Shown here: piece by piece, positions 1 through 43,728 of the stretch
Position numbering within the stretch: position 1 is the stretch's first letter
How the letters are laid out: each line of letters starts with the position of its first letter
Source: Syntrophobacterales bacterium
GTDB lineage: Bacteria > Desulfobacterota > Syntrophorhabdia > Syntrophorhabdales > Syntrophorhabdaceae
Reading direction: 5' to 3'
DNA length: 43,728 nt
Assembly: GCA_031274925.1 (NCBI GenBank)
Contig: JAISPL010000042.1
Span: 1-43,728, forward strand
The notes under the pieces: model-generated
Seen by the model: only the letters and a program-made list of their open reading frames with translations
Database searches by the model: none
Told to the model about the DNA's origin: nothing
Made by a program: the position numbers and the translations under genes

Positions 1-69
1 CCGCAGGCTTGTGAGCTACAAAAAAGAGTAAGCTTTGATATACCGAATATACCGATAACTTAAATTAAG

Positions 70-120
70 CAACATAACCCCGTCAGGGATAAACAAATAA
101 GCCCTGACGGGGTTATGTTG
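70..120 (-). terminator. Long perfect inverted repeat downstream of lnt
   Basis: The arms at 70-88 and 102-120 are exact reverse complements (19 bp) around a 13-nt loop. On the minus strand the hairpin is followed by the short AT-rich run TTAATTTA, so it could act as a weak intrinsic terminator for the phoH-pgpH-ybeY-lnt operon, although it lies about 155 bp past the lnt stop. No true U-run is present, so a transposon-end remnant or transcript-stabilising hairpin is equally possible. Confidence 0.4.
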
Positions 121-153
121 TATAGAAATATCATTGTACTCCCATGATAGACG

Positions 154-321
154 ATGTTCCTTATCGACAGCATTGTTAATGTGATTGATAGTTTGCAATC
201 GCAAGTGATGGAAGGAGTCAGGGAAGTTACCTTGACTGTTGCAAAGACGGTTTTAACGGCCAATGGCATAGGAATCATGGGCGGCGGCGGTACGCCCGGA
301 CCTTTGGGCTTGCCAATATGA
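154..321 (+). CDS. Possible small ORF overlapping the 3' end of lnt
   Basis: A 55-codon frame runs from the ATG at 154 to a TGA at 319-321. It starts MFLIDSIVNVIDS and ends in a glycine/proline-rich tail (GGGGTPGPLGLPI). The N-terminal part is aliphatic and could form an amphipathic helix. It overlaps the end of lnt on the other strand by 47 bp and has no clear Shine-Dalgarno sequence. I do not recognise it; it may be chance or the remnant of a larger gene. The rest of 1-274 holds only the inverted repeat listed separately. Confidence 0.15.
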   Translation: MFLIDSIVNVIDSLQSQVMEGVREVTLTVAKTVLTANGIGIMGGGGTPGPLGLPI

Positions 322-1804
322 GCGCCGCTAAAAAAATCACGCAGAGCGTCACGAAGTAATCTCCGTAACGGATGTAGAGCGTTTTTGTCTCTTTTAAGGT
401 GAACTCCCCTGTCAGCACTGCCGGCTCGAAGATCGGGGTCTTCTTTCGGATGCGGCCCTGGGGGTCTATGATGGCGCTGATCCCGGTATTTGCCGCCCTT
501 AGCACAAACCTGTCGGATTCCACAGCCCTGAACACATAAAACGCAAGGTGCTGATATGGGGCAGACGTGCGGTCATACCAGGCGTCGTTCGTGATATTTA
601 CAAGGACCTGGGCGCCCCTTTGCACAGTCTCTCTTGTTATGTAAGGGAATACGCCCTCATAGCAGATGAGCATGCCGATCCTGCCTTTATCTGTGCACAC
701 CGGCTCATGGTTTTCTCCTGGAAAAAACTCACCGACCTGCATGCTTAATTTTTCGCTTAGTTTTTCAAGGAAGGAAAGCCAGGACCTGAGCGGCGTGTAC
801 TCCCCGAAGGGGACGAGGTGGCCCTTGCTGTACCGTCCCTCTTCTCTGTTGTCGGGGCCGAGCACATAAGCGGAGTTATAAAGTCTGTTGTCTGCGGTCC
901 TCGATACGGTACCGAAGAGGAGGAGGGCCCCGGTAATGGAGGGTAAACTCCCTATATATGTTTTTACATTAGGCTCCTGATCGAAGATAACAGGTATCGC
1001 GGTTTCTGGCCACACCACAATGTTGACGTCTTTATCTGTATTCACCGTGGCCTGGTAGTACGTGTTGACGGTCTTTACCTTGAACGCTTCGTCCCACTTG
1101 ACGTCTTGGGCGATATTTCCCTGTATTATAGCGGCTTTCAATCCACCAGAATCTTGGGAATGGAGTTTTGCGATTCCATATGTGATTGATGAAAGCAACA
1201 AGACAAATATGACGGCAGAATATACGAGGGAAATCTTTCTTCTGCGGAGCAGAGTGAAGGCAATGGCATTCACCGCCACAATGAGGAAGGAGATGAAATA
1301 GGTACCCGTAATGGAGGCCACCTGAATAAAAGGGAGGAAGTTATATTGCGAGTGGGCCAGGAAACTCCAAGGGAATCCTGTGAGAAGAGCGCCTCTCAGG
1401 TATTCAAGCATTATCCAGATTGGAGGTGCGGTGAGATAGAAAGGGATGGAGAACTTGTTCTGAAGAAACATGATCCCGAGAGCGAAGCATGCCGTATAGG
1501 TGGCCATATAAAATACGAACAGCATTAGGATGAGAAAACTGAGATAGATATTGATGCCGCCATACTTGTGCATGGCGACGATAACCCAGTAAATCAATCC
1601 CAGGTAGCAGGCGACCCCGGTGATATAGCCCGATATCAGGCTTCGCCGAAAACTTCCTTCGTCCAGCGAATAGAACAGGGGAATGAGGGCAAAAAAGGCG
1701 AGATATGAGAGAGAAACAGGCGGCTGGATGAGGACGAGCAGGGCACCTGAGAGGAGAGGAAGGCTAAAGGGTGATCTCTTTATAGATTTCAAGCGACGTA
1801 ACAT
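275..1804 (-). CDS. lnt: Apolipoprotein N-acyltransferase
   Basis: Lnt transfers an acyl chain from phospholipid to the N-terminal cysteine of diacylglyceryl lipoproteins in the inner membrane, the last step of lipoprotein maturation. The 509-aa protein has an N-terminal block of about six or seven membrane segments (residues 13-210), then a nitrilase domain (about 222-480) and a last membrane helix (about 485-503). The nitrilase triad is visible: Glu267 in WPETA, Lys327 just before the VPFGEY loop, and Cys381 in ICYEG, matching E267/K335/C387 of E. coli. Length is normal. Its start lies 41 bp inside the end of ybeY, so translation is probably coupled. lgt, the first enzyme of the pathway, lies about 5 kb away on the same strand. 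Confidence 0.95.
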   Translation of the reverse strand: MLRRLKSIKRSPFSLPLLSGALLVLIQPPVSLSYLAFFALIPLFYSLDEGSFRRSLISGYITGVACYLGLIYWVIVAMHKYGGINIYLSFLILMLFVFYMATYTACFALGIMFLQNKFSIPFYLTAPPIWIMLEYLRGALLTGFPWSFLAHSQYNFLPFIQVASITGTYFISFLIVAVNAIAFTLLRRRKISLVYSAVIFVLLLSSITYGIAKLHSQDSGGLKAAIIQGNIAQDVKWDEAFKVKTVNTYYQATVNTDKDVNIVVWPETAIPVIFDQEPNVKTYIGSLPSITGALLLFGTVSRTADNRLYNSAYVLGPDNREEGRYSKGHLVPFGEYTPLRSWLSFLEKLSEKLSMQVGEFFPGENHEPVCTDKGRIGMLICYEGVFPYITRETVQRGAQVLVNITNDAWYDRTSAPYQHLAFYVFRAVESDRFVLRAANTGISAIIDPQGRIRKKTPIFEPAVLTGEFTLKETKTLYIRYGDYFVTLCVIFLAALILASPKVRAYRRRP

Positions 1805-2285
1805 ACGTGAGAAGCTTTTTTTCCCTGTATCTCATTCTCCTGCTCTCGTTGCCTCCCTTTTCGTGGTCAAAACCGACTATATGAAGTAACCCATGAATAA
1901 TAAGGGCGGCAACCCTTTCGTAGAAAGGGATGTGAGCCCCATCTGCCTCTTCCTGCGCCTTCTCAAGAGAGATTATAATATCGCCGATTATTTCACAAGG
2001 TAATTCCGGCATTTCCGGTTTACGTGCCTCCCCGGGACCGACTGCGGCGCCGGAGGAGCTTCCGTGACAGACCCCTCCAAGATAAGAAAAAGATATCACA
2101 TTCGTTGGCCTGTCTTTTCCGAAAAATTCCCTGTTCAGTTTTTGTATTTGCCTGTTATTAATAAACAGGATGCTCACATCCTTATCCGGTAGCTTTAAAT
2201 ACTTGAGTAGGTTTTCCGTTATCTTTTGTATGCGCCTTTTGTCCGTTTTGAACGATCTTTGGGAATCTCTTATCAGCGCCGTCAT
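1764..2285 (-). CDS. ybeY: Endoribonuclease YbeY (rRNA maturation factor)
   Basis: YbeY is a zinc metalloprotein needed for 16S rRNA 3'-end maturation and ribosome quality control. The metal site HGLLHIVGFDH is at residues 131-141, and the preceding conserved segment RPTNVISFSY is at 59-68. The ATG at 2285 is supported by a strong Shine-Dalgarno sequence (GGAAAGG, 7 nt spacing). Residues about 69-97 (GGVCHGSSSGAAVGPG...) form a glycine/proline-rich insertion between NVISFSY and GDIIIS, where most YbeY proteins have a short loop. The gene sits between pgpH and lnt, the usual phoH-HDIG-ybeY order. It overlaps pgpH by 104 bp and lnt by 41 bp. Confidence 0.95.
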   Translation of the reverse strand: MTALIRDSQRSFKTDKRRIQKITENLLKYLKLPDKDVSILFINNRQIQKLNREFFGKDRPTNVISFSYLGGVCHGSSSGAAVGPGEARKPEMPELPCEIIGDIIISLEKAQEEADGAHIPFYERVAALIIHGLLHIVGFDHEKGGNESRRMRYREKKLLTYVTSLEIYKEITL

Positions 2286-3894
2286 TGGTTGTCCTTTCCG
2301 GGTATTGTATTCGATGGTGGAATATGCCTATCAGGATCGTGATGAAGCTTTTTTGAATTGCATAGAGGTCCTTCAACGTAAGTTCACACTCGTCAAGTTG
2401 CCCGTCAAGGAATATATTCTCTATGATATTTTGAATATGCGTCTCAATCCGCTTCGGCGTCGGCTCTTCAAGAGTCCTTGATGACGCCTCTACTGCATCG
2501 GCGAGCATGAGAATGCCTGCATCCCTTGTCTGGGGTTTAGGCCCCAAGTATCTGAAATCATTTTCGTTTACGAGATGAAACTTCGGGTCCTCCAATTCCT
2601 TCGCCCTGCTGAAAAAATAACTGACCACGCTGGTTCCATGGTGCTGACGTATCATTTCCGTTATTTTTCGTCCGAGTTTGTATTTGTCGGCAAGATCAAC
2701 GCCTTCTTTTACGTGGGAAAGAATGATGAGGGCGCTCATGTTAGGGCTTAGCCCCTTGTGAGCGTCATCAAAACTGATCCTGTTTTCAATGAAATAATGA
2801 GGCAGTTTAAGTTTTCCTATGTCGTGGTAATACGCTGATACGCGGGTCAGGAGAGGGTGGGCTCCGATACTCTCGGCAGCGGCTTTCGCAAGGTTGCCCA
2901 CAAGAATGCTGTGATGATACGTGCCCGGGGCTTCAACCATCATGGCTTCAAGGAGTGGGTGTTCAAGGTTTGCCAACTCCAGGAGTTTTATGTCCGTGGT
3001 GTAGGCGAAGAGATGTTCTATGATGGGAAGGAGACCGAGGGCGATAAAACTGCTCCCTATACCGCTCAAAAGGATAAAGACTATTTTTATGGGAATGTCG
3101 GACAGAGATTCTCCGAAAAACACGTGAAAAAGAATCATGGCGAAGCTCATGATAAAGGCAGTGTAGATCCCTGCCTTCAGGATCGTGTTCCTGTTCTCAC
3201 ATCTTCCAGAGAAATGGGAGGCAAGGATGTTTGCGAGCAGAGTATAGAGAAATACGGCAAAGCTTTCCTGAAAAGCAAATCCCATGGCTATACTTAAGAT
3301 AAGAGAAAAAATGATGGTGGCTTCCGAAAAGAGGACGATCCTCATTATGATCCCGAACAGAAATATGGGTACAATGTAGAATATGTAAGTCGCATTGTCT
3401 TGGACGAAATATCCGAAAATGAGGACCAGCGCTTTTACGAAGGAAATAGTAAATACAGTGAGAAGGGAGCCAAAGATAAGGTCTTTTTGTGACAGTGCAA
3501 ATTTCTTGATGTTTGTCCGGGCATATTCATAAATGACGGCAATGGACAGAAAGAGCAAAGCAAAGATGGACAGGAACTTCCCAATTACCACCTCCTTTTT
3601 TTCAAGCTCGTTTAGTCGTGAAAGGATACTGAGATGTAAATCGTTGACCCGTTCCCCTTCTCTGACGATGATTTCGCCTTTTTTTACCGTTATCCCGGTC
3701 CCGGGGATACGCAACTCTGAGGGAGATTTGATGTTCTCCCTCGAAATATCACCAAGATTGTACCTGGCGATCTGGAATGGATACCTGATATGTATGATTA
3801 GAGTGAGAGCTAAAGCAAAGAAGAAAAGAACAGAAATTTTTTTCCAGTCGGGATGTGAGGTAGGTTTATCTTTCTTATCCTTAAGAATTTGCAT
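2182..3894 (-). CDS. pgpH: Membrane HD-domain phosphohydrolase, PgpH type (7TMR-HDED/HDIG)
   Basis: PgpH-like proteins are membrane phosphodiesterases; characterised homologues hydrolyse cyclic di-AMP. From the ATG at 3894 the protein is 570 aa: an N-terminal membrane helix (about 17-36), a short extracytoplasmic segment containing GEIIVREGERV, a bundle of membrane helices (about 105-300), then a cytoplasmic HD domain with YHHSILVGNLA and YYHDIGKL. The extracytoplasmic 7TMR-HDED part is much shorter than in Firmicutes. I chose 3894 because it has the Shine-Dalgarno AGGA and gives a 14-bp overlap with phoH; an upstream ATG at 3993 would extend far into phoH. The last 35 or so codons after FHHRIQYPE run out of phase into ybeY. 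The substrate here is inferred from the family. Confidence 0.88.
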   Translation of the reverse strand: MQILKDKKDKPTSHPDWKKISVLFFFALALTLIIHIRYPFQIARYNLGDISRENIKSPSELRIPGTGITVKKGEIIVREGERVNDLHLSILSRLNELEKKEVVIGKFLSIFALLFLSIAVIYEYARTNIKKFALSQKDLIFGSLLTVFTISFVKALVLIFGYFVQDNATYIFYIVPIFLFGIIMRIVLFSEATIIFSLILSIAMGFAFQESFAVFLYTLLANILASHFSGRCENRNTILKAGIYTAFIMSFAMILFHVFFGESLSDIPIKIVFILLSGIGSSFIALGLLPIIEHLFAYTTDIKLLELANLEHPLLEAMMVEAPGTYHHSILVGNLAKAAAESIGAHPLLTRVSAYYHDIGKLKLPHYFIENRISFDDAHKGLSPNMSALIILSHVKEGVDLADKYKLGRKITEMIRQHHGTSVVSYFFSRAKELEDPKFHLVNENDFRYLGPKPQTRDAGILMLADAVEASSRTLEEPTPKRIETHIQNIIENIFLDGQLDECELTLKDLYAIQKSFITILIGIFHHRIQYPERTTNDGADKRFPKIVQNGQKAHTKDNGKPTQVFKATG

Positions 3895-4879
3895 TGTTCC
3901 TACCCCTAGATTCCGACTCTCTTGTTGAATAAGCCTTGATGATTTTCTGAAGCAGAGGGTGCCTAACCACGTCTCTGCCGGTGAAATACACAAACTGAAT
4001 ACCCTTTATTCCCTTGAGAATACCCTGAATTTCCACAAGGCCGCTCGATTTCTTGTCCGGGAGGTCAATCTGTGTCACATCACCGGCAATCACGGTCTTT
4101 GAGGAGAATCCGAGCCTCGTAAGAAACATTTTCATCTGTTCTGACACCGTGTTCTGGGCCTCGTCAAGAATGATAAAGGCATCGTTCAGAGTTCTTCCTC
4201 TCATGAAAGCCAGGGGCGCGATCTCTATTATCCCCTTTTCGAGCAGCCTGGTGGCCCTTTCCATGTCTACCATGTCGTAGAGCGCGTCATAGAGAGGTCT
4301 AAGGTAAGGATTTACTTTATCGTGCAAAGTCCCGGGAAGGAAGCCGAGCTTTTCCCCCGCTTCAATGGCCGGTCTGGTCAGAATGATCCTGGACACCTCT
4401 TTTCTGTAATACGAGGAGAGGGCCATGGCCATGGCGAGATATGTCTTGCCGGTGCCCGCCGGGCCTATGCCGATAACCATGTCGTGCTTTTTTACAGCCT
4501 CTATATAAATCTTCTGATTGCGCGTCTTCGGGGTTATCAGCTTCTTTGAGGGGAAAATATAGATCTGGTCTTTGTATAACTCGTCAAGCATATTATTGGT
4601 ATGGACGATGTGGCGTACCGCATGATCTATATCGGCCTGGTTCACGATAAAGCCTTTCTTGATGATCCCATGAAGCTGTCCGATTACCTTATTGGTGTTT
4701 TCAATTTCTTTTTTTTCGCCTATGATCGTGAGATGGTTGCCTCTGATGCTGGTCTTTACATTGAAGTATTTCTTCAGGTATTTTATATTTTCATCCTGCG
4801 GACCAAATAGATTTCGCGCAACATTTGTGTCATCAAAGGAAAGCTTTAAGAGCCCTTCCTCGTGTCTTCTGTCTTCCAA
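3881..4879 (-). CDS. phoH: PhoH-family ATPase
   Basis: PhoH-like P-loop ATPases are widespread cytoplasmic proteins linked to RNA metabolism and are often encoded beside ybeY; the exact role is unsettled. The 332-aa protein has an N-terminal KH-like region (about 10-80), Walker A GPAGTGKT (139-146) and Walker B AFIILDEAQ (about 234). Length and layout are typical. The start is a TTG at 4879. An in-frame TGA lies seven codons upstream and no ATG or GTG intervenes; a GAGGAGGT ribosome-binding site lies 12 nt before the TTG, slightly far. It is the first gene of the phoH-pgpH-ybeY-lnt operon, with an extended -10 promoter just upstream. Confidence 0.93.
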   Translation of the reverse strand: MEDRRHEEGLLKLSFDDTNVARNLFGPQDENIKYLKKYFNVKTSIRGNHLTIIGEKKEIENTNKVIGQLHGIIKKGFIVNQADIDHAVRHIVHTNNMLDELYKDQIYIFPSKKLITPKTRNQKIYIEAVKKHDMVIGIGPAGTGKTYLAMAMALSSYYRKEVSRIILTRPAIEAGEKLGFLPGTLHDKVNPYLRPLYDALYDMVDMERATRLLEKGIIEIAPLAFMRGRTLNDAFIILDEAQNTVSEQMKMFLTRLGFSSKTVIAGDVTQIDLPDKKSSGLVEIQGILKGIKGIQFVYFTGRDVVRHPLLQKIIKAYSTRESESRGRNNANS

Positions 4880-4924
4880 AAAAGCCGATTGACCTCCTCA
4901 TCAGGGACTAATTTTCTAGAGAAC

Positions 4925-4951
4925 ATTATATCATAATAATGGCATTTGCAA
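4925..4951 (-). promoter_or_regulatory. Predicted sigma-70 promoter of the phoH operon
   Basis: On the minus strand the -10 box is a perfect TATAAT (4925-4930) preceded by TGA, an extended -10. A TTGCAA match to -35 lies at 4946-4951 with a short 15-nt spacer. Transcription would begin near 4917, about 40 nt before the phoH start. The extended -10 may compensate for the poor spacing. Confidence 0.5.
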
Positions 4952-5790
4952 TAGGCTTGTCCATAAATATCTTGCTCACCGACCAGAGGCAGAGCATTGT
5001 ATCTGGTCCTGGATGTATGCCCATCTTTATCAACATTTCTGAATGTTGTTCTCCAGGTAATGCATCTTTTTCTGAGAGGGTAACGAAATAGGAAGGTACG
5101 TCGATAAATCATTGCGTTGTTTCTTTTCCCTTCGTGATGGTGTCGGTATATGAGGTTGGATGAGGTGTTCCGCCCAAGACATGCTCTGTAGCATCGCGGG
5201 TCTTAAGAATGATCCTGCGAATCCGAAGAACAAGGGCGAATGGCTATCACTGCCGTTGAAACCGATGAACATGGCATGGCCCTGTTTGGGGTAAATGAGG
5301 AGATCAGCAGAAGATCCGGGTTTGACCCAAGCGCACCCCGTGTGTTGGTAACCCAAGTCATTGTGGGTAACCTCGAACCTGCAAGTCATCATGGAGGGGT
5401 TGCAACCGTGAGCAATCGGGCCATGGTCTCGGGTTTTAGCGTTTCTGTCGTGAAGAGACGGGAGGTCCAAGCCAGCATGTCATATGCAATCGATATGCCT
5501 GCCCCCGAAGCGTATTGCCCGGAGAAACTCCATGAGTTCCATAATTGATGGTTGAGTCTGGCCGTCCTGCCAAGCATTCCCGGCGTACTGAGTCTAGGAA
5601 ATTTGCCCGTTAGCGTAATCGCACCTAGGCCATATTTCCAGGCGTTAATGAAGTGGTTTTTACACTTTTCCACTGTGCAGTGCGCTGCAGCTTCGGCGAC
5701 GAAGAATAGGTAGTGTAGCTATTGGCGACGGAATAGATGTAGCCTATCTTGGAACCAACGCCAAAGGCGCCGTTTAGTCTATGATCCGGC
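4952..5790. other. Unassigned 0.84-kb stretch between lgt and phoH
   Basis: No gene is recognisable here. Several short overlapping frames exist on both strands (for example 5240-5548 plus, 5030-5470 minus and 5389-5673 minus), but none has a recognisable motif, a good ribosome-binding site or a coherent hydrophobicity pattern. The base composition is close to that of neighbouring genes rather than AT-rich spacer, so a decayed gene or insertion element is possible. I looked for tRNA, tmRNA and RNase P RNA signatures and found none. Confidence 0.4.
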
Positions 5791-6591
5791 TTATCGTACC
5801 CATTTCCCGTTCTGTTCCTTTCTGGGAAGGTAGATAAACTTCAAGCCAAGACCCACCGCTATCATGGCCAGGCTCAATATCTGTCCCATGGACAGAATGC
5901 CCAGAAAATAACCTAATTGCAGGTCAGGCTCCCTGAATAGCTCACAGAATATTCTGAAAACGCCGTAAAGCACAAGAAAAAGGGCGAGTACATCCCCGTC
6001 CCTTTTCTTCTTGTCTTTATATATCCAAAGGACAATGAACATTACGAGACCTTCCAAGAATGCCTCGTAGAGTTGCGAAGGGTGCCTTGGCTGTGCGCCC
6101 CCCTGGGGGAATATCATAGCCCATGGGAACTGTGAAGGTTTCCCAAAGAGCTCACCGTTGATGAAATTGCCTATCCTTCCGAACATGAGACCAACAGGGC
6201 AGGTAGGAATGATAAGGTCTCCAATGCCGAAAAAGTTGAGGCGTTTTCGCTTTATTGTAATATAGCCTGCAATGGTTGCCCCTATGAGTCCTCCGTGAAA
6301 GGACATGCCGCCATGCCAAAGTGCCAGAGCCTCAGCGGGATGCTCCAAATAAAATCCAAGATTGTAAAAAAGAACGTACCCGAGCCTCGCCCCCACGATA
6401 AGCCCGAGGATGAGACAAAAAAAGAGGTCGTCAATTGTGGTTTGAGCGATACTGATTTTTTTCTTTCTTAATTGGTAACACAATAAGAGATACGAAGAGA
6501 TAAAACCGAAAGCGTACATGAGGCCGTACCACCGGAGAGCTAGCGGTCCTATCTTGACGATCACCGGATCTATGTCGGGATAGCTGATCAT
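5791..6591 (-). CDS. lgt: Phosphatidylglycerol:prolipoprotein diacylglyceryl transferase
   Basis: Lgt attaches diacylglycerol from phosphatidylglycerol to the lipobox cysteine, the first step of lipoprotein maturation in the inner membrane. The 266-aa protein is polytopic with about seven membrane helices. It carries the HGGLIGA motif (active-site histidine) and the Lgt signature GRIGNFINGE. The ATG at 6591 is preceded by a good GAGGAGGG ribosome-binding site. The upstream HAD gene ends 88 bp away on the same strand, so cotranscription is possible. The lipoprotein products would next meet LspA (not in the window), Lnt and the LolCD system encoded nearby. Confidence 0.96.
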   Translation of the reverse strand: MISYPDIDPVIVKIGPLALRWYGLMYAFGFISSYLLLCYQLRKKKISIAQTTIDDLFFCLILGLIVGARLGYVLFYNLGFYLEHPAEALALWHGGMSFHGGLIGATIAGYITIKRKRLNFFGIGDLIIPTCPVGLMFGRIGNFINGELFGKPSQFPWAMIFPQGGAQPRHPSQLYEAFLEGLVMFIVLWIYKDKKKRDGDVLALFLVLYGVFRIFCELFREPDLQLGYFLGILSMGQILSLAMIAVGLGLKFIYLPRKEQNGKWVR

Positions 6592-6679
6592 GGTTGTCTT
6601 CCCTCCTCATCAGTTCTTTGCCCGTACATTTGCCTTACGCCCATTAACCTTCCCATCCGCCCAACCTCCGTGCCTATTC

Positions 6680-7297
6680 TCAGATCTCATTTTTCCTGAT
6701 CACTTCCCACAATTCAGACGCCTCTTTGAAGACCATTCCCTGACACCAGCACGCCCTTGCGGCATCCACATTTTCCGCAATATCATCAACATAGAATACG
6801 CTCCCCGAAGAAATGTCCATTTTTTCGAAAATCACGTCAAATATCCGTTTCTTTGGTTTTTTGGCGCCAACCTCGAACGATAGTATCCATTCGTCGAAGG
6901 CATGCACGATGGGGTAGGTCTTTATGATATATGAAAAATGGAGCTCATTCGTATTGCTCAGCAAGAAAAGAGGCAGCCTTTTAAATTTGAGATATTGTAT
7001 TGCCTCATCCATGTCGGGATTACTCTGAAAAATTGGGTTCCAGATATTCTTAAACTCGTCAAAGCTGATTTGCAGTTCATAACGGTCCCTGATGATCACG
7101 AAGAATTCCATAGAGGAAATGAGACCTTCTTCATAGGGATTGACGAGTCCATTCTCCATATCGAACATAAAAGAGAAAAATTCTTGAGGGGAGGGAACAA
7201 TCTTCCTCCGGGTTTTTTTGAGCAGCCTTATCGCGATCTGTCTGTGCTCAAAAGGGAGGATCACATTTCCCAGATCAAACACAAAGAGTTTTATCAT
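6680..7297 (-). CDS. HAD-superfamily hydrolase, subfamily IA
   Basis: A 205-aa HAD hydrolase, probably a cytoplasmic small-molecule phosphatase. Motif I is FDLGNV (Asp8 as nucleophile; the usual second Asp is Gly, as in YihX-type members). Motif II is LLSNTN, motif III the Lys in GAKKPKKRIFD, and motif IV YVDDIAENVDAA. A helical cap lies between motifs I and II. The YihX/HAD-IA group includes sugar-phosphate phosphatases, but the substrate cannot be read from sequence. The start overlaps the end of the upstream TraB-like gene by 23 bp. It is not KdsC, which has a DVDGVLTDG motif and no cap. Confidence 0.85.
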   Translation of the reverse strand: MIKLFVFDLGNVILPFEHRQIAIRLLKKTRRKIVPSPQEFFSFMFDMENGLVNPYEEGLISSMEFFVIIRDRYELQISFDEFKNIWNPIFQSNPDMDEAIQYLKFKRLPLFLLSNTNELHFSYIIKTYPIVHAFDEWILSFEVGAKKPKKRIFDVIFEKMDISSGSVFYVDDIAENVDAARACWCQGMVFKEASELWEVIRKNEI

Positions 7298-8060
7298 AAA
7301 TAAATACCTTTACAGGTTTCAAGGGACCGTACAGATCGAATGGATCTTCAAGATGCCGCCACCCCGTGATATGGAGGAATTTTTTCCCTTTATGATATTT
7401 CCTTAGGACGGCGATTTTGTTGCTCATGTATTGGTCTCTCATGGACATCTCTTCTGTGTATGTCCCTGTTTTTACCCCTTTATCAAAGAAGAGTCGGGCC
7501 AGCACCTTCTCTTGATCGGCCCTTCCTTCGCTCTTTTGTGTCAGAAACCTTTCCAGATTGTCGGTACTCAGGAATTTCTCCATTTCTTTGAGCTTGATAT
7601 AAGAAAAAAAATCCATATCAACCAGGTGGAGCGGTACGCCGTGCTCTTGTGCATACCGGGACGCTCTGTCGAATTCGTAAGGCATCGCGACATATGTGAG
7701 TACCATAGATAACGTATTGTCATAACACGGCAGGTTATTCTTTTTCAATCTGTTATACGCCTCTTCGATTTGTCTTTTCAACGCAGGTCCCATTTCCTTT
7801 CTGAATCTCATGCTGTAATGGGAGAATTCTAGTGTAATTACCCGTGGTTCGACGGCCTCAAGCCAACGGTCGAGTAATCCGGAACCGTTCTCGTCTTTAT
7901 GAATTGCGCCGAGCATAATAAGTCCGTCTGCGGGCCGGAGAACCGCCTCAGAAACAGTGTCTTTCGGGAGCAAGCAGTTGTCCTTGCTGCTACCAGGACC
8001 TTTGGTATCAAATGATCCCATAAGTCTTTTAGATATCATATCTTTTGTGGAAAATGTCAA
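7275..8060 (-). CDS. TraB/GumN-like protein of unknown function
   Basis: The protein is up to 261 aa. Around residue 50 it has LGAIHKDENG, then PRVITLEFSHYS, and near the end MRDQYMSNKIAVL and FLHITGWRHLEDP. This order matches the TraB/PrgY/GumN fold: an N-terminal G-x-x-H motif, E-L-x-x-x-R-like helix, and a C-terminal R(D)xxM...GxxHL motif. Family members are putative membrane-associated metalloproteases, but function is poorly known. No signal peptide or membrane helix is visible. The longest frame begins with TTG at 8060, but ATGs at 8039 and 8021 are more plausible; none has a strong ribosome-binding site. It is probably cotranscribed with the overlapping HAD gene. Confidence 0.55.
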   Translation of the reverse strand: MTFSTKDMISKRLMGSFDTKGPGSSKDNCLLPKDTVSEAVLRPADGLIMLGAIHKDENGSGLLDRWLEAVEPRVITLEFSHYSMRFRKEMGPALKRQIEEAYNRLKKNNLPCYDNTLSMVLTYVAMPYEFDRASRYAQEHGVPLHLVDMDFFSYIKLKEMEKFLSTDNLERFLTQKSEGRADQEKVLARLFFDKGVKTGTYTEEMSMRDQYMSNKIAVLRKYHKGKKFLHITGWRHLEDPFDLYGPLKPVKVFIYDKTLCV

Positions 8061-8257
8061 GAAGCCGCAGGATCAGAGTTTCCTTAATCCCGGCACGATT
8101 ACATACTGAACTAGAATTCCCATCCTTCACGTGGCAAGAGATTGACTTGCACTATTATGGCACGCCAGATACAGGCTCTCTGGGGCAAGCTCATGAGTCT
8201 AGGAATTTAAACCGCATCTCTTAGCTTGAAATTTTCCTCTTGATCGCGACAGAAAGG

Positions 8258-9286
8258 TCAGCCCTTGAAAGATATTTCTTTGGTGCCGATGCCGTAGAGT
8301 TTCATGAGACGGAACATTTCTTTCGTGGATACAGAGCGACGTTTCTGTATTTCCCTTCTCTTCGCCAATATGCGGGGAAGGCCTCTCAGACTGTCTCGCC
8401 ACGCCCTGAAAAGGATTAGCATGAGCATTCCTCTGGAGTAGGTCTTCGAAAATGCGCCCGACGCTCCTCTGCCCGTGAATGCGCCGTACGTCTGAAGTAT
8501 GTATCTGTAAAACGTAAAAAACTCACCATAGAGAATCAAAGGGAAGGGAAAATTCTTGACCTGAAGCCATATCCGGTTTCTTTCTACCAGATAAGCCTTG
8601 AGAGAGGAATAAGTTCCTGAAGAAGCGGAGTGAAGATGCCATGCGAGAGCGGAAGGAGCATATATACACCGCCATCCCCTGAGGCGTGCCCGCCACCCTA
8701 CATCCGTATCATCCGCATAGGCGAAGAAATCCTCGTCGTAATATTCATCGCCCACCTTTATATCTTCAAGCATTTCTCTTCTGTAAAGGGCACAGCATCC
8801 GCTTGCAAAGAACACCTCCTCTTCTTTTTGGTGGAGAGAACCAGGCTCGAGTCTCCCCCGGCCTATGGAGAGCCCGTCAGGAAATACCGTGATACCGGCC
8901 GCATCAAGTGTGTCGGGAGGATCTGCAATGTAGATCTTTGAGGCGCAGGCACCGAACCCAGGATCTTTCTCAAGTGATTTTTTCATCTCGCTGATACAGG
9001 CCGGATGAAGGGTCGCATCGTTATTGAGGACCAGGATACAGGTTCCTTTCGTCTGGGTGATTCCGATGTTATTACCTGCTCCGAAACCCAGATTTTGCCC
9101 GGTCTCAAGGAGAATCACGCTTTTGTAATTTTTGCGTATCATGTCCGGAGAACCGTCGTCCGAGCCGTTGTCTACCACGATAGTCTCAAGGTTAGGGTAA
9201 TCTTGGGAAAGAATACTGTCGAGGCATTTCGCGATAAATGCTCCTCCGTTCCAGTTCAGTATGAGCACGGAAACTAGCTCATCCAT
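8258..9286 (-). CDS. Glycosyltransferase family 2
   Basis: A 342-aa GT-A glycosyltransferase that transfers a nucleotide-activated sugar, probably to a surface polysaccharide. The start VSVLILNWNGG, the nucleotide-binding VVDNGSDDGS (about 36-45), the LVLNNDA segment holding the metal-binding acidic site (about 86-92), and EDFFAYADDTDVGWR (about 180-194) are typical of rhamnosyltransferase-like GT2 enzymes. A hydrophobic C-terminal segment may associate with the membrane. The sugar cannot be named. The gene stands alone: 294 bp separate it from lolD and about 200 bp from the TraB-like gene. Confidence 0.88.
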   Translation of the reverse strand: MDELVSVLILNWNGGAFIAKCLDSILSQDYPNLETIVVDNGSDDGSPDMIRKNYKSVILLETGQNLGFGAGNNIGITQTKGTCILVLNNDATLHPACISEMKKSLEKDPGFGACASKIYIADPPDTLDAAGITVFPDGLSIGRGRLEPGSLHQKEEEVFFASGCCALYRREMLEDIKVGDEYYDEDFFAYADDTDVGWRARLRGWRCIYAPSALAWHLHSASSGTYSSLKAYLVERNRIWLQVKNFPFPLILYGEFFTFYRYILQTYGAFTGRGASGAFSKTYSRGMLMLILFRAWRDSLRGLPRILAKRREIQKRRSVSTKEMFRLMKLYGIGTKEISFKG

Positions 9287-9325
9287 ATTATCGGTCGATG
9301 ATAGAGAATTTTACGCATGGGCAGA

Positions 9326-9553
9326 TCAATTAGGTAAATGTAGTGCAAACGATAGCTCGAAGTCAAGACAGATATATGCCCCGTGCCTGTCCAGACGTAA
9401 CACGTTCGGATACCATTGCCTTCTTATATAGAATATGTAAAAGTCGAACAGGGCTTTATTCACAAAGAAATTGGCCCGTGCGATCCATATATCAGGTAAG
9501 GTCGAATTTATGATACGCTTAAGACGGTTGGCACAGGTATAGCTATTTTCCAA
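9326..9553 (-). CDS. Possible small ORF between lolD and the glycosyltransferase
   Basis: A 75-codon frame beginning with TTG, rich in aromatic and hydrophobic residues (FFVNKALFDFYIFYIRRQWY). It has no convincing ribosome-binding site and no recognised family. It fills most of the 294-bp gap. It may be spurious or the remnant of a glycosyltransferase-type gene. Confidence 0.2.
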   Translation of the reverse strand: MENSYTCANRLKRIINSTLPDIWIARANFFVNKALFDFYIFYIRRQWYPNVLRLDRHGAYICLDFELSFALHLPN

Positions 9554-9579
9554 TACATAATGGGCTAGGTCTTCAAACG

Positions 9580-10260
9580 CTATACCGGGAACAACTCTCC
9601 GTCAACCATGTTAAAACGCCGCCTGCCTAGCGCCCCGATTTCTGGGTCGTGGGTTACTAGGATGAGCGTGGACGAGAGCTTCTTGTTTACGGAGAGAATG
9701 TAGTCCAGTACTTCTCGCCCTGTCTTTCGGTCGAGGTTACCGGTCGGTTCGTCGGCGAGAATGAGCTCTGGTTCGCTCACAAGGGCACGCGCGGTAGCTA
9801 CCCTTTGTTGTTCGCCGCCGGATAGTTCTCCCGGTTTGTGGTGTCTTCTCGTGCTCAAACCCATGATCTCCATGAAGGTTTCGGCCTTTGCCGCGATGTC
9901 GGTCATGTTCATGCGTCTGATCATGAGAGGCATCTTGATGTTTTCGATCACGTCGAAATCCTGGAGCAGATGATAGAACTGGAAGATGAATCCGACTCTT
10001 TCGTTTCTGAACCTGCTTGCTTCGTCTTCACTGAATTGCCGGACATTGTGGCCTTTGAAGAATATCTCTCCCTCTGTTGGCTGATCAAGGGTTCCGAGGA
10101 TATGGAGGAACGTGCTTTTGCCAGCGCCAGATGGACCCATAATGGTAATGAAGTCACCTTTCTCCACATCAAGGTCGACTCCTTTGATCACCTGCAACTG
10201 GACCCCGTTCTTCTTGTACGTCTTTTTCAGTCCTTTTACGCTTAGAATTGTATCACTCAT
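9580..10260 (-). CDS. lolD: Lipoprotein-releasing ABC transporter ATPase
   Basis: LolD powers extraction of mature lipoproteins from the inner membrane by the LolCDE complex. The 226-aa ATPase has Walker [10 protein letters not shown] (about 42), a Q-loop (FIFQFYHLL), signature [15 protein letters not shown] and Walker [13 protein letters not shown], the signature set of the LolD/MacB/FtsE class. The start overlaps the upstream permease gene by 8 bp, which supports LolD over other ATPases of this class. It is the last gene of the 9.6-16 kb operon. Confidence 0.93.
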
Positions 10261-11452
10261 AACGCAGCGTCTCCACAGGATCTATCTTTGCGGCCCTGTA
10301 AGAAGGATAGAGTGTTGCGAGGATACAAATGCATGTGGTCACGAGGGCAAGAAGAACGACGTCGAAGAGACTGATTTTCATGGGCAGTGTACTTATATAA
10401 TAAATATCTTTAGGCAGTGTGATGATCTTGTAGTGCTGCTGGATTTGACAAAGAAGGTATCCGCTCATGGATCCTATGAAGGCTCCGAGGGCGCCGATGC
10501 TGATTCCTTCTACTACGAAAATCTTCATGATGCTCCTCTTCTTTGCCCCTATAGCCTTGAGGATGGCGATATCCTTTTGTTTTTCCATGACCGTCATAAT
10601 GAGGGAGCTTACGATATTGAAACTGGCCACGAATATGATCAATGCAAGGATAATGAACATGGCGATTTTTTCCAGTTTCAAAGCAGAGAAAAGATTTTTG
10701 TTCATCTGGATCCAAGTTCTGGTGAAATATTCTGGACCCAAGCGCTTCATGATCTCTTTTTGCTGCTCATCTGCCTTATAGATGTCTGTAAGTTTAATCT
10801 CCACCCCCGTAGCTCCGAGACTGGCCATTTTCTCTACGTCTTGAAGGGACATTATGGCGAGAGTGTTATCAATCTCGTACATGCCGGTTTCAAATATACC
10901 GCCCACACGCGCCCTCAATGTCTCGGGTACTGCCCCCATGGGGGAGACGCCGCCAAAAGGTATCATGAGGGTGAAGCTGTCACCGTAGAACAACCCCATG
11001 TGAGCTGCAAGCTCTTTACCGATAAGTATGTTGCCGCTCCTGTCCAGGGCATCCAATCCGCCTTCTTTTATCAGGTTCTTCATAAATTTCATGTCATCGG
11101 CATTTATCCCTTTGACTGCGACGCCGGAAAGTTGCCTTCCACTCTGCACCATCGCCTGAAAGGTGGCAAAAGGAAAGGCATGCGTCACCCCAGGGGTGTT
11201 TCTGGCGGTATCCACTACTTGGTTTACGTCACGTATTTCTCCACGTGGGTCAAGGACAAGGATGTGAGGGTTGACCCCAAGGATCCGTTCTCTTATCTCA
11301 TCCTGAAAACCCGTCATTACCGCGATAACGACGATGAGGGCCATTACCCCAATGGCAATGCCTGCTACGGAAATCCAAGTCGTGAAGGAAATGAACGCCT
11401 CCTTCCTCTTTGATCGCAGATATCTTAATCCAATACTCGTCTCGTATTTCAT
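10253..11452 (-). CDS. lolC: Lipoprotein-releasing permease, LolC/LolE family
   Basis: The permease subunit of the inner-membrane lipoprotein release complex. The 399-aa protein has one N-terminal membrane helix (about 22-47), a large periplasmic MacB-like domain (about 48-265) and three C-terminal membrane helices (about 270-390), the LolC/E/FtsX layout. Only one permease gene is present, so the transporter may be a homodimer of this subunit (the LolF arrangement) rather than LolC plus LolE; a second copy elsewhere cannot be excluded. It overlaps lysS by 4 bp (ATGA) and lolD by 8 bp. Confidence 0.92.
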   Translation of the reverse strand: MKYETSIGLRYLRSKRKEAFISFTTWISVAGIAIGVMALIVVIAVMTGFQDEIRERILGVNPHILVLDPRGEIRDVNQVVDTARNTPGVTHAFPFATFQAMVQSGRQLSGVAVKGINADDMKFMKNLIKEGGLDALDRSGNILIGKELAAHMGLFYGDSFTLMIPFGGVSPMGAVPETLRARVGGIFETGMYEIDNTLAIMSLQDVEKMASLGATGVEIKLTDIYKADEQQKEIMKRLGPEYFTRTWIQMNKNLFSALKLEKIAMFIILALIIFVASFNIVSSLIMTVMEKQKDIAILKAIGAKKRSIMKIFVVEGISIGALGAFIGSMSGYLLCQIQQHYKIITLPKDIYYISTLPMKISLFDVVLLALVTTCICILATLYPSYRAAKIDPVETLRYE

Positions 11453-12912
11453 GGCCTCAAAAGCGGGAAGAGAATGACTTCCCGTATGGATTGGCTGTCC
11501 GTGAGAAGCATGGTCAGTCTGTCGATGCCTATACCTTCTCCTGAGGTGGGGGGGAGACCATGCTCAAGAGCCATGATGTAATCTTCATCCATCATGGCGC
11601 CTTCCTCTTTGTCTCTAATCTGTTCAAGAAATCTGGCCTTCTGATCTTCCGGGTCGTTCAGCTCGTTGAATCCGTTCGCAATCTCCATACCAGAGATGTA
11701 GAGTTCGAACCTCTCAGTGACCTCCGGTCTTTCCTTGCTCCTCTTCGCTAGAGGAGAGACCTCGACGGGATAATGGGTAATAAACGTGGGCTGGATCAAC
11801 TGTTTCTCGCAAAGTTCCTCAAAGATTTTGGTAATAAGTTTGCCCTTCGTGTCCTTGTCTACATCTTCAAGCTCCAGGGTCTTGGCAAAAGCGATGAGGG
11901 TTTGCATATCGTCTGCCTTCCCAAGATCGAATCCTCCGATCTCTCTTACTGCATCTTCCATGGTCATTTTTCGCCACGGGGGTGAGAAATTGATCTCCTG
12001 TCCGTTGAATTCAATCTTGTGGGTTCCGAAAAGATCAAAGACGAGAGATGAGACCATGTCCTCGGTGAGGGCCATATTGTCTTCGTAGGTAGCGTATGCC
12101 TGGTAGAATTCGAGCATGGTGAATTCGGGGTTATGACGGACAGATATTCCTTCGTTCCGAAAGTTCCTGTTTACCTCGAAAACGCGCTCTAATCCCCCGA
12201 CAACGAGGCGCTTGAGGTAGAGCTCCGGGGCGATTCTGAGGTAGAGGTCCATATTGAGGGCGTTATGGTGGGTGGTAAAAGGTTTTGCGGTGGCCCCGCC
12301 CAGAATAGTATGCATCATAGGGGTCTCGACTTCCACAAAGTCCCTTCCGACGAAATACTTCCTGATGAATTCGATGATCTTTGCCCTTTTTATAAAAACC
12401 TCTTTTACCTTCTCGTTTACAATGAGGTCAAGGTATCTTCTTCTATACCGTTCCTCCACGTCTTTGAGGCCGTGCCATTTTTCAGGCAGAGGGCGAAGCG
12501 ATTTGGTGAGGAGTTTCACCTGGTCAGCAAGGATCGTAAGTTCATTCGTTTTTGTTTTGAACACCTTACCTGTGACACCGATGATGTCCGCTATGTCGAA
12601 TTTTTTGAAAATATCGAATGATGGGTTCTTCAGGATGTCCTTTCTCACATATACTTGTATCCTGCCTTTGCGGTCCTGGATATGGAGAAAGGCGCTTTTG
12701 CCGAAATCTCTGAATGCCATAATCCTACCGGCGACGGAAACCTGCTCTTCCGTTTTTTCAAACTCTTCGTGGCTGAGTGTACCGAACCGGCTCTCCACAT
12801 CTGCGGTGTTTGCATACGGACCCCGGTCCTGAGGGTAAGTCTCGATGCCAAGACCCTTCAGTTGTTTTTCTTTCTCTTTTCTGACTGCTACCAGTTCATT
12901 TATTGGTTCCAT
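11449..12912 (-). CDS. lysS: Lysyl-tRNA synthetase, class II
   Basis: LysS charges tRNA-Lys. The 487-aa protein has an N-terminal OB-fold anticodon-binding domain (about 55-150, including VAGRIMAFRDFGKSAF) and a class II catalytic core: motif 1 around FVEVETPMM, motif 2 VFEVNRNFRNEG followed by HNPEFTMLE, and motif 3 GIGIDRLTML near the C-terminus. Length is normal. It overlaps lolC by 4 bp and the upstream rimO by 17 bp, so translation is tightly coupled. The lysS-lolCD arrangement is common in deltaproteobacteria. Confidence 0.97.
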   Translation of the reverse strand: MEPINELVAVRKEKEKQLKGLGIETYPQDRGPYANTADVESRFGTLSHEEFEKTEEQVSVAGRIMAFRDFGKSAFLHIQDRKGRIQVYVRKDILKNPSFDIFKKFDIADIIGVTGKVFKTKTNELTILADQVKLLTKSLRPLPEKWHGLKDVEERYRRRYLDLIVNEKVKEVFIKRAKIIEFIRKYFVGRDFVEVETPMMHTILGGATAKPFTTHHNALNMDLYLRIAPELYLKRLVVGGLERVFEVNRNFRNEGISVRHNPEFTMLEFYQAYATYEDNMALTEDMVSSLVFDLFGTHKIEFNGQEINFSPPWRKMTMEDAVREIGGFDLGKADDMQTLIAFAKTLELEDVDKDTKGKLITKIFEELCEKQLIQPTFITHYPVEVSPLAKRSKERPEVTERFELYISGMEIANGFNELNDPEDQKARFLEQIRDKEEGAMMDEDYIMALEHGLPPTSGEGIGIDRLTMLLTDSQSIREVILFPLLRP

Positions 12913-14194
12913 TTTTCTTTCCCTCCTGCAACTCCACTATAACATCATAAGCTAGGGTTTTCACTATTTTGCCTTCTCTTATCTCGCCAATCTTGCCGCC
13001 ACCCTTTATAAAGGCCATGCCGTCAATGTCGGGAGCTTGGACTAAGAGCCTCCCTACCATATGATCTTGTTCTTCTCCTTCGATAATTACCTTCATGGTC
13101 CTGCCTGTGAGCCTGGAGAGTCGTCTTTTCGATATCTCCTGCTGAATCTCCATAATAGTTTCGTATCTTTCTTTCTTGACGGCCTTCTTTATCTGCCCCT
13201 TCATCCTGCATGCCGGAGTGCCTTCCTCTCTGGAATACATGAAAGCGCCCAGCATATCGAATTCCCATTTTTTTACGAACTCCGAGAGGCGGGCAAAATC
13301 TTGTTCGGTCTCTCCCGGAAAGCCCAGTATGAGGGTGGTTCGAAGTGTCATGTCCGGCGCTTTAGCCGTGATATACCCGAGCAGTCGTTCCATATCCGCC
13401 CTGGTGTATCCTCTTTTCATGGACATGAGGATTGAGTCCTCCGAATGCTGGATGGGCATGTCCATATAAGGGATGATCCTCTGCTCGTGTGTCATCATGT
13501 CAATGAGTTCTTCATCAATGCGCCGGGGATGCATGTAGAGGAGTCTTAAGTAATAATCACCTTTGACAGCAAGAAGTGATTTGAGGAGCGATTTCAGGTT
13601 TGTGCCGGAGTTTTTCCCGAAAGACGTAATATCCTGTCCCACGATGTTGATCTCCTTATAGCCTTCGGAAAGAAGCCAGAGGAACTCCTCTTTTACGTTT
13701 TCCACATCTCTACTCGTGAGGGGGCCGCGAATATCAGGGACGGTGCAGTAGGTGCACCTGTTGTCGCAACCTTCCTGGATCTTGAGGTATGCGGAGGGTC
13801 CGCTCGTAAGGATTTTTCTCGGGAAAGTACCGGAAAAGCCGCCCTCATTGAAGACAAGACCGGATGACCCGATGAGGTTCCCTATTTCACTATAAGAATT
13901 CCTGCCCACAAAGAGGTCAACCTCGGGAAGCAGTTCTTTCAGACTGTTTTTATACCTCTCCACAAGACAGCCCGTGACGATCAATCTTCGACCTGTTGAC
14001 TCCTTTGCCACCGCCTCTTCGAGGACGGTCTCTATCGACTCCTTTGCCGCATCGCTGATAAAAGCGCAGGTATTCACCACCACAGCATCGCAGTCGTCAG
14101 ACAGACTGTGGCCGTCCTTTTCAAGTCGATGAGTGATATATTCGGATTCTACAAGATTCTTGGGACATCCAAGGCTGATGATCTTGAATTTCAA
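12896..14194 (-). CDS. rimO: Ribosomal protein S12 (aspartate) methylthiotransferase
   Basis: RimO is a radical SAM enzyme with two Fe-S clusters that methylthiolates an aspartate of ribosomal protein S12. The 432-aa protein has the N-terminal methylthiotransferase domain with its three cysteines (SLGCPKNL, VVNTCAF, VTGCL), the radical SAM motif CDNRCTYC (about 147-154), and a C-terminal TRAM domain. The SLGCPKN start points to RimO rather than MiaB. It overlaps lysS by 17 bp and lies 14 bp after the TIGR02757-like gene. Confidence 0.95.
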   Translation of the reverse strand: MKFKIISLGCPKNLVESEYITHRLEKDGHSLSDDCDAVVVNTCAFISDAAKESIETVLEEAVAKESTGRRLIVTGCLVERYKNSLKELLPEVDLFVGRNSYSEIGNLIGSSGLVFNEGGFSGTFPRKILTSGPSAYLKIQEGCDNRCTYCTVPDIRGPLTSRDVENVKEEFLWLLSEGYKEINIVGQDITSFGKNSGTNLKSLLKSLLAVKGDYYLRLLYMHPRRIDEELIDMMTHEQRIIPYMDMPIQHSEDSILMSMKRGYTRADMERLLGYITAKAPDMTLRTTLILGFPGETEQDFARLSEFVKKWEFDMLGAFMYSREEGTPACRMKGQIKKAVKKERYETIMEIQQEISKRRLSRLTGRTMKVIIEGEEQDHMVGRLLVQAPDIDGMAFIKGGGKIGEIREGKIVKTLAYDVIVELQEGKKNGTNK

Positions 14195-14208
14195 CTACCA
14201 GACCTCCT

Positions 14209-14985
14209 TTAAATAATTAAAAGGCACTTCCGTGCGCAATCCTCTGTCCGCGCTCCCCCGCATCTCGCGCCTATACCAACTCTGTGGCACAGGAAAAAGT
14301 CGTATTTAAGGGGATCTTCAGGACTCAAATCTTTAAGCGCCTTTGTAATATCCTGTGCCGCATTCCACGAGGGACTTTTTCGTTTCGTCCATTGGAGACA
14401 GCGGCCTATCTTGAAAAGGTGGGTGTCGAGGGGCACCACGAGATCTCTCTTGTTGATAAAAGTCCAGAGGCCTTGATCAATAGCGTCCTTTCTTACCATC
14501 CATCTGAGATAGAGGCTCCATCGTTTGAGAGGGCTCGCCGGGAGCCGTTTCGGAAAGAAAAAGATAAGTTCGTTGCCTTTTATGTGAAGGCGTTCCCTCA
14601 ATCCCCAGAGGGTCTCCCTGATATCTCCCTCGTATCCTGCCCTCAAAAACTGGCCCATACTTCCGTACCCGTCTAATATTTTCCGCAATACGACAAGAAG
14701 CTGTGTTATTTCACCGCTATCCTGAAATCTATAATAGAGGCCGTCAAGTACCGCCAAATTACCCTTCCTTGTGAACTTCTCAGGATTCGGACCCATTATC
14801 TCAAAGAGGGTTCCCAGAAACCTCTTCATTACATCAATCCTGCCATAGGCGAACTGAGAGGCGAGAAAGCCGACGATCTCTTTATCTTCGGCCAGATCAT
14901 AACGGTGGACGAACTCCACCGGGTCGGTACCGATAATCTGTGCAAGACCCTTTTTCTCTTTGTTGTATATCTCTTCGAGTTTAAT
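14209..14985 (-). CDS. TIGR02757-family protein of unknown function
   Basis: A protein of about 236-258 aa resembling the TIGR02757 family: DPVEFVHRY, then FLASQFAYGRIDVM, VRKDAIDQGLW, LVVPLDTHLFKIGR, and a C-terminal cysteine-rich end (DFFLCHRVGIGARC...CARKC). The middle resembles the helix-hairpin-helix base-excision fold and the terminal cysteines could hold a metal or Fe-S cluster, but function is unknown. The first canonical start is a GTG at 14919, yet the reading frame continues upstream through residues that fit the family (IYNK...IIGTDPV). No ATG, GTG or TTG exists back to the in-frame stop at 15140. An ATT at 14985, 7-8 nt after AAGGAA, is the best candidate start. Confidence 0.7.
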   Translation of the reverse strand: MKLEEIYNKEKKGLAQIIGTDPVEFVHRYDLAEDKEIVGFLASQFAYGRIDVMKRFLGTLFEIMGPNPEKFTRKGNLAVLDGLYYRFQDSGEITQLLVVLRKILDGYGSMGQFLRAGYEGDIRETLWGLRERLHIKGNELIFFFPKRLPASPLKRWSLYLRWMVRKDAIDQGLWTFINKRDLVVPLDTHLFKIGRCLQWTKRKSPSWNAAQDITKALKDLSPEDPLKYDFFLCHRVGIGARCGGARTEDCARKCLLII

Positions 14986-15039
14986 TATGCTGTTCCTTGA
15001 AGATGTACTCTTGGAAAAATTATGTAAGACGGAATAGGA

Positions 15040-15591
15040 TCAGTCTTTATCCAATGTTTTGACCAGCCTCTCTTTCCACTCATCCACCTGCTTTCTGAAA
15101 ATAAGTCCCGTCTTGGCCCGTGCATCGTCCCATTCTTCCCAAGCTTCCACGTTAATGTCCAAACCGTTGCCTGCAATGCCCATGCCTTCAAGGCGGCTCT
15201 CAATTTTGCTGCGTACCACACTTTTCTTCTTTTCCATTTCAAGGACAAATTCATCCCTGATTTCATCAAGCCTGGCCACAATGCGGCCTGACAGACCATT
15301 GCCCACGAGGTGTAACAGATCTAGTGCTCGGCCATTCTCCTTGGTAATGTCGAGGTCTTCGATAAGCAGGTTCACAAGGAACTTCTGCTTGAATCTAGGT
15401 TCGGCCTCAATTTCATCCATCTCAGTCATCGCCCTGTCCATTTCCGTAATGCCTTCCAGATACCTTCGCAATAAAGCCCGAACCCTGTTCTCCAGATCTT
15501 TTTTCTGAAATTCCCTCTTTTCATGGTCGTCCATGATAAGGTTCCTGGTCCTCTCCATCGCCAGTTCAATCGCACTCTTTATCTCCGCCAT
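15040..15591 (-). CDS. Conserved-looking helical protein, function unknown
   Basis: A 183-aa charged, soluble, mostly alpha-helical protein (heptad-like stretches at about 1-60 and 100-135), without signal peptide, membrane helix or recognised catalytic motif. It begins MAEIKSAIELAMERT and has a conserved-looking AWEEWDDARAKTG segment near residue 150. I do not recognise the family. It sits inside the operon, overlapping the upstream cupin gene by 26 bp and 55 bp before the TIGR02757-like gene. Confidence 0.75.
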   Translation of the reverse strand: MAEIKSAIELAMERTRNLIMDDHEKREFQKKDLENRVRALLRRYLEGITEMDRAMTEMDEIEAEPRFKQKFLVNLLIEDLDITKENGRALDLLHLVGNGLSGRIVARLDEIRDEFVLEMEKKKSVVRSKIESRLEGMGIAGNGLDINVEAWEEWDDARAKTGLIFRKQVDEWKERLVKTLDKD

Positions 15592-15985
15592 ACTCTTCCT
15601 TAATTATGTCGTCAAATCGAATTCGACTCGGTATGCATCTTTTATCATAGGCCTGAGGACTATATTCCACAACAAGGGCATCTTCCATTCCATAGAAGAT
15701 GTGAGCGCACCGTGGGTGAATGTGCATCTTGTCACCCTTACGTACGGTGTATTCAGCCCTCTCGCCGGAGTCTATATCAATGCAAATGCCACGCATAACG
15801 CCGTCGATCACGTAGAAGGTCTCGTCTTTCAGCGCGTGGTAATGGCTGCCTCGTGTGTGTTCTTTCTTCAGCTCGAAAAAAGCGAGGTGTCTCGCCACTT
15901 CCCCGTGGATTATCTGGGCGAATTCCCCCTTACCCTCCCCATCGTTTCGCCCCATCAATCTCTCTGGCCTCGGGCAGTGTCTCAA
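15566..15985 (-). CDS. Small cupin-domain protein, start region frameshifted
   Basis: A single-domain cupin: residues about 45-60 carry RGSHYHALKDETFYVIDG (metal-ligand His/His/Glu pattern), and the second motif is KMHIHPRCAHIF. Small cupins of this type are sugar isomerases, dioxygenases or binding proteins; the ligand cannot be named. The frame opens only with a TTG at 15985. An ATG at 16001 with a good AAAGG ribosome-binding site starts a frame reading MDKVQIETLPEARE, which suits a cupin N-terminus but is shifted by one base and stops at 15930. The real gene therefore probably starts at 16001 and contains, or needs, one frameshift near 15950. It is the first gene of the 9.6-16 kb operon. 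Confidence 0.65.
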   Translation of the reverse strand: MRHCPRPERLMGRNDGEGKGEFAQIIHGEVARHLAFFELKKEHTRGSHYHALKDETFYVIDGVMRGICIDIDSGERAEYTVRKGDKMHIHPRCAHIFYGMEDALVVEYSPQAYDKRCIPSRIRFDDIIKEEYGGDKECD

Positions 15986-16045
15986 TCTGTACCTTGTCCA
16001 TGTGAAGCACCTTTCTTTGAAGCTGAAATCTATACTTAATATATA

Positions 16046-16074
16046 ATATTAGCAGATTTGGGCGGTTGTAGCAA
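16046..16074 (-). promoter_or_regulatory. Predicted promoter of the cupin-rimO-lysS-lolCD operon
   Basis: On the minus strand: -35 TTGCTA (16069-16074), a 17-nt spacer and -10 TAATAT (16046-16051), about 45 nt before the ATG at 16001. Spacing is ideal and each box has one or two mismatches. The 366-bp divergent region 16002-16368 also holds the htpX promoter and otherwise nothing that I recognise. Confidence 0.45.
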
Positions 16075-16308
16075 ATACGCGATGGGTTTATGAGGCGTGG
16101 GTTGTGCGGGTGTAATCCCGTTACTAAAAAAGGACGCTAGGGAATATTCCTCATCCGACCGCCATGTAAACCCTTAAATGCGGTTCAGCCAATGGTTTTA
16201 TTCTTGGGGCCATAAGGTATGACACTTCAGCGTGACTTAAACGATTTTCATTTATGCTTGTTTTCGTTGACAACCAACGATCGTTCCTGAGCGCTGTGCA
16301 GGTAAGCC

Positions 16309-16337
16309 TTGAAAAGCCTTTGTAAAAGCAATATAAT
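16309..16337 (+). promoter_or_regulatory. Near-consensus sigma-70 promoter of the htpX operon
   Basis: -35 TTGAAA (16309-16314), exactly 17 nt, then a perfect -10 TATAAT (16332-16337). Transcription would start near 16344, 25 nt before the htpX ATG. A second TATAAT at 16342-16347 could serve as an alternative -10. Confidence 0.65.
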
Positions 16338-16368
16338 AAACTATAATAATGCTTTTCGGAGGCTTTAC

Positions 16369-17217
16369 ATGAACCAGACAAAAACATTCTTTTTGATGGT
16401 TGTCCTTACAATAATACTCGTGGCGCTGGGCAGTATTATTGGGGGTAGATCGGGGGCCCAAATCGCTTTCCTGATCGCTCTTGGCATGAACTTCGTAAGC
16501 TACTGGTTTTGCGATAAGATAGTGCTCACCATGTATAGGGCTCAACAGGTCACAGAGACTGAAGCTCCTCAGCTATTCAGAATTGTAGCCTCTCTTGCCC
16601 AGAAGGCTTCAGTTCCCATGCCGAAAGTCTATATAATTGAGAGCAACAGCCCCAACGCTTTCGCCACAGGCAGGAATCCCGAACACGGCGTGGTAGCTGT
16701 AACCAGCGGTATCATGAGGATCCTGAGCCTAAACGAACTGGAAGGTGTTCTGGCGCATGAAATGGCGCACATAAAACACAGGGACATACTTATTCAGTCC
16801 GTGGCGGCGGCTATTGCAGGCGCCATCACCATGATCGGCAACTGGGCAAGATTTGCCTCCATCTTCAGCGGCCGTGGGAGTGATGACGAGAGAGGCAATA
16901 TTTTCAGCATCATCGTATTTTCTATGCTCGCCGCTTTCGCTGCCATGCTCATTCAACTTGCCATATCAAGGTCGCGGGAATATCTTGCGGATGAGGGCGG
17001 GGCTGCACTTTCCGGTAACCCGATTCACCTTGCAGATGCGCTGAGGAAGCTAAACAGCGGTGTCGCCCGGAACCCCATGAATGACGCCAATCCCTCCACC
17101 GCGCCACTCTTCATTGTTAATCCTTTCAGCGCGAAAGGCGTGCGCACGCTTTTCAGCACCCATCCCCCCATAGAAGAGAGGGTCAAGAGGCTGGAGGATA
17201 TGGCCTATCGACGATAA
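16369..17217 (+). CDS. htpX: Membrane zinc metalloprotease HtpX
   Basis: HtpX is an M48 peptidase of the inner membrane that degrades misfolded membrane proteins together with FtsH. The 282-aa protein has two N-terminal membrane helices (about 7-24 and 29-48), the zinc motif HEMAH, two further hydrophobic segments (about 140-200), and the third-ligand motif SREYLADEGGA. I placed the start at ATG 16369, with GGAGG 7 nt upstream; the longer frame from TTG 16309 begins inside the -35 box of the promoter and cannot be translated from that transcript. It is the first gene of the plus-strand operon. Confidence 0.96.
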   Translation: MNQTKTFFLMVVLTIILVALGSIIGGRSGAQIAFLIALGMNFVSYWFCDKIVLTMYRAQQVTETEAPQLFRIVASLAQKASVPMPKVYIIESNSPNAFATGRNPEHGVVAVTSGIMRILSLNELEGVLAHEMAHIKHRDILIQSVAAAIAGAITMIGNWARFASIFSGRGSDDERGNIFSIIVFSMLAAFAAMLIQLAISRSREYLADEGGAALSGNPIHLADALRKLNSGVARNPMNDANPSTAPLFIVNPFSAKGVRTLFSTHPPIEERVKRLEDMAYRR

Positions 17218-17263
17218 GTTCGGCGCTGCCTTAAGAGCCATTTCCCTGCAAATCATAAAGGAT

Positions 17264-18484
17264 GTGGATGAGGGCGCATTCTTGGACGAGGCTGTGAATA
17301 CCTGTTTTTCGGCCCGCAAGGTGCCCGAAGCCATTAAGGGGCTCGTCTATCAGATTGCATCAGGTGTTGTCAGGCAAAAGATCTATCTTGACTGGGTCCT
17401 TGAGAAGCTGATCGACAGGGAGGCAAAAGGGGATACCAGACATCTTCTCTTGATCAGTCTCTACCAGATTGCATTTATGAAAAAAGCGCACTACCACGTG
17501 GTCAAAGAAGCGGTGGAGTTCGCGAAGAAGCAAAAAGGCGCGAAGGTTGCCAACTTTGTTAATGCCGTATTGAGGCGGTTCGTCAGGGAAAGAGAGCAGA
17601 TGACCTATCCTGAAGACCCTGTTTGCAGACTTTCCATCTCCCATTCTTTTCCTGAATGGATAGTTGAAAGGTGGAGAAACAGGTTTGGAGGGAAGGAGAC
17701 TGAAAGACTTCTGACTCTCCTTAATGAGCCGCCCTCGTTCGCGGTGAGGATCAATTTGGAAAGGATATCGAAAGAGGATGTCATTAGGGAACTCAAAGCG
17801 CAAGGAATCAAGCCATCGCCGGGGAAGTTGCTTGATTCGGCCCTTCGCGTGGACAAACTCGGCCCTGTTCTGGTGTCCCGTCTTTTTGAGGAGAAACTTG
17901 TAAGTATTCAGGATGAGACGTCCCAACTCGTGACTTCCGCGGCTGAACCGGGGAAAGACGATCTTGTACTTGATGCGTGTGCTGGTCTTGGAACGAAGAC
18001 AGGGCAGCTCATGGAATCAAGTGCCGGACCGGTAATAGTGGCTATGGATAACGATATAAGGAGACTCAGGCTCATTCCGAAAAAGGCGAATGTCGTTGCG
18101 GGGGACGCCCTCAGGGTTCCATTCAGAAAAGGATTGTTCGACATCATAGTTGCCGACGCCCCATGCTCGTCTCTCGGCATCATAAGGAAGCATCCAGAGA
18201 TCAAATGTCGCAGGAAAAAGGAGGATGTGATACGTTTCGGCAATTATCAGCTAGATTTATTGAAGAGTCTGTGGGATAACCTCAGGCAAGGGGGGCGTAT
18301 GGTGTATAGCGTATGCTCGTTCGAACCAGAAGAGACAGTGGAAGTCTTGACGCGGTTTGGAAAAGAGAGAGAAATTATTCTCGAAAGACCTTTCTCTTTT
18401 GGTGCCAACGAAGGATATTATTTGTCCCTGCCTCAGGAAACGGGTATGGATGGATTTTTTATTGCAAGGTTTAGAAAAGCATGA
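17264..18484 (+). CDS. rsmB: 16S rRNA (cytosine-967-C5)-methyltransferase
   Basis: RsmB methylates C967 of 16S rRNA with SAM. The protein has an N-terminal NusB-like RNA-binding domain (about 1-125) and a C-terminal Rossmann methyltransferase with SAM motif LDACAGLGTKTG, DAPCSSLGIIRKHP (catalytic cysteine) and YSVCSFEPEE (second cysteine). The first canonical start is GTG 17264, but it has no usable ribosome-binding site and cuts the first NusB helix. The frame is open from 17174 and reads AALRAISLQIIKDVDEG just before the GTG, as expected for RsmB. No ATG/GTG/TTG lies in that stretch; ATC 17207 sits 9 nt after GGAGG. The last codons overlap the PASTA gene by 4 bp. Confidence 0.92.
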   Translation: MDEGAFLDEAVNTCFSARKVPEAIKGLVYQIASGVVRQKIYLDWVLEKLIDREAKGDTRHLLLISLYQIAFMKKAHYHVVKEAVEFAKKQKGAKVANFVNAVLRRFVREREQMTYPEDPVCRLSISHSFPEWIVERWRNRFGGKETERLLTLLNEPPSFAVRINLERISKEDVIRELKAQGIKPSPGKLLDSALRVDKLGPVLVSRLFEEKLVSIQDETSQLVTSAAEPGKDDLVLDACAGLGTKTGQLMESSAGPVIVAMDNDIRRLRLIPKKANVVAGDALRVPFRKGLFDIIVADAPCSSLGIIRKHPEIKCRRKKEDVIRFGNYQLDLLKSLWDNLRQGGRMVYSVCSFEPEETVEVLTRFGKEREIILERPFSFGANEGYYLSLPQETGMDGFFIARFRKA

Positions 18485-19185
18485 AGTGGACGAGAGGTAT
18501 CATTTATCTGATAACGCCTGTGGCAGTCTTCTTTCTCTCGTCATATATTACGGTAAATGTCCTTTTAAAGTCAGGAGTTACTGTGGTATGTCCAGACGTG
18601 AGAGGGCAGAAGATTGAAGAGGCAAAACATATTGTGGAAGGCAAGGGCCTTTCCCTGAGTGTCGCCAGATATGAGCCTAGAAGTGACGTTCCTTACGGAT
18701 ATATTACGGTTCAGAAGCCAGAGGCAAATATTACCATAAGAAAAGGCCGCGTGGTTAATGTGCTCGTGTCCGAAGGACCTCAACTTGTGGAGCTTCCTGG
18801 TATAATAAACGAGTCGCTTGAAGAGGCTGAAAAGGCGTTGAAAGAGAAGCAGCTCGAAGTGGAAAAGACTGTTTATGTGCCAAACAGGAAGGTGGGTCAG
18901 GTGATTGCCCAGGTTCCCGGTGCCGGCACGAAAATCCTGGAAGGAGCCACGGTTACTTTGTTTGTAGGGCGGGAACCTGAGACATATTATCTGATGCCGG
19001 AAATCAGGGAACCGGAGGTGGGGGCGCTCATTGAAGAGCTGGACAGTAAAAAGATCAAATACAGGTTGCTTTACGGAAAAGAGGAGCCCGCTCTTCTGGT
19101 TATAGCTCCAAAGGTGGTTGCCACGCCGCCGAAATCTATCTTTAGCGGCGACGACAATATAATCATAAACTCAAGCGGAGGATAA
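18481..19185 (+). CDS. Membrane-anchored PASTA-domain protein
   Basis: A 234-aa protein with one N-terminal membrane helix (about 7-29) and an extracytoplasmic part made of PASTA repeats: CPDVRGQKIEEAKHIV... (about 36-97), VELPGIINESLEEAEKAL... (about 99-163), and a third, weaker unit (MPEIREPEVGALIEELD..., about 170-220). PASTA domains bind peptidoglycan or muropeptides. In Gram-positives they are usually fused to Ser/Thr kinases or penicillin-binding proteins; here there is no kinase or transpeptidase domain. The start overlaps rsmB by 4 bp (ATGA) and rpe begins 1 bp after its stop. A periplasmic peptidoglycan-binding role is inferred. Confidence 0.85.
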   Translation: MKWTRGIIYLITPVAVFFLSSYITVNVLLKSGVTVVCPDVRGQKIEEAKHIVEGKGLSLSVARYEPRSDVPYGYITVQKPEANITIRKGRVVNVLVSEGPQLVELPGIINESLEEAEKALKEKQLEVEKTVYVPNRKVGQVIAQVPGAGTKILEGATVTLFVGREPETYYLMPEIREPEVGALIEELDSKKIKYRLLYGKEEPALLVIAPKVVATPPKSIFSGDDNIIINSSGG

Positions 19186-19186
19186 A

Positions 19187-19879
19187 ATGGGCAGAATCCT
19201 TATTGCGCCTTCCATCCTCTCCTGCAAATTCTCGACACTTGGTCAGGAGATCAGAGAAGTCGAAAAAGCAGGGGCGGATCTCATTCACGTGGATGTGATG
19301 GATGGCCATTTCGTGCCGAACATCACAATTGGACCTCTTATCGTGGAGGCGGCGAAAGAAGTATCGTCGGTCCCGCTGGATGTGCATCTTATGATAGAAA
19401 ATCCTGCAATGCATGTGGATAATTTCGCGGAAGCTGGGGCCGATATTATTACGATTCATGCCGAGGCGGACAACCACGTTTTCCGAACCATCGACCGTAT
19501 AAAGTCTCTTGGCAAAAAGGCCGGTATATCCCTTAACCCTTCCACGCCCGAGAGTACCCTGGAGTATGTCATACATATTGTTGACATGGTCCTTATCATG
19601 ACCGTCAACCCCGGCTTTGGGGGTCAGGCATATATCGCCTCAATGGAAGCCAAGATAGAAGAGACCAGGAAGATAATAGAAGCCTCCGGAAGGGATATCG
19701 ACATTGAAGTGGACGGGGGTATCAAAGCCGCAAACGCCGCCAGGGTGGTTGCGGCTGGCGCCAATATACTTGTTATGGGCGTCGAGATATTTCATAGTGG
19801 AGACTACAGGAAGAAATTCCTTGAAATCAGGAATTCCATAGCCGCAGCGCAGATTTCAGCAAACGTAGCCGGGACATAG
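19187..19879 (+). CDS. rpe: Ribulose-phosphate 3-epimerase
   Basis: Rpe interconverts ribulose 5-phosphate and xylulose 5-phosphate in the pentose-phosphate pathway. The 230-aa TIM barrel shows the family motifs in order: APSILSC at the N-terminus, LIHVDVMDGHFVPNITIGP, LDVHLMIENP, MTVNPGFGGQ, and IEVDGGIK with the catalytic aspartate. The closing loop ILVMGVEIF is near residue 190, where most members have a (G)SA(I/V)F sequence. It lies between the PASTA gene (1-bp gap) and the DUF3786 gene (stop and start overlap as TAGTG). Confidence 0.95.
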   Translation: MGRILIAPSILSCKFSTLGQEIREVEKAGADLIHVDVMDGHFVPNITIGPLIVEAAKEVSSVPLDVHLMIENPAMHVDNFAEAGADIITIHAEADNHVFRTIDRIKSLGKKAGISLNPSTPESTLEYVIHIVDMVLIMTVNPGFGGQAYIASMEAKIEETRKIIEASGRDIDIEVDGGIKAANAARVVAAGANILVMGVEIFHSGDYRKKFLEIRNSIAAAQISANVAGT

Positions 19880-20529
19880 TGGAACTCAGGAAGCAGAAGA
19901 TATACAAAAAGGTTTTTGATATGGCTTGCGCCGATCTCGTGCGTCTTGATATAAGAGAAAAAACTGGCGATGCCGGTGTCTGTTTTAGCGGGAAAGATCA
20001 CGGGGTGGCGATTGAAGTGCCGTTTTTCGATGAGATTATTACCGTGGAAATGCCGGGTTTCTCGTTCAGAAGTTCCAAAAGCGCAACCGTGAGTCTTGTC
20101 ATGAAGATTGTAATATTGCACTATCTTGTCAGGGCTTCCGGCATTCCGCTTGCGGACGATCGGATTTCCTACGAGGATATTCCGGGCACGCGGTCCTATC
20201 TCCCCGTTTTCGAGGCAAGAGTGACGAAGCCGCTCGTGTCAGCCTTCGGATACAACAAGGACGCCTTTCTTGAATCAGGGCTTGCTATGGGAGGGAAAAG
20301 GGAGGAGTTCGGCAATGCCTCGTTTACTTTTTATGCGTTCCCACGGGTACCAATTACTTTTATTCTATGGGAAGGGGACGAAGAATTTCGCCCGTCGGTG
20401 AAGACTCTCTTCAACCCGTCCATATCAGGCTATCTCTTTCTCGAAGATATCTCGGTAATATCAAGGCTTGCCGCCGCCAGGGTCATCAAGGCGGCACGAA
20501 TGAAATATGCATACGAGATGACGGAATAA
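19879..20529 (+). CDS. DUF3786-family protein
   Basis: A 216-aa soluble protein of unknown function. The C-terminal region has ASFTFYAFPRVPITFILWEGDEEF and the pattern LFNPSISGYLFLEDI, which I recognise as DUF3786. Such genes occur in anaerobes, often near corrinoid, Fe-S or acetyl-CoA pathway genes, but here the context is rpe. The start is GTG at 19879, sharing its first base with the rpe stop codon. It is the last gene of the htpX operon. Confidence 0.75.
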   Translation: MELRKQKIYKKVFDMACADLVRLDIREKTGDAGVCFSGKDHGVAIEVPFFDEIITVEMPGFSFRSSKSATVSLVMKIVILHYLVRASGIPLADDRISYEDIPGTRSYLPVFEARVTKPLVSAFGYNKDAFLESGLAMGGKREEFGNASFTFYAFPRVPITFILWEGDEEFRPSVKTLFNPSISGYLFLEDISVISRLAAARVIKAARMKYAYEMTE

Positions 20530-20846
20530 CATTCCAGTAGTTTACGGCAGACAGTTGGCAATCGTTAACGGCACCCTTCCTTCAAGCGCTTCGGCAAAGA
20601 AAAGTTACTTAAGAAGCACATAGAAAGAGCGCGGATCGGAGAGAAAGGCAACTCAATACCAGCTATGAGGAGGCTTCAATCCTGATTCCCGAGAACACGG
20701 AAATGACGGCAATTATGGCCATAGACCGATCGCGGTGAATTTGGCCTTATTTTGTCTCAAATTTAGGCGACAAGATTGAGGCCCCGCAGCCAGAAGCAGA
20801 CGCCTCCGTGTGGCAACCATTAAGATGTAGAAAAAGACGACTGAAT
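20530..20846. other. Spacer between convergent DUF3786 gene and rpoN
   Basis: 317 bp between two converging operons. I find no gene, no tRNA-like structure and no clear intrinsic terminator hairpin with a T-run for either side. The hpf gene that commonly follows rpoN is absent. Confidence 0.5.
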
Positions 20847-22235
20847 TCACTGCGATTTACGGTTTCTGGACGAGGGGATGCGAAGCTCTTCTCTGTACTT
20901 GGCCGCAGTTCTCCGGGCAATCTTTATGTTGTGGGATTTCTTCAGGACGGAGACAATCTCATCATCGGTGAAAGGCTTTGCCTTGTTCTCGTCTTTTATG
21001 ACCTCGGCGATGATATCCATGACGACGTTGGTGGAAAGCTCATTTCCTTCTTCCTTTCCGATACCCGTGGGAAAGAAAAATTTCATCTCATAGATGCCGT
21101 GGGGAGTACTAATATACTTATTTGTAGTGATTCTGCTTACCGTCGACTCGTGCATGCCTATGTCTTGTGCCACGTCTTTGAGAATTAACGGCTTGAGTGC
21201 CTTCAGGCCTTTTTCGAAGAATCCGGTCTGGAAAGAGACTATGCTTTTTGCCACAAGGTAGAGCGTCCGCTGACGCTGCTGGAGGCTTTTGATGAACCAT
21301 TCCGCCTGTTTGACTTTCTGCTTTATGTACTTCCTGTCCTCGCCATTCGTACTTTTATTCGCGTAGAGCTCTATGTAATGGCTGTTCACATGGAGTTCGG
21401 GTATGTCTTCCTCATTTAAGAAAACATCAAATTCACCCTCTTGTTTTGCCACGTAAACGTCGGGTATCATATAAAAGACATGGTCATCCCCGAAGTTTCT
21501 TCCGGGCTTCGGATCATAGTTCTTGATTTTTTCTATGAGCGACTTTACGAGATCCACGGGGAACCCTGTCTTTTTGACAATATCTTTGATATTGCCTTTT
21601 TCGACCAAATCAAAGTAATTGATGAGAAAATTTTCAAGAAGCGGATCTTTTTCTGATTCCATTCTGCACTGAATCAATAGACATTCTCTGAGATTCTGTG
21701 CTCCGACACCTGGTGGATCGAGTTTCTGGATTTTAAGTAGGATTTTCTCCAACCCCTCGACTGAAAATCCAGAGGCGCTTGCTATCTCGGAGATGGGATA
21801 TGCAAGATATCCATTGTCATCTATGTTCTCTAGTATCCATTCAGCAACGATCCGTTCTTCTTGGGTGACATCGGAGAGGCCTATCTGCCACCTCAGGTAA
21901 TCCCTGAGGTTGGATGTCTTGCTTACCATGTTTTCGTAATCAGGATAATTTCTTTCCTCAAAGTTTGCATATTCGGAGGATATCTCTTCGGAAGCCGTAT
22001 ATAGTTCAAGCCACTCGGTCATGTCCTCTTTTTCTTCAATCGGTTCTTCTTCAGTCTGCTCCTGGATTGATTCCTCCGGTTCTTCTTCTTTTATTTCGAG
22101 GACAGGGTTTTCATTTATCTCAAGTTCTATCGCTTCCATTAACTCCAACTGAGATAACTGCAGGAGCTTTATGGCCTGCTGAAGCTGCTGCGTGAGTATA
22201 GGTGAAAGCCTCTGAGTCTGTCTAAGCCCCAACAT
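20847..22235 (-). CDS. rpoN: RNA polymerase sigma-54 factor
   Basis: RpoN directs transcription from -24/-12 promoters activated by NtrC-type enhancer-binding proteins. The 462-aa protein has the glutamine-rich activator-responsive region I (LRQTQRLSPILTQQLQQAIKLL), a very acidic region II (about 50-85), the core-binding domain, a helix-turn-helix (MHESTVSRITTNKYI) and the RpoN box ARRTAAKYRE near residue 440. Length is normal. The start overlaps lptB by 14 bp, the conserved lptB-rpoN junction. No recognisable -24/-12 promoter or activator gene is in the window. Confidence 0.97.
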   Translation of the reverse strand: MLGLRQTQRLSPILTQQLQQAIKLLQLSQLELMEAIELEINENPVLEIKEEEPEESIQEQTEEEPIEEKEDMTEWLELYTASEEISSEYANFEERNYPDYENMVSKTSNLRDYLRWQIGLSDVTQEERIVAEWILENIDDNGYLAYPISEIASASGFSVEGLEKILLKIQKLDPPGVGAQNLRECLLIQCRMESEKDPLLENFLINYFDLVEKGNIKDIVKKTGFPVDLVKSLIEKIKNYDPKPGRNFGDDHVFYMIPDVYVAKQEGEFDVFLNEEDIPELHVNSHYIELYANKSTNGEDRKYIKQKVKQAEWFIKSLQQRQRTLYLVAKSIVSFQTGFFEKGLKALKPLILKDVAQDIGMHESTVSRITTNKYISTPHGIYEMKFFFPTGIGKEEGNELSTNVVMDIIAEVIKDENKAKPFTDDEIVSVLKKSHNIKIARRTAAKYREELRIPSSRNRKSQ

Positions 22236-22965
22236 TAATGTTGAATTCCTCTCCTAAATAGATTTCCCTTACTATTTTGTCTTTTGCTACTCTCTCCGGG
22301 GTTCCTTCGAGAAGCACCTTTCCATTATTCACCACGTAGGCTCTGTCACATATCGGTAAAGAATCTCTTACATTATGATCTGACAGTAATATGCCGATCT
22401 TCTTGCTGCGCAGGCCGTTGATTAATTTCTTCAGGTCTGAAACCGAGATGGGGTCGATTCCCGAGAAGGGCTCGTCGAGTAGCACGAAATGTGGGTTGGT
22501 CATGAGAGCCCGTGCTATCTCCAACCTCCTTCTTTCTCCGCCGGACAATGAGTCGGCATTATTCCTGGCCAGATGGTCCAGTTTGAATGTTTCGAGAAAG
22601 TCCTGCACTTTATGGTCCATCAACTCGCGATCTTCTTCTTGGAACTCAAGTATGGCCTTGAGATTGTCCGCGACGGTCATTTTTTTGAATATCGAAGGCT
22701 CCTGGGGCAAGTAGGTAATTCCTTTCCTGGCCCTCATAAACATGGGCAGGGAGGTGATATCTTCGCCGTCTAGGAGAATCTTTCCGCCATTTGGTTTTAT
22801 GAAGCCTATCACCATGTAGAAAGTTGTTGTTTTCCCCGCGCCGTTCGGCCCGAAAAGACCCACTGTCTCCCCTGTATTTATCTGTAAATCAATGCCGTCC
22901 ACTACTTTCCTTGAACCATAAGTTTTGAACAGACCTTCTGCTGAAAGCGTCGCGACCCCGTTCAT
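22222..22965 (-). CDS. lptB: LPS export ABC transporter ATPase
   Basis: LptB drives lipopolysaccharide extraction from the inner membrane with LptFG. The 247-aa ATPase has Walker A GPNGAGKTT, the Q-loop TYLPQEPSIF, signature LSGGERRRLEIARAL and Walker B FVLLDEPFSGIDP; the SGIDP end is characteristic of LptB. It overlaps the LptC/LptA gene by 4 bp and rpoN by 14 bp. The LptF and LptG permeases are not encoded in this window. Confidence 0.96.
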   Translation of the reverse strand: MNGVATLSAEGLFKTYGSRKVVDGIDLQINTGETVGLFGPNGAGKTTTFYMVIGFIKPNGGKILLDGEDITSLPMFMRARKGITYLPQEPSIFKKMTVADNLKAILEFQEEDRELMDHKVQDFLETFKLDHLARNNADSLSGGERRRLEIARALMTNPHFVLLDEPFSGIDPISVSDLKKLINGLRSKKIGILLSDHNVRDSLPICDRAYVVNNGKVLLEGTPERVAKDKIVREIYLGEEFNINVGA

Positions 22966-23876
22966 CGTCTATCTATCCTCATTTTCGGTTTGTTCACTGA
23001 AAATTTTTCTGCATTCACGTTATAGATTATTGATTCTCCACCCATATCAATTTTATCTTTCGTAACCTGTGGAGCGCCTGTCATCACGACTTTTTCGTCT
23101 TTAAAATGATACACTGCCTTGTCGCTTTTCGCAATAGCGCCCTTTGATGCCAATCGTACATTCCCCACTGCGTCAACCTTTTCCACCTCATCATTTTTGT
23201 TGATGAGATGGAGTTTATCACATACAAGATCCATGTCCTTGCCTTTCATGGTAACCTCGTTTTCCAGGATATAGACGCTATCCTTCACGGAATAGAAGAA
23301 CCTGTCGGAACTGAAGTTGTAACGTCCTTTGGCGCTCTCAATAAAGCCGGCCACATTCTTATGGATTCTTATTGTCTGAGCGTTCGTGTCCGCATACAAT
23401 CCTATCCCTTTCAGATCCAGTTTTGTCCCTTCTATGGCCACTGGGGCTTCTGTACGGGTAAAACCTCTCTTAAAGTCAAAATCCATATACTTCGTTACGA
23501 GCTTATACTCATTTTTATAAAGGATAACCACATCTTCCATAGCCCCGTTTTCCTGATCTGTATCCATTCTCCCTTTTGAGCCGTTGAAGAATACGGTTGT
23601 ATCAGGCTTGGGTTTATATTGCCCTTCTATGACCTCCATTTCGACCACGGGTTTGTCGATATATTTTCGGGCGATTTTCGCCTTGATCTCCCAATCTACA
23701 GTCCCCTTGCTTTCTCCTGAATAATGGACATCCTTGAAGACTATGGCCTTTGCCGCCTCCTCTACCTTGGGTGGAGCCACCCTGTGAGGTTTGTTGAAGA
23801 AGAAGTAAAGGGCAAGCGCCAATCCGGCGAGGATAACCGAGCAGGCAATATATACTGTCAGGTCTCTGTTCTTCAT
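22962..23876 (-). CDS. lptC: LptC-LptA composite LPS export protein
   Basis: LptC and LptA form the periplasmic bridge that carries LPS from LptB2FG to the outer membrane. From ATG 23876 the protein is 304 aa: an N-terminal membrane helix (about 6-27), an LptC-like beta-jellyroll (about 45-170: VHYSGESKGTVDWEIKAK..., RGFTRTEAPVAIEG), and a further OstA/LptA-like jellyroll (about 175-300: VYILENEVTMKG, VEKVDAVGNVRL, KVVMTGAPQVTKD). Separate LptC and LptA are each about 170-190 aa, so both modules appear to be in one chain. A longer frame opens with ATG at 23942. No separate lptA follows; lptB overlaps by 4 bp. Domain limits are by eye. Confidence 0.78.
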   Translation of the reverse strand: MKNRDLTVYIACSVILAGLALALYFFFNKPHRVAPPKVEEAAKAIVFKDVHYSGESKGTVDWEIKAKIARKYIDKPVVEMEVIEGQYKPKPDTTVFFNGSKGRMDTDQENGAMEDVVILYKNEYKLVTKYMDFDFKRGFTRTEAPVAIEGTKLDLKGIGLYADTNAQTIRIHKNVAGFIESAKGRYNFSSDRFFYSVKDSVYILENEVTMKGKDMDLVCDKLHLINKNDEVEKVDAVGNVRLASKGAIAKSDKAVYHFKDEKVVMTGAPQVTKDKIDMGGESIIYNVNAEKFSVNKPKMRIDRR

Positions 23877-23960
23877 AACATTCGAGCAATTTCCGTGATA
23901 CGTACCCATTGCTGTCGGCTTACGGCGAGGTACGTCTGGCATTTTAAGCCATCCGGCGGT

Positions 23961-24925
23961 CTATACTATTTTTACCCTCAGGAGGTCATGGATATGGATG
24001 ATCCCGATGGGTTTTCTCTCCCGGTCTTTTTCGACAACGAAGAGAGATGTGATAGAAAATTCCTCCATCTTTTTCAGTGCATATGCAGCCAGGGCATCCT
24101 CTTTTATCCCTTTTGGTTTGCCGGTCATCACATCATTCGCCTTTTTAGAGAGCAGGTTGTCATATCTCTCGATTGCTCTTCTCAGGTCGCCATCCGTAAT
24201 GACGCCCACGAGATCGCCGTTTCCGTTTACTACGCCGGCAACCCCGAGCCGCTTTGAGGTAATCTCAAGAATCACGTCCTTCATGAGGCTGTCCTGATGT
24301 ACTCTAGGAACAGCTTCCCCAGTATGCATAAGATCTCCCACCTTAAGAAGCAATTTTTTCCCTAATGACCCGCCGGGGTGGAGAGAGGCGAAATCTTCAA
24401 GCTTGAATTCATTCTTTTGCATCAATGCTACTGCGACTGCGTCTCCTAGGGCCAGTGCTGCGGTGGTGCTAGATGTCGGCACAACATTGTACGGGCATGC
24501 CTCGTCAACCTTTACGTTCAGAATTATATTGGCACAGTTCGCGATTGTTGAATTGGCGTTTCCAGTCACCACTATCGTTTCAAGATCCATTCTCTTTATC
24601 CAAGGGAGGATCTTTACCACTTCCTCCGTCTCGCCGCTATTGCTCACGATGAGAAGCACATCTTCCCTCTGGAGCATACCCAGGTCACCGTGGAGGGAAT
24701 CGCCGGGGTGTAAAAAGACCGCGGGCGTACCCACGCTCGAAAGGGTGGAAGCAATTTTTTTGCATATGAGTCCCGATTTTCCCACACCGAGGACCACAAC
24801 TCGGCCTCTACACGCATGGATTGCATCTACGGCTCTGTCGAACGTCTCATCGAGAGCCTCCATTACCTGGAGTATCGCTTTCGCCTCTTTCCTTAAAACT
24901 TCCTTTCCTGTATCCAGAGGAGTGG

Positions 24926-24929
<4 letters not shown>
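23961..24929 (-). CDS. kdsD: D-arabinose 5-phosphate isomerase, KdsD/KpsF family
   Basis: KdsD makes arabinose 5-phosphate from ribulose 5-phosphate, the first step of Kdo synthesis for LPS. The 322-aa protein has an N-terminal SIS domain (about 35-170: LGVGKSGLI, SNSGETEEVV, VPTSSTTAALALGDA) and a C-terminal pair of CBS domains (about 205-322). It overlaps kdsA by 4 bp. Rpe, encoded nearby, shares its ribulose 5-phosphate substrate. The kdsC phosphatase that usually sits between kdsD and lptC is missing here; only about 84 bp separate the two genes. Confidence 0.94.
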
Positions 24930-28559
<3,630 letters not shown>

Positions 28560-28629
28560 CGGACAAACACCGGATGTTCTTTCTCGACAGCAGGGCATAC
28601 AACCATACGATAACGGCCGGTGAGGACTC

Positions 28630-29922
28630 TCATGAGTTCCCTTCCTCAATCCCTATATGTATGCTCTCCCCTTTTATAAAAGGAAGCATGTCAATCTCAG
28701 CTCTGGCTTTCTTCAGATTTTTCTCGACCGCCTCATGGGTGAGAATAACGAGAGACACATGGCCGGATTCCTTCTTCCCTTCTTTCTGAATAACGGAGGA
28801 AATGCTGATATCGGACTCTGCCAATATACCGGAAATCCGGGAAAGCACCCCTGGCCTGTCTTCCACGGTAAATCTCATATAGCATGGAAAGGACGATTCT
28901 TCGCTTGTCCTCATGCGTCTGTCGCCGGCGCAAAGGGGCATTACCAGTCTCGGGGTCCCAGCTTTGAGCCTCTGGGCCATATCTACTATGTCGCTTACCA
29001 CAGCGCTGCCGGTGGGATCACTGCCTGCTCCCCGTCCATAATAGAGGGTAGGGCCGACTTTATCGCCGATCACATAGGCCGCATTAAAAACGCCCCCTAC
29101 GTTGCTCATGGGATGAGCCAAGGGGATCATTGCTGGCCCCACCCGCGCCTCAATTAATCCGTTTTCTTCTCTTCCGGTTCCCAGGAGCTTTATTCTGTAG
29201 CCGAATTCCCTCGCAAATTGTATGTCTATGGGCTCTATTTTCGAGATCCCAGCTGTCGTGATGTCCTCCATGGCCACGGGGTAATGAAACGCCAGGCGGA
29301 TCAGGATACATAATTTGTGGGCCGCGTCAATGCCCTCAATATCAAGGGTTGGGTCTTTCTCCGCAAAGCCGCTGTCCTGTGCCTGTTTCAGAGCTTCTCC
29401 GAAGGATATTCCCTCATCGGTCATTTGGGTGAGGATATAATTGCAGGTGCCGTTCAGTATTCCTAGAATACGACTCAGTCTGTTCCCCACAAGACTGTTT
29501 CGGATGGCCCCTATAACCGGTATACCACCACAGACCGAAGCTTCGAAGCCGACTTCGCAACCCTCTTTTTTCGCGATGCTGAAAATCTCGGCGCCTCTCT
29601 CCGCGAGAAGAGCTTTATTGGCTGTAACTACCCATTTCTTTCTGTTCAGCGCCTCGGTAATGTAATTATGAGCAGGATCAAGCCCGCCCATAAGTTCAAC
29701 GACCATGTCCACACGGTCATCTTGGATTACTTCCCTGGCGTCACGGGTGAGAAGGTCTTTCTCTAAAGGGATGCCCCTGTCTCTCCCGATGTCGATATCA
29801 GCAATCCTCACCACCTCAATATCAATTCCGGTCCTTTGTTTTATGAGGGATTTGTGCTCTCTCAGTATCTTATATGTACCAATACCTACGGTACCTAAGC
29901 CTATAATTCCGACCCCGATCAT
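28630..29922 (-). CDS. hom: Homoserine dehydrogenase
   Basis: Hom reduces aspartate semialdehyde to homoserine, the branch point to threonine and methionine. The 430-aa protein has an N-terminal Rossmann motif GIIGLGTVGIGTY, the catalytic segment GIPVIGAIRNSL and GILNGTCNYILT, and a C-terminal ACT domain (about 350-425, starting FTVEDRPGVLSRISGIL) for feedback control, probably by threonine. It overlaps the deleted aminotransferase gene by 4 bp (ATGA) and is followed after 70 bp by the apgM-like gene. Confidence 0.97.
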   Translation of the reverse strand: MIGVGIIGLGTVGIGTYKILREHKSLIKQRTGIDIEVVRIADIDIGRDRGIPLEKDLLTRDAREVIQDDRVDMVVELMGGLDPAHNYITEALNRKKWVVTANKALLAERGAEIFSIAKKEGCEVGFEASVCGGIPVIGAIRNSLVGNRLSRILGILNGTCNYILTQMTDEGISFGEALKQAQDSGFAEKDPTLDIEGIDAAHKLCILIRLAFHYPVAMEDITTAGISKIEPIDIQFAREFGYRIKLLGTGREENGLIEARVGPAMIPLAHPMSNVGGVFNAAYVIGDKVGPTLYYGRGAGSDPTGSAVVSDIVDMAQRLKAGTPRLVMPLCAGDRRMRTSEESSFPCYMRFTVEDRPGVLSRISGILAESDISISSVIQKEGKKESGHVSLVILTHEAVEKNLKKARAEIDMLPFIKGESIHIGIEEGNS

Positions 29923-30284
29923 TTTTTCTCTGCTGAGTATGGAAGATTCCGTATACTTTTTACAGCTTGTTTTGGTCTGTGTTCATTCTCCATCAGGGCG
30001 AAACGGACATATCCTTTACCATACTCTCCGAAGCCCATACCTGGAGACGAGGCAACTCTTGTATTCTGAAGCAGAAGCTTCGAGAATTCTATCAACCCCA
30101 TGGATTCTAATACCTCAGGTATTTTTGCCCATACAAAAAACATGGCTGCCTTCTGTTTTTCCCTTTCACTGGCCATATCAAGGTCTATAACGTCCTCGCC
30201 ACATTTTTTTGCTTCTATAAGGAGACCCTTTACCATGGCTAACGTATAGGGCGGAAGACTTGATATTCTGTAAAAATCGTTCAT
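29919..30284 (-). pseudogene. Internally deleted alanine-type aminotransferase
   Basis: The 121-codon frame joins the first 38 or so residues of a class I aminotransferase (MNDFYRISSLPPYTLAMV...GEDVIDLDM) directly to its last 80 or so (FVWAKIPEVLESMG, EFSKLLLQNTRVASSPGMGFGEYG, VRFALMENEHR). Family members of this AlaC-like group are about 390-400 aa and often lie beside hom. Everything in between is gone, including the PLP-binding lysine and the aspartate that binds the pyridine, so the product cannot be a transaminase. Frame is kept and the 4-bp overlap with hom is intact. The deletion point is near 30165-30172. An ATG at 30323 gives a longer but less likely start. Confidence 0.85.
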
Positions 30285-30383
30285 ACGAGTTGAAAAATAC
30301 CATATAACCGGTCCTACAATCAATACTAAAAGAAGCTATGGAAATCATTACTGTTTCATCAATTTACGATTCCGTGATGTCTA

Positions 30384-30866
30384 TCACAGCTTATATCTAA
30401 ATTTGCGCAGGAGTTCCTTCCTTGCCTTCTTATCTTCCTCTTTTTCCACGCCTTTCGGCCGTGCTCCGTCAATCACTCCTAGGATGCCGCCTCCCTCGTC
30501 CCCTACGGCGACGATCACTTCAAGGGGATTCGCAGTGGCGCAGAATACGTGACAGACCTCATGGCATGCCTTAATGGCATTCAATACGTTTATGGGGAAG
30601 CCGTCTTTCAGAAAGATGACGAAGGTGTGGCCGCAGGATAGGGCCAGCGAAGTCTCGCAGGCGCGCTTTATAAGGGCCTCATCGTTCCCTTCGTATCTTA
30701 CCAGACAGGGACCGCTTGCTTCCGAGAATGCAATTCCGAACTTCAATTGTGGCGAAGATCCCACAAGGATCTCGTACATATCTTCGGCGGTCTTTACGAA
30801 ATGTGACTGCCCTATCACGACGTTCAGGTCTTCAGGGATGTCGATCTTTATCGTTTTTATCTCCAT
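30384..30866 (-). CDS. Adenosine-specific kinase-like protein (PF04008)
   Basis: A 160-aa protein recognisable as the PF04008 family, named adenosine-specific kinase from the structure of an archaeal member. Conserved blocks are VIGQSHFVKTAEDMYE, LKFGIAFSEASGPCLVRYEGND, GHTFVIFLKDGFPINVLNAIK, VFCATANPLEVIVA and GGGILGVIDGA. It is cytoplasmic and of normal length. The ATG at 30866 has a GAGGAGG ribosome-binding site 10 nt upstream. It stands 100 bp from the aminotransferase remnant and 78 bp after the radical SAM gene. The kinase activity is a family-level inference. Confidence 0.85.
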   Translation of the reverse strand: MEIKTIKIDIPEDLNVVIGQSHFVKTAEDMYEILVGSSPQLKFGIAFSEASGPCLVRYEGNDEALIKRACETSLALSCGHTFVIFLKDGFPINVLNAIKACHEVCHVFCATANPLEVIVAVGDEGGGILGVIDGARPKGVEKEEDKKARKELLRKFRYKL

Positions 30867-30943
30867 TGCAGTTAAACCTCCTCATTCAATTTAGTAATGT
30901 TCAAAAGGGTTAATCACCTTACCTCAGCTGGTTTGATTCTTTG

Positions 30944-31906
30944 CTAAAATGCTATTAGCGTTGTGGCGACTCGCCTCGCGCCTTGCCCCGTGCCTTCAGT
31001 CTGGAAAGGCTCTTCCTTCAGGAAATCGGGCACGTAGAGAGGCGCACTCTCCAGTTCCTGTACAAAAACATTCTCGAAGCCGTGTTCACTCAAGAGTTCG
31101 AGAATGGGATTATACTCATCCTTCGTTATAATCCGGCCAAGCATGGGGTAGATAGAGGCTTCGTGGAGTGGAAGGAACTGCGCCATGAGACTGAGATATG
31201 TATCCGGGCCGAGTTTGTCTTTTATCCACGCTACTACCTCCCTGGAACCGGAGAGACTGTTGGGGAGTACAAGGTGCCGGATGAGGAGACCTTTTGATGC
31301 TATTCCGCCATTTATTGCTAGATTCCCCACCTGCGCCTTCATTTCGAAGATAGCTTTCTTTGCCCAGGCGGGATACTCCTGCGCATCGGACAGAAGCTTC
31401 CCTATCCGGTGGCTTGCGTACTTGAAATCAGGGACATAGATATCTATAAGCCCCTTAAGGAGCTCAAGCGCCTCCACATTCTCATAGGCGTTCGTGTTGT
31501 AAAGGAAAGGTATCATGATGCCCTTCTCTTTCGCCTCTCTAATAGCGGTGGCAATAAATGGTATATACGGCGTGGGACTCACCAGATTTATATTGTGGAC
31601 TCCCTGACTTTCGAGTGAGAAAAATATGTCGACGAGACCTTCTATGTCGTAGCGATTTCCTGTGCGCTGGTGGCTGATCTGATAGTTCTGGCAGTAGATG
31701 CACTTCAGATTGCACGAAGAGAAGAAGATGTTCCCTGACCCTCTGGAACCGGATATGGGAGGTTCCTCGCCGAAGTGGGGACCGCAATGGGCAATGAGGA
31801 TCTCATTCCCGACCATGCAATAACCCTGTTCGTCCTGCGATCTGTTTGCCTTACACCGTCTCGGGCAGAGCTCGCACTTACTTAACCGTGAAAGCACATC
31901 ATCCAT
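30944..31906 (-). CDS. Radical SAM protein, PflA-like (COG1313)
   Basis: A 320-aa radical SAM protein related to pyruvate-formate-lyase activating enzymes. The cluster motif is CNLKCIYCQNY (about 66-76). The N-terminus carries a second cysteine set, CELCPRRCKANR...GYC, expected to bind another Fe-S cluster. Later motifs include GVHNINLVSPTPYIPF and IDIYVPDFKYA. No glycyl-radical enzyme is in the window, so the partner is unknown; this subgroup is common in anaerobes. The C-terminal 20 residues are not typical. The gene is transcribed away from rpsU. Confidence 0.88.
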   Translation of the reverse strand: MDDVLSRLSKCELCPRRCKANRSQDEQGYCMVGNEILIAHCGPHFGEEPPISGSRGSGNIFFSSCNLKCIYCQNYQISHQRTGNRYDIEGLVDIFFSLESQGVHNINLVSPTPYIPFIATAIREAKEKGIMIPFLYNTNAYENVEALELLKGLIDIYVPDFKYASHRIGKLLSDAQEYPAWAKKAIFEMKAQVGNLAINGGIASKGLLIRHLVLPNSLSGSREVVAWIKDKLGPDTYLSLMAQFLPLHEASIYPMLGRIITKDEYNPILELLSEHGFENVFVQELESAPLYVPDFLKEEPFQTEGTGQGARRVATTLIAF

Positions 31907-32419
31907 GATAGTATTATACCAAAAAAGCCCGGTGAAACAAAGCGAGGCGGCTTCAAGTTGGTTTTTGTAAGGTCCGGTGACTTAAGGGTGTGTTCAAGGG
32001 GGGGGGCGGCGGCTTAAGCCGCGCTCAGTTTTGATGTCACCTGCGAGGCGGCGCCGTATTGATCCTTGATCTTTGCGTGCAGTCACGGAAAGGACCACGG
32101 GTATGTCGTCACCGTCTTCAGGACGGGCCGCCATAGTTCTGTCTGCATTGCTTACCGGCCTGACATTCTGTTTCCTTATCCTCTCCGGGCACGAACGCCG
32201 GATAATTTATATTCTAAACTTTCCATTGATTTTGAAAAGAAAACCAGCCCAAACAACTTACACGGAAATGGAAAGAGATATTCAATTTTAATCTTTACTT
32301 ATGGGCCAAATTGTATTATCTTAACGCTGACTTTTAAAGTGAATGGTACCCTGGAGCCTTTAAAAGCTCTGGGGTTTTACTTAAAGCATAGACGGTAAGA
32401 AAAGAAAGGGGTAAGAAGA
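31907..32419. other. Divergent spacer upstream of rpsU with hairpins
   Basis: This 513-bp spacer separates the radical SAM gene (minus) from rpsU (plus). It holds a run of nine G (31998-32006), a perfect 14-bp palindrome GCGGCTTAAGCCGC at 32009-32022, and the hairpin listed at 32349-32378. No gene is convincing: short plus-strand frames at 32066 and 32073 lack ribosome-binding sites and family resemblance, though one contains a hydrophobic stretch. Confidence 0.45.
32349..32378 (+). terminator. Terminator-like hairpin in the rpsU leader
   Basis: CCCTGGAGC (32349-32357) pairs with GCTCTGGGG (32366-32374) over 9 bp with two G-U pairs, an 8-nt loop, and is followed by TTTT. There is no plus-strand gene upstream for it to end, and it lies only 42 nt before the rpsU start, so an attenuator or a regulatory leader structure of rpsU is plausible. 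Confidence 0.4.
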
Positions 32420-32614
32420 TTGGATATAAGGGTTCAGGGCGACAATATTGAAAAAGCAATCAAAGATTTAAAACGCAAGCTCCAGATGGAAGGGCTTTTC
32501 AAGGAGATAAAGAAGAGAAGTTTTTACGAAAAACCTTCCGAAAAAGTCCGGAGAAAACAGCGTGAAGCCCAGAAGAGAAGGCTGAAATCCCTGAGATCAA
32601 AAAGACATGCGTGA
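32420..32614 (+). CDS. rpsU: Small ribosomal subunit protein bS21
   Basis: A 64-aa, very basic protein of the 30S subunit that helps mRNA binding near the 16S 3' end. It begins with the S21 pattern (VQGDNIEKAIKDLKRKLQMEG), contains the FKEIKKRSFYEKPSEKVRRK core and ends in a lysine/arginine-rich tail. The start is TTG at 32420, preceded by AAAGGGG. An unusual hairpin precedes it (32349-32378). After the stop lies a 12-bp palindrome (32653-32664) and a T-rich stretch near 32690 that may end transcription. Confidence 0.95.
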   Translation: MDIRVQGDNIEKAIKDLKRKLQMEGLFKEIKKRSFYEKPSEKVRRKQREAQKRRLKSLRSKRHA

Positions 32615-32652
32615 TGATCACCAGAGCGCCCCGCATCTGGGGGGCCTGGGCT

Positions 32653-32664
32653 GACCACGTGGTC
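32653..32664. repeat. Perfect 12-bp palindrome
   Basis: GACCACGTGGTC reads identically on both strands and lies between rpsU and the GH3-like gene, 67 bp before the latter's start. It could be an operator for the recycling genes or part of an rpsU terminator; only the symmetry is certain. Confidence 0.35.
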
Positions 32665-32730
32665 CCGAACAGGGGTAAAATTTTTCTGTTTTTGGTTCAA
32701 AAAATACCTATCTGGTAGACTAACCTTCTC

Positions 32731-34077
32731 ATGTTGCACAGCGTCTCTTCCGGTTTAGCCACACTCGAAAAAAAAATTTATCAACTTGTCGTTGCCGAAG
32801 TGGACGGCGATCGTATCAGTGAGCTGTCTTATCAAAGCCATGTCGCCGGTTTGATGGGGAAGGGTGTCTCTGGTTTTGTTTTTTCAGGGGGCACAAAAGC
32901 GAACCTGAAATCCTTCGCGGCGTCTCTCCGCGCTCTCACGGTAACACCTCTTTTCATTGCATGCAAATTGATGGATGGTACCATGGGGCGGATGAGAGGT
33001 TTTACCGAATTTCCATCGCTTATGGCGCTTGCCGCTGCAGTTGACCTCAAAAAACCGGAGAATCTTAATTTGCTTAGATGTGTGCTAAATGCCATGGCCC
33101 GCGAGGCGATGGACTGCGGCATGAATGTGGCAGCCATTCCGGCATCTCTGGCGGCAGACTGCTGCCGCGGTGTGATTTGCAAAGAGGGGTCTTCAGAGGC
33201 CGGCAATCTGGCATGGATTCGGACCGAATCTATCCGTATCTTTGAGGAAGCCGGACTTTTGGTATATGAGAATAGCTGTCTGTCTGATCGTCGTGTCTTC
33301 TGTCGGGCTGTTTTGGGTGGTTGTCAGGAGTTGCCGTGCGATCCCGCTTCTGTGGTTTTTGATGATGTGAAAGAAAGGACGCCTGCCGGATGGTTCGAAA
33401 AAGACGTGAATATCCTGATCGTCTCGGACGATCCTGACGGTGTGGTGAGGGAGCTCGCCTTTGCTGTTACGGAAGGGAGAATCGCCGAAGAATGGATAGA
33501 CAGGGCCCTTGTCAGCATTGGAGCGGCAAAATCGCAGCAGTCCGAGCCCAGCGGGATCAAAGTCGATCAGGTCCTGAACGAGTGTCTGTCGCGGGAAATA
33601 TCCGAGATGGCAGTCACTTTAGTTAAAGGGAAGGGCAGGTTTTTCCCGCTCAGGGAATCTGACAACATTCCCCTTATATATGCTGGCGATGAAGCATACT
33701 TTCAAGCGTCGCCTCTCAGGTCCTATGTGAAGCAGGCGTCTCATGCAGGCAGGCCCCTTCACTCAAAAGAAAGGCCGGCAATGTTCCTGCTTTTTGGGGA
33801 TGCCGCATCCGAAGGACTGTCTGCCGCCGATTCAGGAAATGACGCGATGAAGTCGCTCTCACGTCTTATCCGGGCCACATCTCCCTCCGTGGTTGTTTCC
33901 TTCGGGAGCCCCCATGTACTCAGCCGGTTTAAGGATGCAGATGTCCTTATCGCAGCTTACGATTCCACCGGCTTTGCCCAGGAAGCGGTCTTCAAATGTG
34001 TTATCGGGGAGAGAAGATTCGAAGGACGACTCCCGGTTACGCTCAATATACCTGACAAAAGGGGCCGTCAGAAATGA
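32731..34077 (+). CDS. NagZ-like GH3 protein lacking catalytic motifs
   Basis: A 448-aa protein with the outline of a family 3 beta-N-acetylhexosaminidase but without its active site. The N-terminal part follows the NagZ pattern GVSGFVFSGG...PLFIACK...GRMRGFTEFPSLMALAAAV, yet the substrate-binding DQEGGxVxR is replaced by KLMDGTMGRMR. The KHFPGHG loop and the nucleophile aspartate are not present. DDPDGVVRELAFAVTEGRI and a C-terminal domain (about 290-448: VVVSFGSPHVL, LIAAYDST, GRLPVTL) match GH3 order. No signal peptide is seen, so it is cytoplasmic like NagZ. It overlaps ampG by 4 bp. It may bind muropeptides rather than cleave them, or the family may have changed chemistry. Confidence 0.65.
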   Translation: MLHSVSSGLATLEKKIYQLVVAEVDGDRISELSYQSHVAGLMGKGVSGFVFSGGTKANLKSFAASLRALTVTPLFIACKLMDGTMGRMRGFTEFPSLMALAAAVDLKKPENLNLLRCVLNAMAREAMDCGMNVAAIPASLAADCCRGVICKEGSSEAGNLAWIRTESIRIFEEAGLLVYENSCLSDRRVFCRAVLGGCQELPCDPASVVFDDVKERTPAGWFEKDVNILIVSDDPDGVVRELAFAVTEGRIAEEWIDRALVSIGAAKSQQSEPSGIKVDQVLNECLSREISEMAVTLVKGKGRFFPLRESDNIPLIYAGDEAYFQASPLRSYVKQASHAGRPLHSKERPAMFLLFGDAASEGLSAADSGNDAMKSLSRLIRATSPSVVVSFGSPHVLSRFKDADVLIAAYDSTGFAQEAVFKCVIGERRFEGRLPVTLNIPDKRGRQK

Positions 34078-35327
34078 CGGCATTGAGGATTCCCTCCTTC
34101 CTGAGATTATACTGCAGTCGTAATATGGTGGTCATGGCGCTCCTTGGTTTTTCCTCGGGGCTCCCTCTTTCTCTCTCAAGCGGCACTTTACAGGCTTGGC
34201 TTACCATAGCCGGGGTAGACATCCGGACTATAGGCATCTTTTCCCTTGTGGGTATCCCCTATACGGTAAAATTCATCTGGTCGCCCCTTATGGACCGTTT
34301 CGTCCTGCCGTGGCTCGGAAGACGGCGGGGATGGATAATCTCCGCCCAGGTTGTTCTCATGGCCGGCATCACGTGGATGGCGTTTTCTTCCCCCCAATAC
34401 TCACCTGCCGCCATTGCCGCCCTTGCTCTCCTGGTAGCATTTACCTCCGCATCTCAGGATATTGTGATTGACGCCTACCGGACTGACCTGCTTTCTGAAC
34501 GGGAACGAGGACCGGGGTCGGCCACATTCATAGCGGGATACAGGGTAGCCATGCTCACTGCAGGCGCCATCGCCCTCATCATGTCCGACCGGATAGGGTG
34601 GCGATGCACCTATCTTATTATGGCTGGACTGCTTGTGTTGGGTATGGCGGGGACCTTGGCTGGGCCGGAGCCTGACGGAAAGATAGCGCCTCCACGGAGC
34701 TTCAAGGAGGCTGTGTGGGGGCCTTTGAAAGATTTTTTTTACCGGCCCATGGCCCTAATGATCGTACTCTTCATCATGCTATATAAATTGGGCGATGCCT
34801 ATGCGGGAAGCATGACCACAACCTTTCTCCTGAGGGGCGTGGGGTTTACCGCGACCGAGGTAGGCACTATCAATAAGGTCCTTGGATTTGCCGCCACAAT
34901 TCTGGGGGCCATGTACGGAGGGGCCATGCTGGTACGTATCGGCCTTTTTCGGTCTCTCATGATTTTCGGTATCCTCCAGATGGTCTCTAACCTTTCTTTC
35001 ATGGCTATAGTCTGGACCGGCAAGAGTTACCCCATGTTTATTTTCGCGGTGGCCTTCGAAAATATAGCCGGTGGTATGGGCATGGCCGCTTTCATGGCAT
35101 TTATCATGGCAGTATGCAACAAGCGTTACAGCGCTACCCAGTTTGCCCTTCTTTCGTCCTTTTCCGCTCTGGGAAGAGTCTTTATCTCCCCTTTTTCCGG
35201 ATATGTTGTCAATTACCTCGGATGGGCCCCCTTCTTTTTTATTACCACCGTGACTGCCCTTCCTGGCCTGCTTGTGCTCTGGCGGCTGAAAGGTGAGGTT
35301 GGCCGTCTGGGAAAGGAACAATGGTAG
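34074..35327 (+). CDS. ampG: Muropeptide permease AmpG
   Basis: AmpG imports GlcNAc-anhydroMurNAc peptides from the periplasm for reuse. The 417-aa MFS transporter has about twelve membrane helices. Near the N-terminus it shows the AmpG patterns LLGFSSGLPLSLSSGTLQAWL and LVGIPYTVKFIWSPLMDR, then SQDIVIDAYRTDLL and, in the second half, LYKLGDAYAGSM. Length is normal for the shorter AmpG form. The start overlaps the GH3-like gene by 4 bp (ATGA). AmgK and MurU, converging from the right, would handle the imported MurNAc. Confidence 0.9.
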   Translation: MTALRIPSFLRLYCSRNMVVMALLGFSSGLPLSLSSGTLQAWLTIAGVDIRTIGIFSLVGIPYTVKFIWSPLMDRFVLPWLGRRRGWIISAQVVLMAGITWMAFSSPQYSPAAIAALALLVAFTSASQDIVIDAYRTDLLSERERGPGSATFIAGYRVAMLTAGAIALIMSDRIGWRCTYLIMAGLLVLGMAGTLAGPEPDGKIAPPRSFKEAVWGPLKDFFYRPMALMIVLFIMLYKLGDAYAGSMTTTFLLRGVGFTATEVGTINKVLGFAATILGAMYGGAMLVRIGLFRSLMIFGILQMVSNLSFMAIVWTGKSYPMFIFAVAFENIAGGMGMAAFMAFIMAVCNKRYSATQFALLSSFSALGRVFISPFSGYVVNYLGWAPFFFITTVTALPGLLVLWRLKGEVGRLGKEQW

Positions 35328-35786
35328 GGCTGGGGTATGGGCAATTGGCCAGGAGCTGTTTGCGCTTCATAGCTTCTGTCCATAGGCGGCGCACATGAAA
35401 TCATGACATAAGGATAGATAATGTTGTAATTCAGCCCATGTCCTCATGAAATGTACTCGTGAGGGGAGGGCGCCCAAAATAGGCTCGGTGTGGCGGTCTA
35501 TAGGTGCCCGTGCGCGGATGAGTCAAAGACCTGGCACCGCCATTTCTGTACGCGCTGCGCGACTCTAGCCCGTACGCGGAGGGGTGGTTCAAAATGGAAA
35601 AAGCTTTCAAAATAGATATCAATATATGTGGGTATTTATCGTGAGTATTTTTGCGCGCTGTCCCACCCCTAAGGTGTATTGCGGAAACATGGCATCCGTG
35701 GTCAATCCAAAAGTAAAGGTAACATGCAAATTTGCCCTCCAAGACTAACCCGGTGGACAGCCTGCCAATGGGCATTAAGGGGGAGT
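35328..35786. other. Spacer between convergent ampG and amgK
   Basis: 459 bp with no recognisable gene. A minus-strand frame continues across it from amgK in another phase but has no family resemblance. I see no strong terminator with a T-run for either gene. Confidence 0.45.
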
Positions 35787-36812
35787 TCATGGTAGTGGAG
35801 GAGTGTAGCTGTGGGATGAAATCCATGCCGTCCGGCATAAATCGACGAGTTCTCTGAGGCGGGGCAGCATAGATGCGTTTGATGCGGCGCGGCGAAGGTT
35901 CATAATTCCTGCCGGAATGTGCGCAAAAAACGGCGCGAGCCCTTTTTTTATACCTAAAAATCCGTATGCGCCCAAGGCCTGCATAAGCCGTTCCGCAGAT
36001 GCGTCCCAAAAAAGATCAGTAAAGCTGGTCCGGTCTATGTTCCATTCCGATAATTCGTAATAAAAATCGAGAAGCTCCTCAATCTCTTCCTCCAGCAGGG
36101 AGACGTAAGGGTCTAAGAGCAGTGACCCGAGATCATAGAAGGGACTTCCGAACCTCATTCCCTGATAATCAATGAGATAGGGTTCTCCGTCTCGGATCAT
36201 CACGTTCTGTGATTGAAAATCCCGGTGCACGAGACAGTGTGTCGTTGCAGAGAGCCGTCCTGCAAGGGCGGAAAGTTCCATTTCCAGTTCATCGGCAAAT
36301 GTTTGCTCAAGCTCAATCCCGCACGCGCCGGTCACAAAATTTTCTTTGAAATAGTCCCGCTCCCATTGGTAGAGGCGGGGATTGAATTCATCCATGAGCC
36401 TCACACGGCCGATGGGAAACGCTTTTTCAGGGAACGAATGGAGCCTGTATACCACGGCAAGGGTCTTCTTATAAAGGGTTTCTCTTGTCTCCCACGGGTC
36501 GTGGCGAAAGGACCAAAGGTCGGCCTGTCCCATGTCCTCCATGAGCATGAGGTGGTTTTCCGGATCGTGACGGATCAGGCGGGGAACAGGAAGCCCTATA
36601 TCGCGGAGGAATTCGGTGATGGCCGCATAGTATGAATTCTCCATTCGTGCGGGGTCGTACCGGATCAGTATATAGGTTGAAGTTTCCGCTTTCAGCCTAA
36701 AGAAGCTGCGGTCAGATCCCCTGGCGGTAAGCAGGGTTAATTCCATGGCGGCGGACCCTGCTTCTCCCAGAGTCTCCTCCGCGAATTTGATTAAATGGTC
36801 ACGGACTGTCAT
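35787..36812 (-). CDS. amgK: N-acetylmuramate/N-acetylglucosamine kinase
   Basis: AmgK phosphorylates MurNAc at C1 in the anabolic murein-recycling route. The 341-aa protein has the aminoglycoside-phosphotransferase fold: SDRSFFRLKAET (nucleotide loop), LMLMEDMGQADL (hinge), catalytic LVHRDFQSQNVM (HxDxxxxN, about 195-206) and LIDYQGMRFGSPFYDLGSL (metal-binding Asp). The 4-bp overlap with a MurU-like gene identifies it as AmgK rather than an antibiotic-resistance enzyme. It would feed MurNAc 1-phosphate to MurU. Confidence 0.9.
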   Translation of the reverse strand: MTVRDHLIKFAEETLGEAGSAAMELTLLTARGSDRSFFRLKAETSTYILIRYDPARMENSYYAAITEFLRDIGLPVPRLIRHDPENHLMLMEDMGQADLWSFRHDPWETRETLYKKTLAVVYRLHSFPEKAFPIGRVRLMDEFNPRLYQWERDYFKENFVTGACGIELEQTFADELEMELSALAGRLSATTHCLVHRDFQSQNVMIRDGEPYLIDYQGMRFGSPFYDLGSLLLDPYVSLLEEEIEELLDFYYELSEWNIDRTSFTDLFWDASAERLMQALGAYGFLGIKKGLAPFFAHIPAGIMNLRRAASNASMLPRLRELVDLCRTAWISSHSYTPPLP

Positions 36813-37525
36813 ATGTCATCTTTAGCCTTCAGGCTTTCATATTGAGCGATGGAGCCGATGTCGTGCCATTCTCCCTCGTCGATAATGATCCCCATGACCG
36901 AGCCAGGCTCTTTAACGATCCTCTTTACGAGTATCGGGATGATTGACCCTGCTTTGCGTGCTTCGATATGCTGGAGTAGCGACGTCTCCACTGCATAGAT
37001 CCCGCTGAATTGGCAGCTTTGATCTCCTGCGTGCCCGATGGTGTGGCGAAGGTCACACACCTCTTTGCGGGAATTGATATTCACATTTAGGAGGGGACCG
37101 CTGCTTCTCAGCGCCAGCGTGGCCTCCGGCCTTCTCGCTTCGTGCGCGTCCATGAGTCTCCGGACAGGCATCCCGCTTATTACATCGCCATTATAGCAGA
37201 GGATGGCCTCGTCGTTATCTATGAGGTCCTCTATATTCTTGAGGCCGCCTGCTGTGTCGAGAAGAATGGCCTCGTGACGGAAAATAATAGGAAAACCGCG
37301 CCATTTTTTGTCGGGAAACTTCTCAAGGTACACATTGGGACAATGATGGGTATTGATGATGAAGCGGTCCACGCCGGCTTCAAGGAGATGGTCCATGGCG
37401 TAAGTAATTGCCGGGCGGCCACCCACCGGGAGAAGCGGTTTCGGGCAGTGCTCGGTGAGCGGCCTCAGGCGGATCCCCAACCCGGCGCCAAGGATGAAAG
37501 CGGTTTTGAGTCTCCGCTTTCTCAT
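36809..37525 (-). CDS. murU: N-acetylmuramate 1-phosphate uridylyltransferase
   Basis: MurU makes UDP-MurNAc directly from MurNAc 1-phosphate, bypassing GlcN-6-P and MurA/MurB. The 238-aa nucleotidyltransferase has FILGAGLGIRLRPLTEHCPKPLLPVGGRP (GxGxRxxPLT...PKPLLP), CYNGDVI for metal binding, and WHDIGS near the end. The usual LAAG start of the signature is LGAG here. It overlaps amgK by 4 bp and begins 34 bp after the SpoIID-like gene. The product relieves dependence on the fosfomycin target MurA. Confidence 0.88.
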   Translation of the reverse strand: MRKRRLKTAFILGAGLGIRLRPLTEHCPKPLLPVGGRPAITYAMDHLLEAGVDRFIINTHHCPNVYLEKFPDKKWRGFPIIFRHEAILLDTAGGLKNIEDLIDNDEAILCYNGDVISGMPVRRLMDAHEARRPEATLALRSSGPLLNVNINSRKEVCDLRHTIGHAGDQSCQFSGIYAVETSLLQHIEARKAGSIIPILVKRIVKEPGSVMGIIIDEGEWHDIGSIAQYESLKAKDDI

Positions 37526-37559
37526 GACACCACGTCCCTGGTAATATGAATATCCGTGT

Positions 37560-38942
37560 TCAATATATCTTCCGTATCTCTGCCCCCGGGAAATAGTGGC
37601 GGAGAATTTCTGCCGCGGAGAACCCTTTTACCGCCATCGCGGCGGCTCCGATCTGACACAGGCCCACGCCGTGTCCCCAACCTGCCCCCTGAAAGACGAA
37701 ACCGGTGATTTCTCCCGAAGGATTCCGCCCGGCAGTCACGATAAACGCGCTGCTGTAAAGATGACTTTTCGAGAGCCAGCGTCTTATCTCCAGTTCTTTT
37801 CCCACCACGATGCTTCGCTTGGAGCCGGATATCATGAGACGGAATATCCGCCCTGAAGGTCCGCGGTCAAGAGGCCTTATCTCCTTAAGGGTTCCAAAGT
37901 CGATTCCCGATTTTTCCTTAAGTATCTGCTCAAGCTCCGTGCGGGAATAGGCGACTGTCCACCGGAAAAACCCTTTTGTCTCACGGTCGAAATCGGGGAG
38001 TATTTTCATGAGAAGCCCGGCGTCTTTGACATTGCAGTAAGCCTTCTGCTCTGAAAGTATCCAGTGTCTCGCTTCTTCTTCCGTACGAAGCGGAGGATGG
38101 TGAACCGCTGCATCGGAGATGCCTGCAAGGTAAGGGACGGTCTTTATGTCCCATGCTGTTCCGAATTCTTCCGTGATCCCTCCGCACGCCTTGGAATATC
38201 TGGCATCACAAATACCGCCGTCGTGGATCAGTACTGTTCCCGAAGTTTCATGTACAGATTGCGTGGCATCTCCGGAAACGATTTTTGTTACCCCTTGATA
38301 CCTCTGGCAATGATCATCGGCGCAGACATCGAAAAGGTCATGGTCCTCCTGCTCGTACCATCGGATTATCTCTTCCGGTCTTTCAATTTTCCTGGCCGGC
38401 GCCATAGTCGTTTCCTTTGCGGCATCTTTTCGGTTGAGCGCCGTCATGAGCCAGCTTCTGGAGATTATGGCGTGAGCTTTCAGGAACTCAGATGGCGCCG
38501 CCCCATTCATCTCTGATGAAATTACGCTTTCCAGGTAATTCTCAAGACTTGTCTCGTTTATAGCCGTGATTTTTCCGTCGGAGCGGGGTTTTAGAATCAG
38601 GCCGCCACGAAATACTTGGTTTTCCGTCCTCTCCCAGTGAAAACGACTGCCTATTGTGACATTAAAGAGGGTGAAAGTTGCTTCATTGCGGTCAACGAGA
38701 GCTAAGGATGGTGCACGGATTACCTCCCTGCCCTGTTCGCCCAGGAGGACAATCTGTCCGGAATCAGAATAGGCCTTAAACGCCCCGGAGACGATACAGG
38801 ACCCGCCGCCGTACTTAAAACAACCGTTCAGGCTGCCTGTCACGCTATCCTGACGATCCATGATGCCCACGGAAATTATCGGTCCATGAATCCCTGAAGC
38901 ACGGGATTCCAGAGAAAGATAATTCAAAGTCCTGTCTTCCAA
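37560..38942 (-). CDS. SpoIID/LytB-domain protein, lytic transglycosylase-like
   Basis: SpoIID is a peptidoglycan lytic transglycosylase acting on stem-free glycan in sporulating bacteria; LytB-type homologues occur widely. This 460-aa protein has the core LENYLESVISSEMNG (with the catalytic Glu of SEM) followed by EFLKAHAIISRSW, a HDLFDVCADDHCQRYQG segment resembling the metal-binding region, ARYSKACGGITEEFG, and the C-terminal WGHGVGLCQIGAAAMA. It starts with TTG at 38942, preceded by GAGG; no signal peptide or membrane helix follows, so export is not obvious. It is the first gene of the SpoIID-murU-amgK operon and could supply anhydro-muropeptides for recycling. Confidence 0.85.
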   Translation of the reverse strand: MEDRTLNYLSLESRASGIHGPIISVGIMDRQDSVTGSLNGCFKYGGGSCIVSGAFKAYSDSGQIVLLGEQGREVIRAPSLALVDRNEATFTLFNVTIGSRFHWERTENQVFRGGLILKPRSDGKITAINETSLENYLESVISSEMNGAAPSEFLKAHAIISRSWLMTALNRKDAAKETTMAPARKIERPEEIIRWYEQEDHDLFDVCADDHCQRYQGVTKIVSGDATQSVHETSGTVLIHDGGICDARYSKACGGITEEFGTAWDIKTVPYLAGISDAAVHHPPLRTEEEARHWILSEQKAYCNVKDAGLLMKILPDFDRETKGFFRWTVAYSRTELEQILKEKSGIDFGTLKEIRPLDRGPSGRIFRLMISGSKRSIVVGKELEIRRWLSKSHLYSSAFIVTAGRNPSGEITGFVFQGAGWGHGVGLCQIGAAAMAVKGFSAAEILRHYFPGAEIRKIY

Positions 38943-39293
38943 TATCGCCTCGATTTGCCCCCGTCTATTTTTCTCCGTATGACCCTATAAATATTACTTT
39001 TGCGAGGTACTTGTCAATCTTATGTCCTGCTTTTCTTTTGTATGCCGCTAACATTCCGAATAAGTTACCATCTTTAATGTGCGGTAGTGGCAGAGCCACA
39101 AGACGGACCGTCCGGAGGAGACCTGTAATAGTTGATATTTCCATACCCCCTGCTTGATTGCATTTAGAACGGGGTTTTTTGGGATGTCCGGTAATTGACC
39201 GGGCGGTGTGTGGGCGCGGGAACTTGATCTTTATCTGTCCCTTATCAGTTGAAAACAAAGGATATTCTATGGTAGTTTTTTGTCAGGATAGAT
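38943..39293. other. Divergent spacer between SpoIID-like gene and Nudix gene
   Basis: 351 bp, probably holding the promoters of both divergent transcripts. I see no clear consensus promoter, no gene and no strong repeat. A minus-strand 97-codon frame (38965-39258) has no ribosome-binding site or family resemblance. Confidence 0.4.
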
Positions 39294-39824
39294 ATGCTCA
39301 AAGAATGGGAGCTTCTGGAATCAAAGATAGATCGTGACTACGGGTTGTTCAGAATCAAGGCCGAACAGTCCCGGTCCCCAAGAACGGATAATAAAGGTTC
39401 TTTTTACGTAATAGATACGAATGACTGGGTTAACGTGATCCCTGTTACGGATAATGGGGAGATCGTCATGATCCGTCAGTGGCGGCACGGTTCAAAGAAG
39501 ATTACCCTTGAAATACCAGGCGGTCTTGTGGATGAATCCGACCCAGAGGACGCTGCACGCCGTGAACTTCTTGAGGAGACGGGCTATCGCGGGGAGCGGG
39601 TTACGTACCTTGGATCGACAAACCCCAACCCGGCTGTTTTCAATAACCTTTGCCATACTTACCTCATAGAAGGTGTGAGGAAAGTTTCGGAGATGAACCT
39701 TGATCCTGACGAGGATATTGAAGTAGAGCTTGTACCCGTATCAAAAATCCCCTCTCTTCTGAAAGACGGAACTATCAATCATGCCCTCGTGATTGTAGCC
39801 TTTCACTTTTTCCAGACAAGATGA
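39294..39824 (+). CDS. Nudix hydrolase, ADP-ribose pyrophosphatase-like
   Basis: A 176-aa cytoplasmic Nudix hydrolase that cleaves a nucleoside diphosphate linked to another group. The Nudix box reads GGLVDESDPEDAARRELLEETGY: the metal-binding RELLEE is intact, but the spacing before it is one residue short and the usual Glu of Gx5E is not conserved in place. The preceding VIPVTDNGEIVMIRQWRHG and EIPGG match ADP-ribose pyrophosphatases. The ATG at 39294 has AGGA about 6 nt upstream. The substrate is a family-level guess. Confidence 0.88.
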   Translation: MLKEWELLESKIDRDYGLFRIKAEQSRSPRTDNKGSFYVIDTNDWVNVIPVTDNGEIVMIRQWRHGSKKITLEIPGGLVDESDPEDAARRELLEETGYRGERVTYLGSTNPNPAVFNNLCHTYLIEGVRKVSEMNLDPDEDIEVELVPVSKIPSLLKDGTINHALVIVAFHFFQTR

Positions 39825-40270
39825 ACTTGGTATATATTTAGCGGGAGATAATTAGGGTATAAGCGATTTATTATTGCATTATATTTCCCCCCCCTTGGAA
39901 TTTCTGGATGTCCGCAGGGTTTTTCTGTATACCTTTGGAGAAGAATTGTAGCTGTCATACGATTGGATGCCATACTCAAAGAATGTACACGGGGCCAGAT
40001 GTTTTAAGGGACAAATCCACACCTAAGGACAGGTTGGACACCCACATGGGAGCCAGCGTTACACCTGCTCCAACCGCCTGAGATGGCGGCCAAGACCTCG
40101 AAGTTGCAACCAGCTAGGAAGAGTTGCCCGCGCTCTATCACTCCTGTTGAGCGAAGCGCCTTGATCATGTCCTTGCTGGCGATGAGGTTAGCGCACCCTA
40201 GGTGACCAAAGCCACGCTTGCGTGCTAAAGAAAAGGCATAAGGAACGGCATTCATGACGCGGCGTATTTT
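39825..40270. other. Spacer between convergent Nudix gene and lpxC fusion
   Basis: 446 bp. A run of eight or nine C lies near 39887-39895. A minus-strand frame at 40004-40255 (83 codons, beginning MNAVPYAFSLARKRGFG) has no recognised family or good ribosome-binding site and may be a decayed gene. No terminator with a T-run is evident. Confidence 0.4.
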
Positions 40271-41536
40271 CTATTTTTGTTCTTGATAAAACAGTTTCTT
40301 AAGCTCTCTCATCAGGGCGATATTCTCCAGGTGCCCGGTCTGTTTTGCCGATATTTTCCCGATTATCGGACGGTTGAGGAGGTATGTGTCGCCAATGACA
40401 TCCAGTATCTTATGTCTTACAAATTCATCCTCGAACCTTAACTTCGTATTCACCACTCCATCGTCGCTTAAGATTATCACATTCGCCATAACGTTGTCGA
40501 TTCTGCCCCCCTGGCCTATTTTAGCCAGGCGTCCGAAATCCTTTATAAAACCGAACGTTCGTGCAGGAGCGATATCCCTCACAAAATCGGCCGTGTCTCC
40601 TGTGAAATGGTACCTTTGTGTCCCGATGGGTTTCCCCTGTTCCAAGGTATAATCGATTTCGAATACATCGGACGGTTCAATGGACAGATATTGGGAATTA
40701 CTCAGATTCGGTAGCACGATTTTTTCACGTATGGCGACAGGGTCCAGTCCTTCCCGCTGCTCCAAAACGCCCGCCTCCTCTATCTTCTTGCATATCTCAA
40801 TGGCGGATCCGTCAAAAATAGGAATCTCTTCGCTCACCTTTACGAGGAGGTTGGTAATCCCGTACATGTGGAGCGTGGCAAGGAGGTGCTCAATTGTCTT
40901 TATAATGCAAGTTTTTCCTTTGACCGATGAGGAGAATCCCACGGAATAGACATAGTCAATATATCCGTGTATGCGCTCGCCGTCGGGTATGTGCTCAAAG
41001 ACTATGCCTGAATTCTCGGGCATGGGAAGGAGTATCATGCCTGTCTTTACGCCTGAGAAGAGGCCTGTGCCATATACGACGATGCTCTTTCCGATTGTTT
41101 TCTGGGCACGTATATTCTGGCCTTTCGATATCTTGAGCCCCACATCGTTCGACGGACTTTCCGGTTTGTACTCTCCTGCCAGACTCCGCAGGATCACTTC
41201 AAGGACCTTGTCAATGGAGAGAGGTTTTTCGAGGAAGTCATAAGCGCCAAGCTTTACCGCCTCGACTGCGGTAGATATTGTGCCGTGCCCGGACATGACG
41301 ATTACTTTGGCGTCTTTGTCCTTCTCTCTTATCAGTTTCAGCGCCTCAAGGCCGTCCATCCCGGGCATCCAGATGTCGAGGAATATGACTTCTGGTTTTT
41401 CCTTTTCGAACACGGAAAGCCCTTCTGTGCCGTCGACGGCCTTCAATACCTGAAAACCTTCATCAGACAGGATGGAAGAGAGGCTTTCGCGTACATTTTT
41501 TTCATCGTCAATGATCAGGACCTTAGGCATGGCCAT
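40271..41536 (-). CDS. lpxC: Response-regulator receiver fused to LpxC deacetylase
   Basis: One 421-aa chain. Residues 1-122 are an NtrC-like receiver: acidic pair D10/D11, phospho-acceptor D54 in FLDIWMPGMDG, S82 in MSGHG and K104 in LEKP. After a linker (about 123-146), residues 147-415 are a full LpxC, the zinc deacetylase of UDP-3-O-acyl-GlcNAc and first committed step of lipid A synthesis. Its catalytic residues are present: E216-H217 (IEHLLA), H375 and D379 (VRHKILDVIGD), and H402 (QTGHLENI), matching E78/H79, H238/D242 and H265 of E. coli. ATG 41536 or 41530 both fit. No histidine kinase is nearby. Regulation of LpxC by phosphorylation is my inference. Confidence 0.95.
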   Translation of the reverse strand: MAMPKVLIIDDEKNVRESLSSILSDEGFQVLKAVDGTEGLSVFEKEKPEVIFLDIWMPGMDGLEALKLIREKDKDAKVIVMSGHGTISTAVEAVKLGAYDFLEKPLSIDKVLEVILRSLAGEYKPESPSNDVGLKISKGQNIRAQKTIGKSIVVYGTGLFSGVKTGMILLPMPENSGIVFEHIPDGERIHGYIDYVYSVGFSSSVKGKTCIIKTIEHLLATLHMYGITNLLVKVSEEIPIFDGSAIEICKKIEEAGVLEQREGLDPVAIREKIVLPNLSNSQYLSIEPSDVFEIDYTLEQGKPIGTQRYHFTGDTADFVRDIAPARTFGFIKDFGRLAKIGQGGRIDNVMANVIILSDDGVVNTKLRFEDEFVRHKILDVIGDTYLLNRPIIGKISAKQTGHLENIALMRELKKLFYQEQK

Positions 41537-41657
41537 TAGTTTACCCGAAATTCTCCTGTTTTACAATTCTCTTTACAATCTATGCCTCCCTGTACTTCCC
41601 GATTCCATTCGTCCGTGCTTGCTATTTTGATTATTTTTTTACTGCCTTTGTGCGCTG

Positions 41658-41685
41658 TTGTTGCAAAATAACGGGCATATATGCT
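41658..41685 (+). promoter_or_regulatory. Predicted promoter of tRNA-Pro
   Basis: -35 TTGTTG (41658-41663), a 16-nt spacer and -10 TATGCT (41680-41685), ending 23 nt before the mature tRNA. Both boxes have mismatches, but position and spacing fit. Confidence 0.4.
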
Positions 41686-41708
41686 ACGCTACGATTCATC
41701 ATTAGAAA

Positions 41709-41787
41709 CGGGGCGTGGCGCAGCATGGTTTAGCGCGCTTGCCTTGGGAGCAAGAGGTCGCTGGTTCAAATCCAGTCGCCCCGACCA
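41709..41787 (+). tRNA. tRNA-Pro (anticodon TGG)
   Basis: The acceptor stem CGGGGCG pairs with CGCCCCG; the anticodon stem-loop CTTGC-CTTGGGA-GCAAG carries TGG; the T-loop is GGTTCAAATCC. CCA is encoded (41785-41787). It stands alone, followed by a terminator hairpin. Confidence 0.96.
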
Positions 41788-41800
41788 TAATCCCAGGTAT

Positions 41801-41825
41801 AGCCACTGGAAGGACTCCAGTGGCT
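41801..41825 (+). terminator. Intrinsic terminator-like hairpin after tRNA-Pro
   Basis: A perfect 10-bp stem (41801-41810 with 41816-41825) around a 5-nt loop, 14 nt after the tRNA CCA end. The T-run is weak, only TTGAAAA follows. Confidence 0.5.
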
Positions 41826-41954
41826 TGAAAACTAAGGCATTAAGTTCAATATTACGGTATATGCCGTTATCAAACCCATTATGGCCGTGAACAGCTATCC
41901 TGCGAAGAAGAACTAGGGAAAAGCCGCTTCATGGCGCTCAAACAGCGGTGTAGC

Positions 41955-42047
41955 CCGGAAGTATCCACATGGCAGACCGTCTCCCGAACATATTTGACAG
42001 TGCACGGGCATTCATTGCATAGCCGGAAGTATCCACATGGCAGACCG
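41955..42047 (+). repeat. 25-bp exact direct repeat, two copies
   Basis: An identical 25-bp unit, starting CCGGAAGTATCC and ending GGCAGACCG, is at 41955-41979 and 42023-42047, with 43 bp between copies. TAGC precedes both, with one extra C in the first. It has no internal symmetry. Two copies are too few for CRISPR; it could be a duplication or binding-site pair upstream of the secreted-protein gene. The rest of 41826-42163 shows nothing else. Confidence 0.7.
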
Positions 42048-42163
42048 GCTTGGAGGCAATCTGCCATAGGCTATATAGTCTTTGTAAACCTTAAAGGAGC
42101 AGGCAAAAAAGTCGCCGCAGAAAAGAATAATGAGAGACCTGGTCCTAAATGGAGGATATTGAT

Positions 42164-42562
42164 ATGGGTAGAATAGCGCTTATTTCAATGTTTTTGTTCA
42201 CCGTGTTGCCATTAGGTCTATACGGAGCCGAAGGTCCATACGGAGCAGGCACGGATTGTTGCATGTGCGAGACCAGAGACGACGGCTTGACCACTGAGTG
42301 CAGCTCGTTTGAATGCAGACCGCTGCCCGTGGTTTATGCCAGCCTGGCGGGCGCTGATAAATTTCGGAGCGTCGCCATGGTTTTGGCGCAGATAAAGTAT
42401 TCAGACAGTCTTATAAATTCTGTTCACAGGAATCCGCTGGTCCTTAAGGCCGCCGTATTGTTTCCTGCCGCCGCTGACGCAATGCTCTTACCCGAAGGAT
42501 TTGAATATCGTATTCGCGAGTCTCCTTCTCAATCCTCCATGGGAACGGGTTCCCGCATATGA
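42164..42562 (+). CDS. Small secreted cysteine-rich protein, probably truncated
   Basis: A 132-aa protein of unknown family. It begins with a clear signal peptide (MGRIALISMFLFTVLPLGLYGAEG, cleavage near residue 22-24), then a cysteine cluster CCMCETRDDGLTTECSSFEC (about 33-52), then a mostly hydrophobic region. Some cysteines could bind metal or form disulfides in the periplasm. The ATG at 42164 has GGAGG 8 nt upstream. The C-terminal RIRESPSQSSMGTG looks unlike folded protein, and coding-like sequence continues in the other two frames to 42797, so the gene is probably frameshifted. Confidence 0.6.
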   Translation: MGRIALISMFLFTVLPLGLYGAEGPYGAGTDCCMCETRDDGLTTECSSFECRPLPVVYASLAGADKFRSVAMVLAQIKYSDSLINSVHRNPLVLKAAVLFPAAADAMLLPEGFEYRIRESPSQSSMGTGSRI

Positions 42563-42797
42563 GATCAGGAGACTTCGAAAAGGCCTCTATAATAATGAGT
42601 TCGGGTCACGCCTTTACCACACAGGAAAGCGCTCTGTATCTTTTTGAGGGGGAAGGCACCACAAAATAGACAGCGACGATTCCGGATGCAGACACATCAA
42701 AGATATCAAGACCACGGATTCCGCCATAACGGTAAATTATGTAAAGACCCCTGGTTCCTCCCGCCCCAAAGAGGTAACTGCAACGCTGACCAGGTAG
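42559..42797 (+). pseudogene. Frameshifted continuation of the secreted-protein gene
   Basis: After the stop at 42560-42562, a frame starting at ATG 42559 reads MRSGDFEKASIIMSSGHAF...LYLFEGEG and stops at 42669; from 42648 the third frame reads IDSDDSGCRHIKDIKTTDS...KEVTATLTR and stops at 42795-42797. The protein-like character changes frame at the TTTTTGAGGGGG tract, a likely indel site. Two frameshifts or sequencing errors would restore one protein of about 210 aa. Confidence 0.4.
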
Positions 42798-43031
42798 GAA
42801 AAAGGATGGAGTATTCTCTTTTTTCTTGACTCAATACACTCAGTCTGTTACATTTGCCACGGAAACTTATGTCTTATGGCAGGCTAACCGGTAAAAAGCT
42901 TATTTCCTTCGCGTATTACAGGTAATTGAGCTGAAAAAAACCGTTGAGTGAATATGATTAAAACTGGTGACGAGTAGATATTAGTATCGAAAGACCAGCC
43001 GTGCCCATAAGGATGGCGGGCCACGAATCTC

Positions 43032-43060
43032 TTGACATATGAGAGGATTTGGTTTATAAT
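43032..43060 (+). promoter_or_regulatory. Perfect consensus promoter of the tRNA-tuf operon
   Basis: TTGACA (43032-43037), exactly 17 nt, then TATAAT (43055-43060): full consensus at both boxes with ideal spacing, as expected for a tRNA/tuf operon. Transcription would start near 43067, 38 nt before the first tRNA. The preceding stretch 42798-43031 contains no gene that I recognise. Confidence 0.85.
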
Positions 43061-43104
43061 CTATTGTTGTTTTTGCGGAAAATTTGTACTGTAATTATAA
43101 TTTC

Positions 43105-43177
43105 GCTGGTGTAGCTCAATCGGCAGAGCAGCTGATTTGTAATCAGCAGGTTGCGGGTTCGAGTCCCATCACCAGCT
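43105..43177 (+). tRNA. tRNA-Thr (anticodon TGT)
   Basis: Acceptor GCTGGTG pairs with CACCAGC; the anticodon arm CTGAT-TTGTAA-ATCAG carries TGT; the T-arm has GGTTCGAGTCC. CCA is not encoded. It is the first of four tRNAs before tuf, the same Thr-Tyr-Gly-Thr order as upstream of tufB in E. coli. Confidence 0.96.
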
Positions 43178-43180
43178 CAT

Positions 43181-43265
43181 GGAGAGGTTCCCGAGCGGCC
43201 AAAGGGGGCAGACTGTAAATCTGTTGTCTCAGACTTCGGAGGTTCGATCCCTCCCCTCTCCACCA
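43181..43265 (+). tRNA. tRNA-Tyr (anticodon GTA)
   Basis: Acceptor GGAGAGG pairs with CCTCTCC; anticodon loop CTGTAAA carries GTA; a long variable arm is typical of tRNA-Tyr. CCA is encoded at 43263-43265. It begins 3 nt after tRNA-Thr. Confidence 0.96.
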
Positions 43266-43360
43266 TAATGTGTATCAAAGAGCCTTAAGGTGAAAGGTCA
43301 GAAAACGGCTTCACCGCAGGCTATATATGTTTATTGTAGCTATGTGTCGCAGAAGAAAGT

Positions 43361-43399
43361 CCCCGGCAGGACAGCGTGAGTTTATGTGATTCGCCGGGG
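43361..43399 (+). other. GC-rich hairpin between tRNA-Tyr and tRNA-Gly
   Basis: CCCCGGC (43361-43367) pairs with GCCGGGG (43393-43399) around a 25-nt loop, in a 156-bp spacer between tRNAs. There is no T-run. It may be a processing signal; the resemblance of the preceding GAAGAAAGTCC to RNase P RNA is superficial. Confidence 0.4.
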
Positions 43400-43421
43400 G
43401 TCGAAGATGGAATTAAAGAAG

Positions 43422-43498
43422 GCGGGAGTAGCTCAGTTGGTTAGAGCATCAGCCTTCCAAGCTGAGGGTCGCGGGTTCGAGTCCCGTTTCCCGCTCCA
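43422..43498 (+). tRNA. tRNA-Gly (anticodon TCC)
   Basis: Acceptor GCGGGAG pairs with TTCCCGC (last pair G-U); anticodon arm CAGCC-TTCCAA-GCTG carries TCC; the T-arm has GGTTCGAGTCC. CCA is encoded at 43496-43498. Confidence 0.96.
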
Positions 43499-43534
43499 AA
43501 AAACAGGGTGGGTTGAAGCTTGATCCGCTCATTT

Positions 43535-43609
43535 GCCCGCGTAGCTCAGTGGTAGAGCACCTCCTTGGTAAGGAGGTGGTCACCGGTTCAATCCCGGTCG
43601 TGGGCTCCA
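43535..43609 (+). tRNA. tRNA-Thr (anticodon GGT)
   Basis: Acceptor GCCCGCG pairs with CGTGGGC (one G-U); anticodon arm CTCCT-TGGTA-AGGAG carries GGT; the T-arm has GGTTCAATCCC. CCA is encoded at 43607-43609. It lies 24 nt before tuf. Confidence 0.96.
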
Positions 43610-43633
43610 AAAAAACAGTAACGGAGGTTCTAT

Positions 43634-43728
43634 ATGGCTAAGAAAAAGTTTGAAAGAACGAAACCCCATGTAAACATAGGAACCATTGGACACATAGATC
43701 ATGGAAAGACCACCCTGACGTCAGCGGT
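43634..43728 (+). CDS. tuf: Elongation factor Tu, 5' part
   Basis: EF-Tu brings aminoacyl-tRNA to the ribosome. Only the first 31 codons lie in the window: [20 protein letters not shown] then the P-loop GHIDHGKTT (about 19-27). The ATG at 43634 has GGAGG 6 nt upstream. It is cotranscribed with the tRNA array; the remainder is outside the window. Confidence 0.97.

What the first reader, a model, noticed from the sequence alone, without database searches (positions are those of the whole stretch)
22962..23942. LptC and LptA modules in one chain, and kdsC missing from the cluster
The usual order kdsD-kdsC-lptC-lptA-lptB is reduced to kdsD-[LptC+LptA]-lptB. The 304-aa protein has the length and repeats for two jellyroll modules, so part of the periplasmic bridge would be covalently tied to its inner-membrane anchor. 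KdsC is absent between kdsD and this gene.
Basis: partly seen in the sequence, partly recalled or inferred. Interest (0 to 1): 0.5.

Follow-up and report, generated by a model that had tools for sequence, protein, structure and literature searches.

The report
LPS bridge tethered at both membranes
In one order of anaerobic bacteria the normally free-floating carrier protein LptA, which helps move lipopolysaccharide to the cell surface, appears only as a part fused to inner-membrane LptC and as a second part fused to outer-membrane BamD, which would turn the loose link into a fixed bridge.

Summary
Confirmed and extended. Window 22962-23876 (minus strand, 304 aa) encodes an inner-membrane helix, an LptC beta-taco and an LptA-like beta-taco in one chain: two independent HMM matches, a confident AlphaFold model (pLDDT 87.5), and separate structural matches of the two halves to solved LptC and LptA. 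kdsC is absent from the cluster, and no KdsC-grade match exists in the genome. This is not a local accident: 43 of 44 genomes of the order (Syntrophorhabdales by contig titles) carry the fusion, in the order pyrG-kdsA-kdsD-[LptC-LptA]-lptB-rpoN, with a constant-length junction. No free LptA was found in any. The module on BamD is closer to ordinary LptA; the one on LptC is divergent and faster evolving. Best reading: an Lpt bridge with no soluble component, anchored at both ends. LptC-LptA fusion also occurs in another family of the phylum, and BamD-LptA in several. I found no published description in the searches named. New variant of a known machine; function untested.

The parts
24926..25738 (-). 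kdsA, KDO-8-phosphate synthase (270 aa)
   Evidence: NCBIfam TIGR01362 376.6 bits, cut-off 314
23961..24929 (-). kdsD/kpsF arabinose-5-phosphate isomerase (322 aa); the usual next gene kdsC is missing
   Evidence: TIGR00393 308.8 bits, cut-off 203.7; 84-base gap to the next gene
22962..23876 (-). LptC-LptA fusion, 304 aa (longest ORF 22962-23942, 326 aa)
   Evidence: Pfam LptC + LptD_N; start chosen from 42 relatives; AF2 pLDDT 87.5, pTM 0.72
23796..23867 (-). N-terminal inner-membrane helix, residues 4-27
   Evidence: helix 4-27 in the model; hydrophobic and conserved in the alignment; membrane location is inferred
23334..23747 (-). LptC beta-taco module, residues 44-181
   Evidence: strands 44-181; model 42-188 to LptC 6mit_C Z 13.6
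22965..23333 (-). LptA-like beta-taco module (A1), residues 182-304, joined to LptC by a tight turn
   Evidence: model 182-303 to LptA 2r1a_C Z 12.3 and LptH 4uu4 Z 11.8; profile hits solved LptA, E 4.7e-8; junction length constant in 42 of 43
22222..22965 (-). lptB ATPase (247 aa), start overlaps the fusion's stop by 4 bases
   Evidence: TIGR04406 351.7 bits, cut-off 240
20847..22235 (-). rpoN, next gene of the conserved cluster
   Evidence: TIGR02395 444.8 bits, cut-off 277.35; synteny

Best explanation
This is an LPS-transport (Lpt) bridge without a soluble link. Shown: LptC and an LptA-like module (A1) are one chain with an N-terminal membrane helix; a second LptA module (A2) sits on the C-terminus of the cell's only BamD, a predicted outer-membrane lipoprotein, behind a low-complexity linker of 40-186 residues; no free LptA is found in the order; LptB, LptF, LptG, LptD and the Kdo transferase are present in this genome. 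Inferred: LptB2FG pushes LPS into LptC, which passes it without a protein-protein gap into A1 because the two grooves are one rigid piece; A1's free C-terminal edge docks the N-terminal edge of A2; A2's C-terminal edge docks LptD, with the BamD linker keeping A2 at the outer membrane near where LptD is folded. Bridge length would thus be set by gene structure (LptC-A1-A2-LptD) rather than by LptA oligomerisation. KDO-8-phosphate must be dephosphorylated by a phosphatase other than KdsC.
For: Two modules by HMM, fold and solved-structure match. The order LptC(N)-LptA(C) matches the E. coli contact order: LptC C-terminus to LptA N-terminus, LptA C-terminus to LptD (passages of PMC6286764). Junction of constant length in 42 of 43, one residue longer in 1, as expected for a rigid continuous groove. 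Fusion in 43 of 44 order genomes. BamD-LptA with both parts in 41 of 44, and it is the only BamD at E<=1e-6 in G000. At most 3 LptD_N matches per order genome; those listed lie in the fusion, BamD or LptD. Kdo transferase in 42 of 44; LptF/LptG pair. Monomeric LptA partly supports LPS transport in E. coli (section 5 of PMC5575297), so a long LptA polymer is not strictly needed. In another family (f16) an LptC-LptA fusion also occurs, and its genome G056 has only two LptD_N matches, the fusion and a 734-aa LptD-size frame.
Against: No experiment. The A1-A2 and A2-LptD contacts are inferred; no complex was modelled. A1 is under the LptA equivalog cut-off and evolves faster than A2 (A2 more identical in 657 of 666 genome pairs), so it may not carry LPS as LptA does. 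In G008 the last ~45 residues of A1 are not recognisable. BamD-LptA could serve LptD assembly, not the bridge. LptE was not detected in this genome. The genomes are in general draft assemblies: absence of a free LptA in each is weaker than the shared absence.
Confidence: 0.62

Rival explanations
1. The BamD-borne module is the real LptA of the bridge; the LptC-borne module (A1) is a derived extension of LptC that only lengthens or stiffens the inner-membrane end, or is a decaying leftover of the old lptA.
For: A2 groups with ordinary LptA across a 100/100 branch that excludes A1. A2 scores 65.7 bits on LptD_N against 36.5 for A1. A1 evolves faster; the end of A1 in G008 is not recognisable.
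Against: A1 is kept in all 43 fusions, at full length in nearly all, with a rigid junction, and folds as a complete taco matching LptA. Decay would not leave an intact open frame down to 33% identity.
Confidence: 0.2
2. BamD-LptA is an assembly factor: its LptA module captures the N-terminal taco of LptD while BAM folds the barrel (as LptE and LptM act at BAM), and the bridge itself uses only LptC-A1 to LptD.
For: Fusion to BamD places the module at the folding site. LptD is folded at BAM and LptM associates there (passages of PMC12644819). Family f10 has BamD-LptA besides a free LptA, and f16 genome G056 has LptC-LptA while its BamD frame is only 224 aa, so the two fusions are separable.
Against: A2 is the module most like transport LptA; a linker of up to 186 residues gives reach beyond BAM.
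Confidence: 0.15
3. Assembly or sequencing artefact, or a fusion that is cut after translation so that a soluble LptA is released.
For: The genomes are mostly draft; no proteomic data.
Against: 42 of 42 other loci show the same open frame; the junction has a constant length and no long linker to cut. No signal peptide of its own is visible before A1 (sequence).
Confidence: 0.03

Closest known systems
LptC (PF06835, TIGR04409), E. coli/Vibrio LptB2FGC component
   Same: N-terminal membrane helix, beta-taco, gene next to lptB; model matches 6mit_C and 6mjp_C
   Different: does not end after the taco: a second LptA-like taco follows with no linker
LptA/LptH (PF03968, TIGR03002)
   Same: taco fold matching 2r1a and 4uu4; genomic place between lptC and lptB
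   Different: not a free secreted protein; under the LptA equivalog cut-off; covalently on LptC, with a second copy on BamD
BamD/YfiO (PF13525, TIGR03302)
   Same: the contig C57 protein is over the BamD cut-off (194.6 vs 81.4 bits) and has a lipoprotein-type N-terminus
   Different: carries a long linker and an LptA module at its C-terminus
LptD N-terminal taco and LptM/LptE at BAM (E. coli)
   Same: precedent for an outer-membrane-tethered taco and for lipoproteins that join LptD at BAM
   Different: here the tethered taco is on BamD itself

Membership tests
LptC (TIGR04409/PF06835) | score over curated cut-off | tested here: met
   50.2 vs 38 bits; 44.8 vs 21
LptC (TIGR04409/PF06835) | N-terminal single membrane helix and periplasmic beta-taco | tested here: met
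   helix 4-27, taco 44-181; 6mit_C Z 13.6; predicted, not measured
LptC (TIGR04409/PF06835) | receives LPS from LptB2FG | not testable with these tools
   needs crosslinking
LptA (TIGR03002, equivalog) | score over equivalog cut-off | tested here: not met
   LptC-borne module 47.1 vs 71.7; BamD-borne module 68.0 vs 71.7
LptA/LptD_N domain (PF03968) | score over gathering cut-off | tested here: met
   36.5 bits and 65.7 bits vs 20.4
LptA (TIGR03002, equivalog) | free, secreted periplasmic protein | tested here: not met
   both modules lie inside larger frames with a membrane helix or lipoprotein-type start
LptA (TIGR03002, equivalog) | taco fold of LptA | tested here: met
   model 182-303 to 2r1a_C Z 12.3, 2.5 A over 121 residues; BamD-borne module not modelled
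BamD (TIGR03302) | score over cut-off, lipoprotein signal | tested here: met
   194.6 vs 81.4; N-terminal LTAC motif in G000; acylation not tested
KdsC (TIGR01670) | any gene over cut-off in this genome | tested here: not met
   best 16.1 vs 106.95

The most novel reading that the evidence does not exclude
In these bacteria LPS delivery and outer-membrane-protein assembly are one physically coupled machine: the BamD-borne LptA module makes the Lpt bridge dock at the BAM complex, so that LptD folding, bridge completion and LPS insertion happen at one place, with the bridge fixed at exactly two LptA units and tethered at both membranes.
Probability: 0.3. Interest if true: 0.8.

Novelty: new variant of a known kind. 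Interest (0 to 1): 0.6.

Why it matters
Whether LptA works as a fixed bridge or could also act as a soluble shuttle, and how many LptA units span the periplasm, has been argued mainly from E. coli. An order in which every LptA module found is anchored to one membrane or the other is a natural test case: a shuttle is excluded by construction and the number of modules is fixed by the genes. The BamD fusion also hints at a direct mechanical link between the BAM and Lpt machines, two essential systems usually studied apart. It warns annotators too: 'lptA missing' in such genomes does not mean that LPS transport is missing.

Tried and rejected
Chance ORF or assembly fusion: rejected by 42 of 42 relatives.

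KdsC elsewhere: in the order only G038, G039 and G042 (3 of 44) have a match over the TIGR01670 cut-off. These and the near-cut-off matches in G001, G004, G005, G008, G011, G016, G037 and G041 are ~180-aa HAD genes, mostly in tandem. The six such proteins scanned from order genomes (L095 x2, L086 x2, L087, L088) all score higher on TIGR02726 (phenylphosphate carboxylase delta) than on TIGR01670, though far under the TIGR02726 cut-off. In L095 they lie between two ORFs that I read as UbiD-type carboxylases (not tested). G030 and G036 are a HAD domain on phosphoheptose isomerase. So no good KdsC candidate; which phosphatase replaces it was not found. The best weak hit in this genome is a SerB-like HAD-IB protein.

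LptE as a possible loss: matched in 39 of 44 order genomes but not in this one; not pursued.

A paper search on KdsC absence gave nothing on topic by title. The Syntrophorhabdus/lipopolysaccharide search likewise.

VIA-align rows for Morn1, junctophilin and radial-spoke chains (Z 11-13) were taken for other long single-sheet proteins and not followed.

Full report
What is there. The minus-strand ORF at 22962-23942 is 326 aa. In 42 related proteins the conserved start corresponds to ATG 23876, giving 304 aa. Pfam places LptC at 36-201 and the LptA/LptD_N domain at 212-312 of the longer ORF, both over their cut-offs. NCBIfam LptC is over its cut-off; NCBIfam LptA matches but stays under its equivalog cut-off. 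Upstream are kdsD and kdsA, downstream lptB and rpoN. The kdsD-fusion gap is 84 bases, and the lptB start overlaps the fusion stop.

Fold. AlphaFold2 with the window protein and 25 relatives gave pLDDT 87.5 and pTM 0.72: a helix at 4-27, strands from 44 to 181, then strands from 184 to 301 with a tight turn between the blocks. Foldseek's best matches are LptC, LptH/LptA and LptD. In the second look, model residues 42-188 align to LptC 6mit_C (Z 13.6) and residues 182-303 to LptA 2r1a_C (Z 12.3) and LptH 4uu4 (Z 11.8). A sequence profile of the family hits solved LptA chains only with its C-terminal part (best E 4.7e-8, positions 187-296) and, weakly (E 0.013), solved LptC with positions 125-181. 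So there are two tacos, LptC then LptA-like.

How far it is conserved. Among 60 relatives (with the window's own genome, 44 of its order, G000-G043, and 16 other families of the phylum), every order genome except G029 has an LptC match, in a frame of 297-332 aa. Fetched loci show the fusion in 42 of 42, with pyrG-kdsA-kdsD-fusion-lptB-rpoN wherever the contig is long enough (G016 shows a split pyrG frame; G043 shows no kdsD, kdsA or pyrG on the stretch held), and never a kdsC. The C-terminal half of all 43 fusions matches a profile of the BamD-borne LptA module at E below 1e-3. In the 14 of 16 outgroup loci that I laid out, 12 have separate LptC and LptA ORFs, G056 is fused and G057 was not resolved; 7 of 14 keep kdsC directly before lptC. 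Over 395 genomes of the phylum the fusion profile matched 311; in the rows listed (the list is cut), full-length matches (1-303 or 1-304) occur only in the 17 order genomes of that sample, and elsewhere the two halves hit separate stretches, in separate frames except in f16. Named contigs place the group: titles include Syntrophorhabdus sp. PtaU1.Bin058, PtaB.Bin047 and PtaB.Bin184 and Syntrophorhabdaceae bacterium SKW35; several equal G-handle contigs in length (for example 66,548 bases, G031). The order name Syntrophorhabdales is my inference from these titles; other titles say only Deltaproteobacteria, Syntrophobacterales or Syntrophus.

The second LptA. The genome has three LptD_N matches: the fusion, LptD on C15 (714 aa) and a 553-aa protein on C57. 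The last is BamD: TIGR03302 194.6 bits against a cut-off of 81.4, Pfam YfiO at 28-219 and LptD_N at 429-533, with a lipoprotein-type start and a 175-residue linker, 15% proline and 34% charged. It is the only YfiO match at E<=1e-6 in the genome. Of 44 order genomes, 41 have BamD and LptA in one frame; G021 is cut by a contig end; G025 and G027 gave no such frame (presence in G025 and G027 also missing). No order genome has more than three LptD_N matches, and those listed fall into the fusion, BamD and LptD classes of frame. I therefore find no free LptA in the order, with the reserve that the assemblies are drafts.

Which module is which. In a tree of 42 modules the LptC-borne modules form one clade (100/100), cut off from both the BamD-borne modules and ordinary LptA, which lie together across a 100/100 branch. 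Only 10 of 39 inner branches reach the starred level, several 'free' rows are partial, and the long stem of the LptC-borne clade may exaggerate its isolation. Over 37 genomes with all parts, mean pairwise identity is 54.6% (LptC part), 51.9% (LptC-borne LptA), 62.7% (BamD), 66.7% (BamD-borne LptA) and 76.6% (LptB); the BamD-borne module is the more conserved of the two in 657 of 666 pairs. The junction region has the same length in 42 of 43 proteins and one residue more in the other: a rigid join, not a flexible tether. G008 is an exception in quality: its last ~45 residues are not recognisable.

Other lineages. Four genomes of family f16 (G056, G093, G128, G156) have 348-363-aa LptC+LptA chains (Pfam confirmed for G093 and G056). 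The G056 module lies across the 100/100 branch from the order's clade (row mislabelled 'free_G056', long branch), so a second origin is likely but not proven. BamD+LptA occurs in families f10, f11, f15, f23 and f44 and, by matches in one frame, in G053 of f13; f10 keeps a free LptA as well. So the pieces are not unique to this order; what I saw only here is both together with no free LptA.

Does the cell make LPS? KdsA and KdsD, LpxC, the Kdo-transferase domain (this genome; 42 of 44 order genomes), LptF/LptG and LptD are present. LptE is matched in 39 of 44 but not in this genome. KdsC is not found here; in the order only 3 of 44 have a match over the cut-off, in tandem HAD pairs that resemble phenylphosphate carboxylase delta subunits more than KdsC. 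Another phosphatase must act, unidentified.

Mechanism. In E. coli the LptC C-terminus contacts the LptA N-terminus, and the LptA C-terminus contacts LptD (passages of PMC6286764). The fusion hard-wires the first contact in the right order. The BamD linker enters the second module at its N-terminal, inner-membrane-facing end, so it must fold back along the module; 40-186 residues allow that. Monomeric LptA partly supports growth in E. coli (section 5 of PMC5575297), so a short, fixed bridge is reasonable. LptD is folded at BAM with LptE, and LptM joins there (passages of PMC12644819), which makes BamD a sensible outer-membrane anchor, or alternatively points to an assembly role. The transport steps are inference.

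Literature. Searches for LptA/LptC with fusion, fused, chimera, OstA/domain architecture, diderm evolution, natural fusion, and for BamD with LptA gave no title, abstract start or passage seen that describes a natural LptC-LptA or BamD-LptA protein. Papers opened, by passages found: PMC5007114 (two ~200-aa OstA proteins as LptA/LptC in diderm Firmicutes), PMC10353723, PMC12644819, PMC5575297 (58, and one named section in 77), PMC8871954, PMC6286764, PMC9938171. Subscription papers, preprints and domain-architecture databases were not searched, and such fusions may well be listed there unremarked.

Verdict. Observation confirmed, interpretation supported and enlarged. Architecture close to certain; double-tether mechanism about 0.6; new variant of a known kind.

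Noticed in passing
window 40271-41536 (-): LpxC (PF03331, 231.5 bits, residues 145-413) fused behind a response-regulator receiver domain (PF00072, 110.1 bits, residues 6-115): lipid A synthesis may be under phospho-relay control. Not compared with relatives.
   Followed up: partly
L268:975-2171, L267:438-1739 (G326, G112, family f36); similar starts in L269 (G222) and L260 (G345): In these families LptA is a 380-434-aa protein with an N-terminal extension containing an 'IAVLPFE'-like stretch before the LptA taco; in G326 it weakly matches LpoB (PF13036).
   Followed up: partly
L270:1359-4169 (G100) and L273:220-2838 (G063), family f23: BamD-LptA proteins of 937 and 873 aa; the G100 protein also carries a C-terminal Cds6_C NTF2-like domain (PF24125).
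   Followed up: partly
L095:1468-2565 and similar tandem pairs in other order genomes: Two KdsC-like HAD genes in tandem between large ORFs that look like UbiD-type carboxylases, scoring best on the phenylphosphate carboxylase delta model; likely aromatic-degradation genes that can be mistaken for KdsC.
   Followed up: partly
L098:892-1980 (G036), L099:1465-2580 (G030): KdsC-like HAD domain fused to a phosphoheptose isomerase (GmhA) domain.
   Followed up: no
window 18481-19185 (+): Stand-alone protein with PASTA domains and no kinase domain, between an rsmB-like ORF and an rpe-like ORF (names by reading).
   Followed up: no
window 41709-43609: Five tRNA genes (Pro, Thr, Tyr, Gly, Thr) near the window's end.
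   Followed up: no

Follow-up and report, generated by a model that had tools for sequence, protein, structure and literature searches.

A deacetylase LpxC fused to a receiver domain of NtrX ancestry, and its probable control by an NtrY-like membrane kinase

Lipid A synthesis is controlled at LpxC, which is also an antibiotic target; to our knowledge, the control of LpxC outside a few model Proteobacteria is largely unknown. Response regulators that have an enzyme as output are known, such as CheB, PleD-like GGDEF proteins and HD-GYP proteins. The modes of LpxC control covered by a 2025 review (FtsH/LapB/YejM, MurA binding, Ght and transcription) all depend on separate proteins, and the words 'receiver', 'fused' and 'fusion' are absent from that review (PMC12444477). 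In R. sphaeroides and C. crescentus, NtrYX represses lpxC transcription and affects LPS (PMC7240162, PMC12444477). For DVU2934, a two-component regulator of Desulfovibrio vulgaris, the only mapped target is lpxC, and in S. fumaroxidans lpxC adjoins an operon orthologous to that of DVU2934 (PMC3333781). An LpxC-FabZ fusion occurs in Chlorobium/Bacteroidetes (PMC516016; NF009667).

The gene described here lies on a Syntrophobacterales contig of 43,728 nucleotides (the whole stretch analysed, hereafter the window). It occupies 40271..41536 on the minus strand, to which all feature coordinates in this and the next paragraph refer, and is a single uninterrupted frame of 421 codons with an ATG start and its stop at 40271. 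The product consists of a receiver (residues 6-115; 41192..41521; Pfam PF00072 Response_reg, E 8.6e-32), a linker (residues 119-143; 41108..41182) and a complete LpxC deacetylase domain (residues 145-413; 40298..41104; Pfam PF03331, E 1.7e-68, full-length profile), and no other Pfam domain was matched in the protein, AAA+ and HTH_8 both being absent. The LpxC domain scored 231.5 bits against a Pfam cut-off of 27, and the protein also exceeded the TIGR00325 lpxC equivalog cut-off (190.2 vs 187.25 bits). An earlier note on this DNA had described one 421-codon frame with a complete receiver and a complete LpxC; Pfam confirmed this, with the gene on the minus strand, and every residue that the note had named was found in its place. 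These are, in the receiver, the acidic pair D10/D11, the phospho-Asp D54 (predicted phosphoryl acceptor; codon 41375..41377), S82 and K104, and in LpxC, E216-H217 (catalytic base and zinc ligand; 40886..40891), H375 and D379 (zinc ligands, within H375-K376-x-x-D379; 40400..40414) and the catalytic histidine H402 (40331..40333).

By alignment, E216, H217, H375, D379 and H402 correspond to E78, H79, H238, D242 and H265 of E. coli LpxC, the E216-H217 pair being aligned with solved LpxC. The closest solved LpxC is the Aquifex aeolicus enzyme, as judged by both alignment and Foldseek, whose top match to the predicted structure was A. aeolicus LpxC 4oze (TM-score 0.93 of target). In the AlphaFold2 model both domains are confident (mean pLDDT 87, pTM 0.85) and the linker is disordered at residues 121-139 (pLDDT <50), a mobile connection between receiver and LpxC. 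One stretch of the LpxC domain departs from the family: at 40481-40546 of the window (LpxC residues about 331-352), IGQGGRIDNVMANV replaces the conserved 'MGLGxGGRxxN', with a 4-residue insertion. AlphaFold confidence falls at residues 341-344, within this departure, and match lengths in four other genomes (G002, G012, G020 and G043) point to an insertion of this kind near the same residues.

The host genome (2.06 Mb, 97% complete) carries one lpxC, which is the fusion gene; a search of this genome found no second copy. The earlier note had raised the possibility of a stand-alone lpxC elsewhere with the fused one inactive; an inactive paralogue beside a genuine lpxC was rejected on single copy number, and the fused copy has intact active-site residues. 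Since it is the sole lpxC of a genome in which LpxB is present, the fused LpxC is likely an active deacetylase. Within the window, 20847-25738 and 32731-35327 hold an LPS block with rpoN, lptB, an lptC/lptA-like gene, kdsD and kdsA, and beyond it an AmpG-like gene adjoins a tentative NagZ-like gene (peptidoglycan recycling), all named from translations. Between a Nudix gene and the fusion lie about 445 bp (39825-40270) in which no gene is clear; Rfam gave no match there, and an 83-codon minus-strand frame (40004-40255) is unexplained.

The fusion is widespread. An LpxC match was found in 56 of 60 relatives; among members of the window's order the matching frames are mostly 415-530 aa, and those that were read begin with a receiver sharing 63-79% identity with that of the window. 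When the whole fusion protein was used as query over 395 genomes of the phylum, the scores were two-peaked: about 91 genomes gave LpxC matches of >220 bits, the frames being mostly 415-500 or 700-770 aa long. Below this fused band the scores drop to 164 bits, at which point frames of about 300-370 aa set in. Among named records, Desulfomonile (L209, L210) and Desulfopila sp. IMCC35006 (L224) have the fusion, and outside the phylum it occurs in Acidobacteriota (L208, L211-L215, L217-L221), Nitrospirota (L207, L223) and Nitrospinota (L216). The survey of lineage spread proposed in the earlier note thus overturned its own supposition that the architecture, if known, would be rare: in this lineage it is common. 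Two fused-type LpxC frames were seen in one single-contig genome (G420; C1:1532771-1533637, 479 aa, and 1662632-1663477, 475 aa). Long frames in L289, L296 and L319 were considered as single-chain kinase-receiver-LpxC proteins, which was not supported, as Pfam shows only a receiver and LpxC; these frames probably merely extend upstream. Nearly complete genomes of family f42 (G117, G149, G177, G203 and others) gave no LpxC match at 1e-25, and may have either a very divergent LpxC or no lipid A synthesis.

Conservation extends to both functional sites. Across 92 aligned fusions, D10, D11, D54 and K104 of the phosphorylation site are invariant and position 82 is S or T; E216, H217, H375, K376, D379 and H402 of LpxC are likewise invariant (92/92). 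Between close relatives dN is low relative to dS in both domains (L020-L023 pair: receiver, 0.011/0.374; LpxC, 0.023/0.370) and the linker evolves faster; by this measure both the receiver and the LpxC domain are under purifying selection. A sequencing join of two separate genes, or a frameshift artefact, had been named in the earlier note as a way in which the fusion could be spurious; this is excluded because the architecture recurs throughout the order, in essentially all relatives, and across families and phyla, with purifying selection on both domains.

The receiver had been called NtrC-like, and here the earlier assignment has to be revised. NtrX is the best NCBIfam receiver match of the window protein (127.5 vs 88.5 bits for NtrC), and in the receiver tree (126 columns, so that inner branching is uncertain) the receivers of the fusions group with those of NtrX proteins adjoining ntrY in a single clade (100/98), to which none of the other own-genome receivers in the tree belongs. 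An NtrC origin was therefore rejected, and on profile scores and phylogeny the fused receiver belongs to the NtrX lineage. In the LpxC tree, a single clade (SH-aLRT 99) unites the fused LpxCs and sets them apart from all stand-alone ones, with two exceptions inside it: L230, whose locus is at the end of a contig, and L306, an AAA-LpxC without a recognised receiver. The latter (genome G144) is a 629-aa frame that follows ntrY by 276 bp, and either is frameshifted or has lost its receiver.

Some relatives encode a longer form, REC-AAA-LpxC (700-770 aa), laid out like a complete NtrX followed by LpxC. All 21 REC-AAA-LpxC proteins lack GAFTGA, the motif that contacts sigma-54, whereas 28 of 29 NtrX proteins adjoining ntrY have it, either intact or altered at one or two positions; HTH_8 was not matched in the REC-AAA-LpxC of L012 and L018, in contrast to the NtrX of L165. 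The loss of GAFTGA in 21 of 21 cases and of HTH_8 in these two indicates that the transcription function decayed and the receiver was kept. Read from these sequences, a transcription factor has turned into a control domain of LpxC. We read REC-AAA-LpxC as the older form, from which AAA was lost more than once, the number of losses not being settled by the tree. In several stand-alone genomes (for example, L165, L169, L323, L333, L340, L244 and L256) lpxC lies just upstream of ntrY, thus the two functions were neighbours before fusing. One NtrX (L271, adjoining ntrY in a stand-alone LpxC genome) reads NSLPGT in place of GAFTGA and perhaps no longer activates sigma-54.

The neighbourhood of ntrY separates the two kinds of genome. 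Where LpxC is stand-alone, ntrX comes next after ntrY in 20 of 21 genomes, and 12 more genomes with ntrY-ntrX appear to lie within the stand-alone score band; among 58 fusion genomes or records, an NtrX adjoining ntrY was found in none, ntrY being directly before the fusion gene in 28 and beside no receiver gene in 30, the window's genome included. As the genomes are mutually related, these figures are given as counts without a P value; the pattern holds over many families. In L057, for example, a 753-aa membrane kinase (HAMP, PAS, HisKA, HATPase and a weak NtrY_N) ends 11 bp before a REC-AAA-LpxC gene. NtrY is also directly upstream of REC-AAA-LpxC in L201 and L206 and of REC-LpxC in L203, L204, L205 and L207 (gaps of -3 to 99 bp), and the same NtrY-like kinase type directly precedes REC-LpxC in many further records, L284 and L288 among them. 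NtrY_N matches of the NtrY-like kinases fall just under the cut-off.

These counts bear on the reading that takes the receiver for a passive relic, or for a module of dimerisation or stability, left when neighbouring genes were joined and with no present role for phosphorylation. The order of lpxC near ntrY-ntrX would ease such a fusion and the disordered linker would suit it, yet the phosphorylation residues were kept in 92 of 92 fusions across phyla while AAA+ decayed and was deleted, and NtrY was kept in fused genomes that have no NtrX beside it; we regard this reading as improbable. The reading that we favour, and hold to be quite likely, is that of an NtrX-derived response regulator whose output is LpxC itself and which is under an NtrY-like kinase. 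The central idea of the earlier note, a kinase tuning LpxC through the receiver with no DNA-binding output, accordingly gains strong support at the level of sequence from the invariant phosphorylation site, the adjoining NtrY, the missing NtrX and the lost GAFTGA.

In the window's order the NtrY-like kinase and the fusion are unlinked, and in the window's genome they lie on separate contigs; the pairing there is thus inferred. The genome encodes one full-length NtrY homologue (C6:160163-162298), which scored 389 bits with the L057 kinase as query, against 116 for the next kinase. No receiver gene was found near it in the 16 kb examined, and in the kinase tree it falls within the NtrY clade (100), apart from seven other kinases of its own genome. 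The orphan NtrY-like kinase of contig C6 is therefore the predicted partner of REC-LpxC, in keeping with the guess of the earlier note that the partner would be an orphan of Ntr-like kind. The search for orphan kinases also brought up the 116-bit kinase, on contig C2, with no receiver beside it. That the cognate kinase is another one, such as this, or that several kinases feed the receiver, draws on the unlinked position of NtrY in the order and on the lone C2 kinase, and appears to us a minor prospect, given the weak match of the C2 kinase to the pre-fusion kinase of L057, the contig end near it, and the NtrY-like gene in 41 of 43 other genomes of the order searched.

Under the favoured reading of LpxC as the output of a kinase-controlled regulator, the course of events could have been as follows. 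An ntrX gene would have joined lpxC to give REC-AAA-HTH-LpxC, the sigma-54-activating AAA+ part would have decayed and later been deleted, and REC-LpxC would have resulted. At present, the C6 kinase would sense the state of the envelope at the inner membrane and phosphorylate or dephosphorylate D54; a change in the shape or pairing of the receiver may then alter the activity, stability or placement of LpxC and so set the flux into lipid A. The membrane sensor would probably control LpxC directly, instead of via the lpxC gene, and the fusion would have swapped slow transcriptional control for direct control of the enzyme. Some receivers act without being phosphorylated, which counts against control based on D54. 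As to the sign, the repression of lpxC transcription by NtrYX in two alphaproteobacteria (PMC12444477) makes us lean slightly towards LpxC being lowered by phosphorylation.

A variant in which catalysis is unchanged, and phosphorylation instead decides whether a protease recognises the protein, or LpxC is brought to the membrane by docking to NtrY, is possible, if the less probable course. E. coli LpxC is controlled by proteolysis, and that of Neisseria, reportedly, by the LapB homologue Ght and by placement at the membrane (PMC12444477). The receiver of RssB steers proteolysis. The chain here, however, ends soon after the helix following H402 and lacks an extended C-terminal degron such as that of E. 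coli LpxC.

No description of REC-LpxC was found in the open-access literature searched, though it may be listed in Pfam or InterPro; nor were LpxC as a regulator output, its NtrX origin or the surviving intermediate found there. Since sequence is enough to name sensor, input domain and enzyme, control of LPS from signal to enzyme becomes testable with two purified proteins. The family is, moreover, a clear example of how a transcription factor became the control domain of an enzyme, with the intermediate form preserved.

Compared with known systems, REC-LpxC retains a full LpxC domain with all catalytic residues, nearest among solved relatives to A. aeolicus LpxC. It shares with LpxC-FabZ the status of a lineage-specific LpxC fusion, yet the latter joins two biosynthetic enzymes and has no signalling domain. 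With CheB, PleD-like GGDEF and HD-GYP proteins it shares the order of N-terminal receiver, linker and C-terminal enzyme, but its output is a housekeeping enzyme of envelope biosynthesis, and such an output was not found described. It differs from the reviewed means of LpxC control (PMC12444477) in that the sensor input is built into the protein. DVU2934, which is likened here by target and not by orthology to NtrX, is a case of two-component control of lpxC in the same broad group; it acts on the lpxC promoter, whereas the receiver of REC-LpxC sits on the enzyme. With NtrY/NtrX there are two points in common: the receiver is of NtrX ancestry and the predicted partner kinase is NtrY-like in its membrane part, HAMP, PAS, HisKA and HATPase, and the known effect of NtrYX on lpxC transcription fits the proposed control of REC-LpxC by NtrY. 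NtrX, however, is a DNA-binding regulator of the sigma-54 family, whereas the fusions have lost AAA+ and HTH or carry them in decayed form, and have an enzyme as output.
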